64,000 nt of DNA, from NCBI GenBank assembly GCA_029263455.1, contig JAJCXM010000003.1, positions 124,001 to 188,000 of the forward strand, given 5' to 3'. Numbering within the stretch: position 1 is the first letter of the stretch; the number at the start of each line of letters is the position of its first letter. Shown piece after piece: positions 1 to 64,000 of the stretch. Source of the stretch: Holophagae bacterium (lineage in GTDB: Bacteria; Acidobacteriota; Holophagae; Acanthopleuribacterales; Acanthopleuribacteraceae). The translations under genes were made by a program, and so were the position numbers. The notes under the pieces were generated by a model. That model worked only from the letters and a program-made list of their open reading frames with translations, did not search any database and was not told where the DNA came from.

Positions 1-2
1 AT

Positions 3-71
3 AATGCGATTCGAGCAGGCACTGATAAAGAACACGAGCTACAATGGCCCTCACATATCTCGCGAGGTTAA
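3..71 (+). CDS. Possible 3' end of an upstream gene (partial)
   Basis: The window opens inside something that may be coding. The frame starting at base 3 is open to a TAA at 69-71 and has a fair share of G-first codons. The frame starting at base 1 is also open, to a TGA at 76-78 that would overlap the TTG start of the next gene, the same TTGA junction seen at the next gene boundary. The two frames cannot be separated from so few bases, and neither tail is recognisable. Confidence 0.25.
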   Translation, partial: NAIRAGTDKEHELQWPSHISRG

Positions 72-74
72 TCG

Positions 75-1715
75 TTGAACTGGGGAAATCCAACACATCA
101 GGTAGAGAATCAACCGCAACCGCCTGGCGAACAGAACCTGTGGCTGGACGACCCAATACTTCGGAACTTGGTCGCGAGTAGCGACGCACAGTGGATACAA
201 AATGAGGCCAAACAATTTGGCGCCCTAATGGGTCATCCCAAAACCACTTTTTTAGCGAGCGAAGCCAATCGTTTTCCGCCCGAACTTCACACCCACGATA
301 AATATGGCCATCGAATCGACGAGGTGACCACCCATCCATCTTGGCACGAGCTCATGGCCATCGCCGTTGAAAACAAACTGCATAACCTGCCCTGGCTGCA
401 ATCAAGCACGGCCGGTCACCAAGCGAGAGCTGCGATGTTTTACCTATTCAATCAAGTTGAGAATGGCGTCGCCTGTCCCATGTCCATGACTTACGCTGCG
501 GTCCCTTCTTTGTGTCAAGAGCCAAACCTATATGAGACGTTGCGCCAGGGTTTAGATAGTCACATTTATGATCCGAGCTTTGTGCCGATGAAGCAAAAGA
601 AAGGCATATTGTTGGGTATGGCTATGACCGAAAAACAAGGTGGCTCCGATGTTCGCAGCAATACCACATTTGCCCAGCAACAAGCGGACGGTCATTTTCG
701 GCTAACTGGCCATAAATGGTTCTGTTCCGCGCCCATGTGCGACGGATTCTTAACGCTTGCCCAAACCGACGCAGGACTAACTTGCTTCTTTGTCCCTCGC
801 TGGGAACCCGATGGAACGCGTAACCGAATGCTTATCCAGCGACTCAAGAACAAATTAGGAAATCGTTCGAATGCCTCCAGCGAAATTGAGTATGACCAAG
901 CGTATGCTCAGTTGGTTGGTGATCAAGGTCGAGGTATCGCGGTAATTCTCAATATGGTCTCGCATACAAGACTAGACTGTGTGGTTGGGTCGGTGGGCAT
1001 GATGCGTGCTGGCATTCGACTTGCTTTTCAGCATGTCTCAGGACGCAGTGCATTCGGCAAACGACTTATTGATCAACCTCTTATGCAACAGGTACTAAGT
1101 GACCTGGTAATTGAATGGGAAGCCTCGCTTAGATTTGCCTGGTTGATGGCGGGAACCTATGACAGTGAAGACGCCGAAACACGTGATTACGGGCGCCTAC
1201 TCACTGCGATTGGTAAGTTTTGGGTGTGCAAGCGCACGCCTGCTGTTGTCGCAGAAACATTAGAGTGTTTGGGAGGGGCCGGCTTCATCGAAGAGCACCA
1301 TCTCGCACGCTTTTACCGTGAAGCCCCGCTCAACTCGATTTGGGAAGGCAGTAGCAACGTGATTGCTTTGGACATCATCCGCACCTGCACTCGCCTGCCC
1401 GGTGTTCTTGAACAATTTATGTCGCAAATGCAGCGCACACAGGGAGAGAACAAAGGTTTCGATCGTGCTCTAGAATCGCTACCAGAGACCTACCGGTTGG
1501 CTGTCGCAGATCAAGCGTATGCGCGTCAATTCGCCTGCCTTTTGGCCCAGCTAATACAAGCTCAGCTCATGTTAGCTGAAGGCTCAACTTGTGTCGGTGA
1601 TGCCTTTATGACGACACGGTTTTCTCTCAATGAAACGTCGCCAGTTTTTGGTGCGCAAAGGATACCTAACACCGCAGCTATTCTGCGCTCAGCTTTCTCG
1701 GAGGAATTCGATTGA
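75..1715 (+). CDS. aidB: AidB-like acyl-CoA dehydrogenase family flavoprotein
   Basis: 546 residues, close to E. coli AidB (541). It belongs to the acyl-CoA dehydrogenase superfamily. The AidB-type signature GMAMTEKQGGSDVRSN appears here as LGMAMTEKQGGSDVRSN near residue 185, and the C-terminal block LGGAGFIEEHHLARFYREAP plus NSIWEGSSN near residue 425 is also AidB-like. AidB proteins bind FAD and are tied to the response to DNA alkylation; the physiological substrate is unsettled, so a plain acyl-CoA dehydrogenase role is possible. The start is TTG at 75 with GAGG about 8 bases upstream. The stop overlaps the TTG start of selU (TTGA), so the two are translationally coupled. Confidence 0.82.
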   Translation: MNWGNPTHQVENQPQPPGEQNLWLDDPILRNLVASSDAQWIQNEAKQFGALMGHPKTTFLASEANRFPPELHTHDKYGHRIDEVTTHPSWHELMAIAVENKLHNLPWLQSSTAGHQARAAMFYLFNQVENGVACPMSMTYAAVPSLCQEPNLYETLRQGLDSHIYDPSFVPMKQKKGILLGMAMTEKQGGSDVRSNTTFAQQQADGHFRLTGHKWFCSAPMCDGFLTLAQTDAGLTCFFVPRWEPDGTRNRMLIQRLKNKLGNRSNASSEIEYDQAYAQLVGDQGRGIAVILNMVSHTRLDCVVGSVGMMRAGIRLAFQHVSGRSAFGKRLIDQPLMQQVLSDLVIEWEASLRFAWLMAGTYDSEDAETRDYGRLLTAIGKFWVCKRTPAVVAETLECLGGAGFIEEHHLARFYREAPLNSIWEGSSNVIALDIIRTCTRLPGVLEQFMSQMQRTQGENKGFDRALESLPETYRLAVADQAYARQFACLLAQLIQAQLMLAEGSTCVGDAFMTTRFSLNETSPVFGAQRIPNTAAILRSAFSEEFD

Positions 1716-2770
1716 AACCTTATTACCCTCCGATTGACGCCGACCAGGCTCTAAAACAGCTCGAGACTAATTTTGATTCATTCAGTTGGCTAGACGTTCG
1801 TTCAGAGAAAGAGTTTGAGGCAGGTGAAGTACCTGGTTTCAGCAATGTACCCATCTTAACAACACGTGAACGTCACGAGGTGGGTATCTGTTTTAAGGCC
1901 AAAGGTCAACAGGAAGCGATCGACCTTGGCCAAAAGATCGTCGCACCGTTTCGACAGAGCCGTGTCGAAAACTGGCTGAAGCTAGCTCAAGGACGCCCTA
2001 TCCGCGTGGCATGTTGGCGTGGAGGATTACGTTCCAAAATTGCCGTTCAATGGTTGAACGAATCCGGCGCAGACGTCTGCCGCATCGCTGGTGGCTATAA
2101 AGCCATTCGCCGACTGCTCTTGAACCGTCTTTCAGAACTTCCCACAATCATTGTCATTGGCGGCTTGACTGGCTCAGGCAAGACCGAACTTCTGCATCAA
2201 ACAAGCGCCAGTATCGATTTAGAGGCGCTTGCCAATCATCGAGGAAGTTCTTTTGGTAAGCAGCCATCTAATCAGCCAAGCCAATGTACATTTGAAAACA
2301 AACTCCTCATGCAATTAGCGGGCAAGCAAAAGCAAGTCTTCATCGAGGACGAGAGTCCAAGAATTGGGCGCGTTCAACTTCCAAACGAAATTATTTCAGG
2401 GCTTCGTCGCTCAGTCGTTGTTTGGCTAGACGCGCCGGTTAATGAGCGTATTGAAAGAATATTCACAGAATACGTAGCCAAACCAACTCAGGTCAGTGGC
2501 AGCGTTGATACTCATTTACAGTTACGTGCCAACTTGTTACATATACGTGAGCAGCTCGGTGGTCTCAGATATTGCGAAATACGTGACCTAATGGATCAGG
2601 CATTTGCCGCCGAACTCAATGTCGACAGTCATCGTGGCTGGATCGAACGCTTACTAAAAGAATATTATGATCCACGTTATCAATATTCGTTCGAGCGCCA
2701 CCAACGTAAGGTGGTATTTCAAGGAGATTTGAATTCATGTCAGCAATGGATACGAAACCAACACGACTGA
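1712..2770 (+). CDS. selU: tRNA 2-selenouridine synthase (SelU/MnmH)
   Basis: 352 residues. An N-terminal rhodanese domain carries the reactive cysteine at Cys101 in the motif ACWRGGLRS. A C-terminal P-loop domain follows, with GGLTGSGKT at residues 150-158. This two-domain layout is diagnostic for the enzyme that replaces sulfur with selenium in wobble 2-thiouridine of Lys, Glu and Gln tRNAs, through a geranylated intermediate and with selenophosphate as donor. The start is TTG at 1712 with GGAGG upstream, inside the stop of the preceding gene. The next gene, selD, supplies selenophosphate and begins 34 bases before this stop, so donor synthesis and use are coupled. Confidence 0.95.
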   Translation: MKPYYPPIDADQALKQLETNFDSFSWLDVRSEKEFEAGEVPGFSNVPILTTRERHEVGICFKAKGQQEAIDLGQKIVAPFRQSRVENWLKLAQGRPIRVACWRGGLRSKIAVQWLNESGADVCRIAGGYKAIRRLLLNRLSELPTIIVIGGLTGSGKTELLHQTSASIDLEALANHRGSSFGKQPSNQPSQCTFENKLLMQLAGKQKQVFIEDESPRIGRVQLPNEIISGLRRSVVVWLDAPVNERIERIFTEYVAKPTQVSGSVDTHLQLRANLLHIREQLGGLRYCEIRDLMDQAFAAELNVDSHRGWIERLLKEYYDPRYQYSFERHQRKVVFQGDLNSCQQWIRNQHD

Positions 2771-3783
2771 CCCAGATGGTAAAGAAAGGTGGCTGCGCAG
2801 CCAAGCTGCCTGCTTCAACTCTACGACACGTTTTGGCCGCACTTAAATTAAATAGTCCAAAAGAATTGATTGTGGGCAGCCAAACATTTGATGACGCAGC
2901 CTTATTCGATTTGGGAGATGGACGGACGCTTATCCAAACGGTCGATTTTTTTACCCCGATCGTTGATGACCCCTATGATTTTGGTGCAATAGCGGCCGCA
3001 AACGCGCTAAGTGACGTGTTCGCCATGGGTGGCACAGCTTCGACAGCGCTGACAATACTGGGATTCCCGGCAGCCACATTAGATGTATCCCTAATTGAAC
3101 CCTTAATGACTGGCGCATTAGATCGTATTCATGCGGCAGGCGCGTGCCTTGCTGGCGGACACAGCATTGAGAATGACGCTCTTCTATTAGGATTTTCTGT
3201 GGCCGGCTTCGTGAATCGCGATCAAGCATGGCTAAACTCAGGTGCCCGGCCCGGTGACCATCTCATTCTGACTAAAGGCATAGGTACCGGGACAATTACC
3301 TCAGCATTGAAATTGGATAAGGCCCAGGACGATTGGGTGCACGGCGCCGTAAAGAGCATGACGCTATTGAATGCGAGCGCCGATCTGCTAGTAGGACTCA
3401 ATATTCACAGCGCCACGGACATTACCGGATTCTCATTGGCCGGCCATGCCATGCAAATGGCGAACGCCAGCCAAGTTTCGTTGGAAATTGACACATCTGC
3501 CGTGCCTGTATTGGCAGGTGCTTTGGCCTGCATTGGCGCAGGCGTCCTCAATCGCGCGCATCATACAAATCTTGATTATGTACGCAATCATGTTGATCTT
3601 AGCCAGATAGACGATGCAACGAAATGGCTTATGGTCGATCCGCAAACTTCTGGTGGCTTATTGTTCGCGGTCGCTGCTGACATCTCGCAGCAAGTGGTTG
3701 ATCGGTTGCAACCCAGATTTCCAGACGTGAAAATGATTGGTGTGGTTGAACCCGCGGATTCGACGTCAGTTCGGTTTCGCTGA
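2737..3783 (+). CDS. selD: Selenide, water dikinase (selenophosphate synthetase)
   Basis: 348 residues, the usual SelD length. It makes selenophosphate from selenide and ATP. The N-terminal active-site segment KKGGCAAKL has Cys20 and Lys23 at the positions of E. coli Cys17 and Lys20; the residue is Cys, not selenocysteine. The ATP-binding region DDAALFDLGDGRTLIQTVDFFTPIVDDPYDFG (around residues 48-80, abbreviated here to its core) is conserved, as is the C-terminal DPQTSGGLL. ATG at 2737 has AAGGAG about 10 bases upstream. No selA, selB or tRNA-Sec is in the window, so the visible use of selenophosphate is SelU-dependent tRNA modification. Confidence 0.96.
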   Translation: MSAMDTKPTRLTQMVKKGGCAAKLPASTLRHVLAALKLNSPKELIVGSQTFDDAALFDLGDGRTLIQTVDFFTPIVDDPYDFGAIAAANALSDVFAMGGTASTALTILGFPAATLDVSLIEPLMTGALDRIHAAGACLAGGHSIENDALLLGFSVAGFVNRDQAWLNSGARPGDHLILTKGIGTGTITSALKLDKAQDDWVHGAVKSMTLLNASADLLVGLNIHSATDITGFSLAGHAMQMANASQVSLEIDTSAVPVLAGALACIGAGVLNRAHHTNLDYVRNHVDLSQIDDATKWLMVDPQTSGGLLFAVAADISQQVVDRLQPRFPDVKMIGVVEPADSTSVRFR

Positions 3784-4172
3784 TGTCAAAGAGAAAAGGT
3801 CAAAAGCCATCAAAAATGAAGGTAGACCAACTGCAGGAACTCAGCCACAACCCATTTGCCAGCTTATCAAATCAGATTGAGGTTACGGCCCAAAAGCCGG
3901 CTGAAACACGCCAGCCAGCCCAGGTCCAGAAAGAACAAGAGCATCCCAATTCAGTCTCAATTTATGTCCGCTTTGAGAAACGTAAGAATGGCAAGCTGGT
4001 AACGTGTCTCCGTCAATTCCAAGGTGATCAAATGGCACTGTTAAAGCAATTGCGCAAGAAACTAGCCACCGGTGGCACCATTGAAGATCGCGTGATTATT
4101 ATTCAGGGTAATCATGTCACGCGAGTCATTGAAATGTTAAAAGAACAAGGGTACCGAACTCGCGGGTCTTAA
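3783..4172 (+). CDS. SUI1/YciH-family translation factor-like protein
   Basis: 129 residues. A basic, disordered N-terminal tail of about 55 residues precedes a SUI1-type domain (about 58-129). Its recognisable parts are VRFEKRKNGKLVTCLRQF, the KLATGGTIEDRVIIIQG core (TGGT followed by the IQG-N-H strand) and a final helix. The family includes eukaryotic eIF1 and bacterial YciH, which acts on start-codon fidelity or represses initiation under stress. ATG at 3783 overlaps the selD stop (TGATG), so it is the last gene of the coupled operon. It ends three bases before the convergent kinase gene. The family is clear; the role in this operon is inference. Confidence 0.85.
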   Translation: MSKRKGQKPSKMKVDQLQELSHNPFASLSNQIEVTAQKPAETRQPAQVQKEQEHPNSVSIYVRFEKRKNGKLVTCLRQFQGDQMALLKQLRKKLATGGTIEDRVIIIQGNHVTRVIEMLKEQGYRTRGS

Positions 4173-4175
4173 AAG

Positions 4176-7100
4176 CTACTTTTGTCGTTCTAACTGTCTG
4201 ATCCGTTTGCCTGCTTCTTTTTGCCAATGTGGGATCAAAGCCTGGTTCGAAACGCGATGTATTTGTTGCCAATATCTCAATTCATTGTCTCGATCTCCCA
4301 ATTCGGCCCATTGATTGGCGCCACGGACATAATTTTCAATAGCTAGATCGTCGTTTGACATGTCTTCGTATTGAAGCGCCAATTTATACAGTGATAGGGC
4401 TGCGAATTTCATTTCGTCGATCCTGAGCCACAAATCAATGGCCTTATTTAGTTCAGCCACTGCTTCCAAGCCATTATCTTGGCGGGCAAAACACTGCGAG
4501 AGTAATTCTCTAGAAACGGCGACCTTTCTCCATTGTTGGCAGGCTTCATAATTAGAAATGGCCTCAGTTAGCTTAGCGATGGATTGCGACAGATCACCCG
4601 ACGCCCGATGCAACCCAGCTTCTTGATACAGAACATCGGCAAGTTGGTTTTGGTATTGTTGACGTGTCAGCAATTCTGATTCACCTTCAATTAAGTCGTG
4701 ATAACTCCGAGAAGCAAGTGCGTACAAACCCAAATCGAAATAGAGAGGAGCCAAAATCGACACACATTCTAGCCAAGCAGTATCGTTGTTTTGAGAACGA
4801 AATAGCGAAGCAGCCATTTCTATTTCTTGTCGCGCTTTGACAACATCCGTGTCAGAAAGCGCCTTTATTCCCCAAATACGGTGTGCCCATGCTTGATCGA
4901 TGGCGGTCCAACTGCCTTGAATCCGAGAAAACGGAGCGAGCGCTTGTTCCGCCTCTAAATGATTGCCTCTTATCATATGAGATTGAGCTTCAATTACAGA
5001 TTTTTGCGCCTGAAACGTCTCCTCAAGCGTCCGGCAGGCTTGTAGCTCGTTGACCAATTCGTGTATCTCCTGCCATCGACTTTGTTCTTGGTAAAAACGC
5101 GCCAAATCGAGTCGGACACGACAGGCGGACTCATTTTCGCCACTCTTGGAGTAACGAAGGATTGACGTCGCCAAATAGGATTCCTGGCTGGAATTTCCGG
5201 AGTATCGCGCGCATTTGGCCAAAAAGTGGGCTGCCTTTGCCATCTCATGATCATCGCTATTGGCGTCATCGTAAACACTTAGCGCAAGCCTTTCGCCTTC
5301 GGCGTTTTTTCCGAGATCCAGCTTAACCTCGGCTAAAACTAACTTTCCTAACCGCTGTTCAGTGCGGTTTTTCTCTTGCCAGATATGTAACGCCAGCATC
5401 AATTCTTGCTCACTCTCATGCAATCGATTCAAGTCGAACAAAACGATGCCGATATTATGCCGCGTGCGCGCCTCTCCGATAAGATCACCCGCTTGCTGAT
5501 AGGCCGAAAGGCCTTGAGCAAATAATTTCAATGCTTGTTCGGGGTCGCGCAATGCAATAAAGGCCTGAGCTTCGTCTGAAATCGCGCCTGCCGTCAAGAG
5601 CTGGCGGGTTGGCGTTGCTAGACTCGGAGTTGAACTCTGCTGTGGTTCTGCGATGCTTGCGTTAGGAAATTTGTCGGTTAATTGCGCCAATATTTCGATT
5701 GTATTCTGATCAACCGATGACGTTCCAGACGTCCGGAAAAGCGATTGGAATGAACGAACCAATGCCGAAAATTCGTCAATTATGTCTACATAACGATCGA
5801 ATTCCTGCTTTGCCAACGAGTCAGGTACGAGAGACATCGAGCGATCGAGAGAAGCCAAAGCCAACGATTGCTCGCCTGCCGCTGCCTGAGCCAAAGCGAG
5901 CCATAAATGTATCTTGGGTTCTTCGTTCTGTTCTGCGGCTGCCCGATTAAGAACGTCAATTGCACGGGTAATTTCCATTGACCACAAAGCTCGACGCCCT
6001 TCTTCAAATAGGACTAGGCTCTCCTCGTGTCCGGGCTGCATTAACTGGAAATCTTCGATATTGGGTGGCAGTCGGTGATTTGCCTTGGAAAAAGCTATCA
6101 CCGCGTCATTAATCAAAATAGCGAGATCATCAGCATTCTGCTCGAAAGCGAAGGCGTACCTACCGCGCTCAGATTCCATCGCCCTTAACTCAAAATGGTA
6201 TTTAGGAGAGGTTTTTCTCACATCTAAATTGGCGCTGAACGACCAACTTGCTCCGACTTGTTTAGCAATTATTTGTTGTAGTTTAAGTGTTGGCTGACTG
6301 TTGAGTTCAAAACCACTCTCCAGATAAGCACGTTCAAGCCGTTCCTCTGAAACCATTGAAGATTCTTCAATCTTTGCTAGCGACTCGGATAGCCGTGTTG
6401 TCGCCCATCGTGCAAGCCATGTTCGATCATCGTCACCAAGATTGACCAACACTGGTGTCAATGACATGACCAACGGCTCAGCATTCTTAACTGCTGGCGC
6501 ATTAGCGATCGTGACACGTTCATTCGTGTCTTTGAAAAAGAACACCGCCAAACTTGATAGCGCAAGGAAAAGACCTGTAGCTAGCCATAGCTTAACTGGC
6601 AGGACCCTTTCTTCAGACAGCTGCACAAGCAACGATTCCGCAGACTGGAATCGATCGGATTGTTGACGTTTGAGGCATTTTAAGATGACACGATTACTTT
6701 GGCGTGAAAGATCAGGGCGCTTACGGATGGGCGCAACGGGGTCGTGCACCAGTCTCATGAGCGCGGTCTGGATCATATTCTCGGCAATGAAAGGAACTTG
6801 GCCGGTTACCAACTGATAAAAAACGCAGCCTAATGCATAGATATCGGTCGTGCGGTTAAGAGCTCCACCGTCAACCTGTTCAGGTGCCATAAATGCTGGG
6901 GTTCCCACAAACTGGTCCATGCCGCCTACGGTCGTGAAAAAATGGCCATCGGCTTGAATCGTACGCGCTAAGCCGAAGTCAGTTACAACGGCTCTCAATC
7001 CTTGCTCCTCTGGAACCATCAACACGTTAGCGCTCTTAAGGTCTCCGTGAATAACGCCTGCATCATGCGCTGCGGCTAAGCCACTCGCTATTTGCGCCAC

Positions 7101-7547
7101 GATGTCTTTTGCCTCGTTTTCTTCTAGAACGCCTCGGTCAGCGATCAATTGCTCGAGTGATTGTCCTAACAATAACTCCATGGTCAGAAAAGTGACATCG
7201 CCTCCAAACCAACCCCTATCTAGTCGTGGCTCTAAGTCATGAAAGCCAACATCAAAAATACGGCACACATTGGGATGAGTAACCCTGCGAGCCAACTGAA
7301 TTTCTCGCTTAAATCGTTCCACATGTTTGGGATTATTAGCCGTATCAACCCGGATTGCCTTTAAAGCAATATGGTCGTTTAATTGTTGGTCCAACGCCTC
7401 GTATACAACACCCATGGCGCCATGATTTATATAGCGAATAATCAAATAGCGAGAGGCAATGACGTCGCCTGGATGGAACAAGGCAATTCTATGGCGGCCT
7501 TCTAGATTCACATTACCCGTCGCCGACACTTCGAACTCCGTTTTCAC
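4176..7547 (-). CDS. Transmembrane Ser/Thr protein kinase with C-terminal TPR array
   Basis: 1123 residues. A Hanks-type kinase domain occupies about residues 32-310: glycine-rich loop GAMGVVYEA, Lys63, Glu82, catalytic loop HGDLKSAN (Asp169, Asn174), DFG at 190-192 and APE at 221-223. The catalytic Asp is preceded by Gly rather than Arg (HGD, not HRD), suggesting control that does not depend on an activation-loop phosphate. One membrane helix (about 319-338) follows. The remaining 780 residues, probably periplasmic, are rich in tetratricopeptide-like helical pairs in the last 500. The start is GTG at 7547; the nearest upstream in-frame stop is seven codons away and no strong ribosome site is seen. 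The four minus-strand genes upstream probably belong to the same pathway. Confidence 0.9.
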   Translation of the reverse strand: MKTEFEVSATGNVNLEGRHRIALFHPGDVIASRYLIIRYINHGAMGVVYEALDQQLNDHIALKAIRVDTANNPKHVERFKREIQLARRVTHPNVCRIFDVGFHDLEPRLDRGWFGGDVTFLTMELLLGQSLEQLIADRGVLEENEAKDIVAQIASGLAAAHDAGVIHGDLKSANVLMVPEEQGLRAVVTDFGLARTIQADGHFFTTVGGMDQFVGTPAFMAPEQVDGGALNRTTDIYALGCVFYQLVTGQVPFIAENMIQTALMRLVHDPVAPIRKRPDLSRQSNRVILKCLKRQQSDRFQSAESLLVQLSEERVLPVKLWLATGLFLALSSLAVFFFKDTNERVTIANAPAVKNAEPLVMSLTPVLVNLGDDDRTWLARWATTRLSESLAKIEESSMVSEERLERAYLESGFELNSQPTLKLQQIIAKQVGASWSFSANLDVRKTSPKYHFELRAMESERGRYAFAFEQNADDLAILINDAVIAFSKANHRLPPNIEDFQLMQPGHEESLVLFEEGRRALWSMEITRAIDVLNRAAAEQNEEPKIHLWLALAQAAAGEQSLALASLDRSMSLVPDSLAKQEFDRYVDIIDEFSALVRSFQSLFRTSGTSSVDQNTIEILAQLTDKFPNASIAEPQQSSTPSLATPTRQLLTAGAISDEAQAFIALRDPEQALKLFAQGLSAYQQAGDLIGEARTRHNIGIVLFDLNRLHESEQELMLALHIWQEKNRTEQRLGKLVLAEVKLDLGKNAEGERLALSVYDDANSDDHEMAKAAHFLAKCARYSGNSSQESYLATSILRYSKSGENESACRVRLDLARFYQEQSRWQEIHELVNELQACRTLEETFQAQKSVIEAQSHMIRGNHLEAEQALAPFSRIQGSWTAIDQAWAHRIWGIKALSDTDVVKARQEIEMAASLFRSQNNDTAWLECVSILAPLYFDLGLYALASRSYHDLIEGESELLTRQQYQNQLADVLYQEAGLHRASGDLSQSIAKLTEAISNYEACQQWRKVAVSRELLSQCFARQDNGLEAVAELNKAIDLWLRIDEMKFAALSLYKLALQYEDMSNDDLAIENYVRGANQWAELGDRDNELRYWQQIHRVSNQALIPHWQKEAGKRIRQLERQK

Positions 7548-7670
7548 AATCGAGCTGCAAGTCTAGTCATAAAACTTAGCTAAGCGCTCACTGGTGATTC
7601 TAACGGAAAAATACAAGATCGCACCCATTCAATCAGAATACGATAGCCTGACATCGACTGGCTGGCCGAT

Positions 7671-8423
7671 TCAACGAGATTTATCTTGCGTTAAACGGGC
7701 AATCAATCGTTTGGCATACACCGAAATTCTGGGATCCATTTTGAGGACATCAAGATCATGCTGACTTAAGCCTTTAAGCAGTGGCAGAATCGCGTAGTTG
7801 GGTGTCCTAGGATGAACGATCAACGCACGAGTAACATCCTTCAAGCGCGCCCATTTTGGGATCTGGGCCAAGGTGGCAAGAGCTGTTGTTGACGTCTTTG
7901 GGTACGAGGCTACAAACATCGCGTCCTCATAGGTGAAATAGTTGTGACGAAATGTTATTCGAAGAACCTGAGCTTCGTTTTGAGTGCGCAGAACTCTGAT
8001 CAAGGGTCTAACGGCTCGCCGTGCCAATGAGACACGTTCACCTAGCGTCATTCTTGGAAGACGTTCCTCAATGATTTGCACACCGCGATTCACCATCATG
8101 CCTGATAGCCTTGGTTGCCGCAGCACATTAAGTAAGTCACCCCACCTCAACGTGTTCATCATTGCCAAGGCAATGGCGGGCGGCGTTTTTACATGTTTAA
8201 CGATTGCCAGCCCAATATTGTAGTGTCTTCTCAGTTCGCGATTCTGATAAATCTCGCGAATCGCCTCCGTCTCAATGGCACGTGACCGAGATAAGAAAAT
8301 AACGACCCACTTACTGGTAAAAGACGGGTGATTGAGTAGTTTATCCCAGTCGGGTCGATCTTGTTCGTTTAGAAGCGCGACAACTTTTTCTTCGCTAACA
8401 AATGGCATGGGGATCGGCCTCAC
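7671..8423 (-). CDS. Conserved-looking alpha-helical repeat protein of unknown function
   Basis: 250 residues, not recognised with certainty. It is basic and almost wholly helical, without a signal peptide or membrane segment. Short repeated blocks such as LLNHPSFTSKW, VASYPKTSTTALATLAQ and ALIVHPRTPNYAILPLLKGL suggest HEAT-like or leucine-rich-variant helical repeats, so it may be a protein-binding scaffold. The GTG start at 8423 overlaps the TAG stop of the upstream DUF4388 gene (TAGTG). An ATG five codons downstream has GAGG at good spacing and could be the true start. Its place between a DUF4388 protein and a Ser/Thr kinase suggests a part in the same signalling locus. Confidence 0.75.
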   Translation of the reverse strand: MRPIPMPFVSEEKVVALLNEQDRPDWDKLLNHPSFTSKWVVIFLSRSRAIETEAIREIYQNRELRRHYNIGLAIVKHVKTPPAIALAMMNTLRWGDLLNVLRQPRLSGMMVNRGVQIIEERLPRMTLGERVSLARRAVRPLIRVLRTQNEAQVLRITFRHNYFTYEDAMFVASYPKTSTTALATLAQIPKWARLKDVTRALIVHPRTPNYAILPLLKGLSQHDLDVLKMDPRISVYAKRLIARLTQDKSR

Positions 8424-9706
8424 TACTCGTTATCAGGGTCGTCAACCTCCTCAGACTTGATTAGATAGGTTTTTGTAAAGGCCAACTCGCGCTTATCGCG
8501 TCCATCAAGGTCAGTACCACTCAAAATATAGGTTTGTTCTTCTGGACGTAAACGATAGCTGTAGCGGCGTTCTTTGGGATCAAGTAAGTCATCAACATCA
8601 AGAAACCCTCTCTCAACAAGAACGTCCAATGTGATGGGTAGCTTTGATTCATTCAGAAAATACAAATCTAACGCATTTACGATGCGATTGAGTTTGGCAC
8701 CTGATGTTGGCACAAAAAAATTAACCGACGGTCCCAATTCCAACGGTGATGGGAACAATCGATTGATTGGGTTCCAACTGGTTAACAAACCTATTAACGC
8801 GACCAGGCCAAGAACGGCGCCAGGAATCCATGTAGGTAGAGTTTTCTGGTCTTCAAACTCCTCAACATCCTCGTGAATGATGACATCACTGACCCTACGC
8901 ACCATGTCAACTTCTATGAGGTCATACACGGCTCGGCAGGTTTCGAACTCATTCAAACGACTTTGATCAATAATCTTTTGCACCGAAGCGGGTCGATCGA
9001 TGAGTTTCAGCACGATTTCTTGTTCATGGGAAAGATTGGGGAGTTTCTCATTTAGGTGAGCGTCTTGTTCGTCGGCCATTACGCCTTCGAGTAGGTCATC
9101 GAAACTACCAATGGGTCCCGATTGAAAACTTAAATCTTTATCGATGTTCAGTTTAATACGGCGTCCCATCTCCGTCCGTTCAACGGAAACATCAAAGCTA
9201 GGTATGACCCTTTCGATCATGGGCCACTCGTCAATCATGCGAATACCTTCCATCAAAAGGCTCTCCGCACTCATGGGACTGAAGTTCTCCTGGTCGTAAT
9301 CGATATATCTTTCTTGGCGAAAATGATAATCGCCATCTATCCACCTAAATAGGCGATAGATAATTTCGCTGACTTGCATCTGCAGCGAGTCTTTAAGGTC
9401 CTCTTTCTTGATGAACCCTTTCGAGATAAGCACTTGACCTAGTCGTTGCAGTGTCGAATTTTGAACTACAAGTGCTTGCTCCAATTCAGACTGAGATATG
9501 CGATTGGTCTTCACCAAAACGTGACCAAGTCGGTTTTCCAGCTTCTGATTGTCGGTATCGGCCCCCACAACCATGCCGTTAATAAACGAAATCGTGGCTA
9601 TTTCTTTGCCATTTCTCAGCGTCAAAACGCCCGTTTTTCGCTGAATGCCAATTAACTGAAAGATATCGGCGAGGGAAAAGTCCTTTAGGGTTCCTTCTAA
9701 TGCCAT
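8423..9706 (-). CDS. DUF4388 (PATAN-like) protein with MshEN-like repeats and a membrane anchor
   Basis: 427 residues. A DUF4388 domain occupies residues 1-55 (MALEGTLKDFSLADIFQLIG, then GVLTL and a FINGMVVGA strand). Two blocks of the type LGxxLVxxxxIxxxxLxxAL follow at about 60-115, as in the N-terminal domain of GspE/MshE-type proteins, some of which bind cyclic di-GMP. A winged-helix-like segment lies at about 222-272, a membrane helix at 293-310, and a 115-residue C-terminal part resembles a pseudopilin-like or small globular domain. The ATG directly follows the stop of the upstream gene, with GGGAGGA as ribosome site. The domain set fits an adaptor in a motility or signalling system; exact function unknown. 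Confidence 0.8.
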   Translation of the reverse strand: MALEGTLKDFSLADIFQLIGIQRKTGVLTLRNGKEIATISFINGMVVGADTDNQKLENRLGHVLVKTNRISQSELEQALVVQNSTLQRLGQVLISKGFIKKEDLKDSLQMQVSEIIYRLFRWIDGDYHFRQERYIDYDQENFSPMSAESLLMEGIRMIDEWPMIERVIPSFDVSVERTEMGRRIKLNIDKDLSFQSGPIGSFDDLLEGVMADEQDAHLNEKLPNLSHEQEIVLKLIDRPASVQKIIDQSRLNEFETCRAVYDLIEVDMVRRVSDVIIHEDVEEFEDQKTLPTWIPGAVLGLVALIGLLTSWNPINRLFPSPLELGPSVNFFVPTSGAKLNRIVNALDLYFLNESKLPITLDVLVERGFLDVDDLLDPKERRYSYRLRPEEQTYILSGTDLDGRDKRELAFTKTYLIKSEEVDDPDNE

Positions 9707-11548
9707 CTAGTCCTCCCGCCAGATGCCGCGAAACCCAAAAATTAACCAGAAGAACGCGGTGGTGCCCCAAACAAAAACTTGAACAACCATGAAGTCATTG
9801 ACATAACTCATAAAGGGATAGGGAATCTCGCGCAAACTCGAAAAGGAAAACACGAGCAAACATACCCAAAACCAAGCAGTAATGGAGCCAGACCACGTCG
9901 ATCCTCGATAAATGGCTTTTGCGCCTGGTAGCAACGTCTGGCTAATGTTGACAAAACGTTTCTTTAGCCTACTGAACCGCTGCACTTCTTCATATTTCTT
10001 CAGTTTCGCTTCGCTCGGTAAATCATCTTTTCTCACATAGAGGTTCACGCACTGGCTGCACCAAGCGTGGCTAGGCGAATCGGGCACATAATATATATTG
10101 CCGCATTTGTTACATGACTTTCCTAAGAAGCGTGGGTTTCTTGAACGCTCGTGGAAAATCGCGAAACCAAGGGCAAGCAAGACTAGGACGATTGTTGAAA
10201 TGGCGATTGGTTTCTTAAACCAGGTCACCAAATCTGGAATGCCGCTTCCAAATGCAGCTCGTGTCAGACTCTTTAAAGGACTGTATTCGATTTCCACGGT
10301 GTCTGTTTCAGACTCGCCCCTGAGGTAGATCTCTTCGATCAATCGCGGGTCTGCTTGCTTTGCACGTCGCAAAAATGTTTCTGCATCACGGTGTTCGCCG
10401 ATACGACTCTTGGCAACACTCAAGTTGTAAAGCGTAATACTCGATTTTGGGATGACGCGCAAAGTTGATTCATATGCCGTTATCGCTCTTTGATATTCAT
10501 GTCCCTTGAGATAAATATTCCCTTTGTTGACTTCAGCCAGAGGGCCGTAGTCGGAAGATTTATCCACTTTTTCGTAATATTCTAGGGCTAAATTATCGTC
10601 ACCTGTTTCGTGGTAGGCGCGCGCCAAGGCGAAATACAATCCATTACTGGTATCGCCATCTGCCTCTTTAGCTTCGAGCCGATCAACCTGCAGCCTAGGG
10701 TCGCCCTGAAAAAAGTGGGCAACTTGCAATCTCGTTTCACTACTGGCACGCGCTAAAGCAATATTGTGAACGACAAAGAGCAGTAACACTGAAAGCAAAT
10801 AATTGGCTACCAGAATTCCGGATACTAACTTTTCCTTGCGATGCAGAAACGGATAAACCATCACCCAGTAATACAAAGCAGCAACAAGAACGTTTAAACC
10901 CAAAACCCACGGCGCCAGAAAGACTGCACCTGTAACTGTCGCTTGGACTGGTCGACTCCAGTCCGAGTTTTCCAGAAAGGAAACGGTTGTGGCATAAACA
11001 CTGCGACAGTATTTGGCGAAAAATAAACCCACAACACACACCAAGCCCCATTTCAATGCAAGTAACAGGCGTTCAAGTAACCAAAACAACACATCCATTA
11101 GGAAGAAGGTGTTTTTCACACTGAACGCATAACGCAATCCCTTAAGGCTCAGAGATACGTAGTACAGATAATCATGATCTAGCTCTTTCTTGACACGAGC
11201 TAAACCCGTGTAGGCGGGCCACATATAAGGATTCAGTTGCGCACAGTTAAGAAATTCACGACGGGCTTCGTCATAATTACCGAGGTCCAATTCCCGGTTG
11301 CCCTCTGCCAAGAATAAAATCGCTGCCTGCTCGTAAATCTTTCCGGACGAGCCCTTTGCCTCGTCTCGAAGTCGGTCAAATGCCACTTTTTGGGCATCAA
11401 CATCGCCTTGGCCTTTGGCTTCAAGGTAAAGGTCCCACTGAAGCGCCACAGTCTCTTCCGCAGACATAGCTGTAGCATCCGTTTGCGCGAGCAGCGGGAA
11501 ACTCACATAAACAATGACAAATAAGGCGCTTTTAATGACGCCGTGCAT
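9707..11548 (-). CDS. TPR membrane protein with a zinc ribbon
   Basis: 613 residues. A signal peptide or first membrane helix covers about residues 5-21, followed by a TPR-like segment (about 70-120). Several hydrophobic helices lie between about 150 and 270. A second TPR block (about 300-400, with the typical LARAYHETGDDNLALEYYEK pattern) follows, then another membrane helix near 450. A four-cysteine zinc ribbon, CNKCGN then CSQC with 19 residues between the pairs, sits near 475-505, and two membrane helices close the chain. Such proteins occur beside DUF4388 genes in deltaproteobacterial and acidobacterial genomes, but no reaction is known. It abuts the downstream DUF4388 gene without a gap, which implies co-expression. 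Confidence 0.75.
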   Translation of the reverse strand: MHGVIKSALFVIVYVSFPLLAQTDATAMSAEETVALQWDLYLEAKGQGDVDAQKVAFDRLRDEAKGSSGKIYEQAAILFLAEGNRELDLGNYDEARREFLNCAQLNPYMWPAYTGLARVKKELDHDYLYYVSLSLKGLRYAFSVKNTFFLMDVLFWLLERLLLALKWGLVCVVGLFFAKYCRSVYATTVSFLENSDWSRPVQATVTGAVFLAPWVLGLNVLVAALYYWVMVYPFLHRKEKLVSGILVANYLLSVLLLFVVHNIALARASSETRLQVAHFFQGDPRLQVDRLEAKEADGDTSNGLYFALARAYHETGDDNLALEYYEKVDKSSDYGPLAEVNKGNIYLKGHEYQRAITAYESTLRVIPKSSITLYNLSVAKSRIGEHRDAETFLRRAKQADPRLIEEIYLRGESETDTVEIEYSPLKSLTRAAFGSGIPDLVTWFKKPIAISTIVLVLLALGFAIFHERSRNPRFLGKSCNKCGNIYYVPDSPSHAWCSQCVNLYVRKDDLPSEAKLKKYEEVQRFSRLKKRFVNISQTLLPGAKAIYRGSTWSGSITAWFWVCLLVFSFSSLREIPYPFMSYVNDFMVVQVFVWGTTAFFWLIFGFRGIWRED

Positions 11549-11633
11549 GACCGATGCCCCAACCCTGTTTGATGCAAAATACTAACATACCAGGTAATTG
11601 GGATAAAGAGAAAGAGCCGAGGATGGTCGTCAA

Positions 11634-12458
11634 CTAGGTTGGATGCAGCAGCGGCTTAATTAGCACTTTTTCGCCGACTGCAATTTCTAATTGGTCCATT
11701 ATTTCTCTCGGTATCATGATGCGATCCGGCGATACGCCATTCTTGGAGATGAAATTCACCTGACCATAGTTGTGTTTAGCCGTTCTGATCTCTAATGAGT
11801 CGCAATCACCATACACAACCGACTCTGAATTCCAATCATCCACTAATACTGATGACAGTACGACATCGGTCGCTTTACCAAACAGCTTCTTGTAAACCTC
11901 TACTTCTAGTAGTTTGAAAATGTCGACGCGCTTCAGCTGACCCCGCTGCTCTAAGTCGTAAATAATATAAAGTACTTCGAATGCACCTTTGTTAGACGTT
12001 TCAATAGCTTCACGAATATCAGCCTGTCCATCGAGACTACTTAACACGGTTAATTCGTCCTGTTTGAAACCCTTGGCAAGATGCGGGATCCTAATATCCA
12101 CCAAAGGCAGATAAACAATATTGTCATGCAATATGGATGTGCGGATTTTTCCAATCGTATCTTTACGTCGCGCGGCTTCCAAAACGAGATCATGGATCGA
12201 GCGCGAGAACAGCCGATTGGCGTTGTGAGCGGCCATCTGGAAGAAAAACTTTCCTTCATGTTGTGCAAGTAACACGTAAGCCGCTGCCTCGCCCACCATG
12301 CCCTCAACTTCGGCATTGATGATCTCGCCATCGGTGTAATATAACTTGCCCTTCAATGAAGGGTTTTCGATATGCAGGATGCCGTTAGAGCGATTGATAT
12401 TTAGCAGCTGAACGATGTCTTGAATATCTACACTATCGAGACTGCCTTCAATGGCCAT
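11634..12458 (-). CDS. DUF4388 protein with an AbrB-like C-terminal segment
   Basis: 274 residues, soluble. Residues 1-95 are a DUF4388 domain: MAIEGSLDSVDIQDIVQLLN, NGILHI, a GKLYYTDGEIINAEV strand pair and a helical tail. The middle (about 130-180) has a winged-helix-like pattern with two clauses, ELTVLSSLDG and AFEVLYIIYDLEQRG. The last 27 residues, around DRIMIPREIMDQLEIAVGEKV, match the RIxIPxEIxxxLxIxxGxxV pattern of AbrB/MazE swapped-hairpin domains. That match is visual only. The gene lies between lpxC upstream and the TPR/zinc-ribbon gene downstream, on the same strand. Confidence 0.78.
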   Translation of the reverse strand: MAIEGSLDSVDIQDIVQLLNINRSNGILHIENPSLKGKLYYTDGEIINAEVEGMVGEAAAYVLLAQHEGKFFFQMAAHNANRLFSRSIHDLVLEAARRKDTIGKIRTSILHDNIVYLPLVDIRIPHLAKGFKQDELTVLSSLDGQADIREAIETSNKGAFEVLYIIYDLEQRGQLKRVDIFKLLEVEVYKKLFGKATDVVLSSVLVDDWNSESVVYGDCDSLEIRTAKHNYGQVNFISKNGVSPDRIMIPREIMDQLEIAVGEKVLIKPLLHPT

Positions 12459-12540
12459 GAACCACCCGGAATTTAGTTTAGCTTACCCTATCCCAAGCGT
12501 TTAGCCATTGTCAACTGCTAACGAACCTAGCTCGTTTGCT

Positions 12541-13449
12541 TCACGAATGAGCCAAAACGGGACTCGCCTGCGCCGATACCACTTCTTCGTCCGCTGTCAT
12601 CTCAACCACGTCGTATGCGCTGCTTTCCGCCAACAATGCAGTGAGGAAGCGAGCATGCACTTCGTGCCCTGCTTTGATTGCATGAAATGCGCCCCGAATT
12701 CGCATGCCGCACATCGCCATATCCCCTACAAAATCGAGGATTTTGTGGCTCACAAACTCATCGTGGCTGCGAAGTCCTTCATTAAGAACACTGTCGCCAT
12801 CCAAAACAATTGCATTTTCTAAACTACCACCACGGATCAATCCCATCTTCTTTAAGGTGTTGACATCACTCAAAAAGCCAAAAGTTCTGGCTCGCGCAAT
12901 CTGGCTGTCATATGTATTAGATCCCAAAGAACAGGTCTTTTTCTGATGACGAATCAAGGGATGATCAAATTCAATCTCATAGGTAACTCGATAGTCACGA
13001 GCAGGTTTGGCAATCACCGAGCGACCGCGATCGCTGAACTCGAACGCTTTTCGTATCACCATTTCGCGACGCGCCACTGCTTGACGCTGTAAACCAGCTT
13101 CTTCAATTAAGTACAAAAAGGGCGACGCACTGCCATCCATTATGGGTATTTCGCCGCCATCCAAATAAACGGTCACATTATCAACACCCTTGGCATAAAG
13201 CGCCGACATCAAGTGTTCCGTTGTCTGTACGACGCACTCACCTTGTTTTAATACAGTTGCCAATTGCAGACACGAAAAATCGACGTGCTTAATATCGGCC
13301 TTAACGGAAAGTCCACCTAAGTCTGTGCGCACAAAAGTCACCCCGGAATTGGGTGGTGCTGGCGTTAAACGCATTTCGATCAGGCGTCCGGAATGTAGAC
13401 CCACACCCAACGCGCTAACTTCATTGTTTAATGTCCATTGTGCACTCAT
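12541..13449 (-). CDS. lpxC: UDP-3-O-acyl-N-acetylglucosamine deacetylase (LpxC)
   Basis: 302 residues from the ATG at 13449, which has GGAGG five bases upstream; the reading frame stays open for 18 more codons but without a better start. LpxC is the zinc hydrolase that commits UDP-sugar to lipid A synthesis. Zinc ligands are in place: His79 in TTEHLMSAL, His235 and Asp239 in SHKILDFVGD. The catalytic general acid is His262 in AGHEVHARF, and Glu78 is the general base. The gene shows that the organism makes lipid A. It reads in the same direction as rsgA upstream, with a 160-base gap in which I see no gene. Confidence 0.97.
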   Translation of the reverse strand: MSAQWTLNNEVSALGVGLHSGRLIEMRLTPAPPNSGVTFVRTDLGGLSVKADIKHVDFSCLQLATVLKQGECVVQTTEHLMSALYAKGVDNVTVYLDGGEIPIMDGSASPFLYLIEEAGLQRQAVARREMVIRKAFEFSDRGRSVIAKPARDYRVTYEIEFDHPLIRHQKKTCSLGSNTYDSQIARARTFGFLSDVNTLKKMGLIRGGSLENAIVLDGDSVLNEGLRSHDEFVSHKILDFVGDMAMCGMRIRGAFHAIKAGHEVHARFLTALLAESSAYDVVEMTADEEVVSAQASPVLAHS

Positions 13450-13611
13450 GGCAACCTCCGCAACTAACACGGAAGCAATTCGCGTGCCACAGACCCATAG
13501 CACTTAACACCTTTGTTTTAAACAACTTAATTACCAACATAACTGATGCTCGAACACACCTGTGTGAGTTGTACTACGCCCCACTCAGTGAACGTGTTGT
13601 TTATGCCACAG

Positions 13612-14547
13612 TCAATATCGACTACGCTCTCGCTGCATCATGTCTCCCACGATAAAGCGGTAGTTAGCATAGCGAAAGGCGGCGATATCACCCGCTCGCA
13701 CAGCTTCTCTGACCGCGCACCCTGGCTCTTCCAAGTGCTGGCAGGTCGTGAACTTGCAATCGCGCTGTGCTTCCCTAATCTCGACATAGCCAAACCGGAC
13801 CTGGTCAGGTTCGACTCGCGGCGGGAAAAAGTCCCGTAGCCCCGGAGAATCCACTAGGTAACCTTCGCCTTTGACAGGGATCAGAACCGAGGTCGTCGTT
13901 GTGTGACGTCCGCTTCCACTACGCTCATTGACCGCCCCCGTCACGAGCTTCGCCTTGGGAACAAGCCAATTGATCAAGGACGACTTACCGACGCCTGAAG
14001 TGCCGGCAAAAAGCGAGATCCCTGATTCAACCAGCGCCTGTAGTCTCCCTATGCCAAGATTATCTTTGACCGATGTTTCCAAGACAGGATAACCTAAGTC
14101 TTGGTAGGTCGTCAGTTCCTTCGCGTTCAATCTGGCGGGATTAAGATCCACTTTATTAATCACAATACACGCCGAAATATCCAAGAGCTCGCACGTCACC
14201 AAGAAACGATCAAGCATCGACCAATCAAGTCCTGGACGCTCGATGGCGCTGACGATCAGTGTTCTGTCCAAGTTGGCCGCCATTACCTTCTCGGTTTCAC
14301 GGGTATCCCCGATCGAACGCATTAATCGATTCTGGCGAGGCAGGATTTCAATCACGTAGCCTTCAACACCCCTCTCCTGCCCGGGTTCCAGCTCCACAAC
14401 GACGTGATCACCTATGACAGGAAGTCGATATTCAGCATCTTCATGCCGACGAATCTGACCCTTAGGCTGACAACGTACCCATCGTTTATCCACAATGACA
14501 TCGTAAAATCGATTCATTGTACGTCCAACTAAACCACGAACTTGCAT
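13612..14547 (-). CDS. rsgA: Ribosome small subunit biogenesis GTPase RsgA
   Basis: 311 residues. An N-terminal OB-fold (about 1-75) precedes a circularly permuted GTPase domain in which NKVDL comes before GTSGVGKSSLIN and then DSPGLRDF. A C-terminal zinc finger contains Cys in CKFTTCQHLEEPGC, with its His. RsgA acts in late maturation of the 30S subunit. A TTG at 14550 directly follows the stop of the upstream gene, but the next codon is ATG and is the likelier start. It is coupled to the thioredoxin-fold gene upstream. Confidence 0.95.
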   Translation of the reverse strand: MQVRGLVGRTMNRFYDVIVDKRWVRCQPKGQIRRHEDAEYRLPVIGDHVVVELEPGQERGVEGYVIEILPRQNRLMRSIGDTRETEKVMAANLDRTLIVSAIERPGLDWSMLDRFLVTCELLDISACIVINKVDLNPARLNAKELTTYQDLGYPVLETSVKDNLGIGRLQALVESGISLFAGTSGVGKSSLINWLVPKAKLVTGAVNERSGSGRHTTTTSVLIPVKGEGYLVDSPGLRDFFPPRVEPDQVRFGYVEIREAQRDCKFTTCQHLEEPGCAVREAVRAGDIAAFRYANYRFIVGDMMQRERSRY

Positions 14548-14550
14548 CAA

Positions 14551-15069
14551 TTAGAGATGTTCACGAAGGGCTCGACTCAATGATAAATCTAATTCAGTAG
14601 GATAGTGTTGTCGGGCAAATTCGGTCAAAGCTCGATCCTTGCTCTTTCCTTCACCCATCTGTTCGGAAACGTGGTCCGTAACCGATTGTGGTCGCGGTCC
14701 CCATAACTCCTTTACAGACCCATGTTTATCTAAAGAAAGCAATTTCGGAAAGCCTCGATCAAGCACGTCCGAAAACAACGGAAAGAAATACTCATAACAA
14801 AAGAAGCGAGTCACACATTGGCGAGATGTATGCAGCGTGGCTCCGATAAATGGTAACGAAACCACGGAGTCCAACGAATTGATGCTGTAAATCAAAACAA
14901 ATCTCCGCGCCTTTTGTTGATTAAGTATTTTCAATGACTTAAGCAGCAATGGAGGCTCTTGCACAGACTGCAAAAATGCATTTCTGTGTGCAAGCCACTC
15001 CTCCACGCATTCCCGCCATAATTGACCGCGTTGAAAGAGTCGATCGTTAAATTTAAAGTCCAATAGCAT
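14551..15069 (-). CDS. Thioredoxin-fold protein (Thioredoxin_9-like) without a CxxC
   Basis: 172 residues. The sequence YSINSLDSVVSLPFIGATL occupies the place of the redox loop, and WGPRP follows a KLLSLDKHGSVKE strand. The WGPRP block and the overall length suggest the small thioredoxin-like family found in firmicutes and others (Thioredoxin_9). No CxxC is present: the only cysteines are at positions outside the loop, so it is unlikely to be a dithiol oxidoreductase. ATG at 15069. It ends directly before rsgA, and the two are probably co-translated. Confidence 0.65.
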   Translation of the reverse strand: MLLDFKFNDRLFQRGQLWRECVEEWLAHRNAFLQSVQEPPLLLKSLKILNQQKARRFVLIYSINSLDSVVSLPFIGATLHTSRQCVTRFFCYEYFFPLFSDVLDRGFPKLLSLDKHGSVKELWGPRPQSVTDHVSEQMGEGKSKDRALTEFARQHYPTELDLSLSRALREHL

Positions 15070-15186
15070 CTAGGGTTTACAACAAGAATGGAGTGCAACT
15101 AGTCTCCCACAAAGCCGCATCAATGTCCAACTTAGTCTCCCCCCAAAAAGCCCCTTCTAAACATCCAGAATGCATCGCAGTAAACA

Positions 15187-15906
15187 TCACTTTGGCTCGC
15201 CAATTGCCACTGCATTTTGGCCCTCGAGTTCAAGTTTCTCCGCTAAAGTTATCGGCGGGCGGCGATCCGTTGGCGGAACCACTATTCCAGCACTGACGAT
15301 TAACTTGATCGTTTCTTCTACACTCAAATCCAGAACCAAGAGTTCGCTAGGATCCATGTAGAGCAAGAAACCGGTGGTTGGGTTGGGTGTCGACGGTACG
15401 AATACGGCGGCGAAGGGTTTGCCATACATACGATTTGAACGCGCTTTATCATCACTGGTTACAAAGCCAATTGCCCAACAGCCTTTGCGCGGATACTCAA
15501 AAAAGACGACGGTTTTGAAGGCACGCGCATTGTACTGAATAGAAAAGGCTTCAATGATTTGCTTGGTACCACCGTAAATGCCCCGCACGACCGGCAATTT
15601 GAGCATAATCGTGTCCACCACATGCAAAACACGTTTACCTATGTAGAAGTTAGCCAAAGCACCTACAAGAACAATCACTAGCACGACAAAAACAATCGAG
15701 AGTAGGGTTAATAACCACTCGAAGAGCATCTGGCTCTCGCCAGGGAACATGAGGCGGGCCAATTTTTCGATGAACGGACGCGCCCATCCTTGGATCTTAT
15801 TAACCAATATGCTCAAAATCCAATAGGAAACGCCGATGGGAATAATGAAAAGGACGCCGGTAAAAAAGAGCTTACGGATTCGTGTTGGTTTCTTATCTTC
15901 ACTCAT
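15187..15906 (-). CDS. DUF502 family inner-membrane protein
   Basis: 239 residues. Two strong membrane helices lie at about 12-33 and 62-88, followed by a soluble beta-rich domain containing KLPVVRGIYGGTKQIIEAF and an AIGFVTSDD/VFVPSTPNPTTGFLLYM core. This is the hallmark sequence of DUF502 (COG2928) proteins, which occur in most Gram-negative phyla and have no settled function. ATG at 15906 overlaps the stop of pgsA (ATGA), so it is translated with it. Confidence 0.88.
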   Translation of the reverse strand: MSEDKKPTRIRKLFFTGVLFIIPIGVSYWILSILVNKIQGWARPFIEKLARLMFPGESQMLFEWLLTLLSIVFVVLVIVLVGALANFYIGKRVLHVVDTIMLKLPVVRGIYGGTKQIIEAFSIQYNARAFKTVVFFEYPRKGCWAIGFVTSDDKARSNRMYGKPFAAVFVPSTPNPTTGFLLYMDPSELLVLDLSVEETIKLIVSAGIVVPPTDRRPPITLAEKLELEGQNAVAIGEPK

Positions 15907-16469
15907 GACGAACCGCCCTCCACTTGCTCTTTCATAATCTTTTCACCTAACAACTGCCAAAAATCACGCAGATAAAAAAAGGCAGACAAAAGTGAAAAGA
16001 AGACAACCAACAGAATGGTGACGAACCCCGCCGGCCTAAAAATCCAATACTCGTCTGCAACGAATAAGAAAGATAACGCAATCACCTGAAAAACCATCTT
16101 CCATTTACCTAGGACACCCGCCGGCAAAACGATGCGTTCGGCGGCTAGGAAACCGCGTAATCCGGTAACGGCCATTTCTCGGCCGATCAGCAAGATAACA
16201 ATCCATGCGGGAAGCGTTTGCCGTTCCAAGATAACCAAAAACGCGGTTAAGACCAAGAGTTTATCGGCAAGCGGATCAAGCAGTTTACCTAGCGTCGTAA
16301 TTTGATTATTGCGTCTAGCTATGTAGCCATCCAACCAATCTGTCAATGACGCGAGCAAAAACACAAATAGCGAGGGCCACGCCAGCCACGGATCCCCAAG
16401 ATAATTGAAGCAAACGATAAACGGGATAAGGAAGATGCGAAATAGAGTGAGCTTGGTTGGACTATTCAT
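15903..16469 (-). CDS. pgsA: CDP-diacylglycerol-glycerol-3-phosphate 3-phosphatidyltransferase
   Basis: 188 residues, a typical PgsA length. It makes phosphatidylglycerophosphate at the inner membrane, the first step to phosphatidylglycerol and cardiolipin. The CDP-alcohol phosphotransferase signature is complete, with spacing D-G-x2-A-R-x8-G-x3-D-x3-D: DGYIARR begins it and LLDPLADK ends it (about residues 48-70). Four further hydrophobic helices follow. ATG at 16469. It lies 51 bases after cutA and probably shares its promoter. Confidence 0.95.
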   Translation of the reverse strand: MNSPTKLTLFRIFLIPFIVCFNYLGDPWLAWPSLFVFLLASLTDWLDGYIARRNNQITTLGKLLDPLADKLLVLTAFLVILERQTLPAWIVILLIGREMAVTGLRGFLAAERIVLPAGVLGKWKMVFQVIALSFLFVADEYWIFRPAGFVTILLVVFFSLLSAFFYLRDFWQLLGEKIMKEQVEGGSS

Positions 16470-16520
16470 AATTCGCAGATTCCGCCGGGTTGGATCTGAA
16501 CTGTGCTCAAGAAGCGTTCG

Positions 16521-16856
16521 CTAGGAAGGATTAGAAGCTCCACCAAGCGAACTGGTAATCCAATCCATGACGTTCGAACGGTATTGATCTACTTCAAAGG
16601 AAACGATCTCCGGAACTTCATAGGTATGTAGTTGCGCAATCACCTCCGCGATTGCCTCGAACATGTCTTCTGAAGTTTTAATCATGAGCAGGTTTTCTTC
16701 GTCGTCAAAGACCTTACCTTTGAATCGATAAATCGATCGCATGGTTGGCAGGATGTTCACGCAGGCAACAAGTTCCTGCTGGATGAGTTCTTCAGCGATA
16801 GTAATCGCCTGTTGTTCTGAACCGGTTGTGACCATGATGACGATGGGACATGTCAT
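16521..16856 (-). CDS. cutA: Divalent-cation tolerance protein CutA
   Basis: 111 residues, the standard CutA1 length. Conserved elements are VTTGSEQQAITIAEELIQQ, LVACVNILP, IYRFKGKV, LLMIKTSEDMF and HTYEVPEIVSFEV. CutA1 forms a very stable trimer with a ferredoxin-like fold similar to PII. The link to copper tolerance is historical and its role is uncertain. A near-consensus sigma-70 promoter lies 33-62 bases upstream of the ATG, making this the first gene of a cutA-pgsA-DUF502-(thioredoxin-like)-rsgA transcript. Confidence 0.95.
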   Translation of the reverse strand: MTCPIVIMVTTGSEQQAITIAEELIQQELVACVNILPTMRSIYRFKGKVFDDEENLLMIKTSEDMFEAIAEVIAQLHTYEVPEIVSFEVDQYRSNVMDWITSSLGGASNPS

Positions 16857-16888
16857 AGATACGCCTTCCTTACGCCAAAGCAGAAAGG

Positions 16889-16918
16889 ATTATAGGAACC
16901 TGTGAATTGTACTGTCAA
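16889..16918 (-). promoter_or_regulatory. Sigma-70 promoter of the cutA operon
   Basis: On the minus strand, TTGACA (16918-16913) and TATAAT (16894-16889) are both perfect, with an 18-base spacer. The start site would be near 16882, about 25 bases before the cutA ATG. An imperfect inverted repeat, GGAACCTGT at 16895-16903 and ACAGGTCCC at 16922-16930, flanks the -35 element and could be an operator. Confidence 0.8.
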
Positions 16919-16943
16919 GGAACAGGTCCCATTCTTTTCGCGC

Positions 16944-16971
16944 AAAAAAAAAGGGTGAGCAATACTCACCC
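16944..16971 (-). terminator. Rho-independent terminator after the LysM gene
   Basis: On the minus strand a 7-base-pair stem, GGGTGAG and CTCACCC with a 5-base loop, is followed at once by nine T. It lies 24 bases after the stop of the LysM gene and insulates it from the cutA promoter just downstream. Confidence 0.93.
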
Positions 16972-16994
16972 CATTTTCTACTGATCTTTTAAGG

Positions 16995-18182
16995 TTAGTT
17001 TTGATATAAAACTACGCGGTCGCCAACACGAATAACGTCCACACCTTGGATAACTTTCATGACACTCGACTTCTCGGAAGATTTAAGAGCCACACCTTGA
17101 CCCAAATAAATATCTGGAAGCTCGATACCCTTCTTGGCGTCGTTGCCGTGGTTGGGTCGGTAGATGATAAAAATATCGCCTGGCGCCACATTGTCTAATA
17201 CACCAAGGTCGATATTGGTGAGACTACCTTTTCCGATATTGATACGGCGATCCTCGGAAAAAACGATATGGCCAGAATCATCTTTATTAAAAGGTTCCCA
17301 GCGATCGAATGGAGGTAACTGGGTAATCAGAGGAATAGGTTCTTGTTCGTAAGGCACCAGGATATCGCCTTGCAGTACGCGATCACAAGAAAAGGTAATA
17401 AGTGCGGTTGAACCTTTTTCTTGTACAGCTATCACGCGCAAACGGCCAACTTGGTCTATGGCCACGCCTAAGATCTCTTTGTCACCATGCGGGCGTCGCA
17501 CTAAGCCTTGTTCGCGGCGAATACTGAATTCATCGCCCGCTTGCACGCCATCCACATTGCCTTTATTGATATAGACAATATCGTCGGTAGCGAAGCTAAG
17601 CTGACCAGCTAACTCGCTGCCAACCACCGTCATTGTAAAGGGCAATTCGTAATCATCATCCGTCACTGGGAACAAATAGGTCGAGCACTCTAAGTCAACG
17701 CGGTCTCCAGCTGGAATGATCACCAATTCGCCACCACTGCCAACCATCGATGTGGTTTGCGATCGGTCGCTTACTTGGGCACCATCGTCGCCCTCTGCGA
17801 ATTCACTCAACTCGGCCAATTCACCGCCATCTTGTCCCTCTTCACCTAAACTATCACCCAAATTGTCGGCAATGGTCTGATCGGTTACGACAACACCAAT
17901 ATCCAAAACTACCGGATCGCCCGGATAAATGAGGTCAGGATCTTGGATGTAAGGATTGGCTTGATAAATTTGAGGCCACAAGAACGGATCTTGGAAATAG
18001 GCGCTGGCAATACCCCACAAGGTATCTCCATCAACGACAATATGGAATTGCACGCCTTCTGCAATTTCTTTCGGATATTCATATGGAGACCAGTGTTCAG
18101 CAACCGGCGTTTGGGCTACTACACCGAAACTAAAAATCGCAAGAAACATGGTTCTCATCATGATATTTGCTTTGAACCTCAT
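16995..18182 (-). CDS. Secreted LysM-domain protein
   Basis: 395 residues. A signal peptide covers about residues 1-24 (ending VVAQ). A LysM peptidoglycan-binding domain follows at about 45-95 (FHIVVDGDTLWGIASAYFQDPFLWPQ, abbreviated to its core, then NPYIQDPDLIYPGDPVVL). An acidic linker of about 45 residues, rich in Gly, Glu and Asp, leads to a C-terminal beta-rich half with repeated motifs such as DIVYINKGNVDGVQAGDEFSI and LGVLDNVAPGDIFII. It probably sits in the periplasm or outer envelope on peptidoglycan. ATG at 18182 has GGGAG seven bases upstream. Its own promoter (18230-18258) and terminator make it a single-gene transcript. Similar LysM proteins occur in deltaproteobacteria and Acidobacteria; function unknown. 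Confidence 0.88.
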   Translation of the reverse strand: MRFKANIMMRTMFLAIFSFGVVAQTPVAEHWSPYEYPKEIAEGVQFHIVVDGDTLWGIASAYFQDPFLWPQIYQANPYIQDPDLIYPGDPVVLDIGVVVTDQTIADNLGDSLGEEGQDGGELAELSEFAEGDDGAQVSDRSQTTSMVGSGGELVIIPAGDRVDLECSTYLFPVTDDDYELPFTMTVVGSELAGQLSFATDDIVYINKGNVDGVQAGDEFSIRREQGLVRRPHGDKEILGVAIDQVGRLRVIAVQEKGSTALITFSCDRVLQGDILVPYEQEPIPLITQLPPFDRWEPFNKDDSGHIVFSEDRRINIGKGSLTNIDLGVLDNVAPGDIFIIYRPNHGNDAKKGIELPDIYLGQGVALKSSEKSSVMKVIQGVDVIRVGDRVVLYQN

Positions 18183-18229
18183 GGTGCGCTCCCACAGTAA
18201 AACTCAAATGAGAAAGGTATTATGATCCA

Positions 18230-18258
18230 AGAATAGTGATAATATGCTTGACTGTCAA
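18230..18258 (-). promoter_or_regulatory. Sigma-70 promoter of the LysM gene
   Basis: On the minus strand, TTGACA (18258-18253) is perfect and TATTCT (18235-18230) is four of six, with a 17-base spacer. The predicted start near 18223 gives a leader of about 40 bases before the ATG at 18182. Confidence 0.75.
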
Positions 18259-18477
18259 GTTGATACCTTAATTGTTGCGGTTATATAGTCATATTGCCAC
18301 ATCTATGCGCAATTTCCAACTGATTTTCACGGCCTTTGCGCTTGTTCACACTGACGCGAAGTGATAAGGTGTTCTGGGCAAAAAAAGCGGTCTATCACTA
18401 TCGAAACGTACACCGAGTGTCACGCAAAAAAGGCGCTCCTAGCATAAGTTTGCAACTTACATCTGCATACTCAGTTG

Positions 18478-18738
18478 ATGAAAATTATATCGGGACCATT
18501 CATGATTGTGCGTCCAGCAAAATCTGCGCCTCACGACCTTCACCGGCATTTAGCCGACTTTGTTGACATACTGCTGAAACACAAAATTGACCTTAATTTC
18601 GCAAAACGCGAATTAGAGTCATGCTATATCCGCAGGATTCTTACCGAAAACGAGGGTCATATTGGTCACTCCGCCCTTTCGCTAGGCATTCATCGCAATA
18701 CGTTGTCAAAACGTATGAAAGAGCTGGGGATCAGTTAA
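18478..18738 (+). CDS. Small Fis-type helix-turn-helix protein
   Basis: 86 residues from ATG 18478 (78 if ATG 18502, preceded by CGGGA, is used). The C-terminal 40 residues, around ILTENEGHIGHSALSLGIHRNTLSKRMKELGI, match the HTH_8/Fis DNA-binding domain as found at the end of Fis and NtrC-type activators. The N-terminal part is helical (LADFVDILLKHKIDLNFAKRELE), as in Fis, which dimerises through it. It is likely a nucleoid-associated or regulatory protein, possibly the Fis of this organism. It is divergent from the LysM gene and overlaps the aroC end by 4 bases, tail to tail. Confidence 0.75.
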   Translation: MKIISGPFMIVRPAKSAPHDLHRHLADFVDILLKHKIDLNFAKRELESCYIRRILTENEGHIGHSALSLGIHRNTLSKRMKELGIS

Positions 18739-19838
18739 GTATTCGTCAATAGATAACTAATTCTCGAAACACGATGGCGCAATAAGTGGTCTGCTAGCAC
18801 TAAACAAGTCATGGCTTCTGCAACAGGAACAAACCGTGGCAAAAGGCATGGATCATGTCGACCCTTAGTACGTATTTCCGTCGCTTGGCCATGTATGTCG
18901 ACCGTCCTTTGCGAAATAGGCAAGCTACTCGTTGGTTTTATGGTGACGCGCATTCGAATAGGCATGCCACTACTGATCCCGCCCAGCATGCCACCATGCC
19001 GGTTACTTTCGGTACTAACCTCACCTTCCTGAACTACAAAAGGGTCGTTGCATTCGGATCCCCGCATGCTAGCCACTGCCGTGCCAGCACCATATTCGAA
19101 CGCGAGAACCGCTGGAACCGACATCATGGCTTTGGCCAGATCCGCTTTAAGCTTGTCAAAAACAGGTTCACCTAAACCCACAGGCACGTCCAAAGCCGCA
19201 ACCTCACAAACGCCACCTAAAGAGTCGCCTTGTTTGCGCACTTCCTTGATCAATTTTTCCATTTTCTTTGCGGCATCTTGATCTGGGCAGCGTACTGGGT
19301 TTTGGTCAACTTCATGCCAAGTTGTTTGCAGTGGATCAACCGTAACCGATTTTATGTCACCTACTTGCACTGTATAAGCAACGACCCGAATGCCCGCCAC
19401 CGCAATGAGTTTCCTCGCCACTGCTCCGGCCGCCACGCGAGCCACAGTCTCCCTAGCCGACGCTCTGCCGCCACCGCGATAGTCGCGATGACCGTACTTA
19501 GCTTGGTAGGTGTAATCTGCGTGACCAGGACGATATACATCCTTTATTTCGCTATAGTCAGCCGATCTCTGATCTTGATTGGCAATCATCAAGGCGATTG
19601 AACTACCCGTTGTTTTGCCTTCAAAGACACCGGATAGTATCTCAACTTTATCCGCTTCTTTACGCTGGGTTGTGATCGAGGATTGGCCAGGACGTCTGCG
19701 ATCCAGTTCTACCTGAATCTCAGCTTGGCTAATAGGCAAGCCTGCTGGACAGCCATCAATAATCACCACATTAGCGCGTCCGTGCGATTCGCCGGCCGTG
19801 GTTATTCGAAATATGGAGCCAAAACTGTTACCTGACAT
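18735..19838 (-). CDS. aroC: Chorismate synthase
   Basis: 367 residues. It converts 5-enolpyruvylshikimate-3-phosphate to chorismate, the last shared step of aromatic amino acid synthesis, using reduced FMN. Signatures are FRITTAGESHGRANVVIIDG near the N-terminus, YRPGHADYTYQAKYGHRDYR then GGGRASARETVARVAAGA around residues 100-140, and the C-terminal RHDPCLLPRFVPVAEAM. ATG at 19838. It is a single gene between the Fis-type gene (convergent) and the wzz-like gene (divergent). Confidence 0.97.
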   Translation of the reverse strand: MSGNSFGSIFRITTAGESHGRANVVIIDGCPAGLPISQAEIQVELDRRRPGQSSITTQRKEADKVEILSGVFEGKTTGSSIALMIANQDQRSADYSEIKDVYRPGHADYTYQAKYGHRDYRGGGRASARETVARVAAGAVARKLIAVAGIRVVAYTVQVGDIKSVTVDPLQTTWHEVDQNPVRCPDQDAAKKMEKLIKEVRKQGDSLGGVCEVAALDVPVGLGEPVFDKLKADLAKAMMSVPAVLAFEYGAGTAVASMRGSECNDPFVVQEGEVSTESNRHGGMLGGISSGMPIRMRVTIKPTSSLPISQRTVDIHGQATEIRTKGRHDPCLLPRFVPVAEAMTCLVLADHLLRHRVSRISYLLTNT

Positions 19839-19981
19839 GGGTGTGAAGTATATAAAGGCTTGTGCGAATTAGGAACAGGAAATGCGAGTCGCTTTAAACA
19901 CAGGTAGCGATAGACAAGCAAAAAAGGCTCGGCTCACATCAATTTGAAGTCCAATTTTGGGGCGACGTAAAGGGTTGTCCC

Positions 19982-19990
19982 TGCTATAAT
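19982..19990 (+). promoter_or_regulatory. Extended -10 promoter before the wzz-like gene
   Basis: TGCTATAAT is a perfect TATAAT preceded by the TGn extension. No good -35 box lies at the right distance, as is common for extended -10 promoters. The start site would be near 19997, about 60 bases before the ATG. Confidence 0.55.
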
Positions 19991-20056
19991 CTCCCGTTTC
20001 GCGCACCCGCGTATTCGTTGGCAAACCAGCTAATCTCATAATCATAGTGGGTCTTA

Positions 20057-20920
20057 ATGCAACAACAAGATTCTTTGTCCCTAATTTCCGTTTCTGACCT
20101 AGTGGTCGTTCTCTTTAGACAGAAGTGGGCCTTTTTGCTCATTTTCGTAGCTGTATTTTCGACTGCCATCCTACATGGTCTGTTTGCAAAAAAAACGTAC
20201 GAGCTAACGGGTACGATAAACGTCGGAAAATTCCAAGGCGATTTGCTTGAAGAGGGCGAATTTGTTGCCCAGAAACTCGAAGATTATAGCTTTATTGCTC
20301 GAGCCATAAAACAAGCGGGCATTACATTGGGCATGCCTGTGACTCGACTCCAGAAGCTCATCAAGTGTGAAGTCGTCAACGAGGTCAAAAAAACCAAAGA
20401 TGTAGGTTTAGTCCAGTTAAACGTGCGTTTTAAGGACAAACAAAAGGTTGTTGATATATTTACAGCCCTAACCAATCAGCTCGTTGCCGAACATGAAGTG
20501 TTATTGGCTCAGGCTGTTGCCGTTCTTGATGACAAAGAAAGCGAATACAAGGTATTACAGGGTCAAATTGAAGCTTCCATCCAAGCCGACGAAGAACTTT
20601 CGCGTGACAATGCCATTAAAAGCAAGGGCCCAACAGCCCCAGAACTTCTGCTACTGGAACACACAATCAGTGAAAAGCGTGTCTTCCGCAGCATGCTCAC
20701 CAAAGATATCCACGACACACGCTTAGAGTCACGGGCGGTCACGGAATCGTACAATACTAAGCTGGCCGCAGCACCTGAATTGCCCGATTCTCATTTGAAA
20801 CCTAAGTTAATGCTCAACATCATCATTGGTGGTGCCGTTGCCGTCATGTTGGCAACCTTAGGGTCCTTGTTTTTGAATCTGCTACAAGTGGACGTGTTAC
20901 CCAAGCTCCGCCGGACCTAA
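20057..20920 (+). CDS. Wzz-type polysaccharide chain-length regulator (PCP family)
   Basis: 287 residues with the classic PCP topology. An N-terminal membrane helix (about 24-42) follows the short cytoplasmic SLISVSDLVVVLFRQKW segment. A long, largely helical periplasmic domain (about 45-250) contains charged coiled-coil stretches, and a C-terminal membrane helix lies at about 252-275. There is no C-terminal tyrosine-kinase domain. Such proteins set chain length in Wzy-dependent polysaccharide assembly. The next gene, four bases downstream, looks like the matching polymerase. ATG at 20057. Confidence 0.8.
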   Translation: MQQQDSLSLISVSDLVVVLFRQKWAFLLIFVAVFSTAILHGLFAKKTYELTGTINVGKFQGDLLEEGEFVAQKLEDYSFIARAIKQAGITLGMPVTRLQKLIKCEVVNEVKKTKDVGLVQLNVRFKDKQKVVDIFTALTNQLVAEHEVLLAQAVAVLDDKESEYKVLQGQIEASIQADEELSRDNAIKSKGPTAPELLLLEHTISEKRVFRSMLTKDIHDTRLESRAVTESYNTKLAAAPELPDSHLKPKLMLNIIIGGAVAVMLATLGSLFLNLLQVDVLPKLRRT

Positions 20921-20924
20921 CCCC

Positions 20925-22193
20925 ATGCTCTCGGCCTGCCTTTTTGCCTCGGCCTTCGCAGCGCTGGGACTTTCAAAGAAGACGCTGGGCGATTTCTTTT
21001 CGCCATTGGCTATCTATGTCTTTTTCTGGGGCATCGCCTTAGGGTTCTTCTTTCTGAATTGGGTTTCATTTGATGAGCTAGGAAATGAAGTCCTGATGGT
21101 CATCCTGATTTCGTTTCTGTGTTTCGTAGCAGGTGGATTAGCGCCTACTTTTTACGCATGGAGCAGACCTCAGGCCTTCGTACGACAGCCCCGTCCGTTA
21201 GCAATTCATCGCAGACGTTTTGAAATCGCGTTGGCAGCGTTATTCGCCTTTGGCATTTTTGGCTTCGGTGTTCAACTGATCCATTTGCAAATGGAAGTTG
21301 GATTGTCGTCGTTTATTACCGACCCGCAGAGGGTTAGAGATCTCCATTCAAACATCAAATACCTTGGTTTTTTTGACATCCTAAACTTGGCTAATTTTGT
21401 CATTGCCACGATTTACATAGCCATTTTTCCCAAACCGAAGCCCTGGATTGTGTTGATGTTGGCCTGGGCACTCCTCTCGACTTTCGTCTCCACCGATCGT
21501 ACGAGATTCTTTTACACGGTCATTTGGTCTTTTTATGCCGTTATTTACACGAGGCAGCGGGTCGACCTGACTCGTCGAATGATCATGGGTGGCCTGGCTA
21601 CTGCTTTGGCATTGATTGGCTTTTTTCTTCTAATAGCGAAGGTGTATGTTAAGCAAGCCTACGACGATAATATGGAGTACATAAACATCTCCTCCGAATA
21701 TTCTTTGGCCATCGACCCCTACATCTACCTTACTGGCAGTTTCCCGGTTCTGCAGGCCTTCATGCAAGACAAGACAGAGAAAATGTACGGCAAATATACA
21801 TTCGAGCCAATTGTCAAAATAATTGAAGTTATTTTTCCCGACCTGTCGCGTGCCGAAATCGTTGGCAAGTTTTATCGTGTGCCTGTCGAATTAAATGTGG
21901 GCACATACATTCAATCGTTTATGTTGGATTGGGGCGAATTGGGTTATGTATTGTGCCCTTTTCTGATCGGCTTCCTTACGATGTGGATCTATTTCAAGAT
22001 GAGATTTCGTAAAACGCTCTTTTTGGTCTATTTCACGGCCATTATTAGCTTTTGCACAACCATCTCCATTTTTGTCAATCACTACACGCAAACGGCCACT
22101 TGGTTCTTCGTAGCAGTCGGTTATTTTGTGCACCGTTATTGCGCACTTCGACCCGGTGAAACGGCTTCGGTAATGCGGTCAAATGTTGGCTAA
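20925..22193 (+). CDS. Wzy-like polysaccharide repeat-unit polymerase
   Basis: 422 residues and about ten to twelve hydrophobic helices. The layout fits the O-antigen/oligosaccharide repeat-unit polymerase group: clustered helices at both ends, a central cytoplasmic or periplasmic stretch with LSSFITDPQRVRDLHSNIKY, and a large loop near 245-320. These polymerases share very little sequence, so the call rests on topology, length and the adjacent wzz-like gene. No glycosyltransferases or flippase lie nearby, so the rest of the pathway must be elsewhere. Confidence 0.65.
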   Translation: MLSACLFASAFAALGLSKKTLGDFFSPLAIYVFFWGIALGFFFLNWVSFDELGNEVLMVILISFLCFVAGGLAPTFYAWSRPQAFVRQPRPLAIHRRRFEIALAALFAFGIFGFGVQLIHLQMEVGLSSFITDPQRVRDLHSNIKYLGFFDILNLANFVIATIYIAIFPKPKPWIVLMLAWALLSTFVSTDRTRFFYTVIWSFYAVIYTRQRVDLTRRMIMGGLATALALIGFFLLIAKVYVKQAYDDNMEYINISSEYSLAIDPYIYLTGSFPVLQAFMQDKTEKMYGKYTFEPIVKIIEVIFPDLSRAEIVGKFYRVPVELNVGTYIQSFMLDWGELGYVLCPFLIGFLTMWIYFKMRFRKTLFLVYFTAIISFCTTISIFVNHYTQTATWFFVAVGYFVHRYCALRPGETASVMRSNVG

Positions 22194-22210
22194 TCTCAAG
22201 TAAAGGCAAA

Positions 22211-23356
22211 TTATGCTGATGTAAATGGTCTTTCATACCACCCACGCGTCGCATTGACGACTCGAACGACTAGCAACATCGCCGGAACTTCGATGAGCAC
22301 GCCGACGACGGTCGCAAGCGCAGCTCCAGAATGGAATCCGAAAAGACTGATCGCGGCAGCCACGGCTAACTCGAAAAAATTCGAGGCTCCAATAAGCGCC
22401 GAGGGACAAGCCACATTGTGCTTTTCGCCGACAAGACGGTTGAGGTAATAGGCCAGCGCTGAGTTAAAGAATACTTGAATTAGAATAGGTATGGCTAACA
22501 AAGCGATCACCAGCGGCTGCCTCAAAATGGCCTCGCCCTGAAAAGCGAACAAAAGCACAAGGGTCAAGAGCAAAGCGCAAATTGACCAAGGCCCAATCTT
22601 AGCCATGACGGCATCAAACGTAGTTTGACCTTTGGCAAGTAGTCGCTTACGCCAAAGTTGTGCCAGGACCACCGGAACCAAGATGTAGAGCACAACTGAT
22701 GTAATTAGGGTATCCCAAGGCACGCTGATGGCTGAAATGCCCAGCAAGAAACCGACTAACGGTGCGAATGCCACAACCATGATGCTGTCGTTTAAAGCGA
22801 CTTGGGACAAGGTGAAGAGCGGGTCGCCGTTTGTAAGCCGACTCCACACGAATACCATCGCCGTGCATGGCGCTGCGGCCAGTAAGATCAACCCAGCAAT
22901 GTAACTATCGAGTTGATCAGTCGGAAGTAAGGGCGCGAATAGGTGGCGGATGAAGAACCAACCTAAGAAGGCCATCGAAAATGGCTTTACAAGCCAATTG
23001 ACGAAGAGAGTCACACCAATGCCGCGAAGATGCTGACGGATTTGATGTATTGATCGGAAATCTACTTTGACCAACATGGGGATGATCATCACCCAGATCA
23101 ACAACCCAACGGGGAGATTGACGTTGGCCATCTCCATAGCACTTACTGCCTGAAAGAGTCCTGGCAACAACTGTCCAAGAACGATTCCTCCAAGAATACA
23201 GAGGAAGACCCATAAGGTGAGATAACGTTCAAAAATGTTCAACGCCAATCCTGCCGATTTATTTGTGCTGGTTTCACATTGAATAGACAAAGCGGATTCC
23301 CATGGTTTTAGGATTGTGAGAGGAAACTCTGCGGTTTGTTTTATCTCTGAGCACAT
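22211..23356 (-). CDS. acr3: Arsenite efflux transporter, ACR3 type
   Basis: 381 residues, about ten membrane helices. The ACR3 family signatures are present: AAAPCTAMVFVWSRLTNGDP with the essential Cys near residue 175, ALNDSIMVVAFAPLVGFLLG, and a second inverted-repeat block, ACPSALIGASNFFELAVAAA. It exports As(III) using the proton gradient. The first 35 residues extend beyond the usual family start, so translation may begin further in. ATG at 23356. It follows arsR on the same strand after 72 bases and is presumably controlled by it. Confidence 0.93.
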   Translation of the reverse strand: MCSEIKQTAEFPLTILKPWESALSIQCETSTNKSAGLALNIFERYLTLWVFLCILGGIVLGQLLPGLFQAVSAMEMANVNLPVGLLIWVMIIPMLVKVDFRSIHQIRQHLRGIGVTLFVNWLVKPFSMAFLGWFFIRHLFAPLLPTDQLDSYIAGLILLAAAPCTAMVFVWSRLTNGDPLFTLSQVALNDSIMVVAFAPLVGFLLGISAISVPWDTLITSVVLYILVPVVLAQLWRKRLLAKGQTTFDAVMAKIGPWSICALLLTLVLLFAFQGEAILRQPLVIALLAIPILIQVFFNSALAYYLNRLVGEKHNVACPSALIGASNFFELAVAAAISLFGFHSGAALATVVGVLIEVPAMLLVVRVVNATRGWYERPFTSA

Positions 23357-23428
23357 CCGTCAGTAGCATTGAAGAAAAAGCATCGACGCATAGACGAAAA
23401 GTTAGATAGGCAGCCATAAGAACCGCGT

Positions 23429-23749
23429 TTAGCAAAGATCAGCACGGGTAACGCAACGTTCCGGATTTCCGTCGCAGCACTCTGCGGTCAGGTACTCGAT
23501 CAGATCAACAATAAGGGGGATATTGGCGCGATAGCGTTGAAAGCGCCCTTCCTGTGCTGATGAAATCATGCCGGCATGATTTAAAGCTTTAAGATGGAAC
23601 GACAAATTGGACGCTGGAATATCCAGAGCCATCGCGATCTCTCCGGCAACAAGCCCATCTAGCCCCTTTCTCACCAACAAGCGGTACACGTCGAGTCGCA
23701 CAGCCGAGGCGAGCGATTCAAAAATAGTGATAGCTTGATCATTTTCCAC
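23429..23749 (-). CDS. arsR: ArsR-family arsenite-responsive repressor
   Basis: 106 residues, a winged-helix repressor: MALDIPASNLSFHLKALNHAGM is the recognition-helix region. Arsenic-binding cysteines lie at the C-terminal end (Cys91 and Cys92 adjacent, Cys99, and a last-residue Cys106), not in the DNA-recognition helix as in E. coli ArsR. This resembles the arrangement of the Acidithiobacillus-type ArsR. The GTG start at 23749 lies two bases from a palindrome that is the likely operator. As(III) binding would release the repressor and switch on arsR-acr3. Confidence 0.92.
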   Translation of the reverse strand: MENDQAITIFESLASAVRLDVYRLLVRKGLDGLVAGEIAMALDIPASNLSFHLKALNHAGMISSAQEGRFQRYRANIPLIVDLIEYLTAECCDGNPERCVTRADLC

Positions 23750-23750
23750 A

Positions 23751-23776
23751 CTTCAACTCTACAACAATTGTTGAAG
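23751..23776. promoter_or_regulatory. Palindromic operator for ArsR
   Basis: Two nested symmetric elements lie just upstream of arsR: CTTCAAC at 23751-23757 with GTTGAAG at 23770-23776, and the perfect 12-base palindrome CAACAATTGTTG at 23762-23773. TTCAA...TTGAA half-sites of this type are usual for ArsR-family repressors. The site overlaps the ribosome-binding region, so binding would also block transcription through it. Confidence 0.6.
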
Positions 23777-24024
23777 TAATAAAATAAGTAATTGATCGGC
23801 GTTGGTTTTACTGCGTGTTTGCCCATTCAGCACAAACGATCAAGAAGTCACGTTCTTGCTCTAAAGATAAGGCCAAAGCTTGACCCAGCTCGATGCTCAA
23901 TAGACCCTAGCCTAAGCTAGCGAAAAAGCACGCTCTGTTGGAGGACACGCAATCAGTCAATAGGCTGTCTCAAGCTGCTCATTAATCTTAAAGTGAACGT
24001 ACAAAGACGGCATATATCAAAGAC
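23777..24024. other. Intergenic stretch, no gene seen
   Basis: The stretch between the arsR operator and the terminator of tRNA-Ala holds no convincing ORF or RNA gene. The part next to arsR is A/T rich and should contain the arsR promoter, but I cannot place its -35 and -10 with confidence. Confidence 0.4.
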
Positions 24025-24050
24025 AAAAAGCCCGCGTGGGTGCGGGCTTT
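24025..24050 (-). terminator. Rho-independent terminator of tRNA-Ala
   Basis: On the minus strand the 9-base stem AAAGCCCGC and GCGGGCTTT with a short loop ends in a run of T. It lies 34 bases after the 3' end of the tRNA. Confidence 0.85.
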
Positions 24051-24083
24051 GTGGATGTTAGCGGTTGCGGCTGGATTAGAAAA

Positions 24084-24159
24084 TGGTGGAGCCAAGGGGG
24101 CTCGAACCCCTGACCTTCGCACTGCCAGTGCGACGCTCTCCCAGCTGAGCTATGGCCCC
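24084..24159 (-). tRNA. tRNA-Ala (anticodon GGC)
   Basis: 76 bases on the minus strand with CCA encoded. The acceptor stem GGGGCCA pairs with TGGCTCC (one G-T), the D stem is GCTC/GAGC, the anticodon stem TCGCA/TGCGA, and the T arm AGGGG-TTCGAGC-CCCCT. The anticodon loop CTGGCAG reads GGC, decoding GCC and GCU alanine codons. Confidence 0.97.
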
Positions 24160-24176
24160 ACGGCGCAACGGCCCTT

Positions 24177-24205
24177 ACATTACTTGATTTTAGCCAGACT
24201 GACAA
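24177..24205 (-). promoter_or_regulatory. Candidate promoter of tRNA-Ala
   Basis: On the minus strand, TTGTCA (24205-24200) and TAATGT (24182-24177) are separated by 17 bases. The predicted start near 24170 is about 11 bases before the mature 5' end. gpsA ends 29 bases further upstream, so the tRNA may also be read from gpsA. Confidence 0.5.
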
Positions 24206-24233
24206 GTCCCAATGGCGTTTTCAATTGAGAGGC

Positions 24234-25229
24234 TCAAACTTCAGATTTCAGTGACCTCGTCATCAGCTTATGCAATCCCTCTGACGGCGTTAATCCTTCA
24301 TACAGAATGGCGTGTACGACGTTGGTAATCGGTAACTCAACTTGCAGGCGATCACTCATCTGCTTGGCAGCACGAGTCGTATTTACGCCCTCGGCAACCA
24401 TGCCCAAGTCCGACAACACATCGTTGAGACTCAGCCCTTCGGCGAGTTTAATGCCAACCGTTAGATTGCGACTCAATTTGCCTGTACAGGTAAGAATCAA
24501 ATCACCCATACCAGCGAGCCCGGAAAACGTTTCCCTTGAGGCACCCATCTTTTCACCTAGTCGTGAAATTTCCGCGAGCCCCCTCGTTATCAGTCCTGCC
24601 ATGGTGTTGCTGCCATAGTCCTTTCCAATGGCAATTCCACTTGCAATGGCAATCACATTCTTCATCGCACCGGCCACCTCAACACCAATCAAATCGGTAT
24701 TGGAGTACAACCTGAAGCGGGGCGTGGCCAACTGCTGGCGTAGGGTGAGCAATCGCTGCTGATTTTCGCCTGCCAGAACTACGGTCGTTGGTTTCCCTAA
24801 AGCCACTTCACGTGCAAAACTAGGCCCACTCAGTGCAAAGGTTTGATGCTGCCATCGTTCGCCTAAAACATCTAACACGATCTGGCTGGGAAACATGAGG
24901 CTGTCAATTTCGATACCTTTGGACAGTAACACTAAATCCTGGTTCGAAAAAAGAGCGCTATGTTGCATCAAGAAATCACGGTAAGCAGGCAGCGGTATAG
25001 CAAGCCCCAGAATCTGATGCTGGCTAGTCACCAACTCTAAATCAGACGTTATGTGCAAATTCTCTGGTAACGACAAGTCATTTAGATACTTGGGATGCTG
25101 GCGATGTTTACGCATGAAGGCCGCGTCATCTGGGTTCCGTACCCACAAATCAACTCGATCACACACGCTCGACCACAAAATCGCTAAGGCAGTACCCCAA
25201 GAACCGCCACCTAATATTCCTAGTTCCAT
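24234..25229 (-). CDS. gpsA: Glycerol-3-phosphate dehydrogenase [NAD(P)+]
   Basis: 331 residues from ATG 25229; a TTG four codons upstream is possible but sits too close to GGAG. It reduces dihydroxyacetone phosphate to sn-glycerol-3-phosphate for phospholipid synthesis. The nucleotide-binding loop ILGGGSWGTALA is at the N-terminus. Other markers are LLSKGIE, LSGPSFAREV, the catalytic-lysine region EVAGAMKNVIAIASGI, and FSGLAGMGDLILTC. It is divergent from the sigma-54 activator gene. Confidence 0.97.
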   Translation of the reverse strand: MELGILGGGSWGTALAILWSSVCDRVDLWVRNPDDAAFMRKHRQHPKYLNDLSLPENLHITSDLELVTSQHQILGLAIPLPAYRDFLMQHSALFSNQDLVLLSKGIEIDSLMFPSQIVLDVLGERWQHQTFALSGPSFAREVALGKPTTVVLAGENQQRLLTLRQQLATPRFRLYSNTDLIGVEVAGAMKNVIAIASGIAIGKDYGSNTMAGLITRGLAEISRLGEKMGASRETFSGLAGMGDLILTCTGKLSRNLTVGIKLAEGLSLNDVLSDLGMVAEGVNTTRAAKQMSDRLQVELPITNVVHAILYEGLTPSEGLHKLMTRSLKSEV

Positions 25230-25298
25230 AGTGTGTTTCAATCTCCTATTTACACAGAGTCGTTGCTCTTTCTGGCTATAAACTTTGATAATAGCATC

Positions 25299-26243
25299 AT
25301 GGAATCACCCAAGGTCAGCGCCCATTTGTCCTTTCAACAGGACGTAGATTTAGCTTACGCTCAATTTTGCAAACAGAAACAAGTGGTCTTTAGCGGACCC
25401 TCCGGCACAGGAAAATCAACTTTGGCTGCCTGCTTCAGCAAACTCGCTTGGGGCCAGACGGCACCCTTTATTTCCCAACATGCTTCTGGACTTGATCGTC
25501 ATCGTTTCGAAAGTCAGATCTTTGGCCATATGAAGGGTGCATTTACGGGCGCTTCGCTTTCGTACCCGGGTTTGGCGGGTTTGGCCGATGAGGGTAGCTT
25601 GTGTATCGAAGATATCGGCTCGTTAGGCAGCGAGGAGCAAGCGAGACTGCTACGTTTTATCCAAGAACGAAATTATCGGCGCATCGGTGACATCCATGAC
25701 CGGGATTACCGTGGCGCGTTAATTTTCACGTCGCGCCAATCGCTGACGGTGCTATTAAACGATGGATTGCTGCGCGAGGATCTTTTTTACCGCATCCACG
25801 CCAATGAATTGAAAGTTTGGCCAATTTCGGAACGACCGTTGGACCAAGAACACCTATTCACGCAGCTTGTCGATCAAGTGAAAACAGAGTTGGGCATGCC
25901 GGATCGCCTCTTTTCAGCGACAGATCGGGCGTCCGCTTTTTCCAGAGCCCTACCAGGAAACTTACATAGCCTTCGCAACCTGATCTTGCAGTCTTATATA
26001 CGCGATTGTCCTATTCAGGCTGTCAAGGAGGATCCATTCACTCCGCAATCGCCCGGTTTACCTGATAGCGGTGACTTGAAAAGCGACTTAGCCCAATGCG
26101 AAAAACAACTCATATCTCGAGCCTTAAAGACTTGGCCAGATTCTCGTGAACAATTGGCCAAGCAACTAGGCATATCGCGACGTTCTTTGATGTACAAATT
26201 GAAGACTTACCAACTGAGTGAACGCGCGCAACAAGACACCTAA
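25299..26243 (+). CDS. Sensorless sigma-54-type transcription activator (AAA+ plus Fis HTH)
   Basis: 314 residues from ATG 25299; the frame extends 22 codons upstream but into gpsA, so the internal ATG is preferred. The AAA+ domain follows a short tail of about 25 residues, without receiver, GAF or PAS domain. Walker A is GPSGTGKS (33-40), the sigma-54 contact loop GAFTGA is at 80-85, and LLREDLFYRI is at 158-167. A Fis-type HTH ends the chain (LAKQLGISRRSLMYKLKTY). The Walker B region reads LCIEDIGSL, with Glu-Asp where Asp-Glu is usual (LFLDEIGEL). It resembles PspF-like activators, which are held in check by a partner protein. The neighbouring TonB-like gene overlaps it tail to tail. Confidence 0.88.
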   Translation: MESPKVSAHLSFQQDVDLAYAQFCKQKQVVFSGPSGTGKSTLAACFSKLAWGQTAPFISQHASGLDRHRFESQIFGHMKGAFTGASLSYPGLAGLADEGSLCIEDIGSLGSEEQARLLRFIQERNYRRIGDIHDRDYRGALIFTSRQSLTVLLNDGLLREDLFYRIHANELKVWPISERPLDQEHLFTQLVDQVKTELGMPDRLFSATDRASAFSRALPGNLHSLRNLILQSYIRDCPIQAVKEDPFTPQSPGLPDSGDLKSDLAQCEKQLISRALKTWPDSREQLAKQLGISRRSLMYKLKTYQLSERAQQDT

Positions 26244-27199
26244 ATGGGTGGTCTCACATTGTAATAAAACGAGAATTTTATGGGGATCCAAGGTTCTTCA
26301 ATGTGTGACGGTAAAGGCGGAGCTTGATACACGTTGCGAACGGCATTGTAAGACGACGTATCAAGTGGTTCGAAATCGCTGTTTTGGATCACGGTCGTCT
26401 GTTCAATCATGCCATTTTGATGCAGTTCGAAATAGACCACCACAATACCGCCTGCTTCCAATCGAGCAATCTCGGGAATACGCCAATTACTTTTGACTAA
26501 TTCCACCAGTTTCTTCAGGTAGGGGCCCAGATCATGCCCCCCGGTGTCAATATTAAACCCAATTTGAGGCGTTCTTCGACCTGAATCATTGTCATAACTT
26601 CGCAGTGAAGGCGCGGCGCTTGAAGCCTTGTTGGCGTCACGTTCAAGCTGCTTCTCTGCTTTTTTCTGGGATTTTGCTAGCTCATCTGAGGTAGGAGGTC
26701 GATAAGGCTTTGGTCCGTTCTCCAATTGAAAAATCGGATCGTCGGCTGGATCCAAAGGCTCCGGTTCGTCCTTAGCTAAGGGCTCAGACGGCTTGGCTTC
26801 ACTGGATTCTTTTTGTGGCAATACCTGTGCGGATTCCTTGGCGGCTACGGACGGTGTGTTTTGCACGAGTTCGTAGCTATCTCCCTGAGAAACAGGATCA
26901 CTATTGTCGACCTGCGTTTCCGGGAGCTCCTGAGACTTGGCGACACGGTCTGCATCTGAAAACACGTCCGCTTCGCTTTCCCGTTCTTCTTCTGGCGTAT
27001 CTATAAAACGAAATGTCATATCTCGACTTAATTCGTCTTTTTGTGCTTTCATGGCCGCGATTTCGTCCTCAGACAATGCAAACAAAGAATGGCTGCGATC
27101 AGCGAGCAAATACAGAAGTAACAAGAAGAGGCTGGCCAGAACCAAGGCCTGCCAAAATTTGAACTTAGGTTCTTCAATCTCTCGTATCAAATAGCTCAT
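26240..27199 (-). CDS. TonB/TolA-like energy-transducing protein
   Basis: 319 residues. A short cytoplasmic tail and one membrane helix (about 17-34) lead to a long proline-, glutamate- and lysine-rich periplasmic linker (about 40-220). A C-terminal TonB-like domain follows (about 225-319), with LKKLVELVKSNWRIPEIARLEAGG and the strand pattern VVVYFELHQNGMIEQTTVIQ. This fits a protein that spans the periplasm and carries energy to outer-membrane receptors, or a TolA-like role. No exbB or exbD is in the window. ATG at 27199. Confidence 0.82.
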   Translation of the reverse strand: MSYLIREIEEPKFKFWQALVLASLFLLLLYLLADRSHSLFALSEDEIAAMKAQKDELSRDMTFRFIDTPEEERESEADVFSDADRVAKSQELPETQVDNSDPVSQGDSYELVQNTPSVAAKESAQVLPQKESSEAKPSEPLAKDEPEPLDPADDPIFQLENGPKPYRPPTSDELAKSQKKAEKQLERDANKASSAAPSLRSYDNDSGRRTPQIGFNIDTGGHDLGPYLKKLVELVKSNWRIPEIARLEAGGIVVVYFELHQNGMIEQTTVIQNSDFEPLDTSSYNAVRNVYQAPPLPSHIEEPWIPIKFSFYYNVRPPI

Positions 27200-27638
27200 G
27201 CTGCTCGGATCATTGTACTCAATTTATTTACTTAGGACGCGAAGCCACATTTGGGAAGCAAGAACCATGCGCACAAGCCACCGCATGCCATCGTCGTGCG
27301 CAAGGCAAGTTTACGATTCGCAGAAGTACACTGAGTGCTCGTGGCTCACCACTAGATTAAACTACAACCAACTAACGAGCCTTTAACTAATACGGCCCTC
27401 ATAAGACTGGTTATCATGGATTAAAGGATATGATGTGCCTATTGAAATCTTGGCTAGCGGTTGTGACATCTTGGCCGGTTCGTCACATTTAAGGCACAAT
27501 TTTGCGCCCCAATCTTGATTTGTATGACAACAACCAATCAAACAGTAAAAAACTGAACCAAGTAATTCAAAATGAAAGGATTGATTCAAACCCACAACCT
27601 CAAATGGCGTATGATCCATTGGGAAAGAGGCAAATGAG
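27200..27638. other. 439-base divergent intergenic region, no gene seen
   Basis: The region lies between the divergent TonB-like and SpoIIE-phosphatase genes. An 89-codon minus-strand frame runs through its right part, but it overlaps the phosphatase start, lacks a ribosome site and has no recognisable sequence, so I do not call it. The stretch must hold the two divergent promoters and possibly an unrecognised leader or small RNA. Confidence 0.4.
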
Positions 27639-30458
27639 ATGGTCCTGAACAAATTAAGCTCTAACGGTATCCGCTGGCTATTAGCCAGCCTGACATCGGT
27701 GCTGATGTTGTTTGTGTGGCTTAATTTTGTCTATTTGTGGACATCGCCCAACGATGAGAATTGGTTTACGACCAATTTCTTCTCCTTAAGTATTACCCAA
27801 GGATTCCCCGCTAAACCCCTATTCAAGCCCACCGAATATGGATCGACCGGCATTGAACAAGGAGATTTGATCGTCTCAATCAATCATTTTGAGGTGCGAA
27901 CCGCCGATGAACTGGCGCGCCAACTGAAGGCAATCGAAGAGTTTAATGTATTTGACGTCACCGTTATGCGTCCGACAACGGGTGAAATGTTGCCATTCAA
28001 GGTAGCAAAACACATGTTGCCCAAGAATTTGGTCCGTGAGATCCCACCAAGTGTATATGTGCTAGAGGTGGTGCCAGGTGGCGCCTCAGATCGTGCCGGA
28101 ATGCTCAAAGGCGATTTAATCATTCGCATCGAAGGCAAAGGCTTCGCTACGGCAAAAGATGCAGATCAGATCATGCGTACCACTCGCGCTGGACAGAATG
28201 TGCGTTATGACGTTCTACGTCAAAACAGGCTGATGACGCTGAACGTGACGATGGCCAAATTCGGCATCCCACTTCATTTGATGGTCATCCGATTAAGCGG
28301 GCTGCTATTTGTGCTATTTGGCGTGTTTTTGTGGGCGACTCGACCCATGATCAAAGCGGCGCGAATCCATGGGATCGCGTTCTCTTTAATAGGTGCCGGT
28401 ATGGCGCTTGTATTGCCGTCGCGATTTAGTGCCTATGTGCCAATGGCCCAACTATTAACCTGGGTCAGATGGTTTTCGATAACCTTGGGTACCGCTGCCC
28501 TGATTCATGGACGATACTATTTCCCGCGGGAGATTCCCGAATTCATGGAACGTCCATGGACACGCTATTTGCCATATGGCATGGCGATCATACTGGCTAT
28601 ATGGGGTGTTGTGCTTGGAGAAGCACTGCTATTTCCTGCAGTCGCTATTCTGGTCGGTTACCACTGGATCATCGCCAACGTATATCGGGGACCCCTCGAG
28701 CGTGCACGAGCATTTGAAACACGTTTAATTAACTGGGCGACCGGCTTGTCCTTAATCTCACTTGCTGTAATGGCCCTGGTTCCTGATTTTCGACGTAATT
28801 TCATGGGGTTGGTGGGCATACCATTGTTGTTGCTTCCCTGTTCTTACTTTTACACCATGGCTCGATTTGGACTTTTAGATTTAAAGTTCCGCATTCGTCG
28901 CACAGTTCAGTATTCAACCTTATCAATCGGCTGGGCGTGTTTACTTATCCTACTGTTTGTCTTTAGTTTAAGGGAACTTGCGCAGCTTGAAATCGACATC
29001 CCAAACATCCATTTTTCGATGCGTTCCATTGAAGTTTTGGAATCGCCAGTCCCAGCTATACACCAACAGAACACCGTCAAAAAGCTGTTGATGATTATTG
29101 CCGTCGTCGGCGCTTGGCTTTTACTAAAGATCGGACGCTGGGGGCAAAAACTCATCGACCGTCGATTCCATCGATCAGGATACGACTACCGCCGCGCCAC
29201 CTCGGAACTGGCTGAGAACCTCAGTCGGAAGTTGAGCATCAAAGACTTAGCAGACACAATCGTCGATAAGATATGTGATTTCATGTACTTAAGACAAGCG
29301 GCTCTTGTGGTAATGAAATCAAATGAGTGGTTAACTTCGGCAAAAACACGAGGTATTGACGCACAGCAATTTGATGACTTTTTACACCAACATGCCAATC
29401 AACTAGCCCACTCGTTGACCCCATTCTTTGGCGAAGTGTCAGTCGATTATCTTGATGGCCCCATCAGGTCTAGCTTACGAAAATTCTCTTTCTCATATGC
29501 GGTGCCAGTCAGATCAAAAGGAAGTCTTCTGGCTATCTTGTTGGTGGGCGAAAAACTTTCGGAATCGTCGATCGAACAGGAAGACTTGAGATTCCTCAAC
29601 TCGACGACCAAACAGATTGCCGTTTCACTTGAAAACACGCTGCTCTATGAGCAACTTGCTGACCAAGAACGCTGGCGCCATGAGCTTGAAATTGCCCGGC
29701 AAATACAGTTATCGTCGCTACCTCAAGGAACACCGAACGTGAGTGGCCTATCCATTTCAGCTGTATCTGAACCCGCCATGGAAGTGGGCGGTGATTATTT
29801 CGATTACCTATTGGACGGCCAAAAGTTGATGGTAATCGTCGGTGATGTGAGTGGGAAAGGCACTTCGGCCGCATTACACATGAGTAAATTGCAAGGTGTT
29901 CTGCGATCGTTACACCGTCTTGACGAAGGCCCCGTGGACCTCCTTTGTCGCGCCAACCCTATCCTTTGCCACAACGTCGATGCCAAATCATTTGTGACCG
30001 CTCTGGCTGTTCAGTTTGATCCACTCAACCGCCGTTGTCGCATCGCCAGAGCTGGCCATCTACCCTTATTCCACTATCGCTGTTTACATGACGATGTCAT
30101 TCAACATGCTCCCCCTGGCATATCGCTTGCCCTTGATCAAACAGGTCTATTTGACAAAGTCATCGAAGAAATTGAGGTCGCCTATGATGACGGCGATGTG
30201 TTCTTATTGGCTAGCGACGGAATTACGGAAGCCTTTAACGCTGACGGTCGAGCCTACGGGGAATCGCGACTATCTGCAACGCTACGCTCCTATGCAGAAC
30301 TATCTGCTACCGAAATCCAAGCGAGAATTATGGCTGAAGTGACGGATTTCGCTGATCAGAATAGTGCACAAGACGACGATATGACGGCTGTCATCGTTAA
30401 AGCCATTCCTGTTGACATCCATGTGATCAAAACCAATTCAACTTCCAGCGTGGCTTAG
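27639..30458 (+). CDS. Membrane SpoIIE-type PP2C phosphatase with PDZ and GAF domains
   Basis: 939 residues. Domain order: membrane helix (13-34); two PDZ-like domains (about 45-115 and 126-205; GIEQGDLIVSINHFEV and GASDRAGMLKGDLIIRIEGK); about eight membrane helices (210-460); GAF-like domain (about 520-665); SpoIIE/PP2C catalytic domain (about 690-925). The last contains EVGGDYFDYL, GDVSGKGTSAALHMS, the ARAGHLPLF strand, and DDDMTAVIVK at the end, the aspartates that bind two metal ions. It probably dephosphorylates an anti-sigma-factor antagonist in a partner-switching pathway, with input through the PDZ and membrane part. ATG at 27639 has AAAGAGG eight bases upstream. The gene ends 4 bases into the convergent hldA end. 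Confidence 0.9.
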   Translation: MVLNKLSSNGIRWLLASLTSVLMLFVWLNFVYLWTSPNDENWFTTNFFSLSITQGFPAKPLFKPTEYGSTGIEQGDLIVSINHFEVRTADELARQLKAIEEFNVFDVTVMRPTTGEMLPFKVAKHMLPKNLVREIPPSVYVLEVVPGGASDRAGMLKGDLIIRIEGKGFATAKDADQIMRTTRAGQNVRYDVLRQNRLMTLNVTMAKFGIPLHLMVIRLSGLLFVLFGVFLWATRPMIKAARIHGIAFSLIGAGMALVLPSRFSAYVPMAQLLTWVRWFSITLGTAALIHGRYYFPREIPEFMERPWTRYLPYGMAIILAIWGVVLGEALLFPAVAILVGYHWIIANVYRGPLERARAFETRLINWATGLSLISLAVMALVPDFRRNFMGLVGIPLLLLPCSYFYTMARFGLLDLKFRIRRTVQYSTLSIGWACLLILLFVFSLRELAQLEIDIPNIHFSMRSIEVLESPVPAIHQQNTVKKLLMIIAVVGAWLLLKIGRWGQKLIDRRFHRSGYDYRRATSELAENLSRKLSIKDLADTIVDKICDFMYLRQAALVVMKSNEWLTSAKTRGIDAQQFDDFLHQHANQLAHSLTPFFGEVSVDYLDGPIRSSLRKFSFSYAVPVRSKGSLLAILLVGEKLSESSIEQEDLRFLNSTTKQIAVSLENTLLYEQLADQERWRHELEIARQIQLSSLPQGTPNVSGLSISAVSEPAMEVGGDYFDYLLDGQKLMVIVGDVSGKGTSAALHMSKLQGVLRSLHRLDEGPVDLLCRANPILCHNVDAKSFVTALAVQFDPLNRRCRIARAGHLPLFHYRCLHDDVIQHAPPGISLALDQTGLFDKVIEEIEVAYDDGDVFLLASDGITEAFNADGRAYGESRLSATLRSYAELSATEIQARIMAEVTDFADQNSAQDDDMTAVIVKAIPVDIHVIKTNSTSSVA

Positions 30459-31432
30459 TTCTTTGCCCTAATTGCTTGAATCAATTCCTCTTGACAAGTA
30501 CTGGCGGTACCTAACTTCCCAACGACGATTCCCGCCGCAAGATTGGCTAACAACGCCGCCTGATGACTGTTGGCACCACTCTGGCGCGCCAGCGTGAAGG
30601 TGGCAATTACCGTGTCGCCAGCACCGCTAACATCAAAAACTTCCTGGGCTTGGGTTGGAATTTCCACGCGTTTTGAGAGGCCATCGAATAGGGCCATGCC
30701 TTGCTCGCCTCGAGTAATAAGGAGTTGACGTGGTGAAAGGTTTTCAAAAATACGTTGGGCTGCTAGGTCCAAGTCGCCTGATTCACGGATCTTGATGCCA
30801 GACAATCGTTCGGCTTCGTGTTGGTTTGGCGTAATGGCCTCTACATGGTGATAATTGGCGAAATTACGATCTTTGGGATCAACAAACAACTTCAGTCCAG
30901 TTCTCGACCTCAAACAATCAAGCAGATCCTTGGTAATGAGCCCTTTGCCATAATCAGAGATAATGAGCGACTCTACGTTGGGCATCACATCCAGCAGTTG
31001 CTTCATAACGCTCAGCTGGTCACGTTCACTAAGTTGGCTTTCGCCTTCGCGATCAACACGACAAACTTGCTGTTGATGGGCGATGATGCGTGTCTTTTGG
31101 ATCGACTCAAAATCTTGACCGACCACAACCCGTCCGGTGCCTGCCCCCAACTCTTTAATTAAATTTAAGGTAGATTTTCCCACGTCGTCGTTGCCGACAA
31201 TGCCAACGGGTATGGATACGCCACCTAATGCGGTCAGGTTTGCAACGACATTGGCTGCGCCCCCAAGGTGCACGGACTCTCTGGTTACACGTACTACTGG
31301 CACGGGCGCTTCCGGCGAAATCCTGTCAACTCTTCCCCAAATGAAGCGATCAAGCATCATGTCGCCGACGACGGCCACGGGCGTCCCAGTGAAGTTCCCA
31401 ACAATATTGATCAAAGTGTCCGCATTAACCAT
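30455..31432 (-). CDS. hldA: D-glycero-beta-D-manno-heptose-7-phosphate kinase
   Basis: 325 residues from ATG 31432, which has GGAGG eight bases upstream and overlaps the previous stop by 8 bases. It is a PfkB/ribokinase-family kinase equal to the N-terminal half of HldE (RfaE1), without the adenylyltransferase half. Markers are VGDMMLDRFIWGRVDRISPE, HLGGAANVVANLTALGG, IISDYGKGL, and the catalytic-base block DVSGAGDTVIATF. It makes heptose 1,7-bisphosphate for the LPS inner core. A separate HldC-type enzyme would be needed elsewhere. Confidence 0.93.
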   Translation of the reverse strand: MVNADTLINIVGNFTGTPVAVVGDMMLDRFIWGRVDRISPEAPVPVVRVTRESVHLGGAANVVANLTALGGVSIPVGIVGNDDVGKSTLNLIKELGAGTGRVVVGQDFESIQKTRIIAHQQQVCRVDREGESQLSERDQLSVMKQLLDVMPNVESLIISDYGKGLITKDLLDCLRSRTGLKLFVDPKDRNFANYHHVEAITPNQHEAERLSGIKIRESGDLDLAAQRIFENLSPRQLLITRGEQGMALFDGLSKRVEIPTQAQEVFDVSGAGDTVIATFTLARQSGANSHQAALLANLAAGIVVGKLGTASTCQEELIQAIRAKN

Positions 31433-31655
31433 TGGCGCTGTCCTCCGCACTGCTTTCGTGGTTGCAGTCACCATTTACAGAAACCATCGCACCACATTTT
31501 GGACACTTCGGGCGAGCTGAATCTGTTGTCAGTCGCGGTATACCTGCCTCGATGGGAAAATAACAGTTACATTGATGGCAAAAGTAGTTGTCTGGACGAG
31601 TTAAGCGTCCTCGGCACGAGGGGCAACGAAAAATTTCATCGCTTGCCATGTTCAC
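31425..31655 (-). CDS. Trm112-like small zinc-binding protein
   Basis: About 76 residues (74 if ATG 31649 is used; GTG at 31655 overlaps the tatC stop). The first half, FRCPSCRGRL then YFCHQCNCYFPIEAGIP, is the Trm112/YcaR-type zinc ribbon. A second Cys pair, PKCPKCG, and a His/Cys tail follow. Bacterial homologues sit beside lipid A or LPS genes, and this one is coupled to the heptose kinase. The function is unknown; members can act as methyltransferase partners. Confidence 0.75.
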   Translation of the reverse strand: MNMASDEIFRCPSCRGRLTRPDNYFCHQCNCYFPIEAGIPRLTTDSARPKCPKCGAMVSVNGDCNHESSAEDSANG

Positions 31656-32458
31656 TGATCACTCTGGTCTGTTGATCCAAGGTTGTCTGGCTCTTCTTCC
31701 CCTTCATCATCGTCGTCGGAAGGCTTTTTTCTAACCAAGAATGCAGCCCCTACACCCGCCAAATATAGTAATAGCATGGGCACGGCCAATATGGTTTGGG
31801 TATAAAAGTCCGGAGTTGGCGTAATCAGAGCCGCGATGATGAAAATGATAAGTACTGCGTATCGAAACTTGGACATTAAGAATTGGGGCGTGACGAGACC
31901 GATTTTGGCTAGGAAAAAGATAATCATCGGCATCTGGAAACTAACGCCCATACCCATCACTAAGGCAAAAAGAAGGGACAGATAGCTTGATCGAGTGTAC
32001 GCCGACAGACCGTTCTCATTCCACGACAGCAGGTACTTTAGCGCCATGGGGAAGACGACATAAAAACTGAAGGCACAGCCAGCGATGAAAAAGACCGCCA
32101 TAAAAATCAAGAACGGTATCGCAAACCATTTTTCTCGTCGACTAAGCGCAGGGGCCACGAAGGCCCATATATGATAAAAGAACAATCCACTAGAGAAGAT
32201 GATGCTTACCCAGAAAGACGCCTTTATGTTGGCAAAAAAGGGCTCTTTTGGATCAATAGCAGCAAAAACATATTGCGTATTTGACAACTCAATTAGCGGG
32301 GCAGCCAAGGCCTTCATTAGGTAGCCCGACTGCGCCAACACAAAAAAGACCAGACCAAAGACGACGACAAATAGGATTAGGCTCTTTAAAATCCGTGCAC
32401 GCAATTCGTCCAGGTGCTCGAAAAAGTTTAATTGGTTAGGGTCGTGTTTTTTGTTCAT
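31652..32458 (-). CDS. tatC: Twin-arginine translocase subunit TatC
   Basis: 268 residues and six membrane helices. The N-terminal signature FFEHLDELRARILKSL and the block FVAPALSRREKWFAIPF, then SFYVVFPMALKYL, are typical. The C-terminal tail after about residue 240 is acidic (DDDDEGEEEPDN) and longer than usual. TatC binds twin-arginine signal peptides and forms the receptor of the Tat pathway. It lies downstream of a tatA/B-type gene in the same direction. Confidence 0.96.
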   Translation of the reverse strand: MNKKHDPNQLNFFEHLDELRARILKSLILFVVVFGLVFFVLAQSGYLMKALAAPLIELSNTQYVFAAIDPKEPFFANIKASFWVSIIFSSGLFFYHIWAFVAPALSRREKWFAIPFLIFMAVFFIAGCAFSFYVVFPMALKYLLSWNENGLSAYTRSSYLSLLFALVMGMGVSFQMPMIIFFLAKIGLVTPQFLMSKFRYAVLIIFIIAALITPTPDFYTQTILAVPMLLLYLAGVGAAFLVRKKPSDDDDEGEEEPDNLGSTDQSDQ

Positions 32459-32492
32459 GCTACAAGAACCGCGTTACGTTAACCCTTTGATA

Positions 32493-32798
32493 TCAGGACG
32501 CTGGTGTTTGATCAACCTTGATCACGATCTCTTCAGCGGGAGATTCTCCCTCGTCAACGACGCCAGCAACGACTTTTGCATCAGCGCGCGGTAAAGCCTG
32601 TGGTGCCGATTCTTCATCACTGGCACCTTTCTCCATGCTCTCCATGAAGCCACTAGTGCCTCGTTTAAATTCTCTAAAGCTCTTGCCAAGGGAACGTCCA
32701 ATCTCGGGAAGTTTCTTTGGACCAAATATGAGCAATGCGAGTACGAGAATCATCACAATTTCTGGAAAACCCAAATTGGGTAGAAACAGAAAAGACAC
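32493..32798 (-). CDS. tatA: Twin-arginine translocase subunit TatA/TatB
   Basis: 101 residues from a GTG at 32798 that has the strong ribosome site GAGGTG just upstream; the frame extends further but the domain begins here. The N-terminal FLFLPNLGFPEIVMILVLALLIFGPKKLPEIGRSLG core (membrane helix, hinge FGPKKLPE, amphipathic helix GRSLGKSFREFKRG) is diagnostic; this core is described rather than quoted in full elsewhere. The tail is acidic. The NLGFPEI entry and FGPKKLPEIG hinge are found in both TatA and TatB, so a single TatA serving both roles is possible. Confidence 0.92.
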   Translation of the reverse strand: MSFLFLPNLGFPEIVMILVLALLIFGPKKLPEIGRSLGKSFREFKRGTSGFMESMEKGASDEESAPQALPRADAKVVAGVVDEGESPAEEIVIKVDQTPAS

Positions 32799-32948
32799 CT
32801 TACACCTCGGTTTTTTATCGACGGATTCAATAACCGGCGACAAGCATAACACAAATAAAAACTACACCAAGTACAATGGGAAACAAGGCAGCATGTGCGC
32901 TTACGTTCTATAATTCAGCCAGCCAATCAGACCCATTCAGGTTGAACC

Positions 32949-33347
32949 ATGCTTTTTTTGCTCTTGGCGATTAGCCAAAGCTATACATCACCATTGCAAC
33001 CACTTGTTGATGCCTTTCGCCAACAAGACATCCGCTATTTCGAGCCCTTCTTGGACGAGGCACAGTCTGTACAACTAGACCTAAGACCTTTGTTGCCAGA
33101 TCAAGGCATCGTCTCTTCTGCTCAAATCGCCTTGTCGTTTAAGCGATTGGTTCATTTATTTAAGATAACCAATGCAAAACTGATTAACCAATCTGGCGAT
33201 ACCAACTATTCCAGATTGGAATGCGTCTTGCTCCTTCACTTAACTGATCGAAAGGGTACGTCATTCAAGGCGGCGTTCGACTTAAGGTTCCATTTAACGT
33301 CACATAGTTTGGGGCTAAGCCATTGGGCTTTGTCAAGAATCGAATAA
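32949..33347 (+). CDS. Small exported hypothetical protein, possible NTF2-like fold
   Basis: 132 residues. A short hydrophobic start (MLFLLLAISQSYTS) looks like a signal peptide. The remainder has the strand-helix order of small NTF2-like domains such as DUF4783: SPLQPLVDAFRQQDIRYFEPFL, then LDLRPLLPDQGIVSSAQIAL, then paired strands to the end. This is a pattern judgement, not a firm family call. Its end overlaps the start of the histidine kinase by 25 bases, so the two are probably co-translated. Confidence 0.65.
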   Translation: MLFLLLAISQSYTSPLQPLVDAFRQQDIRYFEPFLDEAQSVQLDLRPLLPDQGIVSSAQIALSFKRLVHLFKITNAKLINQSGDTNYSRLECVLLLHLTDRKGTSFKAAFDLRFHLTSHSLGLSHWALSRIE

Positions 33348-36300
33348 CCGTCGCCCTGTGGAGCACGCTGTTTGGCGTGTTTGTGGCTATTTCCTTGGAC
33401 AACCTGTGGATTATTGGCGCAATTTGTTGCCTAAATCTCGTCTTAGGTTTCTATGCCGGGCTAGGCCGCAAAGTGATGTGGTTGGTTCCAGGGATTTGGA
33501 TTCTTTTTTGGCTAGCTGTGCCTCACCGGCCACACACCAGTCAGGTTGATTTAGACATGGCCATGGCGGCCGTTGAAGAAGCGACAAAACAAGAGCGTCT
33601 ATTCAGCCACGAGGACATCGATTTCTTCACCTCCGAAGCACAGGGAAACTCGATAAAGTTTGCTAGTCCATCGCTGGAAACGGCCTTTGATAAATTGAGT
33701 TTAGAACCCTACATCGCAGTCACGTTTATGTCGTTGAGCTTTGAGCCGCTCATTTGGAAGGGTCGGCCCTATTCGTGGCGCCCGGAATATGATCAGTCGA
33801 ATCCTGAATGGTTAACGATCAATGGTTCAGCTGTTTTCCGTCGCGTCTTGCCAATCCCAAACGAGACGGTGACTCAAGCTTATTTGGTCGTCGAGGCGAC
33901 CCTAATCAGCGAGCAGTCAGGTCGACTCAAAGACACCTATCTGGGCAGTCTAAAGCCCGAAATAAGCGAAGGCCAGGTGCTGATCGACCCGACTCTACTA
34001 GCAGACGCACAGAACCCATTTTCTATGAAGATCGTCGCTCTCGATCAAGTTATGACACGCCACCAAATGGCTGGCTTCTTCTTGGCTCTGGCATTGATCA
34101 TGGGTCTATTCAAAGCAACTGCTCGTACGTCAAATAAACGCGCACTTTTGATGGTCGTCGCTTTATTCGTAACCCTCGCCCTATCACCAGGTTACGGACT
34201 ATCGCAATTAAGCATATTCAATACCTCGATCATAGGCTCCCCCATTTTTGCAAATTTGTTAGCGTCACCCTTTCACTATGCTCAAAGCATTGCCCTTACT
34301 TTTCTGTTATTGCGGCTGCTCGTGATGACTATTAAGCAACACAGGTGGGCTGTTGTTTTATTCGTTACGTTATTAATGTTCGCATTGTTGAGCCTAGACC
34401 CATTCTTAGTCTCTATCATGACAACCTCGCCAGTTCACCCCTTAGAATTGTTTGACTCGCCAGGAGCCGGTCTTACATTAGCTACTTTTTACTTCATGCA
34501 CGCCTTGATCGTGTGGTTGTTGAGAACGGCGTCATCAGGCTTGGTACTGCTAGAGCGAATGGTGCTCTCCGCCTTTCTATTAACAATAGCGATGCTTGCC
34601 TTTCCTGGACAATTATTTACGGCGACGGCATTCGCCTTATTGTGGTTAGTTGTAGGTATTCAAAGGATGCGTGCCATTCGTCAGCTTTCGTTAGCGGCTC
34701 TATCATGCGCGCTTTTTTATCCGGGCGTATTTCTCAGTGAACAAACAAGCGAATTACATCGCATTCAAACTGAGATGATGGATGATGTGACCTTGTTGTC
34801 AGAACGTAATCACGCGCGCATGTCCCTATTTAGGCGGTCCGTGCAAAAGATCGAGGACGATTATCCAACGTTTGTCGATTGTGCCGAGTGGCTCGCTGGT
34901 GAGTCGGGATTCACGGCATCTGGCGTCGCATATGGCATTCGCTTAGTTGGCGTTGACGGTCAAATACTCAGTGAAAACGAGTATCGGGTAAATCTGGATC
35001 GAATCCCGGCGTTATTAGGCCCGGAAAACCGTATCGAATTCTATCAAGAATCTAGCCGCTCCCCGCTTTGGATGTTCTATCGAACGCATATCCTGCTCAA
35101 TGAACGCGAAGTTGACATCATTGCTGTGTTGGGCAACGACTATCACACACTATCATTTGGACGAGACCATAAAGACCTAACAAGTCAACACGGACATCGT
35201 TATTTCGCATTCGATTTACAGGCCTATGACCGCGCGGGTTTTCCGCTTTCACGCTACAGTGTTTCGCCTTTGACGCCTGAAGACTTTAATGCCCTTGAAA
35301 GTCGACCATACGTTTGGACGCGCCAAGGCCGACACACATCTTTGTTGTTCAGCGACGAGCATTACCTATATCGAATCGTGCACACGAAAACGCCTCTAAA
35401 GATGGTCATTACGCGCTGGCTCTTGATTTCACTGGCAATCTGGACCGTGTTGCAACTATTGAGAATGAGTGCCTCACGCCGCCACCCATTGATCAAGACA
35501 TGGCAGCGATCATTCGCGTTCAAATTCGCTGTGACTGTTTTCATGGGAAGTATTATTCCCACGGCATCACTGGGTTGGCTGTTATTTAGCTCGATACAAA
35601 AAAACCAGGCGCGAGAACAGCGAGACGCGGTGCAAGCGCGCATGGGAGAGTTGGTTGGATTTCTTGAAACCCTGGTTGCGATGGAAGAACAATACGCAAA
35701 CCGCGATCAACGTCAACCACGAACAATCATGGAACTTGCTACCAGGTTAGATGAAGAGAATGTCTCTTTTTATCCCATGGGTTCGTTGTCTGCCACGAAC
35801 CGACCCGAACTCTTTCAACGCGGTGGTCTTGATGCCCGCCTCCCCTACTCGATGGCCCGTGACCTGATGCAAAGGAAATCAGGCATCGAGTTTCGTTCAA
35901 GCCAAATCGAATCCCAGCATGTAGATGAAGTACTGACTCTCTTACCCTTCCCAACGCGCAAACCGTTGCTTGTTGGATTAGCAGACTATCCAAACAGCCG
36001 CAAGCAGTCACTACGATGGCAAGAACAGGTTGAGTTGACGCTGGCAACCATATTCGTGCTTCTGTACATCATGGCCTACGTGGCTGTGGTTGTTGCAAGA
36101 CGCAGTTTGCGTCCGGTCAAGGCGATTACCCGAGGCGCAACCCGCCTATCGAGAGGGCTATCGCAGAAACCGATTGCCATTGATCGTCACGACGAATTAA
36201 GCCGCATGGTGGATGCTTTCAACCGCATGCAAGAAAAAATTAATTGGAGTCAACGAGAGGTGGCCCGTCAACTCGGGCTCTTTAATGTCACCATCCAATC

Positions 36301-37264
36301 GATGAATAGTGGCCTGTTGGGTTGCGATGCCCAAAAGAAAATTTTGTTGTCCAATGCGCGAAGTGCTGAGATTCTAGGCTTTGACCAACATGCCATACCA
36401 GAGTCGTTATCGAGTTTGGTCGAGCAATGTGAGGGCGCTGCTGCATTGATTGATCTCGCCGACAACGGGCAAGACGAAGAACGCCATATTGATCTTGGCA
36501 AACGTGAAATACTGGTGACCGTCCGCACCCGCGAAGCAAGTTTTAAAGGCGATGTCACAACCATTTTTGTGATTGACGATATTACGCACGTACTGGCCGC
36601 AAACCGACTTCATGCTTGGTCAGAAATGGCACGTCGCGTCGCACACGAGATCAAGAACCCCTTGACGCCTATCCAACTAGAAGTGGACCACATCATGCAT
36701 CTCCACCAAATAGATCATGCCGAATTTGCCAAAGAGCTAGGCGCAAGTGCAGATATTATTCGGCAGCAAGTAAGCCATCTACGCCAAATTGCGGTCGAAT
36801 TTAGCGATTACGCTCGTCCATTCATTTTAGAAAAACAACCGATGACGGTTGCAGCTTTGATCGATGAAATTATCGGCTCTTACCAACGCACGCTACCGGA
36901 ACTGCATTTCGAATTGGAGCTCAACCGCGATATTACGCTGAGCATGGACCGACGTCTTATGCGCCGTGCACTCCACAACCTGATCGAGAATGCGGTCCAA
37001 GCTATGGATCAACAAGGCACAATCACCATAACGGTCGCAAAGGTAGAGCAGGAAATTGTCATCGCAATTAAGGATGACGGTCCGGGCATAGCCTTGCAGG
37101 ATCAAACAAAAGTATTTGATGCCTATTTCTCGACCAAAGACCGAGGTACAGGGTTAGGATTAGCGATTGCCAAGCGTACAATCGAAGAACATGGTGGACT
37201 CATAGCTATGGATTCCGAATGTAAGCAAGGCGCCCGCGTCATCATCAAGCTCCCCTGTGATTAG
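33323..37264 (+). CDS. NtrY-like membrane sensor histidine kinase
   Basis: 1313 residues from a TTG at 33323, far longer than usual for a kinase. The N-terminal half has about ten membrane helices interrupted by an extracytoplasmic region (about 70-250), then a periplasmic sensor-like region (about 500-690). A helix near 738-760 precedes a second sensor segment (about 765-900). A helix, HAMP (about 905-960), PAS (about 975-1085), HisKA with phospho-acceptor His1108 in VAHEIKNPLTPIQLE, and an ATPase domain follow (HNLIENAVQAMD, DDGPGIALQ, GTGLGLAIAKRTIEEHGG). The HEIKNPLTPIQ block is typical of NtrY. No response regulator lies beside it, so its partner is elsewhere. Confidence 0.9.
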   Translation: MGFVKNRITVALWSTLFGVFVAISLDNLWIIGAICCLNLVLGFYAGLGRKVMWLVPGIWILFWLAVPHRPHTSQVDLDMAMAAVEEATKQERLFSHEDIDFFTSEAQGNSIKFASPSLETAFDKLSLEPYIAVTFMSLSFEPLIWKGRPYSWRPEYDQSNPEWLTINGSAVFRRVLPIPNETVTQAYLVVEATLISEQSGRLKDTYLGSLKPEISEGQVLIDPTLLADAQNPFSMKIVALDQVMTRHQMAGFFLALALIMGLFKATARTSNKRALLMVVALFVTLALSPGYGLSQLSIFNTSIIGSPIFANLLASPFHYAQSIALTFLLLRLLVMTIKQHRWAVVLFVTLLMFALLSLDPFLVSIMTTSPVHPLELFDSPGAGLTLATFYFMHALIVWLLRTASSGLVLLERMVLSAFLLTIAMLAFPGQLFTATAFALLWLVVGIQRMRAIRQLSLAALSCALFYPGVFLSEQTSELHRIQTEMMDDVTLLSERNHARMSLFRRSVQKIEDDYPTFVDCAEWLAGESGFTASGVAYGIRLVGVDGQILSENEYRVNLDRIPALLGPENRIEFYQESSRSPLWMFYRTHILLNEREVDIIAVLGNDYHTLSFGRDHKDLTSQHGHRYFAFDLQAYDRAGFPLSRYSVSPLTPEDFNALESRPYVWTRQGRHTSLLFSDEHYLYRIVHTKTPLKMVITRWLLISLAIWTVLQLLRMSASRRHPLIKTWQRSFAFKFAVTVFMGSIIPTASLGWLLFSSIQKNQAREQRDAVQARMGELVGFLETLVAMEEQYANRDQRQPRTIMELATRLDEENVSFYPMGSLSATNRPELFQRGGLDARLPYSMARDLMQRKSGIEFRSSQIESQHVDEVLTLLPFPTRKPLLVGLADYPNSRKQSLRWQEQVELTLATIFVLLYIMAYVAVVVARRSLRPVKAITRGATRLSRGLSQKPIAIDRHDELSRMVDAFNRMQEKINWSQREVARQLGLFNVTIQSMNSGLLGCDAQKKILLSNARSAEILGFDQHAIPESLSSLVEQCEGAAALIDLADNGQDEERHIDLGKREILVTVRTREASFKGDVTTIFVIDDITHVLAANRLHAWSEMARRVAHEIKNPLTPIQLEVDHIMHLHQIDHAEFAKELGASADIIRQQVSHLRQIAVEFSDYARPFILEKQPMTVAALIDEIIGSYQRTLPELHFELELNRDITLSMDRRLMRRALHNLIENAVQAMDQQGTITITVAKVEQEIVIAIKDDGPGIALQDQTKVFDAYFSTKDRGTGLGLAIAKRTIEEHGGLIAMDSECKQGARVIIKLPCD

Positions 37265-37285
37265 CCTAGGAAAACGCTGCGTAAA

Positions 37286-37294
37286 TGCTACAAT
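37286..37294 (+). promoter_or_regulatory. Extended -10 promoter before the CBS gene
   Basis: TGCTACAAT is a TGn-extended -10 element, five of six in the hexamer. The start near 37301 leaves a leader of about 24 bases with GAGAGG before the ATG at 37325. Confidence 0.45.
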
Positions 37295-37324
37295 AAAAAA
37301 AACACTTTTCGTGAGAGGTACGCA

Positions 37325-37795
37325 ATGGTCAAGAGCTATCAAGCCAAGATGGTCAGTCCAACTCAGGACAAATACCCTGATGCCGGAGACATTATGTCTC
37401 GACCTTTTGTCACGATTAACCAGGATACAGAAGTTTTCAAAGCCATCGACACGTTACTACGCAAGCAAATATCAGGTGCTTGCGTGGTAGACGCAGATGG
37501 GAAGTTGGTCGGATTCCTATCGGAGAAGGATTGTTTGCGTTTGGTAGCCGAGGTCGCTTATCACGATAACCGTACAGGTGGTCCCGTAACCAACTACATG
37601 TCGAAAAAGGTCTTAACAGTCAATATAGACGTCGGACTAATACAAATATCAGAACTGTTCACATCCAATCCCTTCAGGAAAATACCCGTCATGGACGGCG
37701 ACAAACTCGTCGGCGTTGTTAGGCGTCGAGATGTCCTGCGTGCCATCCAAAGTCACGAGAAGAAAAAGAATCACAGTTTCTCAAAGGCTTTTTAG
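37325..37795 (+). CDS. Two-CBS-domain protein
   Basis: 156 residues. Two CBS motifs (about 22-80 and 88-145) are marked by DIMSRPFVTINQDTEVFKAI with SGACVVDADGKLVGFLSEKD, and YMSKKVLTVNIDVGLIQISE with RKIPVMDGDKLVGVVRRRD. Paired CBS domains bind adenine nucleotides and usually act as energy or ligand sensors. No catalytic domain is attached. ATG 37325 has GAGAGG upstream. It ends five bases before the convergent rhodanese gene. Confidence 0.9.
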   Translation: MVKSYQAKMVSPTQDKYPDAGDIMSRPFVTINQDTEVFKAIDTLLRKQISGACVVDADGKLVGFLSEKDCLRLVAEVAYHDNRTGGPVTNYMSKKVLTVNIDVGLIQISELFTSNPFRKIPVMDGDKLVGVVRRRDVLRAIQSHEKKKNHSFSKAF

Positions 37796-37800
37796 GTTAT

Positions 37801-38160
37801 CTATTTTTCGGGTTGAGATAGCGGTTGTTTAGCTTGTTCCCAAGCCAATATGCCGCCTTGAAGGTCGAATACATTTAAGAAACCTGACTCCAGCATCAGA
37901 TTCAGAGCGCGCCCACTGCGACCACCGCTCCGACAGTAAATCAGATAGGTTTTTGCCTTATCGAGATTCTCCAATTGATTTGCGAATTCAGGGCTGTTGA
38001 AATTCATCAATTGGGCATCGGCAATGAAGCCTTGCTCATATTCAGCTGGAGTACGCACGTCCAACAAGACGACGTCGCCTTGTAACTGTTCTTTGAATGG
38101 TTCAATACCGATGGTCCCTGACACAGGATCTCCCATCAAAAACAACAAAATCATCCACAT
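37801..38160 (-). CDS. Exported single-domain rhodanese
   Basis: 119 residues from ATG 38160, which has GGGAG six bases upstream and follows the maf stop after one base. A signal peptide or anchor (MWMILLFLMG) leads to a rhodanese domain with DVRTPAEYEQG and the active-site loop IYCRSGGRSG, whose Cys would carry sulfane sulfur. The export signal suggests a periplasmic sulfur-handling role. It is the last gene of the folP-to-maf string. Confidence 0.88.
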   Translation of the reverse strand: MWMILLFLMGDPVSGTIGIEPFKEQLQGDVVLLDVRTPAEYEQGFIADAQLMNFNSPEFANQLENLDKAKTYLIYCRSGGRSGRALNLMLESGFLNVFDLQGGILAWEQAKQPLSQPEK

Positions 38161-38161
38161 C

Positions 38162-38800
38162 TCAATCTCCCACCTTTCGCTCATCATGCTTGACGGCCGG
38201 CAATTTCGCCAGCCAGAGGGTCAATTCATGCCTTAAACGGCTCATAGGCAATCCCATGACGTTTGTTTGGCTGCCCTTCAGTTCGCGGACAATATGAGGC
38301 GCATCTTGATAACCATAGGCCGCCGCTTTGTCTAACGGATCAACTTCCACAAACAATCGCTTGATTTCGTCCGCATCCATCTGCTTCAACACCACCTGGG
38401 TTGTTTCCACGAATTGATGAGAATCGCCTGAAGCAGGGTGAATCAAACAAACACCCGTCATCACCCGATGAGTTTTACCCCCAAGTTCAACTAAGAATCG
38501 TTGCGCTTCGACCAAATCAACAGGCTTGCCATACACGCATTTGTCCATGACAACCAACGTATCCGCAGCCAGAACACAGAGCTTCTCGTCACTTGTGTTT
38601 CGATCACTCAATCGACAGGCAACATCACTTGCCTTCAGATGAGCATTCGCCATCACGGAATCCTCAATGCGATCGTGTGTCCCGTTTTCTTCTTCAACTT
38701 GACTGACCACAACCTCAAAATGATATCCGTTTTCGCGCATTAAACGCTGCCTTCTGGGGGACTGTGACGCTAATATGAATCGCCATGAGGGAAAAGACAT
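38162..38800 (-). CDS. maf: Maf-family nucleotide pyrophosphatase
   Basis: 212 residues from ATG 38800, which overlaps the pdxJ stop (TGATG). The N-terminal ILASQSPRRQRLM signature, the VLAADTLVVMDKCVYGKP block with the catalytic Asp, and YGYQDAPHIVRELKGSQTNVMGLP (quoted in part: GSQTNVMGLP) identify the family. These enzymes hydrolyse non-canonical or modified nucleoside triphosphates (dTTP/UTP or m7GTP types) and can slow septation. Confidence 0.93.
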   Translation of the reverse strand: MSFPSWRFILASQSPRRQRLMRENGYHFEVVVSQVEEENGTHDRIEDSVMANAHLKASDVACRLSDRNTSDEKLCVLAADTLVVMDKCVYGKPVDLVEAQRFLVELGGKTHRVMTGVCLIHPASGDSHQFVETTQVVLKQMDADEIKRLFVEVDPLDKAAAYGYQDAPHIVRELKGSQTNVMGLPMSRLRHELTLWLAKLPAVKHDERKVGD

Positions 38801-39558
38801 CAAGTTGACTCATTGGCCTTAAACGGAGGAAACAAATCTATATAGTCAGCCACCGCCCTAGAAATGCCCGTCATGATGGAACGTGATACCAACTGATGAC
38901 CAACATGAATTCCACGTACCCCATCCAAACGCGACAATGTTGGGATCATGTCGAGACTGACCGCATTGACCAAATGAGTTTCAAGTCCGTATTTACTACT
39001 GAGTCGAACCGCATCCCTAATTTCTCGGAACATCTTTTCTGAATAACCGGATTGAGCGGCCATGGCGTAGTCACGCATATTGATCATGAGTCCATGAACT
39101 TCTAATTTAGCGGCCGTACGAATGTGATCAAAAACAGGATCGACTAGCAAAAACACGCGGGTCGCGTTTTGGTCGATGCTGCGAATCAGTGGCAGGAGTT
39201 GGCCAGCCAGCAGCGAAACGTCAAGCCCCGTTTCCGTTGCCATTTCGTCCCTTCGTTCGGCCGCCAATATCAGGTTTCGTGGTCTCAACTCGTTAACGAG
39301 ATGACTAATATCCTGATTGGGCGAAAGCTGCAAATAGAAATTCGACTTCACCATTCGCGCTAGCAACTGTACGTCGTAGTCTTGAATGTGCCGCCGATCT
39401 AATCGAAGTTGAGCTTTAATGCCACGTGCTCCCGCTTGCTCGGCTTCGAGGGCAAAATGAACCGGGTCAGGCACGCGTGCTTTTCTTGTTTCCCGCAGTA
39501 GAGCAACTTGGTCGACAGATACAATGAGATCGGGTTGCTGTAGATCAATTTCAGCCAT
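38800..39558 (-). CDS. pdxJ: PdxJ-family protein lacking the catalytic residues
   Basis: 252 residues, aligning end to end with pyridoxine 5'-phosphate synthase. Conserved parts are LLRETRKARVPDPVHFA, LRLDRRHIQDYDV, AAERRDEMATETGLDV and GIHVGHQLVSRSIMTG. The active site is altered: the residues equal to E. coli His45, Glu72 and His193, given as catalytic in that enzyme, are Gln50, Gln77 and Asn198 here. His12 is Gln17 and Glu153 is Met158. The phosphate-side Arg52, His57 and Gly220-His221 remain. It is therefore probably not a PNP synthase in the usual sense, yet it keeps the common glmM-pdxJ gene order and is coupled to glmM (8-base overlap). The symbol denotes family only. Confidence 0.8.
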   Translation of the reverse strand: MAEIDLQQPDLIVSVDQVALLRETRKARVPDPVHFALEAEQAGARGIKAQLRLDRRHIQDYDVQLLARMVKSNFYLQLSPNQDISHLVNELRPRNLILAAERRDEMATETGLDVSLLAGQLLPLIRSIDQNATRVFLLVDPVFDHIRTAAKLEVHGLMINMRDYAMAAQSGYSEKMFREIRDAVRLSSKYGLETHLVNAVSLDMIPTLSRLDGVRGIHVGHQLVSRSIMTGISRAVADYIDLFPPFKANEST

Positions 39559-40864
39559 TCAGTAACTCCTCGGCTTTAGCTGCAAAAGTATCAACAAGTG
39601 GGGCTACTTTCTCAAGACTCTTGGCTTCTATAAACAGTCTCAATAATGGCTCCGTACCTGAATAACGCAAAACTAGGCGCCCTTGATCTTCAAGCTCCCG
39701 GTCAATGGTCCCTTTGATGTCGTTTAGAGGGCCAATACCCTCAATGGGTTCCCTCTTACTGATGCGTATGTTTCGTTCCAAACAAGGATACCGCGGAACC
39801 TGCTGTGATGCTTCCTGTATCAACTTAGCGTCTGAAGTTAGATGTCGCAGTAAACGAAGAGCCGGTAAGAATCCGTCGCCAGCATTCAATAAATCCATTT
39901 GAATATAATGGCCGCTGGGTTCACCGCCTAGGATGTCACCAGATTTTCGTAGTCCCTCTAATAAGTATTGGTCTCCAACTGGGGTTCTTATCAATTCAGC
40001 CCCCTTTTTCGCCAAGGCATCATGCAGCCCTTGTCCGGCCAAGATCGTGCCGTAAACACGCTTGACGTCATGTCCCTCTCGCCGAAGACATTCTGCCAGA
40101 GCGAAAAGCACCACATCGCCAGGCACGGTATTTCCCTGGTGGTCTATCACCACCAGCCGATCACCATCGCCATCAAACGCAAATCCTATGTGCGCATTTA
40201 GTGATTTGACACGCGCAGCCAGCCGTTGTGGATGTAAAGCACCAACATGTTGATTGATTCGTTTGCCATCAATTTCATCGGCGACAAAACTGGCATTGAG
40301 TCCCAATTGCTGACATAAGGCTGGCATACGACCTGTTGCAGCTCCATGGGCCAGATCAAAGACCACCTTTATTGAACTAAGCTTGTCGTTACCAAAATGA
40401 CCCATCACCATATCGCTATAGTGACTGGGTTTGCAGGCCACAAGCGAGGCGGCACCGGCCTGCAAATCCGCTGTGGTTGTGTAGAAAGCAGACGACCATC
40501 GTCGTGCCCTTTCACGCTCTATCTTAAAACCATCAGCCCCAAAGAACTTCAAACCATTGTCTGGCGCTGGATTATGTGACGCCGTGACCATGACACCTAA
40601 AGCCGCATTCCTACGGACAGTTTCACATGCCACCATAGGCGTGGTCACAATACCCAAATCGTACAAAGGCCGGTCAACCATAGACGTGACTAAGCTTTTG
40701 ATCATTGAGGGTCCTGACTCCCGCGTATCACGGCCAAAAACAATAGCTGCGCCTGGCGGTAAATCGCTATCAATGACTTTGGCAATCCGCCGTAGTCCGT
40801 CATCGTCCAGAGGTGCTTGTCCCGAACGACCTCGTATGCCGTCGGTACCAAATAATTCGCTCAC
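39551..40864 (-). CDS. glmM: Phosphoglucosamine mutase
   Basis: 437 residues from GTG 40864 (SELFGTDGIRG follows), overlapping the cdaR stop (GTGA). It converts glucosamine-6-phosphate to the 1-phosphate for UDP-GlcNAc, hence for peptidoglycan and LPS. The catalytic serine lies in VTASHNPAPDNGLKFFG, the metal loop is FAFDGDGDRLVVID, the sugar-binding loop GEPSGHYI, and the phosphate site RYSGTEPLLRLFIEA. CdaA/CdaR next door form the known regulatory link between GlmM and cyclic di-AMP. Confidence 0.97.
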   Translation of the reverse strand: MSELFGTDGIRGRSGQAPLDDDGLRRIAKVIDSDLPPGAAIVFGRDTRESGPSMIKSLVTSMVDRPLYDLGIVTTPMVACETVRRNAALGVMVTASHNPAPDNGLKFFGADGFKIERERARRWSSAFYTTTADLQAGAASLVACKPSHYSDMVMGHFGNDKLSSIKVVFDLAHGAATGRMPALCQQLGLNASFVADEIDGKRINQHVGALHPQRLAARVKSLNAHIGFAFDGDGDRLVVIDHQGNTVPGDVVLFALAECLRREGHDVKRVYGTILAGQGLHDALAKKGAELIRTPVGDQYLLEGLRKSGDILGGEPSGHYIQMDLLNAGDGFLPALRLLRHLTSDAKLIQEASQQVPRYPCLERNIRISKREPIEGIGPLNDIKGTIDRELEDQGRLVLRYSGTEPLLRLFIEAKSLEKVAPLVDTFAAKAEELLNG

Positions 40865-41850
40865 TCGATCACAACCTCTGCCGGTTCCCATTCGAGCTGA
40901 ATGGCCGCAATGAGCGCACTTACCTGGTCTCGCTCGCTTTCATCCTCTGGCAAAAGGAGCTCAGTTTGCAAAACTAATGAGTCACCCTTCTTAACCTCGC
41001 TGCCTACCACGATAAAGGGTTTCAGCCAGGCCTGGTTGATCAGGCTAAGACGAGACACAGGCCCGGTTATTTTCGCTTTGACCTTACCCGGTTTCACTTT
41101 GAACTTACCATCCCCTGCTTTGATTTCTACCTGATAGCGCTCTGGAATCGTCCGGGTTTCAACGATCTCACGAATGGTCGCCGTATAAACCAACTCATTC
41201 AGATTCAAGACAGAGGCGTCGTGGGGGATTTGCTTATCGAAATCGAATCGGACACGACCGCTGATATCGGCCTTGCTACCGTCGATGTCAATCGGTTCGG
41301 CTACCAAGATGCTCAATTCTGCAACCTGCGACTCCGGTCCCTCAATAATTGCATCACGAGGCGTCACCTCTAGAGCCACCAATTCGTAGTCTAAGTCTGG
41401 ATGGCCGCGGGTGCTGAGCACGACCCGTACATTCTTTTTCAACTTTCGTTCAAGTGTCAGTCGCACGATCCGAGGTTGGATTTCCTCTACCGAAATTGAT
41501 TCAAACTGACCTCTAACGGTGACATTATTTAAGCTCAAGGGAATATTGTATGTTCCCGAAACGTATTCGCTAAGATCGAGTCTCACATCAATGTCGTTGG
41601 CCGATATCTCTCGCATTTCCGATTCTCGCCCAGATAGCGATACCGAAATTTGATAAATTTCCGACGATAACTTCATATTCTCCGGAACGCCCTGTTGAAC
41701 AAGCGCTACATTCGAGAATATGCGTACGACGCGATTGTCCTCACCTTCTAAACGTCCCGACAAATTGACCCACATCAGCAACGCCATGAACAACGAAGCC
41801 AATCGTAATGTGTTGCGCGGTATTTTCCGGCCTGCTCGGTCTTTATCCAT
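40861..41850 (-). CDS. cdaR: CdaR-type YbbR-domain protein
   Basis: 329 residues. One N-terminal membrane helix (about 14-32, LRLASLFMALLMWVNLSG) leads to several YbbR repeats, each about 80 residues of beta structure; VEEIQPRIVRLTLERKLKKNV and ITGPVSRLSLI are typical junctions. CdaR binds and modulates the cyclase CdaA at the membrane. It starts two bases after cdaA ends and is coupled to glmM downstream. Confidence 0.92.
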   Translation of the reverse strand: MDKDRAGRKIPRNTLRLASLFMALLMWVNLSGRLEGEDNRVVRIFSNVALVQQGVPENMKLSSEIYQISVSLSGRESEMREISANDIDVRLDLSEYVSGTYNIPLSLNNVTVRGQFESISVEEIQPRIVRLTLERKLKKNVRVVLSTRGHPDLDYELVALEVTPRDAIIEGPESQVAELSILVAEPIDIDGSKADISGRVRFDFDKQIPHDASVLNLNELVYTATIREIVETRTIPERYQVEIKAGDGKFKVKPGKVKAKITGPVSRLSLINQAWLKPFIVVGSEVKKGDSLVLQTELLLPEDESERDQVSALIAAIQLEWEPAEVVIE

Positions 41851-41852
41851 GT

Positions 41853-42818
41853 TTAAGGGCCCGAACCCGATGCCGTCTTTTGTGGTTCCGGTTCTTCTGA
41901 AACTGTCTCTATCTCTTCGCTAGATGTCAATTCCTTGGACGCGATTAGTTTTCTCCGTTCGCGACGAAAAAGAGTTTTTCGCCACAATGTAGTGCGAGAT
42001 TTATCGTCCTCTTCCACGTGCTGAGTGAGCTCATGAAACAGATTCTTAAGTTGGGCAATGGAATAGTCTTCCGGGACAAATGCTTCGCCGTTTTTGACGA
42101 ATGTGATGCGGCCACTTTCTTCCGATACAACCACTACCACGCAGTCGGTTTCCTCTGAAATACCAACAGCAGCGCGGTGTCGCGTGCCGAAATGACGAGG
42201 GAGATCAACACGATTACTCAGAGGTAACACGGAAGAAGCGCTGGCAATTCGATCCTGAGAAATGATGACTGCGCCATCGTGGAGGTTACTTTTTGAATAA
42301 AAAATATTGAGCAACAGCTCTGAACTAGGCACGGAATCAAGCACCGTGCCGATTTCAATATAATTCTTTAATCCTTCTGTGCGTTCAAACACAATCAAAG
42401 CCCCGATATTACGTTCGGCCAGATAACGAACCGCAAAGAAAATCTGATCAAGGTCCGGGTCACTTGAGGATTGTGTTAGTCCAACAAACGGACCTCTGCC
42501 TAACGAAGCCAATACCTTCCTAATCTCATTCTCGAATAACACGATGATGGCAATCGGGATAATGGTAAATAAGGACGAAACTACTTTACTTAGTACCGTC
42601 ATACGCAAAAAGTCGGCGGCAACTTGAATGACGAACAAAGCAACAATTCCCATGGCCATTTGCATGGCACGCGTGCCGTGAATGAGCTTTAATAGGTTGT
42701 AAATCAACAACCACATAATCAGGATATCGAGGATATCCCAGAATTGAATCGATCTGAGTTGTAGACTCAACTGCAAAAAATCAAATGATTCGTTGAAAAA
42801 AGCTTTTATGGCATCCAT
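41853..42818 (-). CDS. cdaA: Diadenylate cyclase CdaA
   Basis: 321 residues from ATG 42818; GTG 42839 in frame is an alternative and neither has a clear ribosome site. Three membrane helices lie at about 28-95. The DAC domain follows (about 105-255), with the catalytic LHDGAVII and GTRHRAAVGISEETD motifs. An acidic tail of about 45 residues ends the chain (SSEEIETVSEEPEPQ). It makes cyclic di-AMP from two ATP, controlling potassium and cell-wall homeostasis. It lies in the usual order with cdaR and glmM. Confidence 0.95.
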   Translation of the reverse strand: MDAIKAFFNESFDFLQLSLQLRSIQFWDILDILIMWLLIYNLLKLIHGTRAMQMAMGIVALFVIQVAADFLRMTVLSKVVSSLFTIIPIAIIVLFENEIRKVLASLGRGPFVGLTQSSSDPDLDQIFFAVRYLAERNIGALIVFERTEGLKNYIEIGTVLDSVPSSELLLNIFYSKSNLHDGAVIISQDRIASASSVLPLSNRVDLPRHFGTRHRAAVGISEETDCVVVVVSEESGRITFVKNGEAFVPEDYSIAQLKNLFHELTQHVEEDDKSRTTLWRKTLFRRERRKLIASKELTSSEEIETVSEEPEPQKTASGSGP

Positions 42819-42929
42819 GGTGTTTGTGTAAATTGGCACCGCGACTCTGTTTGTCCCATCTTAGCACCCCAGCGAAAGATACTGTCTCTAAAACAACGTC
42901 AGAACCGCAATATTGATAAAAAGATACTA

Positions 42930-43769
42930 TTAGTTTTGTCTCTGCTCCAGAGAAGACTGTATTTGAAGGCCTCGGCACATCATTTCCACATGGTGGACAC
43001 GATGAACAGCCACTGACTTGGAACACAGCAACAAGCTTGCCATGACCGAATAAGGGTCTCTTTCCGACACGGGAACATCCAACAGTTTCCCTAACCATGA
43101 TTTTCTACTGAGTCCCATCACCAGTGGCCTACCGAGCTTAATAGCCAGCGTTTCGCATGATCTCAAAAGCGTTAAATTTTGATCCAACGTTTTTCCAAAG
43201 CCGATGCCCGGATCATAGAGGATTCTTTTAGCATTCACGCCGGCAAAACATAGGCGTTCTTTAACTTTTGCAAGAGAGTCGACCACCGCTTCAACAACGC
43301 CGTTTGAATAATCTGTCATTGCCTGCATATGCTTCGGCAATCCTGGCGTATGCATGGCGATGTAGCCAACGTTCGTTGAAACCAGCCAGGGCACAAACTC
43401 AGCCACATTGAGCGACGCCGTGACGTGATTCACGATGGACGCGCCTGCTGCGGTCGCTGCCTGCGCCACCGCCAGCCGACGTGTATCAATCGAGATGGGG
43501 ATGTCGATTTGTGCGGACAATGCTTGTACAACAGGGACGACGCGCGCGATTTCCACATCTTCATCGACCGCACTTGAGCCAGGTCGGGTACTCTCTCCCC
43601 CAACATCGATCATATCTGCGCCTTGCTGCGCAAGTTGAAGCCCGAGCCGAATGGCCGCATCATGATTCTCACTGCCATCAGAAAAACTGTCAGGGGAAAC
43701 ATTCAAGATTCCCATAACAAGGGGCTTTTGACCTAATTCCAGCCGATGATTTCCACAAGTCCACCACAT
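42930..43769 (-). CDS. folP: Dihydropteroate synthase
   Basis: 279 residues. It joins p-aminobenzoate to dihydropterin pyrophosphate in folate synthesis. The signatures are VMGILNVSPDSFSDG, IDVGGESTRPGS and, towards the C-terminus, DPGIGFGKTLDQNL and GLSRKSWLG. ATG 43769 is only a few bases from the divergent decarboxylase promoter region. It heads the folP-cdaA-cdaR-glmM-pdxJ-maf string; folC lies 5 kb away. Confidence 0.96.
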   Translation of the reverse strand: MWWTCGNHRLELGQKPLVMGILNVSPDSFSDGSENHDAAIRLGLQLAQQGADMIDVGGESTRPGSSAVDEDVEIARVVPVVQALSAQIDIPISIDTRRLAVAQAATAAGASIVNHVTASLNVAEFVPWLVSTNVGYIAMHTPGLPKHMQAMTDYSNGVVEAVVDSLAKVKERLCFAGVNAKRILYDPGIGFGKTLDQNLTLLRSCETLAIKLGRPLVMGLSRKSWLGKLLDVPVSERDPYSVMASLLLCSKSVAVHRVHHVEMMCRGLQIQSSLEQRQN

Positions 43770-43884
43770 GTACTATGCCTCTAGCTGCCGGTTCGATAAA
43801 CGCCAAACGCTATGCTAACATGAGCGCCGTCGGCGTCGTCGGGTCGCTGATTTTCACCTCATCAATTCATGTGGAGCCTCTTAA

Positions 43885-45342
43885 TTGGACAATTACCATG
43901 TTGCAGAGAAATTCGACAAGATCGGTTCATCGCTACTCGATCTGTTAAAAGAATACTACGGGGATCCGGGTTCTAAACCCGTGATTCAATACAAAAGCAA
44001 GTCCGATATTATTGCGGACTATCACCGCGAAACAGCACCTGACGATGGACGTCCACTTGAGGATGTCATTGAATCCTTCAAAAAAGATATTCTGCCCTAC
44101 AGTGTGCATACTTGGCACCCATACTTTTTGAATCAGATGTTCGCCGGTTCTTCCTTTCCAGCCATTATTGGAGATCTTCTAGCATCCATGATGAATCCCA
44201 CTTTGGCCACTTGGGAGATGTCACCTATTGCGACGTTAATTGAACAGAACACCGCGCAGTGGATGGCCCAAATCATTGGCATGCCAAAAGGAAGTAGTGG
44301 CATTTTCTTACCTGGTGGCTCACTTTCCAATCTGCTGGCATTAACTATCGCTCGCAATCGAGTGCTAGATCCCAATATCAGGGACTGTGGCTTAAGCGAC
44401 GAAAGGCGAGGCGCCATTATCTGCTCGGAAGCCAGCCATTACTCCGTGGCGGGTGCCGCGAATCTATTGGGCATTGGCCTAAATCAAGTCAAGAAAGTGA
44501 AAGTCAACAGACGGCAGGAAATGGACGTTGATCATCTGCAGGAAACGATACAGCAATGTAGAGATGAGAGTCTAAAGCCATTTGTTGTGGTCGCCACAAC
44601 AGGCATTACCGTTACTGGCGGGTTCGACCCACTTGGCGAAATTGCCGATCTTCTAAAAGACGAGGACATCCACTTGCATGTTGATGCAGCCTTTGGTGGC
44701 GGTATGGCGTTGACAGATCAACGTGAACATTTATTTGGTGGCATCCATCGTGCCAACTCATTAACCTGGGACGCTCACAAGTGGATGCACACACCTTTGA
44801 CCTGTTCGGTACTGCTGGTGCCCGATCCTGAGATTCTTGAAAAGACCTTTTCACAGAAAGCAGATTATCTGTTTCATCCACAACAGGAAAAACTCTTAGA
44901 TGATTTGGGTAAATCTACCCTGCTCTGTGGTAAGCGTTTTGACGCTTTGAAAATCTGGCTGCTGTGGAACACATATGGGACATCGCATTTCAGGGAAGTC
45001 GCCAACGAGCGTGTCGACTTAATGCGACAAATCAACCAAATAATCAAAGCGGACCCTGATTTTGTATCCGACTATGAAATGGTTTCACCCATCTTGTGTT
45101 TTACCTATCAGAATAGCCTGATCCAACAGCTAAAAGAACCAGAACGAACGCTATACAGTAATCGCATGCACCGATACGTTCGCGAATCGATTAAACATTC
45201 AGGCCGTGCCTTATTTAACATTACAAAACTTAACGGAAAAGATCAGTTCCGCATGGTGCTGATCAATCCACTCACCGATTTGAGTCACGTGCGCGTCTTG
45301 CTAGAAGACATCCGTAGCCAATGTCAGGCTTACTCAGAGTAA
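43885..45342 (+). CDS. Group II PLP-dependent decarboxylase (glutamate/aspartate/cysteine-sulfinate type)
   Basis: 485 residues from a TTG with GGAG about eight bases upstream. It is a type I-fold PLP enzyme. The internal-aldimine lysine is in LTWDAHKWMHTP (about residue 294), the PLP-phosphate loop is GGSLSNLLAL, and HVDAAFGGG contains the PLP-pairing Asp. HTWHPYFLNQMFAGSSFPAII near residue 78 is the substrate-side motif of this group (quoted in part: HPYFLNQMFAG). Substrate cannot be set from sequence alone; glutamate, aspartate and cysteine sulfinate are the candidates. It is a single gene, divergent from folP and convergent with ftsH. Confidence 0.9.
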   Translation: MDNYHVAEKFDKIGSSLLDLLKEYYGDPGSKPVIQYKSKSDIIADYHRETAPDDGRPLEDVIESFKKDILPYSVHTWHPYFLNQMFAGSSFPAIIGDLLASMMNPTLATWEMSPIATLIEQNTAQWMAQIIGMPKGSSGIFLPGGSLSNLLALTIARNRVLDPNIRDCGLSDERRGAIICSEASHYSVAGAANLLGIGLNQVKKVKVNRRQEMDVDHLQETIQQCRDESLKPFVVVATTGITVTGGFDPLGEIADLLKDEDIHLHVDAAFGGGMALTDQREHLFGGIHRANSLTWDAHKWMHTPLTCSVLLVPDPEILEKTFSQKADYLFHPQQEKLLDDLGKSTLLCGKRFDALKIWLLWNTYGTSHFREVANERVDLMRQINQIIKADPDFVSDYEMVSPILCFTYQNSLIQQLKEPERTLYSNRMHRYVRESIKHSGRALFNITKLNGKDQFRMVLINPLTDLSHVRVLLEDIRSQCQAYSE

Positions 45343-45346
45343 CGCA

Positions 45347-45416
45347 CAAAAACAGCTGATACCTGAGCGTAGTGATGCCAAGCTATGGGCTTTTCGCCCA
45401 CGCTTGGCTATCAGCT
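45347..45416 (-). terminator. Two-tier hairpin terminator after ftsH
   Basis: Nested stems: outer AGCTGATA at 45354-45361 with TATCAGCT at 45409-45416, inner GCCAAGC at 45377-45383 with GCTTGGC at 45402-45408, and a small GGGC/GCCC at the tip. On the minus strand the structure ends in GTTTTTG, so it terminates ftsH; in the plus direction it may also slow readthrough from the decarboxylase gene. Confidence 0.75.
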
Positions 45417-45426
45417 AATTACAATT

Positions 45427-47367
45427 TTAGGTCTGACCAAGTGGATTTGAATCCGGCATGATTCCTGGAATGTTCGATTCCTTGCTATCTTTTTCAGGTT
45501 TCAATTCGGGAGCTGGGCTCTCGGTTTCAGGCGTTCCAGGCCTTACGGCGGTGACATCATCACCAGCCATTAACTGTAGAACCTGCCATTCTTCCAGCGT
45601 CTCAATTTCCATTAGTTTGTCAGCCATTCTCTGCAGTGTTTCACGATGTTCGGTGATGATTTCGAGGGCACGACGTTCCCCATCATCGATCAACCTTCTC
45701 ACTTCAGCGTCCACCAATTCCGCTGTCTTTTCGGAAATATTCTGACTGCGGTTAAAGTCACGTCCCATAAAAGGCATTTCACTTGATTGGCGTAACGAAA
45801 CAGGACCAATGGCCTTGCTCATACCCAATTCACAAACCATTTGACGGGCGGTCTTGGTGGCCACTTCAATGTCGTTGCTGGCGCCCGATGTCGTTTGGCT
45901 CAAGAAGACTTGTTCAGCGATACGTCCACCCATCATGATCGCCAGTCGGCTTTCAAGGAAAGTGGCTGAATAGCTATGGCGGTCATCAAGTGGCAATTGC
46001 ATGGTCAGGCCCAAGGCACGTCCACGCGGAATAATGGTCACTTTATGGACGGGGTCGGCGTCGCCTACCTTGGCAGCCACTAGTGCGTGGCCAGATTCGT
46101 GAACGGCTGTCGCCCATTTTTCTTCTTCAGACAAGATAAGGCTGCGGCGTTCGGCGCCCATCATGACTTTGTCTTTTGCATCCTCAAAATCGTCTCGACT
46201 GACCATTCGCTTGCCTCGGCGCGCACCATAAAGCGCCGCTTCATTGACCATATTGGCCAAATCAGCACCAGAAAACCCAGGCGTACCGCGTGCAATGACG
46301 CTCAGATCCACATCGGGAGCAACTGGAACTTTTCGGGTGTGAACGCCCAAGATTTCTTGCCGTCCTCTGACGTCCGGCAGATCGACGACGACGCGACGAT
46401 CAAAACGGCCCGGACGCATGATGGCTGGATCAAGAACGTCAGGACGGTTAGTGGCGGCAATCAAAATGACGCCATCATTACTTTCGAAACCGTCCATCTC
46501 AACCAATAACTGATTTAGCGTTTGCTCGCGTTCATCGTGTCCGCCACCCATGCCCGCGCCACGATGACGCCCAACAGCGTCAATTTCATCGATGAAAATG
46601 ATACAAGGCGCATGTTTTTTGCCCTGGTCAAATAGGTCTCGCACTCGGGAGGCACCTACGCCAACGAACATCTCAACAAAATCCGATCCAGAAATTGAAA
46701 AGAAAGGAACATTTGCCTCACCAGCGGTTGCCCGAGCCAAAAGCGTTTTACCTGTTCCCGGAGGACCCATCAACAAGACACCTTTAGGGATCTTGCCGCC
46801 AAGTCTCTGGAACTTCTGTGGTTCTTTTAAGAACTCGATAATTTCGTGTAGTTCTTCCTTCGCCTCTTCGCAACCGGCCACATCTTTGAATGTGATTTTC
46901 TTTTGATTTGCGTTCAGCAATTTCGCTCGACTCTTGCCAAACATCATGGCTTTATTGCCACCTGCCTGCATTTGCCGTAGGAAGAATACCCATAAAACAA
47001 CGATCAAGGCGATGGGTAATACCCAACTCAACATTGTCAATACAACCTTTGTTGTCGTGTCATTGTCTACCTTGAGAGGGACATTCCATGCCAAAGCTTG
47101 CGGAATAAAGCCCTCGTAAAAAATATACTCTGCTTTAAACTTCTCAACTTTGGTGCCGTCAATCATTTGCGGTTCATGAAAAACACCTTCAACCGACTCT
47201 GCTGAGACTTTAAGTTCTTTGATAAGTTTTTGTTCTCCAAAGCGGACAACATCATTAAAACCAACATCAGCGGTCGATCCACTGTTTTTACCTAAGCTGA
47301 ATAATAAAAGGACTAAGGCCATAAAGACCAAAACCCACATCAGCAAAGAACGAAACGTACTATTCAA
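45427..47367 (-). CDS. ftsH: ATP-dependent zinc metalloprotease FtsH
   Basis: 646 residues. Two membrane helices (8-25 and 109-130) flank a periplasmic domain. The AAA+ domain has Walker A GPPGTGKT (201-208), Walker B FIDEID (near 258-263), and the second region of homology [20 protein letters not shown] (quoted in part: [16 protein letters not shown]). The zinc-protease motif is HESGH (423-427), with Ser and Gly in place of the usual Glu-Ala-Gly spacing but still HExxH. It degrades membrane proteins and controls LpxC in enterobacteria. ATG at 47367; tilS is upstream in the same direction, the common tilS-ftsH order. Confidence 0.97.
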
Positions 47368-47422
47368 GAAGTCCCTCCATCATTCACAAGGCGTACATTC
47401 TAGCCCATCATAGCCGAGCTGG

Positions 47423-48706
47423 CTACGCGAGAGACGGGTCCCGGATCAGTTTCTCGATCCAAAACGCCCTCTCATCGTCACACGTCCATTGAATTGAGCA
47501 AGAAGTGTTCCGACCTGGATCTAACAAATCAAGTAAATGCCAAATATGCTTTCCCACCGACAACTCCGGCAACCGGTCTCGCACTCGGTGAGGGACCTGA
47601 AGCTTTCGCATTCGGTCGCGCCACCTTCGAGGACACGTTTGCGCGCGTCGCAGGATGCCGCCTTGTGTCTGCAATATACTGGATACAGGCTTTAAAGTTT
47701 CATGGTCAGGGTCAATCAGGAAGCGACAGCCCAGCCATTCAGTCCACTCATGTAACACCACTGGAACGTCACTATCATCACCATCAAACACACCTTTTAG
47801 GCCATCCACGTCACAATACAACCATCCCTTTTGGCATCGGTAACGCCCGCATTGTTCACTCTTGAGCCAACTCATCAGCTGATTCACTTGGCGGAAGTGT
47901 GGTTTAAACGCCGGGTAACTGCGCCAGAATGACTTTAAGATAAAAGGCCAAAGGTAAGGTCGTGCCTGGGCGATCACCGTTCGATACAACAAATCGTCTG
48001 CAAAACCATTGACCAGATATCCGTCGGCTTCATCTTGTAGTTGAGATTGCAGCCAATGCCACTCAGATACCCACTCTGAAATACGTGTTTCAGGCTGTTT
48101 GTGGATGGCCGCCAGCGCAGGTAGAACATGATGCCGGATCCAAGTACGGTGTTGGCCGTTGCCATTGTTTGCAGGGTCCAAGCAATGGGGAACCTTAGCC
48201 ATCCGAGCGTGCTCCAAGATGGTCGCTTTAGCAATCGAAAGTAGCGGTCGTGCACGACCTCTACTAAGCGCCTTCATGCCAATGGAACCGTCAATTCGGG
48301 CACCACGAGCCAAAGCCATCAATACGGTCTCAGCTTGGTCCATTTCATGATGGCCCAAGAGAATCCATTCTTGAGCCTGTTTTTGGCTGTTCAGATAGTC
48401 CCTTCGAAACTTGCTCGCCTCAAATTCGAAGTTGCCATCTTGGTGCTGATAATGGCCTACCATCAGCGGCAACTCGTGCTGACCACAATAGGCCTCTACC
48501 AGAGCTAAGGATTGATCTGCGAAGGGGCCCGTTTGGTGGTGAATGTGCGCAACTCTTAGCGATTGATGGCGCGCTAAACGCCTGACCCCATCTAACAACA
48601 CCATGGAGTCAACGCCGCCGCTAACCGAAATCAGGAAACCACCGGCATTCATATAGGGCTCGTTTCCTAATATGGCATGTAACTGTTTCAGGAAATTGGT
48701 TTTCAT
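47423..48706 (-). CDS. tilS: tRNA(Ile)-lysidine synthase
   Basis: 427 residues. It converts the wobble C of tRNA-Ile(CAU) to lysidine so that AUA is read as isoleucine. The PP-loop SGGVDSMVLL is at residues 29-38, HIHHQTGPFADQS follows, and LGHHEMDQAETVLM is the second nucleotide-binding block. The C-terminal half (about 200-427) is less conserved, as usual. ATG at 48706 overlaps the folC stop (ATGA). Confidence 0.93.
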   Translation of the reverse strand: MKTNFLKQLHAILGNEPYMNAGGFLISVSGGVDSMVLLDGVRRLARHQSLRVAHIHHQTGPFADQSLALVEAYCGQHELPLMVGHYQHQDGNFEFEASKFRRDYLNSQKQAQEWILLGHHEMDQAETVLMALARGARIDGSIGMKALSRGRARPLLSIAKATILEHARMAKVPHCLDPANNGNGQHRTWIRHHVLPALAAIHKQPETRISEWVSEWHWLQSQLQDEADGYLVNGFADDLLYRTVIAQARPYLWPFILKSFWRSYPAFKPHFRQVNQLMSWLKSEQCGRYRCQKGWLYCDVDGLKGVFDGDDSDVPVVLHEWTEWLGCRFLIDPDHETLKPVSSILQTQGGILRRAQTCPRRWRDRMRKLQVPHRVRDRLPELSVGKHIWHLLDLLDPGRNTSCSIQWTCDDERAFWIEKLIRDPSLA

Positions 48707-50034
48707 GGCTGTGAAGGATCACCAAGCCTGCGCCCGTATGATGCATTGGTTTCGCGGACGTAGAGATTCTCATTCAAAGCCTGGTCGATCATATATGCGG
48801 AACCGGCAAGCACAAGCACAGCTGAAAGTGGAACTCGCTCTTTCATCATCAAGAACGCTTTGCTAGCGTCTTGCTCTACGTCAACCTGAACCTGGCACTG
48901 CTTCAGTTCTGCTTGGATGCAGAGAGGGTCAACACCTGCATAAGAAGCCGAGGTAATCATGACGCTTTGGGGTTTTAACTTCAAAAGCGGCAATAGGACA
49001 TCGGTAGCCGAACGGCGCCGGGAAATGCCGATCAAAAGGTGCAACGGACGACCCTTACACTCCAATTGTATTCTTTGGGCCAGGGCTGTCATCTTATCCG
49101 CATTATGTGCGACATCAATAACGATGTTGGGAGCAATCCACTGAAATCGGGCTGGCGGTTCCGGAACGCTCAAAACCGTCTCGTTGTCTATTTTTAGCTC
49201 TGGATCAAAATGACAAGCAACTTGCGCAGCAAGGGCCAAGTTTTGGCATTTGTATTCAGGTTCAAGGCCCCAACTCCGGAATTGACGAACGATGTGCTCG
49301 TTGGTCGTCAACAATTTGCCTTTTTGGTCGTTCACAATTCGCTCTACAAAAGGAGCGCCTTCACCCGTTACCCCCGAAAAGAATGGAACCCCGCTTCGCG
49401 CGACAGCAGCCTTTTCGAGGCAACGCTGCCACCAAGATACACCTAATGTTTTTGGATGATCTTGACCCACATTGGTAAGCACACAAGCTACAAACGGAAG
49501 CGCCATCAGCGGGGCATACCTCCCACCGGCACCTACTTCCATCACTGCCCAATCCAATTTATGTTGCTCAAAGGCAATCAGGGACATGAGGATGCCAAGC
49601 TCGGCGAAACTCAATACTTGATTCTTGCCTTGACGGATATGGCTCTCTTGGATGGGACGCAGTTTTTCCCAATAGATTTCCGCAATTTCTCGGTGACTGA
49701 TGGCTTCGCCGGCAATTCTAATGCGTTCTGCATAGTCAAAAACGTGGGGTCCGGTCCAAGATCCGACTTGATGCCGTTGAGACAGGAAATGTTCCAAGGC
49801 GACGGAATGTGAACCTTTTCCGTTGGTGCCAGTCACTAGAATAAGTTTACATGGATGGCCTTGCGGCCAAAGGCGCTCAAACTGAGTTCTCAGCAAATGG
49901 ATTCTGGTTAGCTTTCGGGCAACCCATGACGGGTGATAAATCTCGTCGAGGGCTGAGAGATACGACGGCTCAAAGTCGTTTATTGATTGGATCTCTGAGG
50001 GACGCAATGGCCAACAAGGTGATTGGAATTCCAC
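48703..50034 (-). CDS. folC: Folylpolyglutamate/dihydrofolate synthase
   Basis: 443 residues from a GTG. It adds glutamates to folates and may also make dihydrofolate. The ATP loop is VTGTNGKGS, with GSWTGPHVFDYAERI and LDWAVMEVGAGG after it, and VLTNVGQDHPKTLG as the Mur-ligase-type metal site. The C-terminal ligase domain has IDVAHNADKM. It is coupled to tilS downstream. Confidence 0.94.
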   Translation of the reverse strand: MEFQSPCWPLRPSEIQSINDFEPSYLSALDEIYHPSWVARKLTRIHLLRTQFERLWPQGHPCKLILVTGTNGKGSHSVALEHFLSQRHQVGSWTGPHVFDYAERIRIAGEAISHREIAEIYWEKLRPIQESHIRQGKNQVLSFAELGILMSLIAFEQHKLDWAVMEVGAGGRYAPLMALPFVACVLTNVGQDHPKTLGVSWWQRCLEKAAVARSGVPFFSGVTGEGAPFVERIVNDQKGKLLTTNEHIVRQFRSWGLEPEYKCQNLALAAQVACHFDPELKIDNETVLSVPEPPARFQWIAPNIVIDVAHNADKMTALAQRIQLECKGRPLHLLIGISRRRSATDVLLPLLKLKPQSVMITSASYAGVDPLCIQAELKQCQVQVDVEQDASKAFLMMKERVPLSAVLVLAGSAYMIDQALNENLYVRETNASYGRRLGDPSQP

Positions 50035-50116
50035 TTAACTCTGACCTCTATCCTGGACGGCGCCGCTCGTCAAACCCAGTCCATTTTTGGCACACGACCG
50101 TCCAAACAAAACACAC

Positions 50117-51289
50117 TTATTTCACCGGACGATCACACGCCTGAATTCCTTGGTCTACTAACGCGACTAATTCAGCGTTTGCTTCTTCATCATTCATCAA
50201 AATTTCGCGGGCTTTGACAAAGTTGGCCCGTGCTTCATCTGCTTGGTTCAGCCGTAGCCATAAGGTTGCAATGCCCACAAGTTGGTCAACATTGATCGGA
50301 TTCTCTGATCGAATCAAAGTTTCACAGTATTTGGCAGCCTCAATGTCGAATGCATGATTGCCCCGATTCGCGAGGTAAACAAAATAATTCTCCAAAGCCG
50401 ACATACTGAAAGCGGCCTTATCCAAATAATTGACCGTCAGATTAACGTATGACTCTTTATTGTCCGTCGCGCGGGCCGTATCCATGCCAATCGACCAAAG
50501 GTACCCATGGGAAGGTGCTAATTTTAAACCCTGATTTACGGCTTTCATGACATCGTTGTATCGGCCCATCGCGTAAAATGCACGCGCGCTGCCATGTAGA
50601 GCTATCAGTTTTTGTTGCAAGAAATCTTGGGAGGCATACATTGATTTTGCCACCTGGACAGCTTCCGGATATTTGGCGGCCAACAACAATTGATCGAGTA
50701 AAACGCTGGCTATTTCGGGGTCGCTCACATCCAAGCTATGGGCTTTATTCAGCAATGCTAAGTCTGCGTCACCTAACTTGTCGCCGCTATCTAATGCGGT
50801 TTTGACCAAGGCAAAAGTGCTCTGGGCACAGCCTTTGCCTAATTGATCGGCTTTCTCAAAGATCTTAATCATGTCTGAATCAGTCATAGAAATGAGAGGT
50901 TTGATCAAACAGCAGCGGCCGCGGTACAAGAAATAGGCTTTGGCAAACATGACGTCAAAATCGTCGGGAAACTCTTTGTCAGCGGCAAGTAATAACTCCT
51001 CTAAGTTATCCTCTATTAACACTATTCTGCGTGGGTCCTCGCTTTCAGCTTTCGCACGAGCCTCAAGCACCGTTTCTTTTTCGCCCAGGTTCTTCAAGAA
51101 AAAAGAACGCCATAAGACTTGTTTAACATGTTGATCGACTAACATGATCGTATAATCACGTACATCCTGAGCCGTCATCTCCTTGGCCATACGGTCACGA
51201 AGTTGAATGGCTTTACCAATTTGGCCGGTGGTGTTGGGTTGACAAAAAGCCATGACTCCCCAAAGCCAAACTATCCAAAATGTGCGCAT
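50117..51289 (-). CDS. Exported helical-repeat (TPR-like) protein
   Basis: 390 residues from ATG 51289, which has AGGAG five bases upstream; a longer in-frame start has no such site. A signal peptide (about 1-18, ending VMAFC) suggests export; the Cys is at a place where a lipoprotein box could end, but the box is not convincing. The rest is helical with TPR-like pairs (FYAMGRYNDVMKAVNQGLKLAPSHGYLWSIG in part: AMGRYNDVMKAVNQGLKLAP; LRLNQADEARANFVKAREIL). Function unknown. It is divergent from the pilin-like gene. Confidence 0.7.
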   Translation of the reverse strand: MRTFWIVWLWGVMAFCQPNTTGQIGKAIQLRDRMAKEMTAQDVRDYTIMLVDQHVKQVLWRSFFLKNLGEKETVLEARAKAESEDPRRIVLIEDNLEELLLAADKEFPDDFDVMFAKAYFLYRGRCCLIKPLISMTDSDMIKIFEKADQLGKGCAQSTFALVKTALDSGDKLGDADLALLNKAHSLDVSDPEIASVLLDQLLLAAKYPEAVQVAKSMYASQDFLQQKLIALHGSARAFYAMGRYNDVMKAVNQGLKLAPSHGYLWSIGMDTARATDNKESYVNLTVNYLDKAAFSMSALENYFVYLANRGNHAFDIEAAKYCETLIRSENPINVDQLVGIATLWLRLNQADEARANFVKAREILMNDEEANAELVALVDQGIQACDRPVK

Positions 51290-51361
51290 GCTCTCTCCTG
51301 TCCCTAAAAGCATAATTCTAGACTAATAATGAAAGAGATGACGTCAATACCGTGCAAAAGT

Positions 51362-51375
51362 TGTGATCAGTCACA
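51362..51375. promoter_or_regulatory. CRP/FNR-like palindrome upstream of the pilin gene
   Basis: TGTGATCAGTCACA is a perfect TGTGA...TCACA inverted repeat with a 4-base centre. CRP sites have a 6-base centre and FNR sites a 4-base one, so the half-sites are CRP-like and the spacing FNR-like. Its centre is about 61 bases before the predicted start site, a normal activator position. Confidence 0.4.
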
Positions 51376-51393
51376 CAAAAATCATGACTTAGC

Positions 51394-51423
51394 TTGACCT
51401 TTGCTTCTGCACATAGGTAGATT
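51394..51423 (+). promoter_or_regulatory. Promoter of the pilin-like gene
   Basis: TTGACC (51394-51399) and TAGATT (51418-51423) are separated by 18 bases. The start would be near 51430, giving a leader of about 26 bases before the ATG. Confidence 0.5.
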
Positions 51424-51455
51424 AGGAGTATGTCCTAGAGAAAGGTCTACCTATC

Positions 51456-51899
51456 ATGCAAAATCGTGGCTTTAGTCTTATCGAACTGATGCTGGTAATT
51501 GGAATTATTGGAATTATCGCTGTTTTTGCAGTTCCGATGATGAGTTCAAACCGTTGTCGCGCAGATGCGGCGGAAGTCCAAAGCTGTATCACTGACTCGT
51601 CGATTCGACTGGAAAACTACCGGACCAATCACGGAAAATACCCAGCAAGCGCAACCGTTATCGCAGATTTGGGTTATGCAGATCTGGATTGTGGTAACCA
51701 TTATCGCGGTGTCATCGTGACCTCCAACACTCAATACGCCATTCGTTATAGTGACTTGCAAGACAAATTAAATTGCAGCACCGATCCTGGCGACGACGAG
51801 TGGGTGATGATCAACACATCTCCGCAGATTTATCACACCAAGAACCCTTATAGTAGCGAAGTTGATACTGTTCCTTCTGGAGGACTATCCTTTCCGTGA
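51456..51899 (+). CDS. Type IV pilin-like protein (prepilin)
   Basis: 147 residues with a class III signal: NRGFSLIELMLVIGIIGIIA, where cleavage falls between Gly5 and Phe6 and the +5 residue is Glu. The hydrophobic helix (about 8-27) is followed by a small globular domain with a PilE/PilA-like layout (ADAAEVQSCITDSSIRLENYR) and four cysteines. ATG 51456. It may be a minor pilin, a type II secretion pseudopilin or the major pilin. Its stop overlaps the next gene start (GTGA). Confidence 0.88.
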   Translation: MQNRGFSLIELMLVIGIIGIIAVFAVPMMSSNRCRADAAEVQSCITDSSIRLENYRTNHGKYPASATVIADLGYADLDCGNHYRGVIVTSNTQYAIRYSDLQDKLNCSTDPGDDEWVMINTSPQIYHTKNPYSSEVDTVPSGGLSFP

Positions 51900-52363
51900 C
51901 CTTCGACCAACAATTTAGGTTCTTATTCTACAATCCCATTTTTCTTTTTATTTGGGGTTCATGTTGGGGTTCGTTTTTAAACGTTGTCTTTTACCGCTAC
52001 CCTTTGGGAAAGTCGGTCGTTCGGCCCGGTTCAGCATGCCCAAACTGCAAAAAAACGATTGCTGGCTACGATAATGTACCCGTATTCGCATGGTTCTGGT
52101 TGCGGGGTAAATGCCGATCTTGCCATAACAAGATATCCGCGAAGTATCCCCTTTTCGAAGCCTTATTCGGATTGATTTTTGTCGTTCCCTTTTTCATTCA
52201 TTTCGGTGAAATGTGGGCAGGACTTTCTCTCGGCTTTTTATTTGCGGCATTGTCCGCCACCATTATGTTGCTGAAGAACTGCGGTAAAGCGCCTTGGTAC
52301 CTGTGGACCGTTCTAATCCTCGCGACCATTGCATATGGATTCCAATACTTCGGCCGTCCCTAA
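51896..52363 (+). CDS. Prepilin-peptidase N-terminal domain protein, catalytic domain absent
   Basis: 155 residues from a GTG. It matches the N-terminal (DiS_P_DiS) domain of PilD-type prepilin peptidases: GSFLNVVFYRYPLGKSVVRPG, the zinc pairs Cys48/Cys51 and Cys73/Cys76 around YDNVPVFAWFWLRGKC, and ISAKYPLFEAL. PilD is about 250-290 residues, and the A24 peptidase domain with its two catalytic aspartates should follow; here only about 60 residues of helix remain, without a D...GxGD pair. The DNA downstream is the tail-to-tail ymdB gene, so no frameshifted remainder is seen. It overlaps the pilin gene by 4 bases. Confidence 0.8.
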   Translation: MTFDQQFRFLFYNPIFLFIWGSCWGSFLNVVFYRYPLGKSVVRPGSACPNCKKTIAGYDNVPVFAWFWLRGKCRSCHNKISAKYPLFEALFGLIFVVPFFIHFGEMWAGLSLGFLFAALSATIMLLKNCGKAPWYLWTVLILATIAYGFQYFGRP

Positions 52364-53158
52364 TACGGATTCAATTTTGAGACAGCGGCCACTTTTGGCA
52401 TCTATGTCGAAAAAGCATAGGCCCATCCGAGGATCGTTCTTAGCCACATCAAAGGGCCTACGCATCATGTCCAAGAACCCTTCGATTACGGGTTCACGCT
52501 TCATACCAATCACACTGTCATAGGGACCGGTCATACCCAAATCTGTGATGTAGCCGGTCCGATTGTCTAACAAACGAGCGTCCGCAGTTGGAACATGAGT
52601 ATGAGTTCCCCAAACGACCGAGACACGACCACTAAGGAACCAACCCATAGCCATCTTTTCGGACGAAGCCTCGGCATGCATATCCACTAAAATAATATCA
52701 GCCTCGCCTGCAATGTCTTCGAGCCAGGCATCCATAGCGCGAAATGGGCAGTCGTAATTTTTCATAAAGACACGACCTATTGGATTAACAACTGCCACTC
52801 GAAAGCCTGACGATAAAGTCTCAATCACCGACGTTCTTCCTGGTGTGTTGCCCGGGAAGTTTAAGGGCCGAACAATATGTTCCGCGTCATCAAGCCAAGT
52901 CTCGAAGCCCCGTTTGTCGTAGATGTGGTTACCCGACGTCATACAATCGACGCCAGCCCTTAAAATCTCGTCATAGGCATCTCGTGTGACACCGAATCCA
53001 CCTGCTGCATTCTCAACGTTGGCGACCACTAAATCGATGTGACGCGCCTCTCGCAGCGGCTGGACCCATTGTTTGACCAACTGGCGACCAGGTCTACCAA
53101 TTACGTCGCCAATGGCTAAGACACGAATTGTTTCTTCCATCTGCATGAACTGCTGCAT
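52313..53158 (-). CDS. ymdB: YmdB-family calcineurin-like metallophosphoesterase
   Basis: 281 residues from ATG 53158 with GGGAG six bases upstream. The family motifs are AIGDVIGRPGRQ (first metal Asp), NVENAAGGFGV, TSGNHIYDKRG, VDMHAEASSEKMAMGW, VVWGTHTHVPTADAR and GMTGPYDSVIGM. Members hydrolyse 2',3'-cyclic nucleotides and act in RNA turnover or biofilm switching in Bacillus. It overlaps the peptidase-domain gene by 51 bases, tail to tail, and lies after 6S RNA. Confidence 0.93.
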   Translation of the reverse strand: MQQFMQMEETIRVLAIGDVIGRPGRQLVKQWVQPLREARHIDLVVANVENAAGGFGVTRDAYDEILRAGVDCMTSGNHIYDKRGFETWLDDAEHIVRPLNFPGNTPGRTSVIETLSSGFRVAVVNPIGRVFMKNYDCPFRAMDAWLEDIAGEADIILVDMHAEASSEKMAMGWFLSGRVSVVWGTHTHVPTADARLLDNRTGYITDLGMTGPYDSVIGMKREPVIEGFLDMMRRPFDVAKNDPRMGLCFFDIDAKSGRCLKIESVLGTAEVLESICNGRED

Positions 53159-53205
53159 GCATCACTCCCTCGTGATTTTATCTATCTACCAAACCAGCAT
53201 TAATA

Positions 53206-53380
53206 AACCCCCGCCTGGACCGTGTGGGTTACACAATTGAACCTGGCTTATCCAGGTGGGCACCTTCAGACAACTTTAGGCTTCCCTGTACATTAGGGTA
53301 TGCTCACCATCATCATTACGGCTCCCAAATTGTTTGTGTTGGTTCCACATTGCTTTAGCCATCACATGTCAGGCAGGGGA
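53206..53380 (-). ncRNA. ssrS: 6S RNA
   Basis: About 175 bases between zapA and ymdB on the minus strand, the conserved place for 6S RNA. The core GGTGAGCATACCC matches the E. coli GGTGAGCATGCTC block and continues through a CCCT/AGGG hairpin to AAGCCTAAA (E. coli AAGCCTTAAA). A second hairpin, ACCTGG/CCAGGT, follows as in E. coli. Stems close the molecule: ACACAA with TTGTGT, TGTGG with CCACA, and an outer 10-base stem, CCCCTGCCTG (53379-53370) with CAGGCGGGGG (53217-53208). 6S binds sigma-70 polymerase as a promoter mimic in stationary phase. The 5' end lies in the last zapA codons. Confidence 0.87.
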
Positions 53381-53692
53381 TTTTGGGTGTGCTTGAGCCA
53401 CGACCGGTTCAAGCAACTCATTAAGTCTATCTAAATGGGATTGAGTTTCATGTTGTTGTTGTTTAAGCCTTTGTTTGGTTTTCGCCAATTCGTCGGCGAG
53501 GTTCAGGGCAGTTAAGATCGCCAACCTAATGGTGTCCACTGTACCAGTGTTCTGCTCTAACTCTACCATCTTGTCGTGAACAGATTGGGCGAGTTCAGCA
53601 ACATAGGCTTCCGTTTCATCTGCGCGAATGGCATATTGTCGTCCGTATATATCTACATGAGCGACTTTTTCTGGCTGATTTTCTGCATTCAT
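53369..53692 (-). CDS. zapA: Cell division protein ZapA
   Basis: 107 residues. The N-terminal VDIYGRQYAIRADE strand pair, the YVAELAQSVHDKM helix and TIRLAILTALNLADELAK with the coiled-coil tail are ZapA signatures. ZapA bundles FtsZ filaments. ATG overlaps the previous stop (ATGA). The last codons coincide with the 5' stem of 6S RNA. Confidence 0.93.
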   Translation of the reverse strand: MNAENQPEKVAHVDIYGRQYAIRADETEAYVAELAQSVHDKMVELEQNTGTVDTIRLAILTALNLADELAKTKQRLKQQQHETQSHLDRLNELLEPVVAQAHPKSPA

Positions 53693-53970
53693 GAACTCAA
53701 CGACTCCTCAACCTTTACAATTCGCGAAAGAGATTGATCGATCAGTTTGCGAAGCTGTTTGCGCTCATTATCAAGCTGTTTTAACTTAAAACGATCGGAT
53801 CCACCTTGATCAAGCTGATTCTTTAAGGAAACTAATTGCTTCTCAAATTCCGCAGCCCGCGTCGTTTGTTCAGACAGTAATTCTTCAAGACATCGTTTAT
53901 CGGCTTGCAAGCGTCCGATGTACTCAATGAGTTGGGTAACTTTGAATTCGAGTTGCGAAAAATCAGCCAT
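53689..53970 (-). CDS. ZapB-like coiled-coil protein
   Basis: 93 residues from ATG 53970, one base after the pheT stop; the longer frame would run into pheT. The sequence is almost all coiled coil (FSQLEFKVTQLIEYIGRLQ, then CLEELLSEQTTRAAEFEKQL and LKNQLDQ). A short coiled-coil gene just before zapA is common in this arrangement and is called ZapB-like. The function in division is inference from position and length. Confidence 0.65.
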   Translation of the reverse strand: MADFSQLEFKVTQLIEYIGRLQADKRCLEELLSEQTTRAAEFEKQLVSLKNQLDQGGSDRFKLKQLDNERKQLRKLIDQSLSRIVKVEESLSS

Positions 53971-53971
53971 A

Positions 53972-55978
53972 TCACTGCCGTACAACCGCGTTAAATCTCT
54001 TACATACCGAATCAACCATACCATTGATGACTTCGGACACTTCTTCATGGGTCAAAGTCCGTGTTAGACAACGAAATCGAAAGCGGAAACCCAAGCTCTT
54101 TTCGACTTTAGCAAGTGACTTACCTTCATAAACATCAAAAAGACTGAATGATTCTAGATTAGGCATCTGCAGACTCTGAATATGGGCCTCAATCTCGGCG
54201 TAGGCTAACTTACGCTCGACGACAAAGGCAACATCCATCTGAACGCCAGGGTACGGAGCCAATGAATCAAATGAAGCCTTGGCACGCTCGTTAAGACGTA
54301 ATGGATCAAGCTGACACTCAAATACCGCCAAGTCGTATTCAAGATCTACCTTATCTGCAATGGACTCTGAGAGGATACCCAAATGCCCTAGCAGGGTCCC
54401 TCCAACCTCCCAGGCAAGTGATAAGCCTGGAGTCAAGTATGAGACCGAAGCGGGTTTGAAACGGCTGTTCTTCCAACCCATCCGATCAACAAGCGCCTCA
54501 ATAATTCCCTTCAGGCTATGTAGCGGATGAGGTTGAGAGCTTTGCCACCAGCCGTTGGTGTCGCCAGCCAACAGAAAAGCCACCGCTAGGTGGTGAGGTT
54601 CGGCGGCATCAAGATAAACGTGCCCTGATTCAAAAAGCTGTAAGTTTCTTGAACCGTGGCGCGCATTACGCGCGACGGTTTCCACCAGGTTAGGCAGAAT
54701 CAGCCTTCTCATGACGGCTTGACTATCGCTCATGGGATTCTTGAGCTTGATCGCTTCTCCAGATTCCGAGAAACAAGACTCCCATGCCTCATTCAAGAAC
54801 GAGTAAGTGCGCACTTCCTGTAGACCCAGTTCCCTTAACGCATTTAGCAATTGGTATTCGAAATGAGAAACCGAATCCTCGTCATAATCGCTGCCGGCCA
54901 TGGTGGGTAATTTTGTGTCTAGTAGTTCTAACCCGCTAAAGCGAATAACTTCCTCGATGACATCAATTTCTCGGGCGACATCTACCTTGTAACCTGGACA
55001 TGTCATTTGCCAGCCTGCTTCGAATCGCTGAGGCCGAAAATCCATCCGCTCTAATAGCCCGTTTACATGATCGTTTGATAGTTGGATACCTAGCACCTGT
55101 TTCAAACGCGATTCTCGCAGAATCAACGGCTTCCGCTCGAATGGCCGATGATTCATGTCGACCCAACCCTTAACAACAACGTCTGGTTGTTCACGTTTCA
55201 GCAAAAAGATAAAGCGACGGATAACACGTTCCATGTTTTCTGGGTCAATGCCGCGCTCAAATCGATGTCGAGCATCGGACAAAATTTGAGTCGCGCGTCC
55301 TGTTTGCCGAACCGCGACAGGATCAAAGCAGGCTAGCTCCAGCAGCAGCCGTGAGGTATGTTCATGAACTTCTGTGTTTTCCCCGCCCATCACACCTGCG
55401 AAGGCGATGGGACGCGATTCGTCGGCAATACATAAGAGACCATCTGCTTGGTGATCGCGCCCATCTAGCGTGGTCAGACGTTCCTTGTTCTCACCATTTC
55501 GAATAACGATACGCTGGCCGAGAATACGGTCAGCATCAAATGCGTGACACGGGTGGCCAAACTCCCACAAAAGATAATTGGTCAAATCGACCAACAAGTT
55601 ATGAGATGTTTGACCTATCGCTTCTAAGCTTGATGTTAACCATTGCGGCGAAGCGCTAGCCCGCACACCTTCGATAAGCAATCCAATGTAGCGAGGACAC
55701 GATTGCGCCAAATCCGTCTCAATCGTCCAATCGCTTAATACGTCGATCGAATGCTGGTCAATCTCAGGCTCACACATCTTGAGTGCAGCCTTGACGGCCA
55801 GTTCACGAGCTAAACCGTAGTGACACATGGCATCCGGACGGTTGACGGTGTGCTCAACCTCTACGCCTTCGTCTTCAACTTCAGTCTCTAAGCCAGATTC
55901 ATTAAGCAACTTAGCGACTTCCGGCAATTCCGGCAGGTCAGGCAAATACTGCTTTATCCAGTTACGGGAAAAGAACAT
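53972..55978 (-). CDS. pheT: Phenylalanine-tRNA ligase beta subunit (short form)
   Basis: 668 residues. Most bacterial PheT are about 790-800; here the EMAP-type tRNA-binding domain that normally fills residues 40-150 is missing, the sequence passing from LLNESGLETEVEDEGVEVE directly to HTVNRPDAMCHYGLARELA. The B3/B4 editing-type region, B5 and the C-terminal FDX anticodon-binding domain (VDVAFVVERKLAYAEIE region) remain. It pairs with pheS upstream. Short forms are known in some lineages. Confidence 0.93.
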   Translation of the reverse strand: MFFSRNWIKQYLPDLPELPEVAKLLNESGLETEVEDEGVEVEHTVNRPDAMCHYGLARELAVKAALKMCEPEIDQHSIDVLSDWTIETDLAQSCPRYIGLLIEGVRASASPQWLTSSLEAIGQTSHNLLVDLTNYLLWEFGHPCHAFDADRILGQRIVIRNGENKERLTTLDGRDHQADGLLCIADESRPIAFAGVMGGENTEVHEHTSRLLLELACFDPVAVRQTGRATQILSDARHRFERGIDPENMERVIRRFIFLLKREQPDVVVKGWVDMNHRPFERKPLILRESRLKQVLGIQLSNDHVNGLLERMDFRPQRFEAGWQMTCPGYKVDVAREIDVIEEVIRFSGLELLDTKLPTMAGSDYDEDSVSHFEYQLLNALRELGLQEVRTYSFLNEAWESCFSESGEAIKLKNPMSDSQAVMRRLILPNLVETVARNARHGSRNLQLFESGHVYLDAAEPHHLAVAFLLAGDTNGWWQSSQPHPLHSLKGIIEALVDRMGWKNSRFKPASVSYLTPGLSLAWEVGGTLLGHLGILSESIADKVDLEYDLAVFECQLDPLRLNERAKASFDSLAPYPGVQMDVAFVVERKLAYAEIEAHIQSLQMPNLESFSLFDVYEGKSLAKVEKSLGFRFRFRCLTRTLTHEEVSEVINGMVDSVCKRFNAVVRQ

Positions 55979-55981
55979 GAC

Positions 55982-57004
55982 TCACTCCGATTTGAATTGA
56001 TCCAGAAAGCGCCGGTCATTTTGATAAAACAACCTAATATCGGGAATACCCAGCGACAACATCGCAATGCGCTCGATTCCCATACCAAAGGCAAAACCAC
56101 TCACCTTCTCAGGATCGTAACCTACGCCTTCAAAAACATGGGGATCAACCATTCCGCATCCTAAGATTTCTATCCAGCGGGTCTGCTTGCAAACGCGGCA
56201 TCCAGTTTCGCAGAAGGGACAGGTCACATCCAACTCTGCACTGGGTTCAGTGAAAGGAAAGAAGCTCGGACGCAAACGGATCTTTGTTTGTGGTCCAAAC
56301 AAATGCTGAGCAAAAGCTTGCAGTGTCCCTTTCAAATGGCCAAAGGTGATGTCATGGCCTACGACCAGGCCCTCTAACTGATGGAACATCGGTGAATGGG
56401 TGACATCATCGTCACGTCGAAAAACCTTGCCGGGCGCAATCATGCGAAAAGGCGGCTCATGGCATTCCATGTAGCGAATTTGAACACCAGACGTCTGCGT
56501 ACGCAGTAAGCGTTGCTCGTCGATATAAAATGTATCGGCCTCGTCGCGTGCAGGATGGCTCTCCGGTGTATTAAGTGCTTCAAAATTATAGTAGGCCGTT
56601 TCAATTTCAGGCCCTTCGCCGACGTCGTACCCGAGGCGGGCGAAAAAGTTGATTAGTCGGTGGCGGGTTATGGTTAGTGGGTGAAGACTACCAATGGCTG
56701 GCTTAATGCCTGGCAGGGTCAAATCAATCTTTGGGGCCAAGTTCTTGTTGCTGGCTTGAGCGCATGCATGTTCGCCAAGTTGCGTTTCGACTGCCTTCTT
56801 AAGCCGATTGAGTTCCTTGCCAATCAAAGGCTTTTGAGCCTTGGGCACATCCCTCATGGACATCAGTAACTCGGTAATCTTTCCTTGTTTCTTGCCGAGA
56901 TAGGCCAGCTTCAAGGCTTGCCAAGATTCATGACTATCTATAGCAGCCAACTTGGATTCGAAGACGTTCAACTCTGACTCGAGATTCCAATTCGAAAGAT
57001 CCAT
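55982..57004 (-). CDS. pheS: Phenylalanine-tRNA ligase alpha subunit
   Basis: 340 residues. A coiled-coil N-terminal arm (about 1-95) leads to a class II catalytic core with the motifs HPLTITRHRLINFFARLGYDV (in part), GPEIETAYYNFEALNTPESHPARD (in part: YNFEALNTPESHPARD), RTQTSGVQIRYM, FRRDDDVTHSPMFHQLEG (in part) and GFAFGMGIERIAML. It ends three bases before pheT. A strong terminator separates it from rplT upstream. Confidence 0.97.
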   Translation of the reverse strand: MDLSNWNLESELNVFESKLAAIDSHESWQALKLAYLGKKQGKITELLMSMRDVPKAQKPLIGKELNRLKKAVETQLGEHACAQASNKNLAPKIDLTLPGIKPAIGSLHPLTITRHRLINFFARLGYDVGEGPEIETAYYNFEALNTPESHPARDEADTFYIDEQRLLRTQTSGVQIRYMECHEPPFRMIAPGKVFRRDDDVTHSPMFHQLEGLVVGHDITFGHLKGTLQAFAQHLFGPQTKIRLRPSFFPFTEPSAELDVTCPFCETGCRVCKQTRWIEILGCGMVDPHVFEGVGYDPEKVSGFAFGMGIERIAMLSLGIPDIRLFYQNDRRFLDQFKSE

Positions 57005-57030
57005 GTGTCCTTCTCCAGCCTATAAAAAGG

Positions 57031-57056
57031 AAAAACCGGTGTCATCACCGGTTTTT
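57031..57056. terminator. Bidirectional hairpin terminator between rplT and pheS
   Basis: An 11-base-pair perfect stem, AAAAACCGGTG (57031-57041) and CACCGGTTTTT (57046-57056), with the loop TCAT. The minus strand reads into TTTTTCCTTTTT, so it ends the infC-rpmI-rplT transcript. A pheS leader or promoter must lie immediately after. Confidence 0.9.
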
Positions 57057-57089
57057 CACTCATTCAAATCCGTTTTCTTGGGGTGAACG

Positions 57090-57440
57090 TTAAACTTGCC
57101 GGGCTCGATCTACCAAGCCACGAAACGCTTCCGGGTCGTGTACGGCAATTTCTGCCAACATTTTGCGGTTCAGATCAATGCCGGCTTTTTTCATGCCACC
57201 CATGAAACTGGCATAGTTCATACCGTGTAAGCGGGTCGCCGCATTAATTCTCGCGATCCATAACTTGCGGAAGTCGCGTTTGCGGCGTCTGCGGTCGCGA
57301 TAACTAAAGGACAATGCTCGGTCCATGGCTTCGCGGGCATAACGGTATAGATTTTTCTTAAAACCAAAGAAACCTTTGGTAAATGACAAATACTTTTTGC
57401 GCTTGATACGGCGCTTATCACTGCGTTTGACTCTCGACAT
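57090..57440 (-). CDS. rplT: Ribosomal protein bL20
   Basis: 116 residues, the usual length. The basic N-terminal SDKRRIKRKKYLSFTKGFFG, RDRRRRKRDFRKLWIARINAA and GMNYASFMGGMKKAGIDLNRK are family signatures. It is a 23S rRNA-binding assembly protein and the autoregulator of this operon in many bacteria. It is the last gene of infC-rpmI-rplT. Confidence 0.98.
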   Translation of the reverse strand: MSRVKRSDKRRIKRKKYLSFTKGFFGFKKNLYRYAREAMDRALSFSYRDRRRRKRDFRKLWIARINAATRLHGMNYASFMGGMKKAGIDLNRKMLAEIAVHDPEAFRGLVDRARQV

Positions 57441-57504
57441 CGAACTATTTCTCCTCTTTGGATGATAGTGGGCGCTCTGGCCACTTCAATAAATTTTTGC
57501 TTAT

Positions 57505-57702
57505 TTACGCGTAAGGAAGCATTTTGTCGACGCGACCACGATCAGATGCATCCACCATACATGCTTTGCCCAAATTACGTTTCCGTTTGGATGTTTTTTT
57601 GGTCAAGATATGATTTCTAAACGCTTTGAAGCGTTTCACCTTACCGGTTCCCGTCTTTTTGAATCGCTTCGCCGCGCCGCGGTGCGTTTTCAACTTAGGC
57701 AC
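57505..57702 (-). CDS. rpmI: Ribosomal protein bL35
   Basis: 65 residues, the standard bL35 length. The [20 protein letters not shown] start is the family signature. It lies between infC (15 bases before) and rplT (64 bases after) in the universal order. Confidence 0.98.
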
Positions 57703-57717
57703 GTTTTCCTCCGACAG

Positions 57718-58254
57718 TTAATTCTTATGAACAACATTGGCGGTTAAGATAACGGCCATTTGGTTGCCTTCCATGGTGGGGGGTTTTTCGATAATTACCT
57801 TTTCCCCAAGTTCCTCGATAATGCGCTGCAGAATCTTCAGTCCCAGATCCCTGTGCGCCATCTCTCGGCCACGAAAGTGGACAAATGCGCGTACCTTGTT
57901 GCCTTGTTCAATAAAGCGGTTGATATGTTTAACTTTAAATAAGTAGTCGTGTTCGTCAATACGAGGTCTGAATTTGACCTCTTTGATTTGGATAGTTTTT
58001 TGTTTTTTGCGTGCGTCTTGAAGTTTTTTCGACAATTGGAACTTGTATTTGCCGTAGTTCATTACACGGCAAACAGGCGGATCCGAACTGGCAGCGACCT
58101 CGACTAGATCTAAGCCTTCGTCTGCCGCAATACTCAACGCTTCATGTAAGGGAACAATACCAGCCTGACTGCTATCACCCCGAATGAGGCGAACATGAGA
58201 TGCGGAAATTCGATCATTAATCCTAGTTGAGTCCTTATCTTTTTTTCTATTCAA
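57718..58254 (-). CDS. infC: Translation initiation factor IF-3
   Basis: 178 residues. It binds the 30S subunit and discriminates initiator tRNA and start codons. N-domain markers are RINDRISASHVRLI and EGLDLVEVAASSDPPVCRVMNYGKYKFQ (in part: LVEVAASSDPPVCRVMNYGK); the C-domain has IKEVKFRPRIDEHDY and VRAFVHFRGREMAH. The start is TTG at 58254 with the full ribosome site GGAGGTG just upstream. A rare start is common for infC and is the basis of its autoregulation. Upstream is tRNA-Val in the same direction. Confidence 0.97.
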   Translation of the reverse strand: MNRKKDKDSTRINDRISASHVRLIRGDSSQAGIVPLHEALSIAADEGLDLVEVAASSDPPVCRVMNYGKYKFQLSKKLQDARKKQKTIQIKEVKFRPRIDEHDYLFKVKHINRFIEQGNKVRAFVHFRGREMAHRDLGLKILQRIIEELGEKVIIEKPPTMEGNQMAVILTANVVHKN

Positions 58255-58307
58255 GACACCTCCATGAGTTATTACGGGTTGACATCGGATTTGCGTTTCA
58301 TTGAGGA

Positions 58308-58382
58308 TGGTAGGCGCGGGCGGTTTCGAACCGCCGACCTCTACCGTGTCAAGGTAGCGCTCTACCCCTGAGCTACGCGCCT
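58308..58382 (-). tRNA. tRNA-Val (anticodon GAC)
   Basis: 75 bases on the minus strand with CCA encoded. The acceptor stem AGGCGCG pairs with CGCGCCT; the D stem is GCTC/GAGC, the anticodon stem CTACC/GGTAG, and the T arm GGCGG-TTCGAAA-CCGCC. The loop TTGACAC has the anticodon GAC for GUC and GUU valine codons. It is 54 bases upstream of infC. Confidence 0.97.
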
Positions 58383-58402
58383 AGGGCCGCAATGAACAAC
58401 GA

Positions 58403-58431
58403 AAAATAGCAAAGCATACCTTTAAAGTCAA
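58403..58431 (-). promoter_or_regulatory. Promoter of tRNA-Val
   Basis: On the minus strand, TTGACT (58431-58426) and TATTTT (58408-58403) are separated by 17 bases. The start would be near 58396, about 14 bases before the tRNA. It lies in the short gap divergent from acpS and may also drive infC-rpmI-rplT. Confidence 0.65.
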
Positions 58432-58437
58432 GCGGGA

Positions 58438-58818
58438 ATGATGATACTAGGCGTCGGAACAGACATCGTCCAAGTCCAACGAATTCAACGCATTTGCACA
58501 CGTTGGAAGGGTGCATTTGAACGTCGAATTTTCTCCGTTGAGGAGCGAGCAGAACAGGCATCGCACATGCATGCGACTTTTGTAGCTGGAAGGTTCGCAG
58601 CCAAAGAGGCTGCAGCCAAAGCGCTAGGCACTGGGATCGCCAAGGGCGTCGGTTGGCATGATCTTACCATCTTTCGCCAACAAAACGGCGCTCCGCTATT
58701 AATTCTCAGCGGCGCAGCACTACGCCTCGCTAACGAACTCGGTGTCACCGCCAACCATCTTTCCATTTCACACGAAAGAGATTATGCTATGGCCTTTGTC
58801 GTGCTTGAAGGGGTTTAG
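58438..58818 (+). CDS. acpS: Holo-[acyl-carrier-protein] synthase
   Basis: 126 residues from ATG 58438 (a second ATG follows directly at 58441, and either may be used). It transfers 4'-phosphopantetheine from CoA to acyl carrier protein. The magnesium ligands sit in GVGTDIVQVQRI (Asp) and RFAAKEAAAKALG (Glu). The C-terminal half has the HLSISHERDYAMAFVV block. It ends four bases before prfB. Confidence 0.95.
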   Translation: MMILGVGTDIVQVQRIQRICTRWKGAFERRIFSVEERAEQASHMHATFVAGRFAAKEAAAKALGTGIAKGVGWHDLTIFRQQNGAPLLILSGAALRLANELGVTANHLSISHERDYAMAFVVLEGV

Positions 58819-58822
58819 AAAC

Positions 58823-59933
58823 ATGGAAGATCTATTAAAGGAATGGGACGAACAAAGCGGAAGAGCCGAACGCATTCGGAGGTATCTTTGACCGCCCCGA
58901 AGCACGGAAACAGCTAGTTGGGCTCGAACAGCAAAGTGCGTCTCCCGCCTTTTGGGACGATGCCGAAAAAGCCCAATCGGTTATGCGTCAACGCAATGCC
59001 ATCCAAGAAAACTTAGACCTTGCTCAATCGCTTTATGACCTAAAAGAGGAAGTGACTGTCTTACGCGAACTGATCTCTGAGGGCGAAGATGCTGAAAGCG
59101 AATTAGTCGAGGCTCTAAATAACTACTATAAATTAATAGACGAAACTGAAATTCGCATGATGCTTTCTGAAGAGCACGACACCTGCAATGCAATCCTTAC
59201 CATTCACCCGGGTGCCGGAGGTACCGAAAGTCAAGACTGGGCCTCAATGCTGTATCGAATGTTCCTGCGCTTCGCGGAACGCGAAGGCTTCAAAGCAACG
59301 GTGCTCAACTATCAAGATGGTGACGAAGCAGGTCTCAAGTCCGCAACCGTGGAAATTGTCGGATCTTTTGCCTACGGCTACATGAAAGCAGAAAGCGGCA
59401 TCCACAGGCTTGTGAGAATCTCGCCTTTCGACTCAGCCAAACGACGACATACCTCTTTCTGCAGTATCCATGTAACACCAGAGATTGAGGATGATGGCGA
59501 ACTCGTGATCGACGAAGGCGACTTGCGTATTGATACTTACCGTGCCTCAGGCGCTGGTGGACAACATATCAACACGACAGATTCAGCCATTCGCATCACG
59601 CACATACCCAGTGGACTAGTTGTTCAATGTCAAAATGAGCGCTCCCAACACAAGAACAAGGCGTCGGCTATGAAGGTCCTGCGCTCACGGCTCATTGAAA
59701 TAGAAATTCAACGTCGCCGTGAAGAAATAGACTCCAGTGCTGCTGCCAAGAAAGAGATTGCGTGGGGCAGCCAAATACGCAGCTACGTGCTGCACCCTTA
59801 CAAAATGGTTAAAGATCACCGGACAAACATGGAATCCAGCCAGCCAGACCGAGTACTTGACGGCGATTTACGAGAATTCATTCGTGCCTATTTACTTAGT
59901 CAAAGTCCATTGCCAGGTAACTTAAACGACTGA
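58823..59933 (+). CDS. prfB: Peptide chain release factor 2, with programmed +1 frameshift
   Basis: Translation begins at ATG 58823 and runs 22 codons to a TGA at 58889-58891. A +1 shift then joins the frame from 58890 to 59933, giving 369 residues. RF2 reads UAA and UGA. Its anticodon-like SPF tripeptide is in RISPFDSAKRRHTSF, and the peptidyl-hydrolysis GGQ is in GAGGQHINTTDSAIR. The N-terminal helical domain continues across the shift (KQLVGLEQQSASPAFWDDAEKAQ in part: QQSASPAFWDDAEKAQ). Termination at the internal TGA by RF2 itself sets the level of the protein, the classic autoregulation. Confidence 0.96.
58877..58892 (+). promoter_or_regulatory. prfB programmed +1 frameshift site
   Basis: CGGAGGTATCTTTGAC contains the internal ribosome-binding-like GGAGG, three bases later the slippery CTT, then the in-frame TGA followed by C. 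This is the canonical element (E. coli AGGGGGTATCTTTGAC). Confidence 0.96.
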
Positions 59934-60008
59934 CTTTTATCACAATGGCGCGGCTTTCGCTTGGTTTTTAGGTTAAGAACGGCGAGAATGAGACGATGAT
60001 TATTTGCC

Positions 60009-60041
60009 AACAATCTGGTTTAGAGATTGTTATGGCATTTT
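60009..60041 (+). terminator. Possible terminator after prfB
   Basis: AACAATCT (60009-60016) and AGATTGTT (60024-60031) form an 8-base, A/T-rich stem with a 7-base loop. A TTTTT at 60037-60041 follows after a five-base gap. The stem is weak, so the call is tentative. Confidence 0.4.
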
Positions 60042-60079
60042 TGTAGGCTGGTGCGACACGCAAATCAGCCCTGCTAGAG

Positions 60080-60110
60080 TCACTTCGCAGGACTTAATCG
60101 GCCGAAGTGA
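60080..60110 (+). promoter_or_regulatory. Leader hairpin before the LVIVD gene
   Basis: TCACTTCG (60080-60087) and CGAAGTGA (60103-60110) are exact inverted repeats with a 15-base loop, 30 bases before the start codon. It could be an operator, or a structure in the leader RNA. No T run follows. Confidence 0.35.
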
Positions 60111-60139
60111 TCTTCTCTAACATTCGGGAGAACGAAACC

Positions 60140-62632
60140 ATGCGGCTATTCATTTTTACGCTTATTTCGAGTTACACGATTGCTCAAGTGAATGTGACCC
60201 TTCGGTCTCAGGTTACGCTCAATGATTTTTCATTGCAACCTAGTTCTGGTAACGATATTTGGGGAATCACGGATGCAGTAGGACGAGAATATGTGATTAT
60301 GGGAGCCAGTAATGGCACAGCCGTTTTCGACATCAGCAATCCCGATCTTCCCATTGAAGTAGGCATGATTTCAGGTAACTCAAGTACCTGGCGGGACGTG
60401 AAGTCATTCACTTATGACAACACGCCTGGCCAATTCAGCGCCTTTGCCTTTGTCACCACAGAAGCCTCCGGCTCAGGGATGCAGGTGATTGATCTTTCAA
60501 ACCTTCCGGCTAGCATTAGCTTAGCAGCCACCTATACCGGCGGGGGTTTATCCAAAGCTCACAACATTTACGTAGACCCTAACGGCAGCCAGCCATTTGT
60601 CTATATTCTAGGTGCCAATATTGGTGGCGGCGGCGTTGTAGTCCTGGACGTGTCAGACCCTCTTGTTCCTACGCAGACGGGCATTTGGGATGATTTTTAC
60701 GTGCACGATTTTTATCTTGGAAACCATTGGGCAGATCCAAGTTTCGACGGTCAAGATATCGGCATCGCATTTTGCGGCTCCGACAATTTCTCAATTATAA
60801 ATTTCGATGACAAGAGTAATCCCCAGACTTTGGATGGTTACACTTACCCTAATCTCAATTATTGCCACTCCGGCTGGGTTTCCGAAGATGGGCGCTATTT
60901 GTTCGTGTGTGATGAACTAGATGAACAAAACGCCTCCATCCCAACAACCATTCGTGTATTTGATTTGATCGATATGACGCAACCTCAGTTAGTTCAGACA
61001 TGGACAGGACCGACCAACGCCATTGACCACAACGCGTTTATTAAAGATACCTTTTTGCACTTATCTAACTACACTCGCGGATACACCATTCTTGACATCG
61101 CTGACCCAGTCAATCCCGTCGAATATGGGTACTACGACACGTATCCACCCAATGACAACGCTTCTTTCAGCGGCGCATGGGGCGTATACCCTTATTTTCA
61201 AAGTGGCCTTGTCGCTGTGTCTGACATAAATTCTGGATTGTATGTTTTTGAACCATCATTGGCCGCTGGATTCTCGCTAACAAGTAACCCCGCTGAGTTT
61301 GCGGCCTGCATAGACAATGATTCCAATACGGTCGCCGTGCAATCGGTTTCCGTGCTTGGGTTCACGGAACCTATTTCGTTGTCGGTGACCGGTCTACCAT
61401 CAGGCGCGACCGCACAATTCAGTAGCAACCCCATTAATCCTGGTGATTCCACCCAACTGACGCTCTCGTTAGACGCATCTGTCATTGCTGGCGATTACGC
61501 AATCACACTTACAGGGGTGGCCAGCGGCGCACCTGATCGCCAGATCCTCTTAAGTCTGACCGTATTTGATAGTCCCGACGATGCGCCTTCAAATCTGACG
61601 CCAGCTGATATGAGTTCCTGTACAGGTTCCCAAAGTGTGTCGCTTTCGTGGCAGAGTCAGGGTCCGCAACGGCTCTATCATGTCGTTGTCGCCGACAATG
61701 AAGCAATGCTTAACCCGGTATTTGAGCAAACGGTGGCGACGAATAATGTCGACTTGCCGGCCCTGGTCACCGATCAGTGGTTTTATTGGCACGTTCAAAC
61801 AGATAACCCATGTGGCTCAAGTGCTGCGACACCCGTTCAATCCTTCTTTACATCTAAGCCCGTTGTCTTATTGGTAGACGACGATGACAACACACCAGAC
61901 GTCCGTCCTTACTATGCAAGTTTATTGCAATCAATGGGGCTTCCTTATGCGGTATACGACGTCAACGGAACCAGTGCAAACGGACCGAATCTGGCCATGA
62001 TGCAAGACTATCAATGGATCATTTGGTTTTCGGGCGATCAATATGGAGGCACCAGTTCGCCTCAGGCGGGACCAACGGATCTAGACGAATCCAATCTCAC
62101 CACCTATCTACAGCAAGGCGGTTATTTGTTTATGACTTGCCAAGACTACCTATATGATCAGGGCGGCGTAACGACCTTTATGAGCTCGCAACTAGGCGTC
62201 GCCACTGCCGATAGCGACGGCGGCGACTACGACTCGGTCGTGGGTATAGGGAATTTTGCGAGCTATGGCCAATTGTCATTAGACCCAACGGTCGGATCCG
62301 AATATTTCGATACGCTGGAGCCAGGATCAGGGGCGCTAGCCTTTGATGGTCTTAACGGCAACAATGCAGCCGTTGAAACCAGCCGATCACTCATGCTCGG
62401 CTTCCCCTTCGAAACAGTTATCCAAAACCAGCCAATTGTGGCAATGCAGATCATGCTTGACCTTATGGACAGCTATCAGATTGGCTGCAGTGAGGTGAGT
62501 AACCCTTGCCTAGTATTTGATCTGGACCAGAACGGGCTTAACATGCAGGATCTCTTAGCCCATGCGGCTCAATGGCCCGTGAATGCCATTGACTCACCAT
62601 TGATTCAAGTCGTTAACTGCATAGACCCCTAA
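60140..62632 (+). CDS. Secreted LVIVD-repeat (choice-of-anchor B type) multidomain protein
   Basis: 830 residues from ATG 60140, with GGGAG nine bases upstream and a signal peptide (MRLFIFTLISSYTIAQ). Order: LVIVD-type beta-propeller repeats (about 30-375; GTAVFDISNPDLPIEVG, GGVVVLDVSDPLVPTQTG, GYTILDIADPVNPVEYG); an Ig-like segment (about 390-480); a fibronectin III-like segment (500-590); a ThuA/GldG-like alpha/beta domain (about 590-775, VVLLVDDDDNTPDVRPYY); and a short Ca-binding dockerin-like tail (DLDQNGLNMQDLLAHAAQWP). Choice-of-anchor B proteins are secreted and anchored by varied C-termini. The function is unknown; binding or carbohydrate contact is likely. It is 12 bases from the oxidase gene. 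Confidence 0.82.
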   Translation: MRLFIFTLISSYTIAQVNVTLRSQVTLNDFSLQPSSGNDIWGITDAVGREYVIMGASNGTAVFDISNPDLPIEVGMISGNSSTWRDVKSFTYDNTPGQFSAFAFVTTEASGSGMQVIDLSNLPASISLAATYTGGGLSKAHNIYVDPNGSQPFVYILGANIGGGGVVVLDVSDPLVPTQTGIWDDFYVHDFYLGNHWADPSFDGQDIGIAFCGSDNFSIINFDDKSNPQTLDGYTYPNLNYCHSGWVSEDGRYLFVCDELDEQNASIPTTIRVFDLIDMTQPQLVQTWTGPTNAIDHNAFIKDTFLHLSNYTRGYTILDIADPVNPVEYGYYDTYPPNDNASFSGAWGVYPYFQSGLVAVSDINSGLYVFEPSLAAGFSLTSNPAEFAACIDNDSNTVAVQSVSVLGFTEPISLSVTGLPSGATAQFSSNPINPGDSTQLTLSLDASVIAGDYAITLTGVASGAPDRQILLSLTVFDSPDDAPSNLTPADMSSCTGSQSVSLSWQSQGPQRLYHVVVADNEAMLNPVFEQTVATNNVDLPALVTDQWFYWHVQTDNPCGSSAATPVQSFFTSKPVVLLVDDDDNTPDVRPYYASLLQSMGLPYAVYDVNGTSANGPNLAMMQDYQWIIWFSGDQYGGTSSPQAGPTDLDESNLTTYLQQGGYLFMTCQDYLYDQGGVTTFMSSQLGVATADSDGGDYDSVVGIGNFASYGQLSLDPTVGSEYFDTLEPGSGALAFDGLNGNNAAVETSRSLMLGFPFETVIQNQPIVAMQIMLDLMDSYQIGCSEVSNPCLVFDLDQNGLNMQDLLAHAAQWPVNAIDSPLIQVVNCIDP

Positions 62633-62644
62633 AAGGTTAGAACC

Positions 62645-63952
62645 ATGAAAATTATATGCCTGTATCTGTCAACCTTACTTGCATTAGCAGGTCCACCCAT
62701 AGATATTAGGAACATTCCATTGGCGAATGAAGTTTATATCGTTGCCATTGATGTTCAGACAAATCCGTCTAATATGCCCAATTCGATGTTGTGGGATAAA
62801 CCGATAGCCCTTCTTTATAAGCAAGTCGGTACCTTTGACAACATCAGAGCCGACGTGGTTCGGCAAGAATTGAAAACAGATTTCGATAACGGGCAATATC
62901 AACCGGTCGTTTTGCATGCCATGCAAAATACATCTATGACTATTCACTTTATGAACCTAATTGGCGAAGGTGAAGCACCTGTGCGAATTGTGCAGGGGCC
63001 GGTTTGTAAAGAGTGTCCTGCTAACAAGGCGTATACCTTTTCTTACGGCCAGAATGCTGATCAAACTCAGTATCCAACCTATGCATCCATTCATGCACAT
63101 GGCGTTTCTTACGACATTGATCAAGACGGCACACGGGCTGGTAACAATCTGGAGCTTGGCCCTGAGTATGACGGGCTAGTCCCACCGGGTCAGTCCCGAA
63201 CCTATTTTTACAAAAAACTTGATATCCCAGGTTTGTGGCCTTTGCATGACCACGCTAATCCGTCCCACACAGTTGGTCGTGGTTTACATTTGGCCCTCGT
63301 CGTCGAGCCTTTAAAACCCGGAGTGCAGGTTGATCATGACTTTCTAATCATCTTTTCCGACTACCCAGATTATGACCAATACATCGATGATTTTTATTCG
63401 GGTCAATTTATTCCGCCATTCTTGCATATGCAAAATAGTAATGTCATGCACGCTCACGCGCTAAATGGTTATGCAGCCATGCTACCGCCACGAATGCAGA
63501 TGTCTATTATGAATGGCGCCAGTCGCTGGGATCCGCTGCGGACAGATATTATTGGAGACCCTAGGACGCCTGTCTATGACGTCACATTAGGTTCATTAAT
63601 ACGATTCAGATTCTTAAGTTTCGGCAGTCAAACAACCCATTCTTTTCATTTGCATGGGCACGTTTGGTGGGACGTCGAGGCGCAAAAGTACAGCGATAAT
63701 ATTGCGGTACCTGCTGGCGACACACGCGAAATCATGTTTTATGCAGGGGGGCAACCCTTTCGCCATATTGCCAATTTCTTGTCAGCGGAAGCTTCCAAAA
63801 CCAGATCAGGGACAGGTGACTGGCTCTATCACTGCCACATCATCCCGCACGTTAAACACGGGATGTGGGGCGTTTTCAGGGTTCGGGATGCCGACAATGA
63901 CGACGAGGACTCCGAAGACAAGCCGCAGGGAATCGCTATTCCACAGGACTAG
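62645..63952 (+). CDS. Secreted multicopper oxidase
   Basis: 435 residues with a signal peptide (MKIICLYLSTLLALA). All four copper-binding blocks are seen: SIHAHGVSYD, LWPLHDHAN, HSFHLHGHVWW, and HCHIIPHVKHGMWG, with the type 1 ligands His, Cys-His and Met in place. This is a laccase or metal-oxidase layout; a substrate cannot be fixed. ATG is at 62645, 12 bases after the LVIVD gene, so the two are presumably one transcript. An acidic tail (DADNDDEDSEDKP) ends the chain. Confidence 0.92.
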   Translation: MKIICLYLSTLLALAGPPIDIRNIPLANEVYIVAIDVQTNPSNMPNSMLWDKPIALLYKQVGTFDNIRADVVRQELKTDFDNGQYQPVVLHAMQNTSMTIHFMNLIGEGEAPVRIVQGPVCKECPANKAYTFSYGQNADQTQYPTYASIHAHGVSYDIDQDGTRAGNNLELGPEYDGLVPPGQSRTYFYKKLDIPGLWPLHDHANPSHTVGRGLHLALVVEPLKPGVQVDHDFLIIFSDYPDYDQYIDDFYSGQFIPPFLHMQNSNVMHAHALNGYAAMLPPRMQMSIMNGASRWDPLRTDIIGDPRTPVYDVTLGSLIRFRFLSFGSQTTHSFHLHGHVWWDVEAQKYSDNIAVPAGDTREIMFYAGGQPFRHIANFLSAEASKTRSGTGDWLYHCHIIPHVKHGMWGVFRVRDADNDDEDSEDKPQGIAIPQD

Positions 63953-64000
63953 TCGACAAAACCTATAAAGCTCTCTTGATAAATTCCACTCGTTTCTTGT

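Follow-up and report, generated by a model that had tools for sequence, protein, structure and literature searches.

Within the window, by which we mean the whole 64,000-nucleotide stretch of DNA analysed here, a pdxJ-like gene lies at positions 38800–39558 on the minus strand (the strand was set in this study, as the first-pass annotation gave none) and encodes a protein of 252 amino acids. The gene belongs to a run of minus-strand genes headed by folP (dihydropteroate synthase; 42930–43769), which also heads the operon order in families f8 and f39 (see below). Next come cdaA (41853–42839), encoding a membrane diadenylate cyclase whose translation shows the DGA and RHR motifs, cdaR (40861–41850), named as a YbbR-type regulator of CdaA from its position and sequence, and glmM (phosphoglucosamine mutase; 39551–40891), whose last 8 bases overlap the start of the pdxJ-like gene. 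A maf-like gene (38162–38803) follows directly downstream, overlaps the pdxJ-like stop, and is present downstream in all genomes of the family Acanthopleuribacteraceae (f1), to which the window genome belongs. In five relatives, the overlap between the glmM and pdxJ frames is ATGA, and together with the 8 bases in the window, this suggests that co-translation, or translational coupling, has been kept. Divergent from folP, a group II decarboxylase-like gene (43885–45342, plus strand), probably PLP-dependent (HKW motif), is kept in L033, a genome of the same genus. On the other side, an NtrY-like sensor kinase of 1313 amino acids (33323–37264, plus strand), followed by a CBS-domain protein (37325–37795), is found beside the operon in L033 as well.

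The encoded protein matches PF03740 over nearly the full profile (179.2 bits versus a cut-off of 24.5; profile positions 2–233 of 234, protein residues 11–242), whereas it reaches the curated threshold of none of the NCBIfam PdxJ equivalog models (best score: 170.9 versus 190; TIGR00559: 149.2 versus 192.75). Residues 12–239 (approximately 228 residues) align without a single gap to the solved PdxJ structures of Escherichia coli (1m5w, 1ho1) and Pseudomonas aeruginosa (5dlc), confirming the full-length alignment to PNP synthase that had been described at first pass. An AlphaFold (AF2) model, built from seven sequences and of modest confidence (mean pLDDT 73), recovered the TIM-barrel fold of PdxJ: the top 16 PDB matches were all PdxJ crystal structures (TM 0.72–0.82), with other TIM barrels far behind. 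Because there are no gaps relative to solved PdxJ proteins and the fold matches (TM ~0.80), the alignment register is secure. A shifted register that would restore the catalytic His and Glu residues is rejected on these grounds, and a register error is very unlikely.

Based on this alignment, the residues equivalent to E. coli His12, His45, Glu72, Glu153, and His193 are Gln17, Gln50, Gln77, Met158, and Asn198 in the window protein, and Asn9 is replaced by serine (Ser14). The phosphate-side residues Arg20, Arg47, His52, Gly215, and His216 are all present, as previously proposed for all of them but Arg20, and Arg50 and Arg51 are also kept. In E. coli PdxJ, we take His45, Glu72, and His193 to be catalytic, Glu153 to be stabilising, and the others to be ligands of the substrate phosphate. 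When compared with 59 canonical PdxJ sequences (E. coli and acidobacterial proteins), eight positions that are 100% conserved in the canonical set (Glu72, Glu153, His193, Asn9, Thr43, Asn70, Thr156, and Gly192) proved to be changed in all seven members of the family (the window genome and six relatives). Given this complete conservation, the family changes at Glu72, Glu153, His193, Asn9, Thr43, and Asn70 are not ordinary variation.

The replacements follow a family-wide pattern: Glu72 is invariably Gln (7/7), whereas His12 is replaced by Gln or Pro, Glu153 by Met, Cys, Ala, or Val, and His193 by Asn and once by Gly, all three being lost in every member. His45 is kept in six of the seven proteins and H45Q occurs only in the window's genome, so that the window protein is down one more catalytic residue than its six relatives. 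The codon at position 50 is CAA, a single base away from a His codon, and the sequence comes from a draft assembly. The claim that the whole catalytic set has been replaced is therefore correct for the window protein but does not extend to the family. On the phosphate side, no family member departs from Arg47, Arg51, or His216, and the exceptions at other positions (R20N, H52D, G215D) are confined to one genome (G004). In addition, 17 positions are invariant in Acanthopleuribacteraceae yet rare in canonical PdxJ, including Gln77, Ser79, His86, Asn89, Arg162, Asp163, and His195. Elsewhere, in several acidobacterial families (L120–L133), we observed divergent canonical PdxJ proteins in which His12 is replaced by Lys (once by Ala) and Asp11 by Asn, with His45, Glu72, Glu153, and His193 kept.

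The genomes of the family also differ in gene content from the rest of their class. Each of the seven encodes PdxS, PdxT, and a single PdxJ, and none encodes PdxA; a search for a second PdxJ found none in the window's genome nor in the other six. Among 54 other class members, PdxJ is present in all, PdxA in 52 (the two genomes without it are 84% and 89% complete), and PdxS in none. In the window's genome, an intact pdxS lies next to an intact pdxT, and inspection by eye shows the lysine and Cys-His-Glu motifs expected of their products. The vitamin B6 route has been replaced in Acanthopleuribacteraceae by PdxS/PdxT, and PdxA of the DXP route has been lost; at the level of gene content, this matches the earlier suggestion that PLP is made by PdxS/PdxT if no other pdxJ is present. 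The window protein still shares with canonical PdxJ the gap-free alignment, the TIM barrel, the phosphate-side residues, and the acidobacterial operon slot, and its PF03740 membership and retained substrate-phosphate residues are what would be expected if other residues had taken over the catalysis of PNP synthesis. It nevertheless lacks five catalytic or stabilising residues as well as Asn9, scores below the equivalog range, and occurs in a family where PdxST is present and PdxA, the substrate supplier, is missing in 7/7 genomes. Continued PNP synthase activity is accordingly a very improbable reading, and the protein, as far as its residues and genomic context can tell, is very probably not a PNP synthase.

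The pdxJ-like gene is under strong purifying selection and is not decaying. For L037/L038, the most closely related pair in which dS could be measured, dN/dS was 0.057 over the open frame and 0.035 when trimmed to the homologous part, and a second family pair gave 0.152; both pairs fall within the range of canonical active pdxJ pairs (0.03–0.19), all values being approximate because dS is high and near saturation. The neighbouring genes in L037/L038 all showed higher ratios than the 0.057 of the pdxJ-like gene (cdaA: 0.080, maf: 0.122, glmM: 0.139, cdaR: 0.163). Selection had been proposed at first pass to keep this gene, and values of 0.035–0.152, as in active pdxJ, bear this out. A relic on its way out might be expected where the pathway has already been replaced, and other PdxS-containing acidobacteria have no pdxJ at all. 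However, the gene is intact in all seven genomes (five genera), and a dN/dS as low as that of active pdxJ, and lower than that of glmM and cdaR in the compared pair, rules out a decaying relic, a reading to which we attach next to no probability. The pseudo-PdxJ has very probably been kept for another function.

That function could be a new chemistry, to which the new invariant residues and the His45 retained in six of seven members may point. A neofunctionalised enzyme, its pocket rebuilt for another reaction on a phosphorylated substrate around His45 (in most members) and other old or new residues, for example Asp16, Gln77, Ser79, His195, Arg162, and Asp163, is the main rival to a non-catalytic partner, and the 17 family-invariant positions and the low dN/dS agree with it. 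On the other hand, the window protein has neither His45 nor the other acid-base residues of PdxJ, and the replacements mostly remove charge (Glu to Gln, His to Asn, Glu to Ala, Val, Met, or Cys), as would be typical of a protein that no longer performs acid-base catalysis. We consider a new enzyme unlikely and the pseudo-PdxJ somewhat more probably non-catalytic than newly catalytic.

To what extent this PdxJ form is shared was assessed in several genome sets. Conservation in close relatives is clear, with a divergent, degraded PdxJ in 7/7 Acanthopleuribacteraceae genomes from five genera. A first scan of named genomes with the window protein as single query gave no match; with the family alignment, the scan returned six loci, from Acanthopleuribacter pedis, Sulfidibacter corallicola, and four Acidobacteria/Holophagae metagenome assemblies. 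When 396 genomes sampled from the phylum were searched, a set from which the other five family members are absent, query-like scores (432 and 424 bits) were confined to the genus of the window, the next best being 202. Within this sample, the gap (424 versus 202 bits) rules out a wide spread of this PdxJ form through the phylum.

A second case of degradation was found when 35 further genomes of the phylum were picked by score and the 29 with PdxJ matches were re-examined (three matches were fragments): f8 was the only family among the 29 that is degraded at catalytic positions. Its PdxJ (G080 [L135] and G065 [L136]) carries D11T, H12T/C, H45N, E72K, and H193R, and the phosphate side is lost too (R20V/A, R47K, H52Y/Q, H216R), unlike in f1. 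As in f1, the degraded protein occupies the folP-cdaA-cdaR-glmM-pdxJ slot and PdxS is present in both genomes, although G080 retains a PdxA-family gene. The remaining PdxS-containing genomes of the score-chosen set have no PdxJ or, in f39 (G363, G121, and G258), combine PdxS, PdxA, and canonical PdxJ, a dual-pathway state that is a plausible intermediate in the pathway swap.

Phylogenetic analysis gave different signals for the two families. The CdaA tree grouped f8 with f39, and f1 with f3 (100/99), and rejected an f1+f8 clade (p-AU 0.0005), whereas the PdxJ tree joined f1 and f8 weakly (84/89) and with a long-branch warning; the GlmM tree did not discriminate (p-AU 0.32 for a common f1+f8 origin). 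Because the CdaA tree rejects f1+f8, we discarded a single origin and consider two independent PdxJ inactivations likely, assuming that pdxJ never moved without its neighbour cdaA. Given that the phosphate side is lost in f8 as well, a function common to both pseudo-PdxJ forms, if any, may be protein-protein, and ligand binding need not be their common denominator.

The operon itself is older than the degraded proteins that it now contains. The cdaA-cdaR-glmM-pdxJ order is found not only in f1 and f8, but also beside canonical PdxJ in the class-mates f3 and in f39, and is ancestral. This rules out a special c-di-AMP neighbourhood that arose with the pseudoenzyme, and the neighbourhood alone is no evidence for a c-di-AMP role. 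The first-pass argument from the c-di-AMP and amino-sugar neighbours is thus weakened, even though these genes are present and their order is kept. In Bacillus subtilis, CdaA is directly inhibited by GlmM (PMC8573169). The GlmM-CdaA complex involves the same neighbour genes, with GlmM inhibiting the cyclase besides its enzymatic role, but the described complex has no PdxJ-like protein and the work was done on Firmicutes (PMC8573169, PMC6368335). A tie of the pseudo-PdxJ to GlmM/CdaA is a tentative proposal, to which we give somewhat less than even odds. In its purest form it would be structural, the presumably octameric barrel serving as a GlmM/CdaA partner without ligand; the overlapping glmM and pdxJ frames are consistent with this, as is the f8 protein, which was probably degraded independently and lost its phosphate residues, yet remains in the operon. 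The retention of Arg47, Arg51, and His216 throughout f1 is unlike a surface-only role, and we regard a scaffold without ligand as improbable.

Starting from what can be observed directly (lost catalytic residues, a swapped pathway, purifying selection, and a retained operon position), we think it most likely that the protein binds a ligand or serves as a scaffold in partnership with GlmM-CdaA, because the phosphate side is retained, the pocket is neutralised, and the gene is coupled to glmM. Under this proposal, PdxS/PdxT would have taken over PLP synthesis in the family, PdxA would have gone, and PdxJ would then have lost its PNP synthase activity, the orthologue being retained for a second function as a non-catalytic TIM-barrel protein. 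A small phosphorylated compound may still be bound at the old phosphate subsites (Arg20, Arg47, His52, and Gly215-His216) in a pocket whose charge has been neutralised by E72Q, H193N, and the change of Glu153 to a non-acid, and the protein, co-translated with GlmM and CdaA/CdaR, would act as a regulator or scaffold. We assign a probability of roughly 0.55 to this reading as a whole, i.e., a former PNP synthase that likely binds a phosphate ligand and may regulate or scaffold GlmM/CdaA. As to the ligand binding without catalysis suggested at first pass, loss of the PNP synthase role and purifying selection stand, whereas binding is argued from the phosphate-side residues and competes with a new activity. 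Retention in an ancestral operon slot can also be inertia.

A comparable case is known from plants. PDX1.2 belongs to another protein family and coexists with active PDX1 paralogues, whereas the pseudo-PdxJ of Acanthopleuribacteraceae lacks any active paralogue and the genomes no longer encode PdxA. What the two have in common is that a vitamin B6 synthase homologue is kept without catalysis, PDX1.2 being a pseudoenzyme of the PdxS/PDX1 family that is reported to be a regulator (PMC6829848). In the open-access literature, which leaves most subscription journals outside, we found no paper that describes PdxJ as a pseudoenzyme, and none that treats Glu72 and His193 of PdxJ. One survey of the pathways to PLP took the presence of pdxJ as the signature of the DXP-dependent route and reported ten genomes with both routes, and the term ‘active site’ is absent from its main text (PMC9997740). 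A comparative genomics paper on Acanthopleuribacteraceae contains no vitamin B6 terms (PMC8841776).

Acanthopleuribacteraceae and f8 are therefore counterexamples to the use of pdxJ as a DXP-route signature, as a PdxJ match in these genomes would falsely predict a second pathway. More speculatively, and with only a modest chance of being correct, an abandoned PdxJ may have been recruited repeatedly (at least twice, with different substitutions) as a non-catalytic part of the CdaA-CdaR-GlmM c-di-AMP/cell-wall module upon the swap to PdxST, a module in which active PdxJ may already moonlight. Loss of the chemistry while enzyme-like conservation is maintained, which seems to have happened two times in one and the same operon, makes it directly testable whether PdxJ has a hidden second function.
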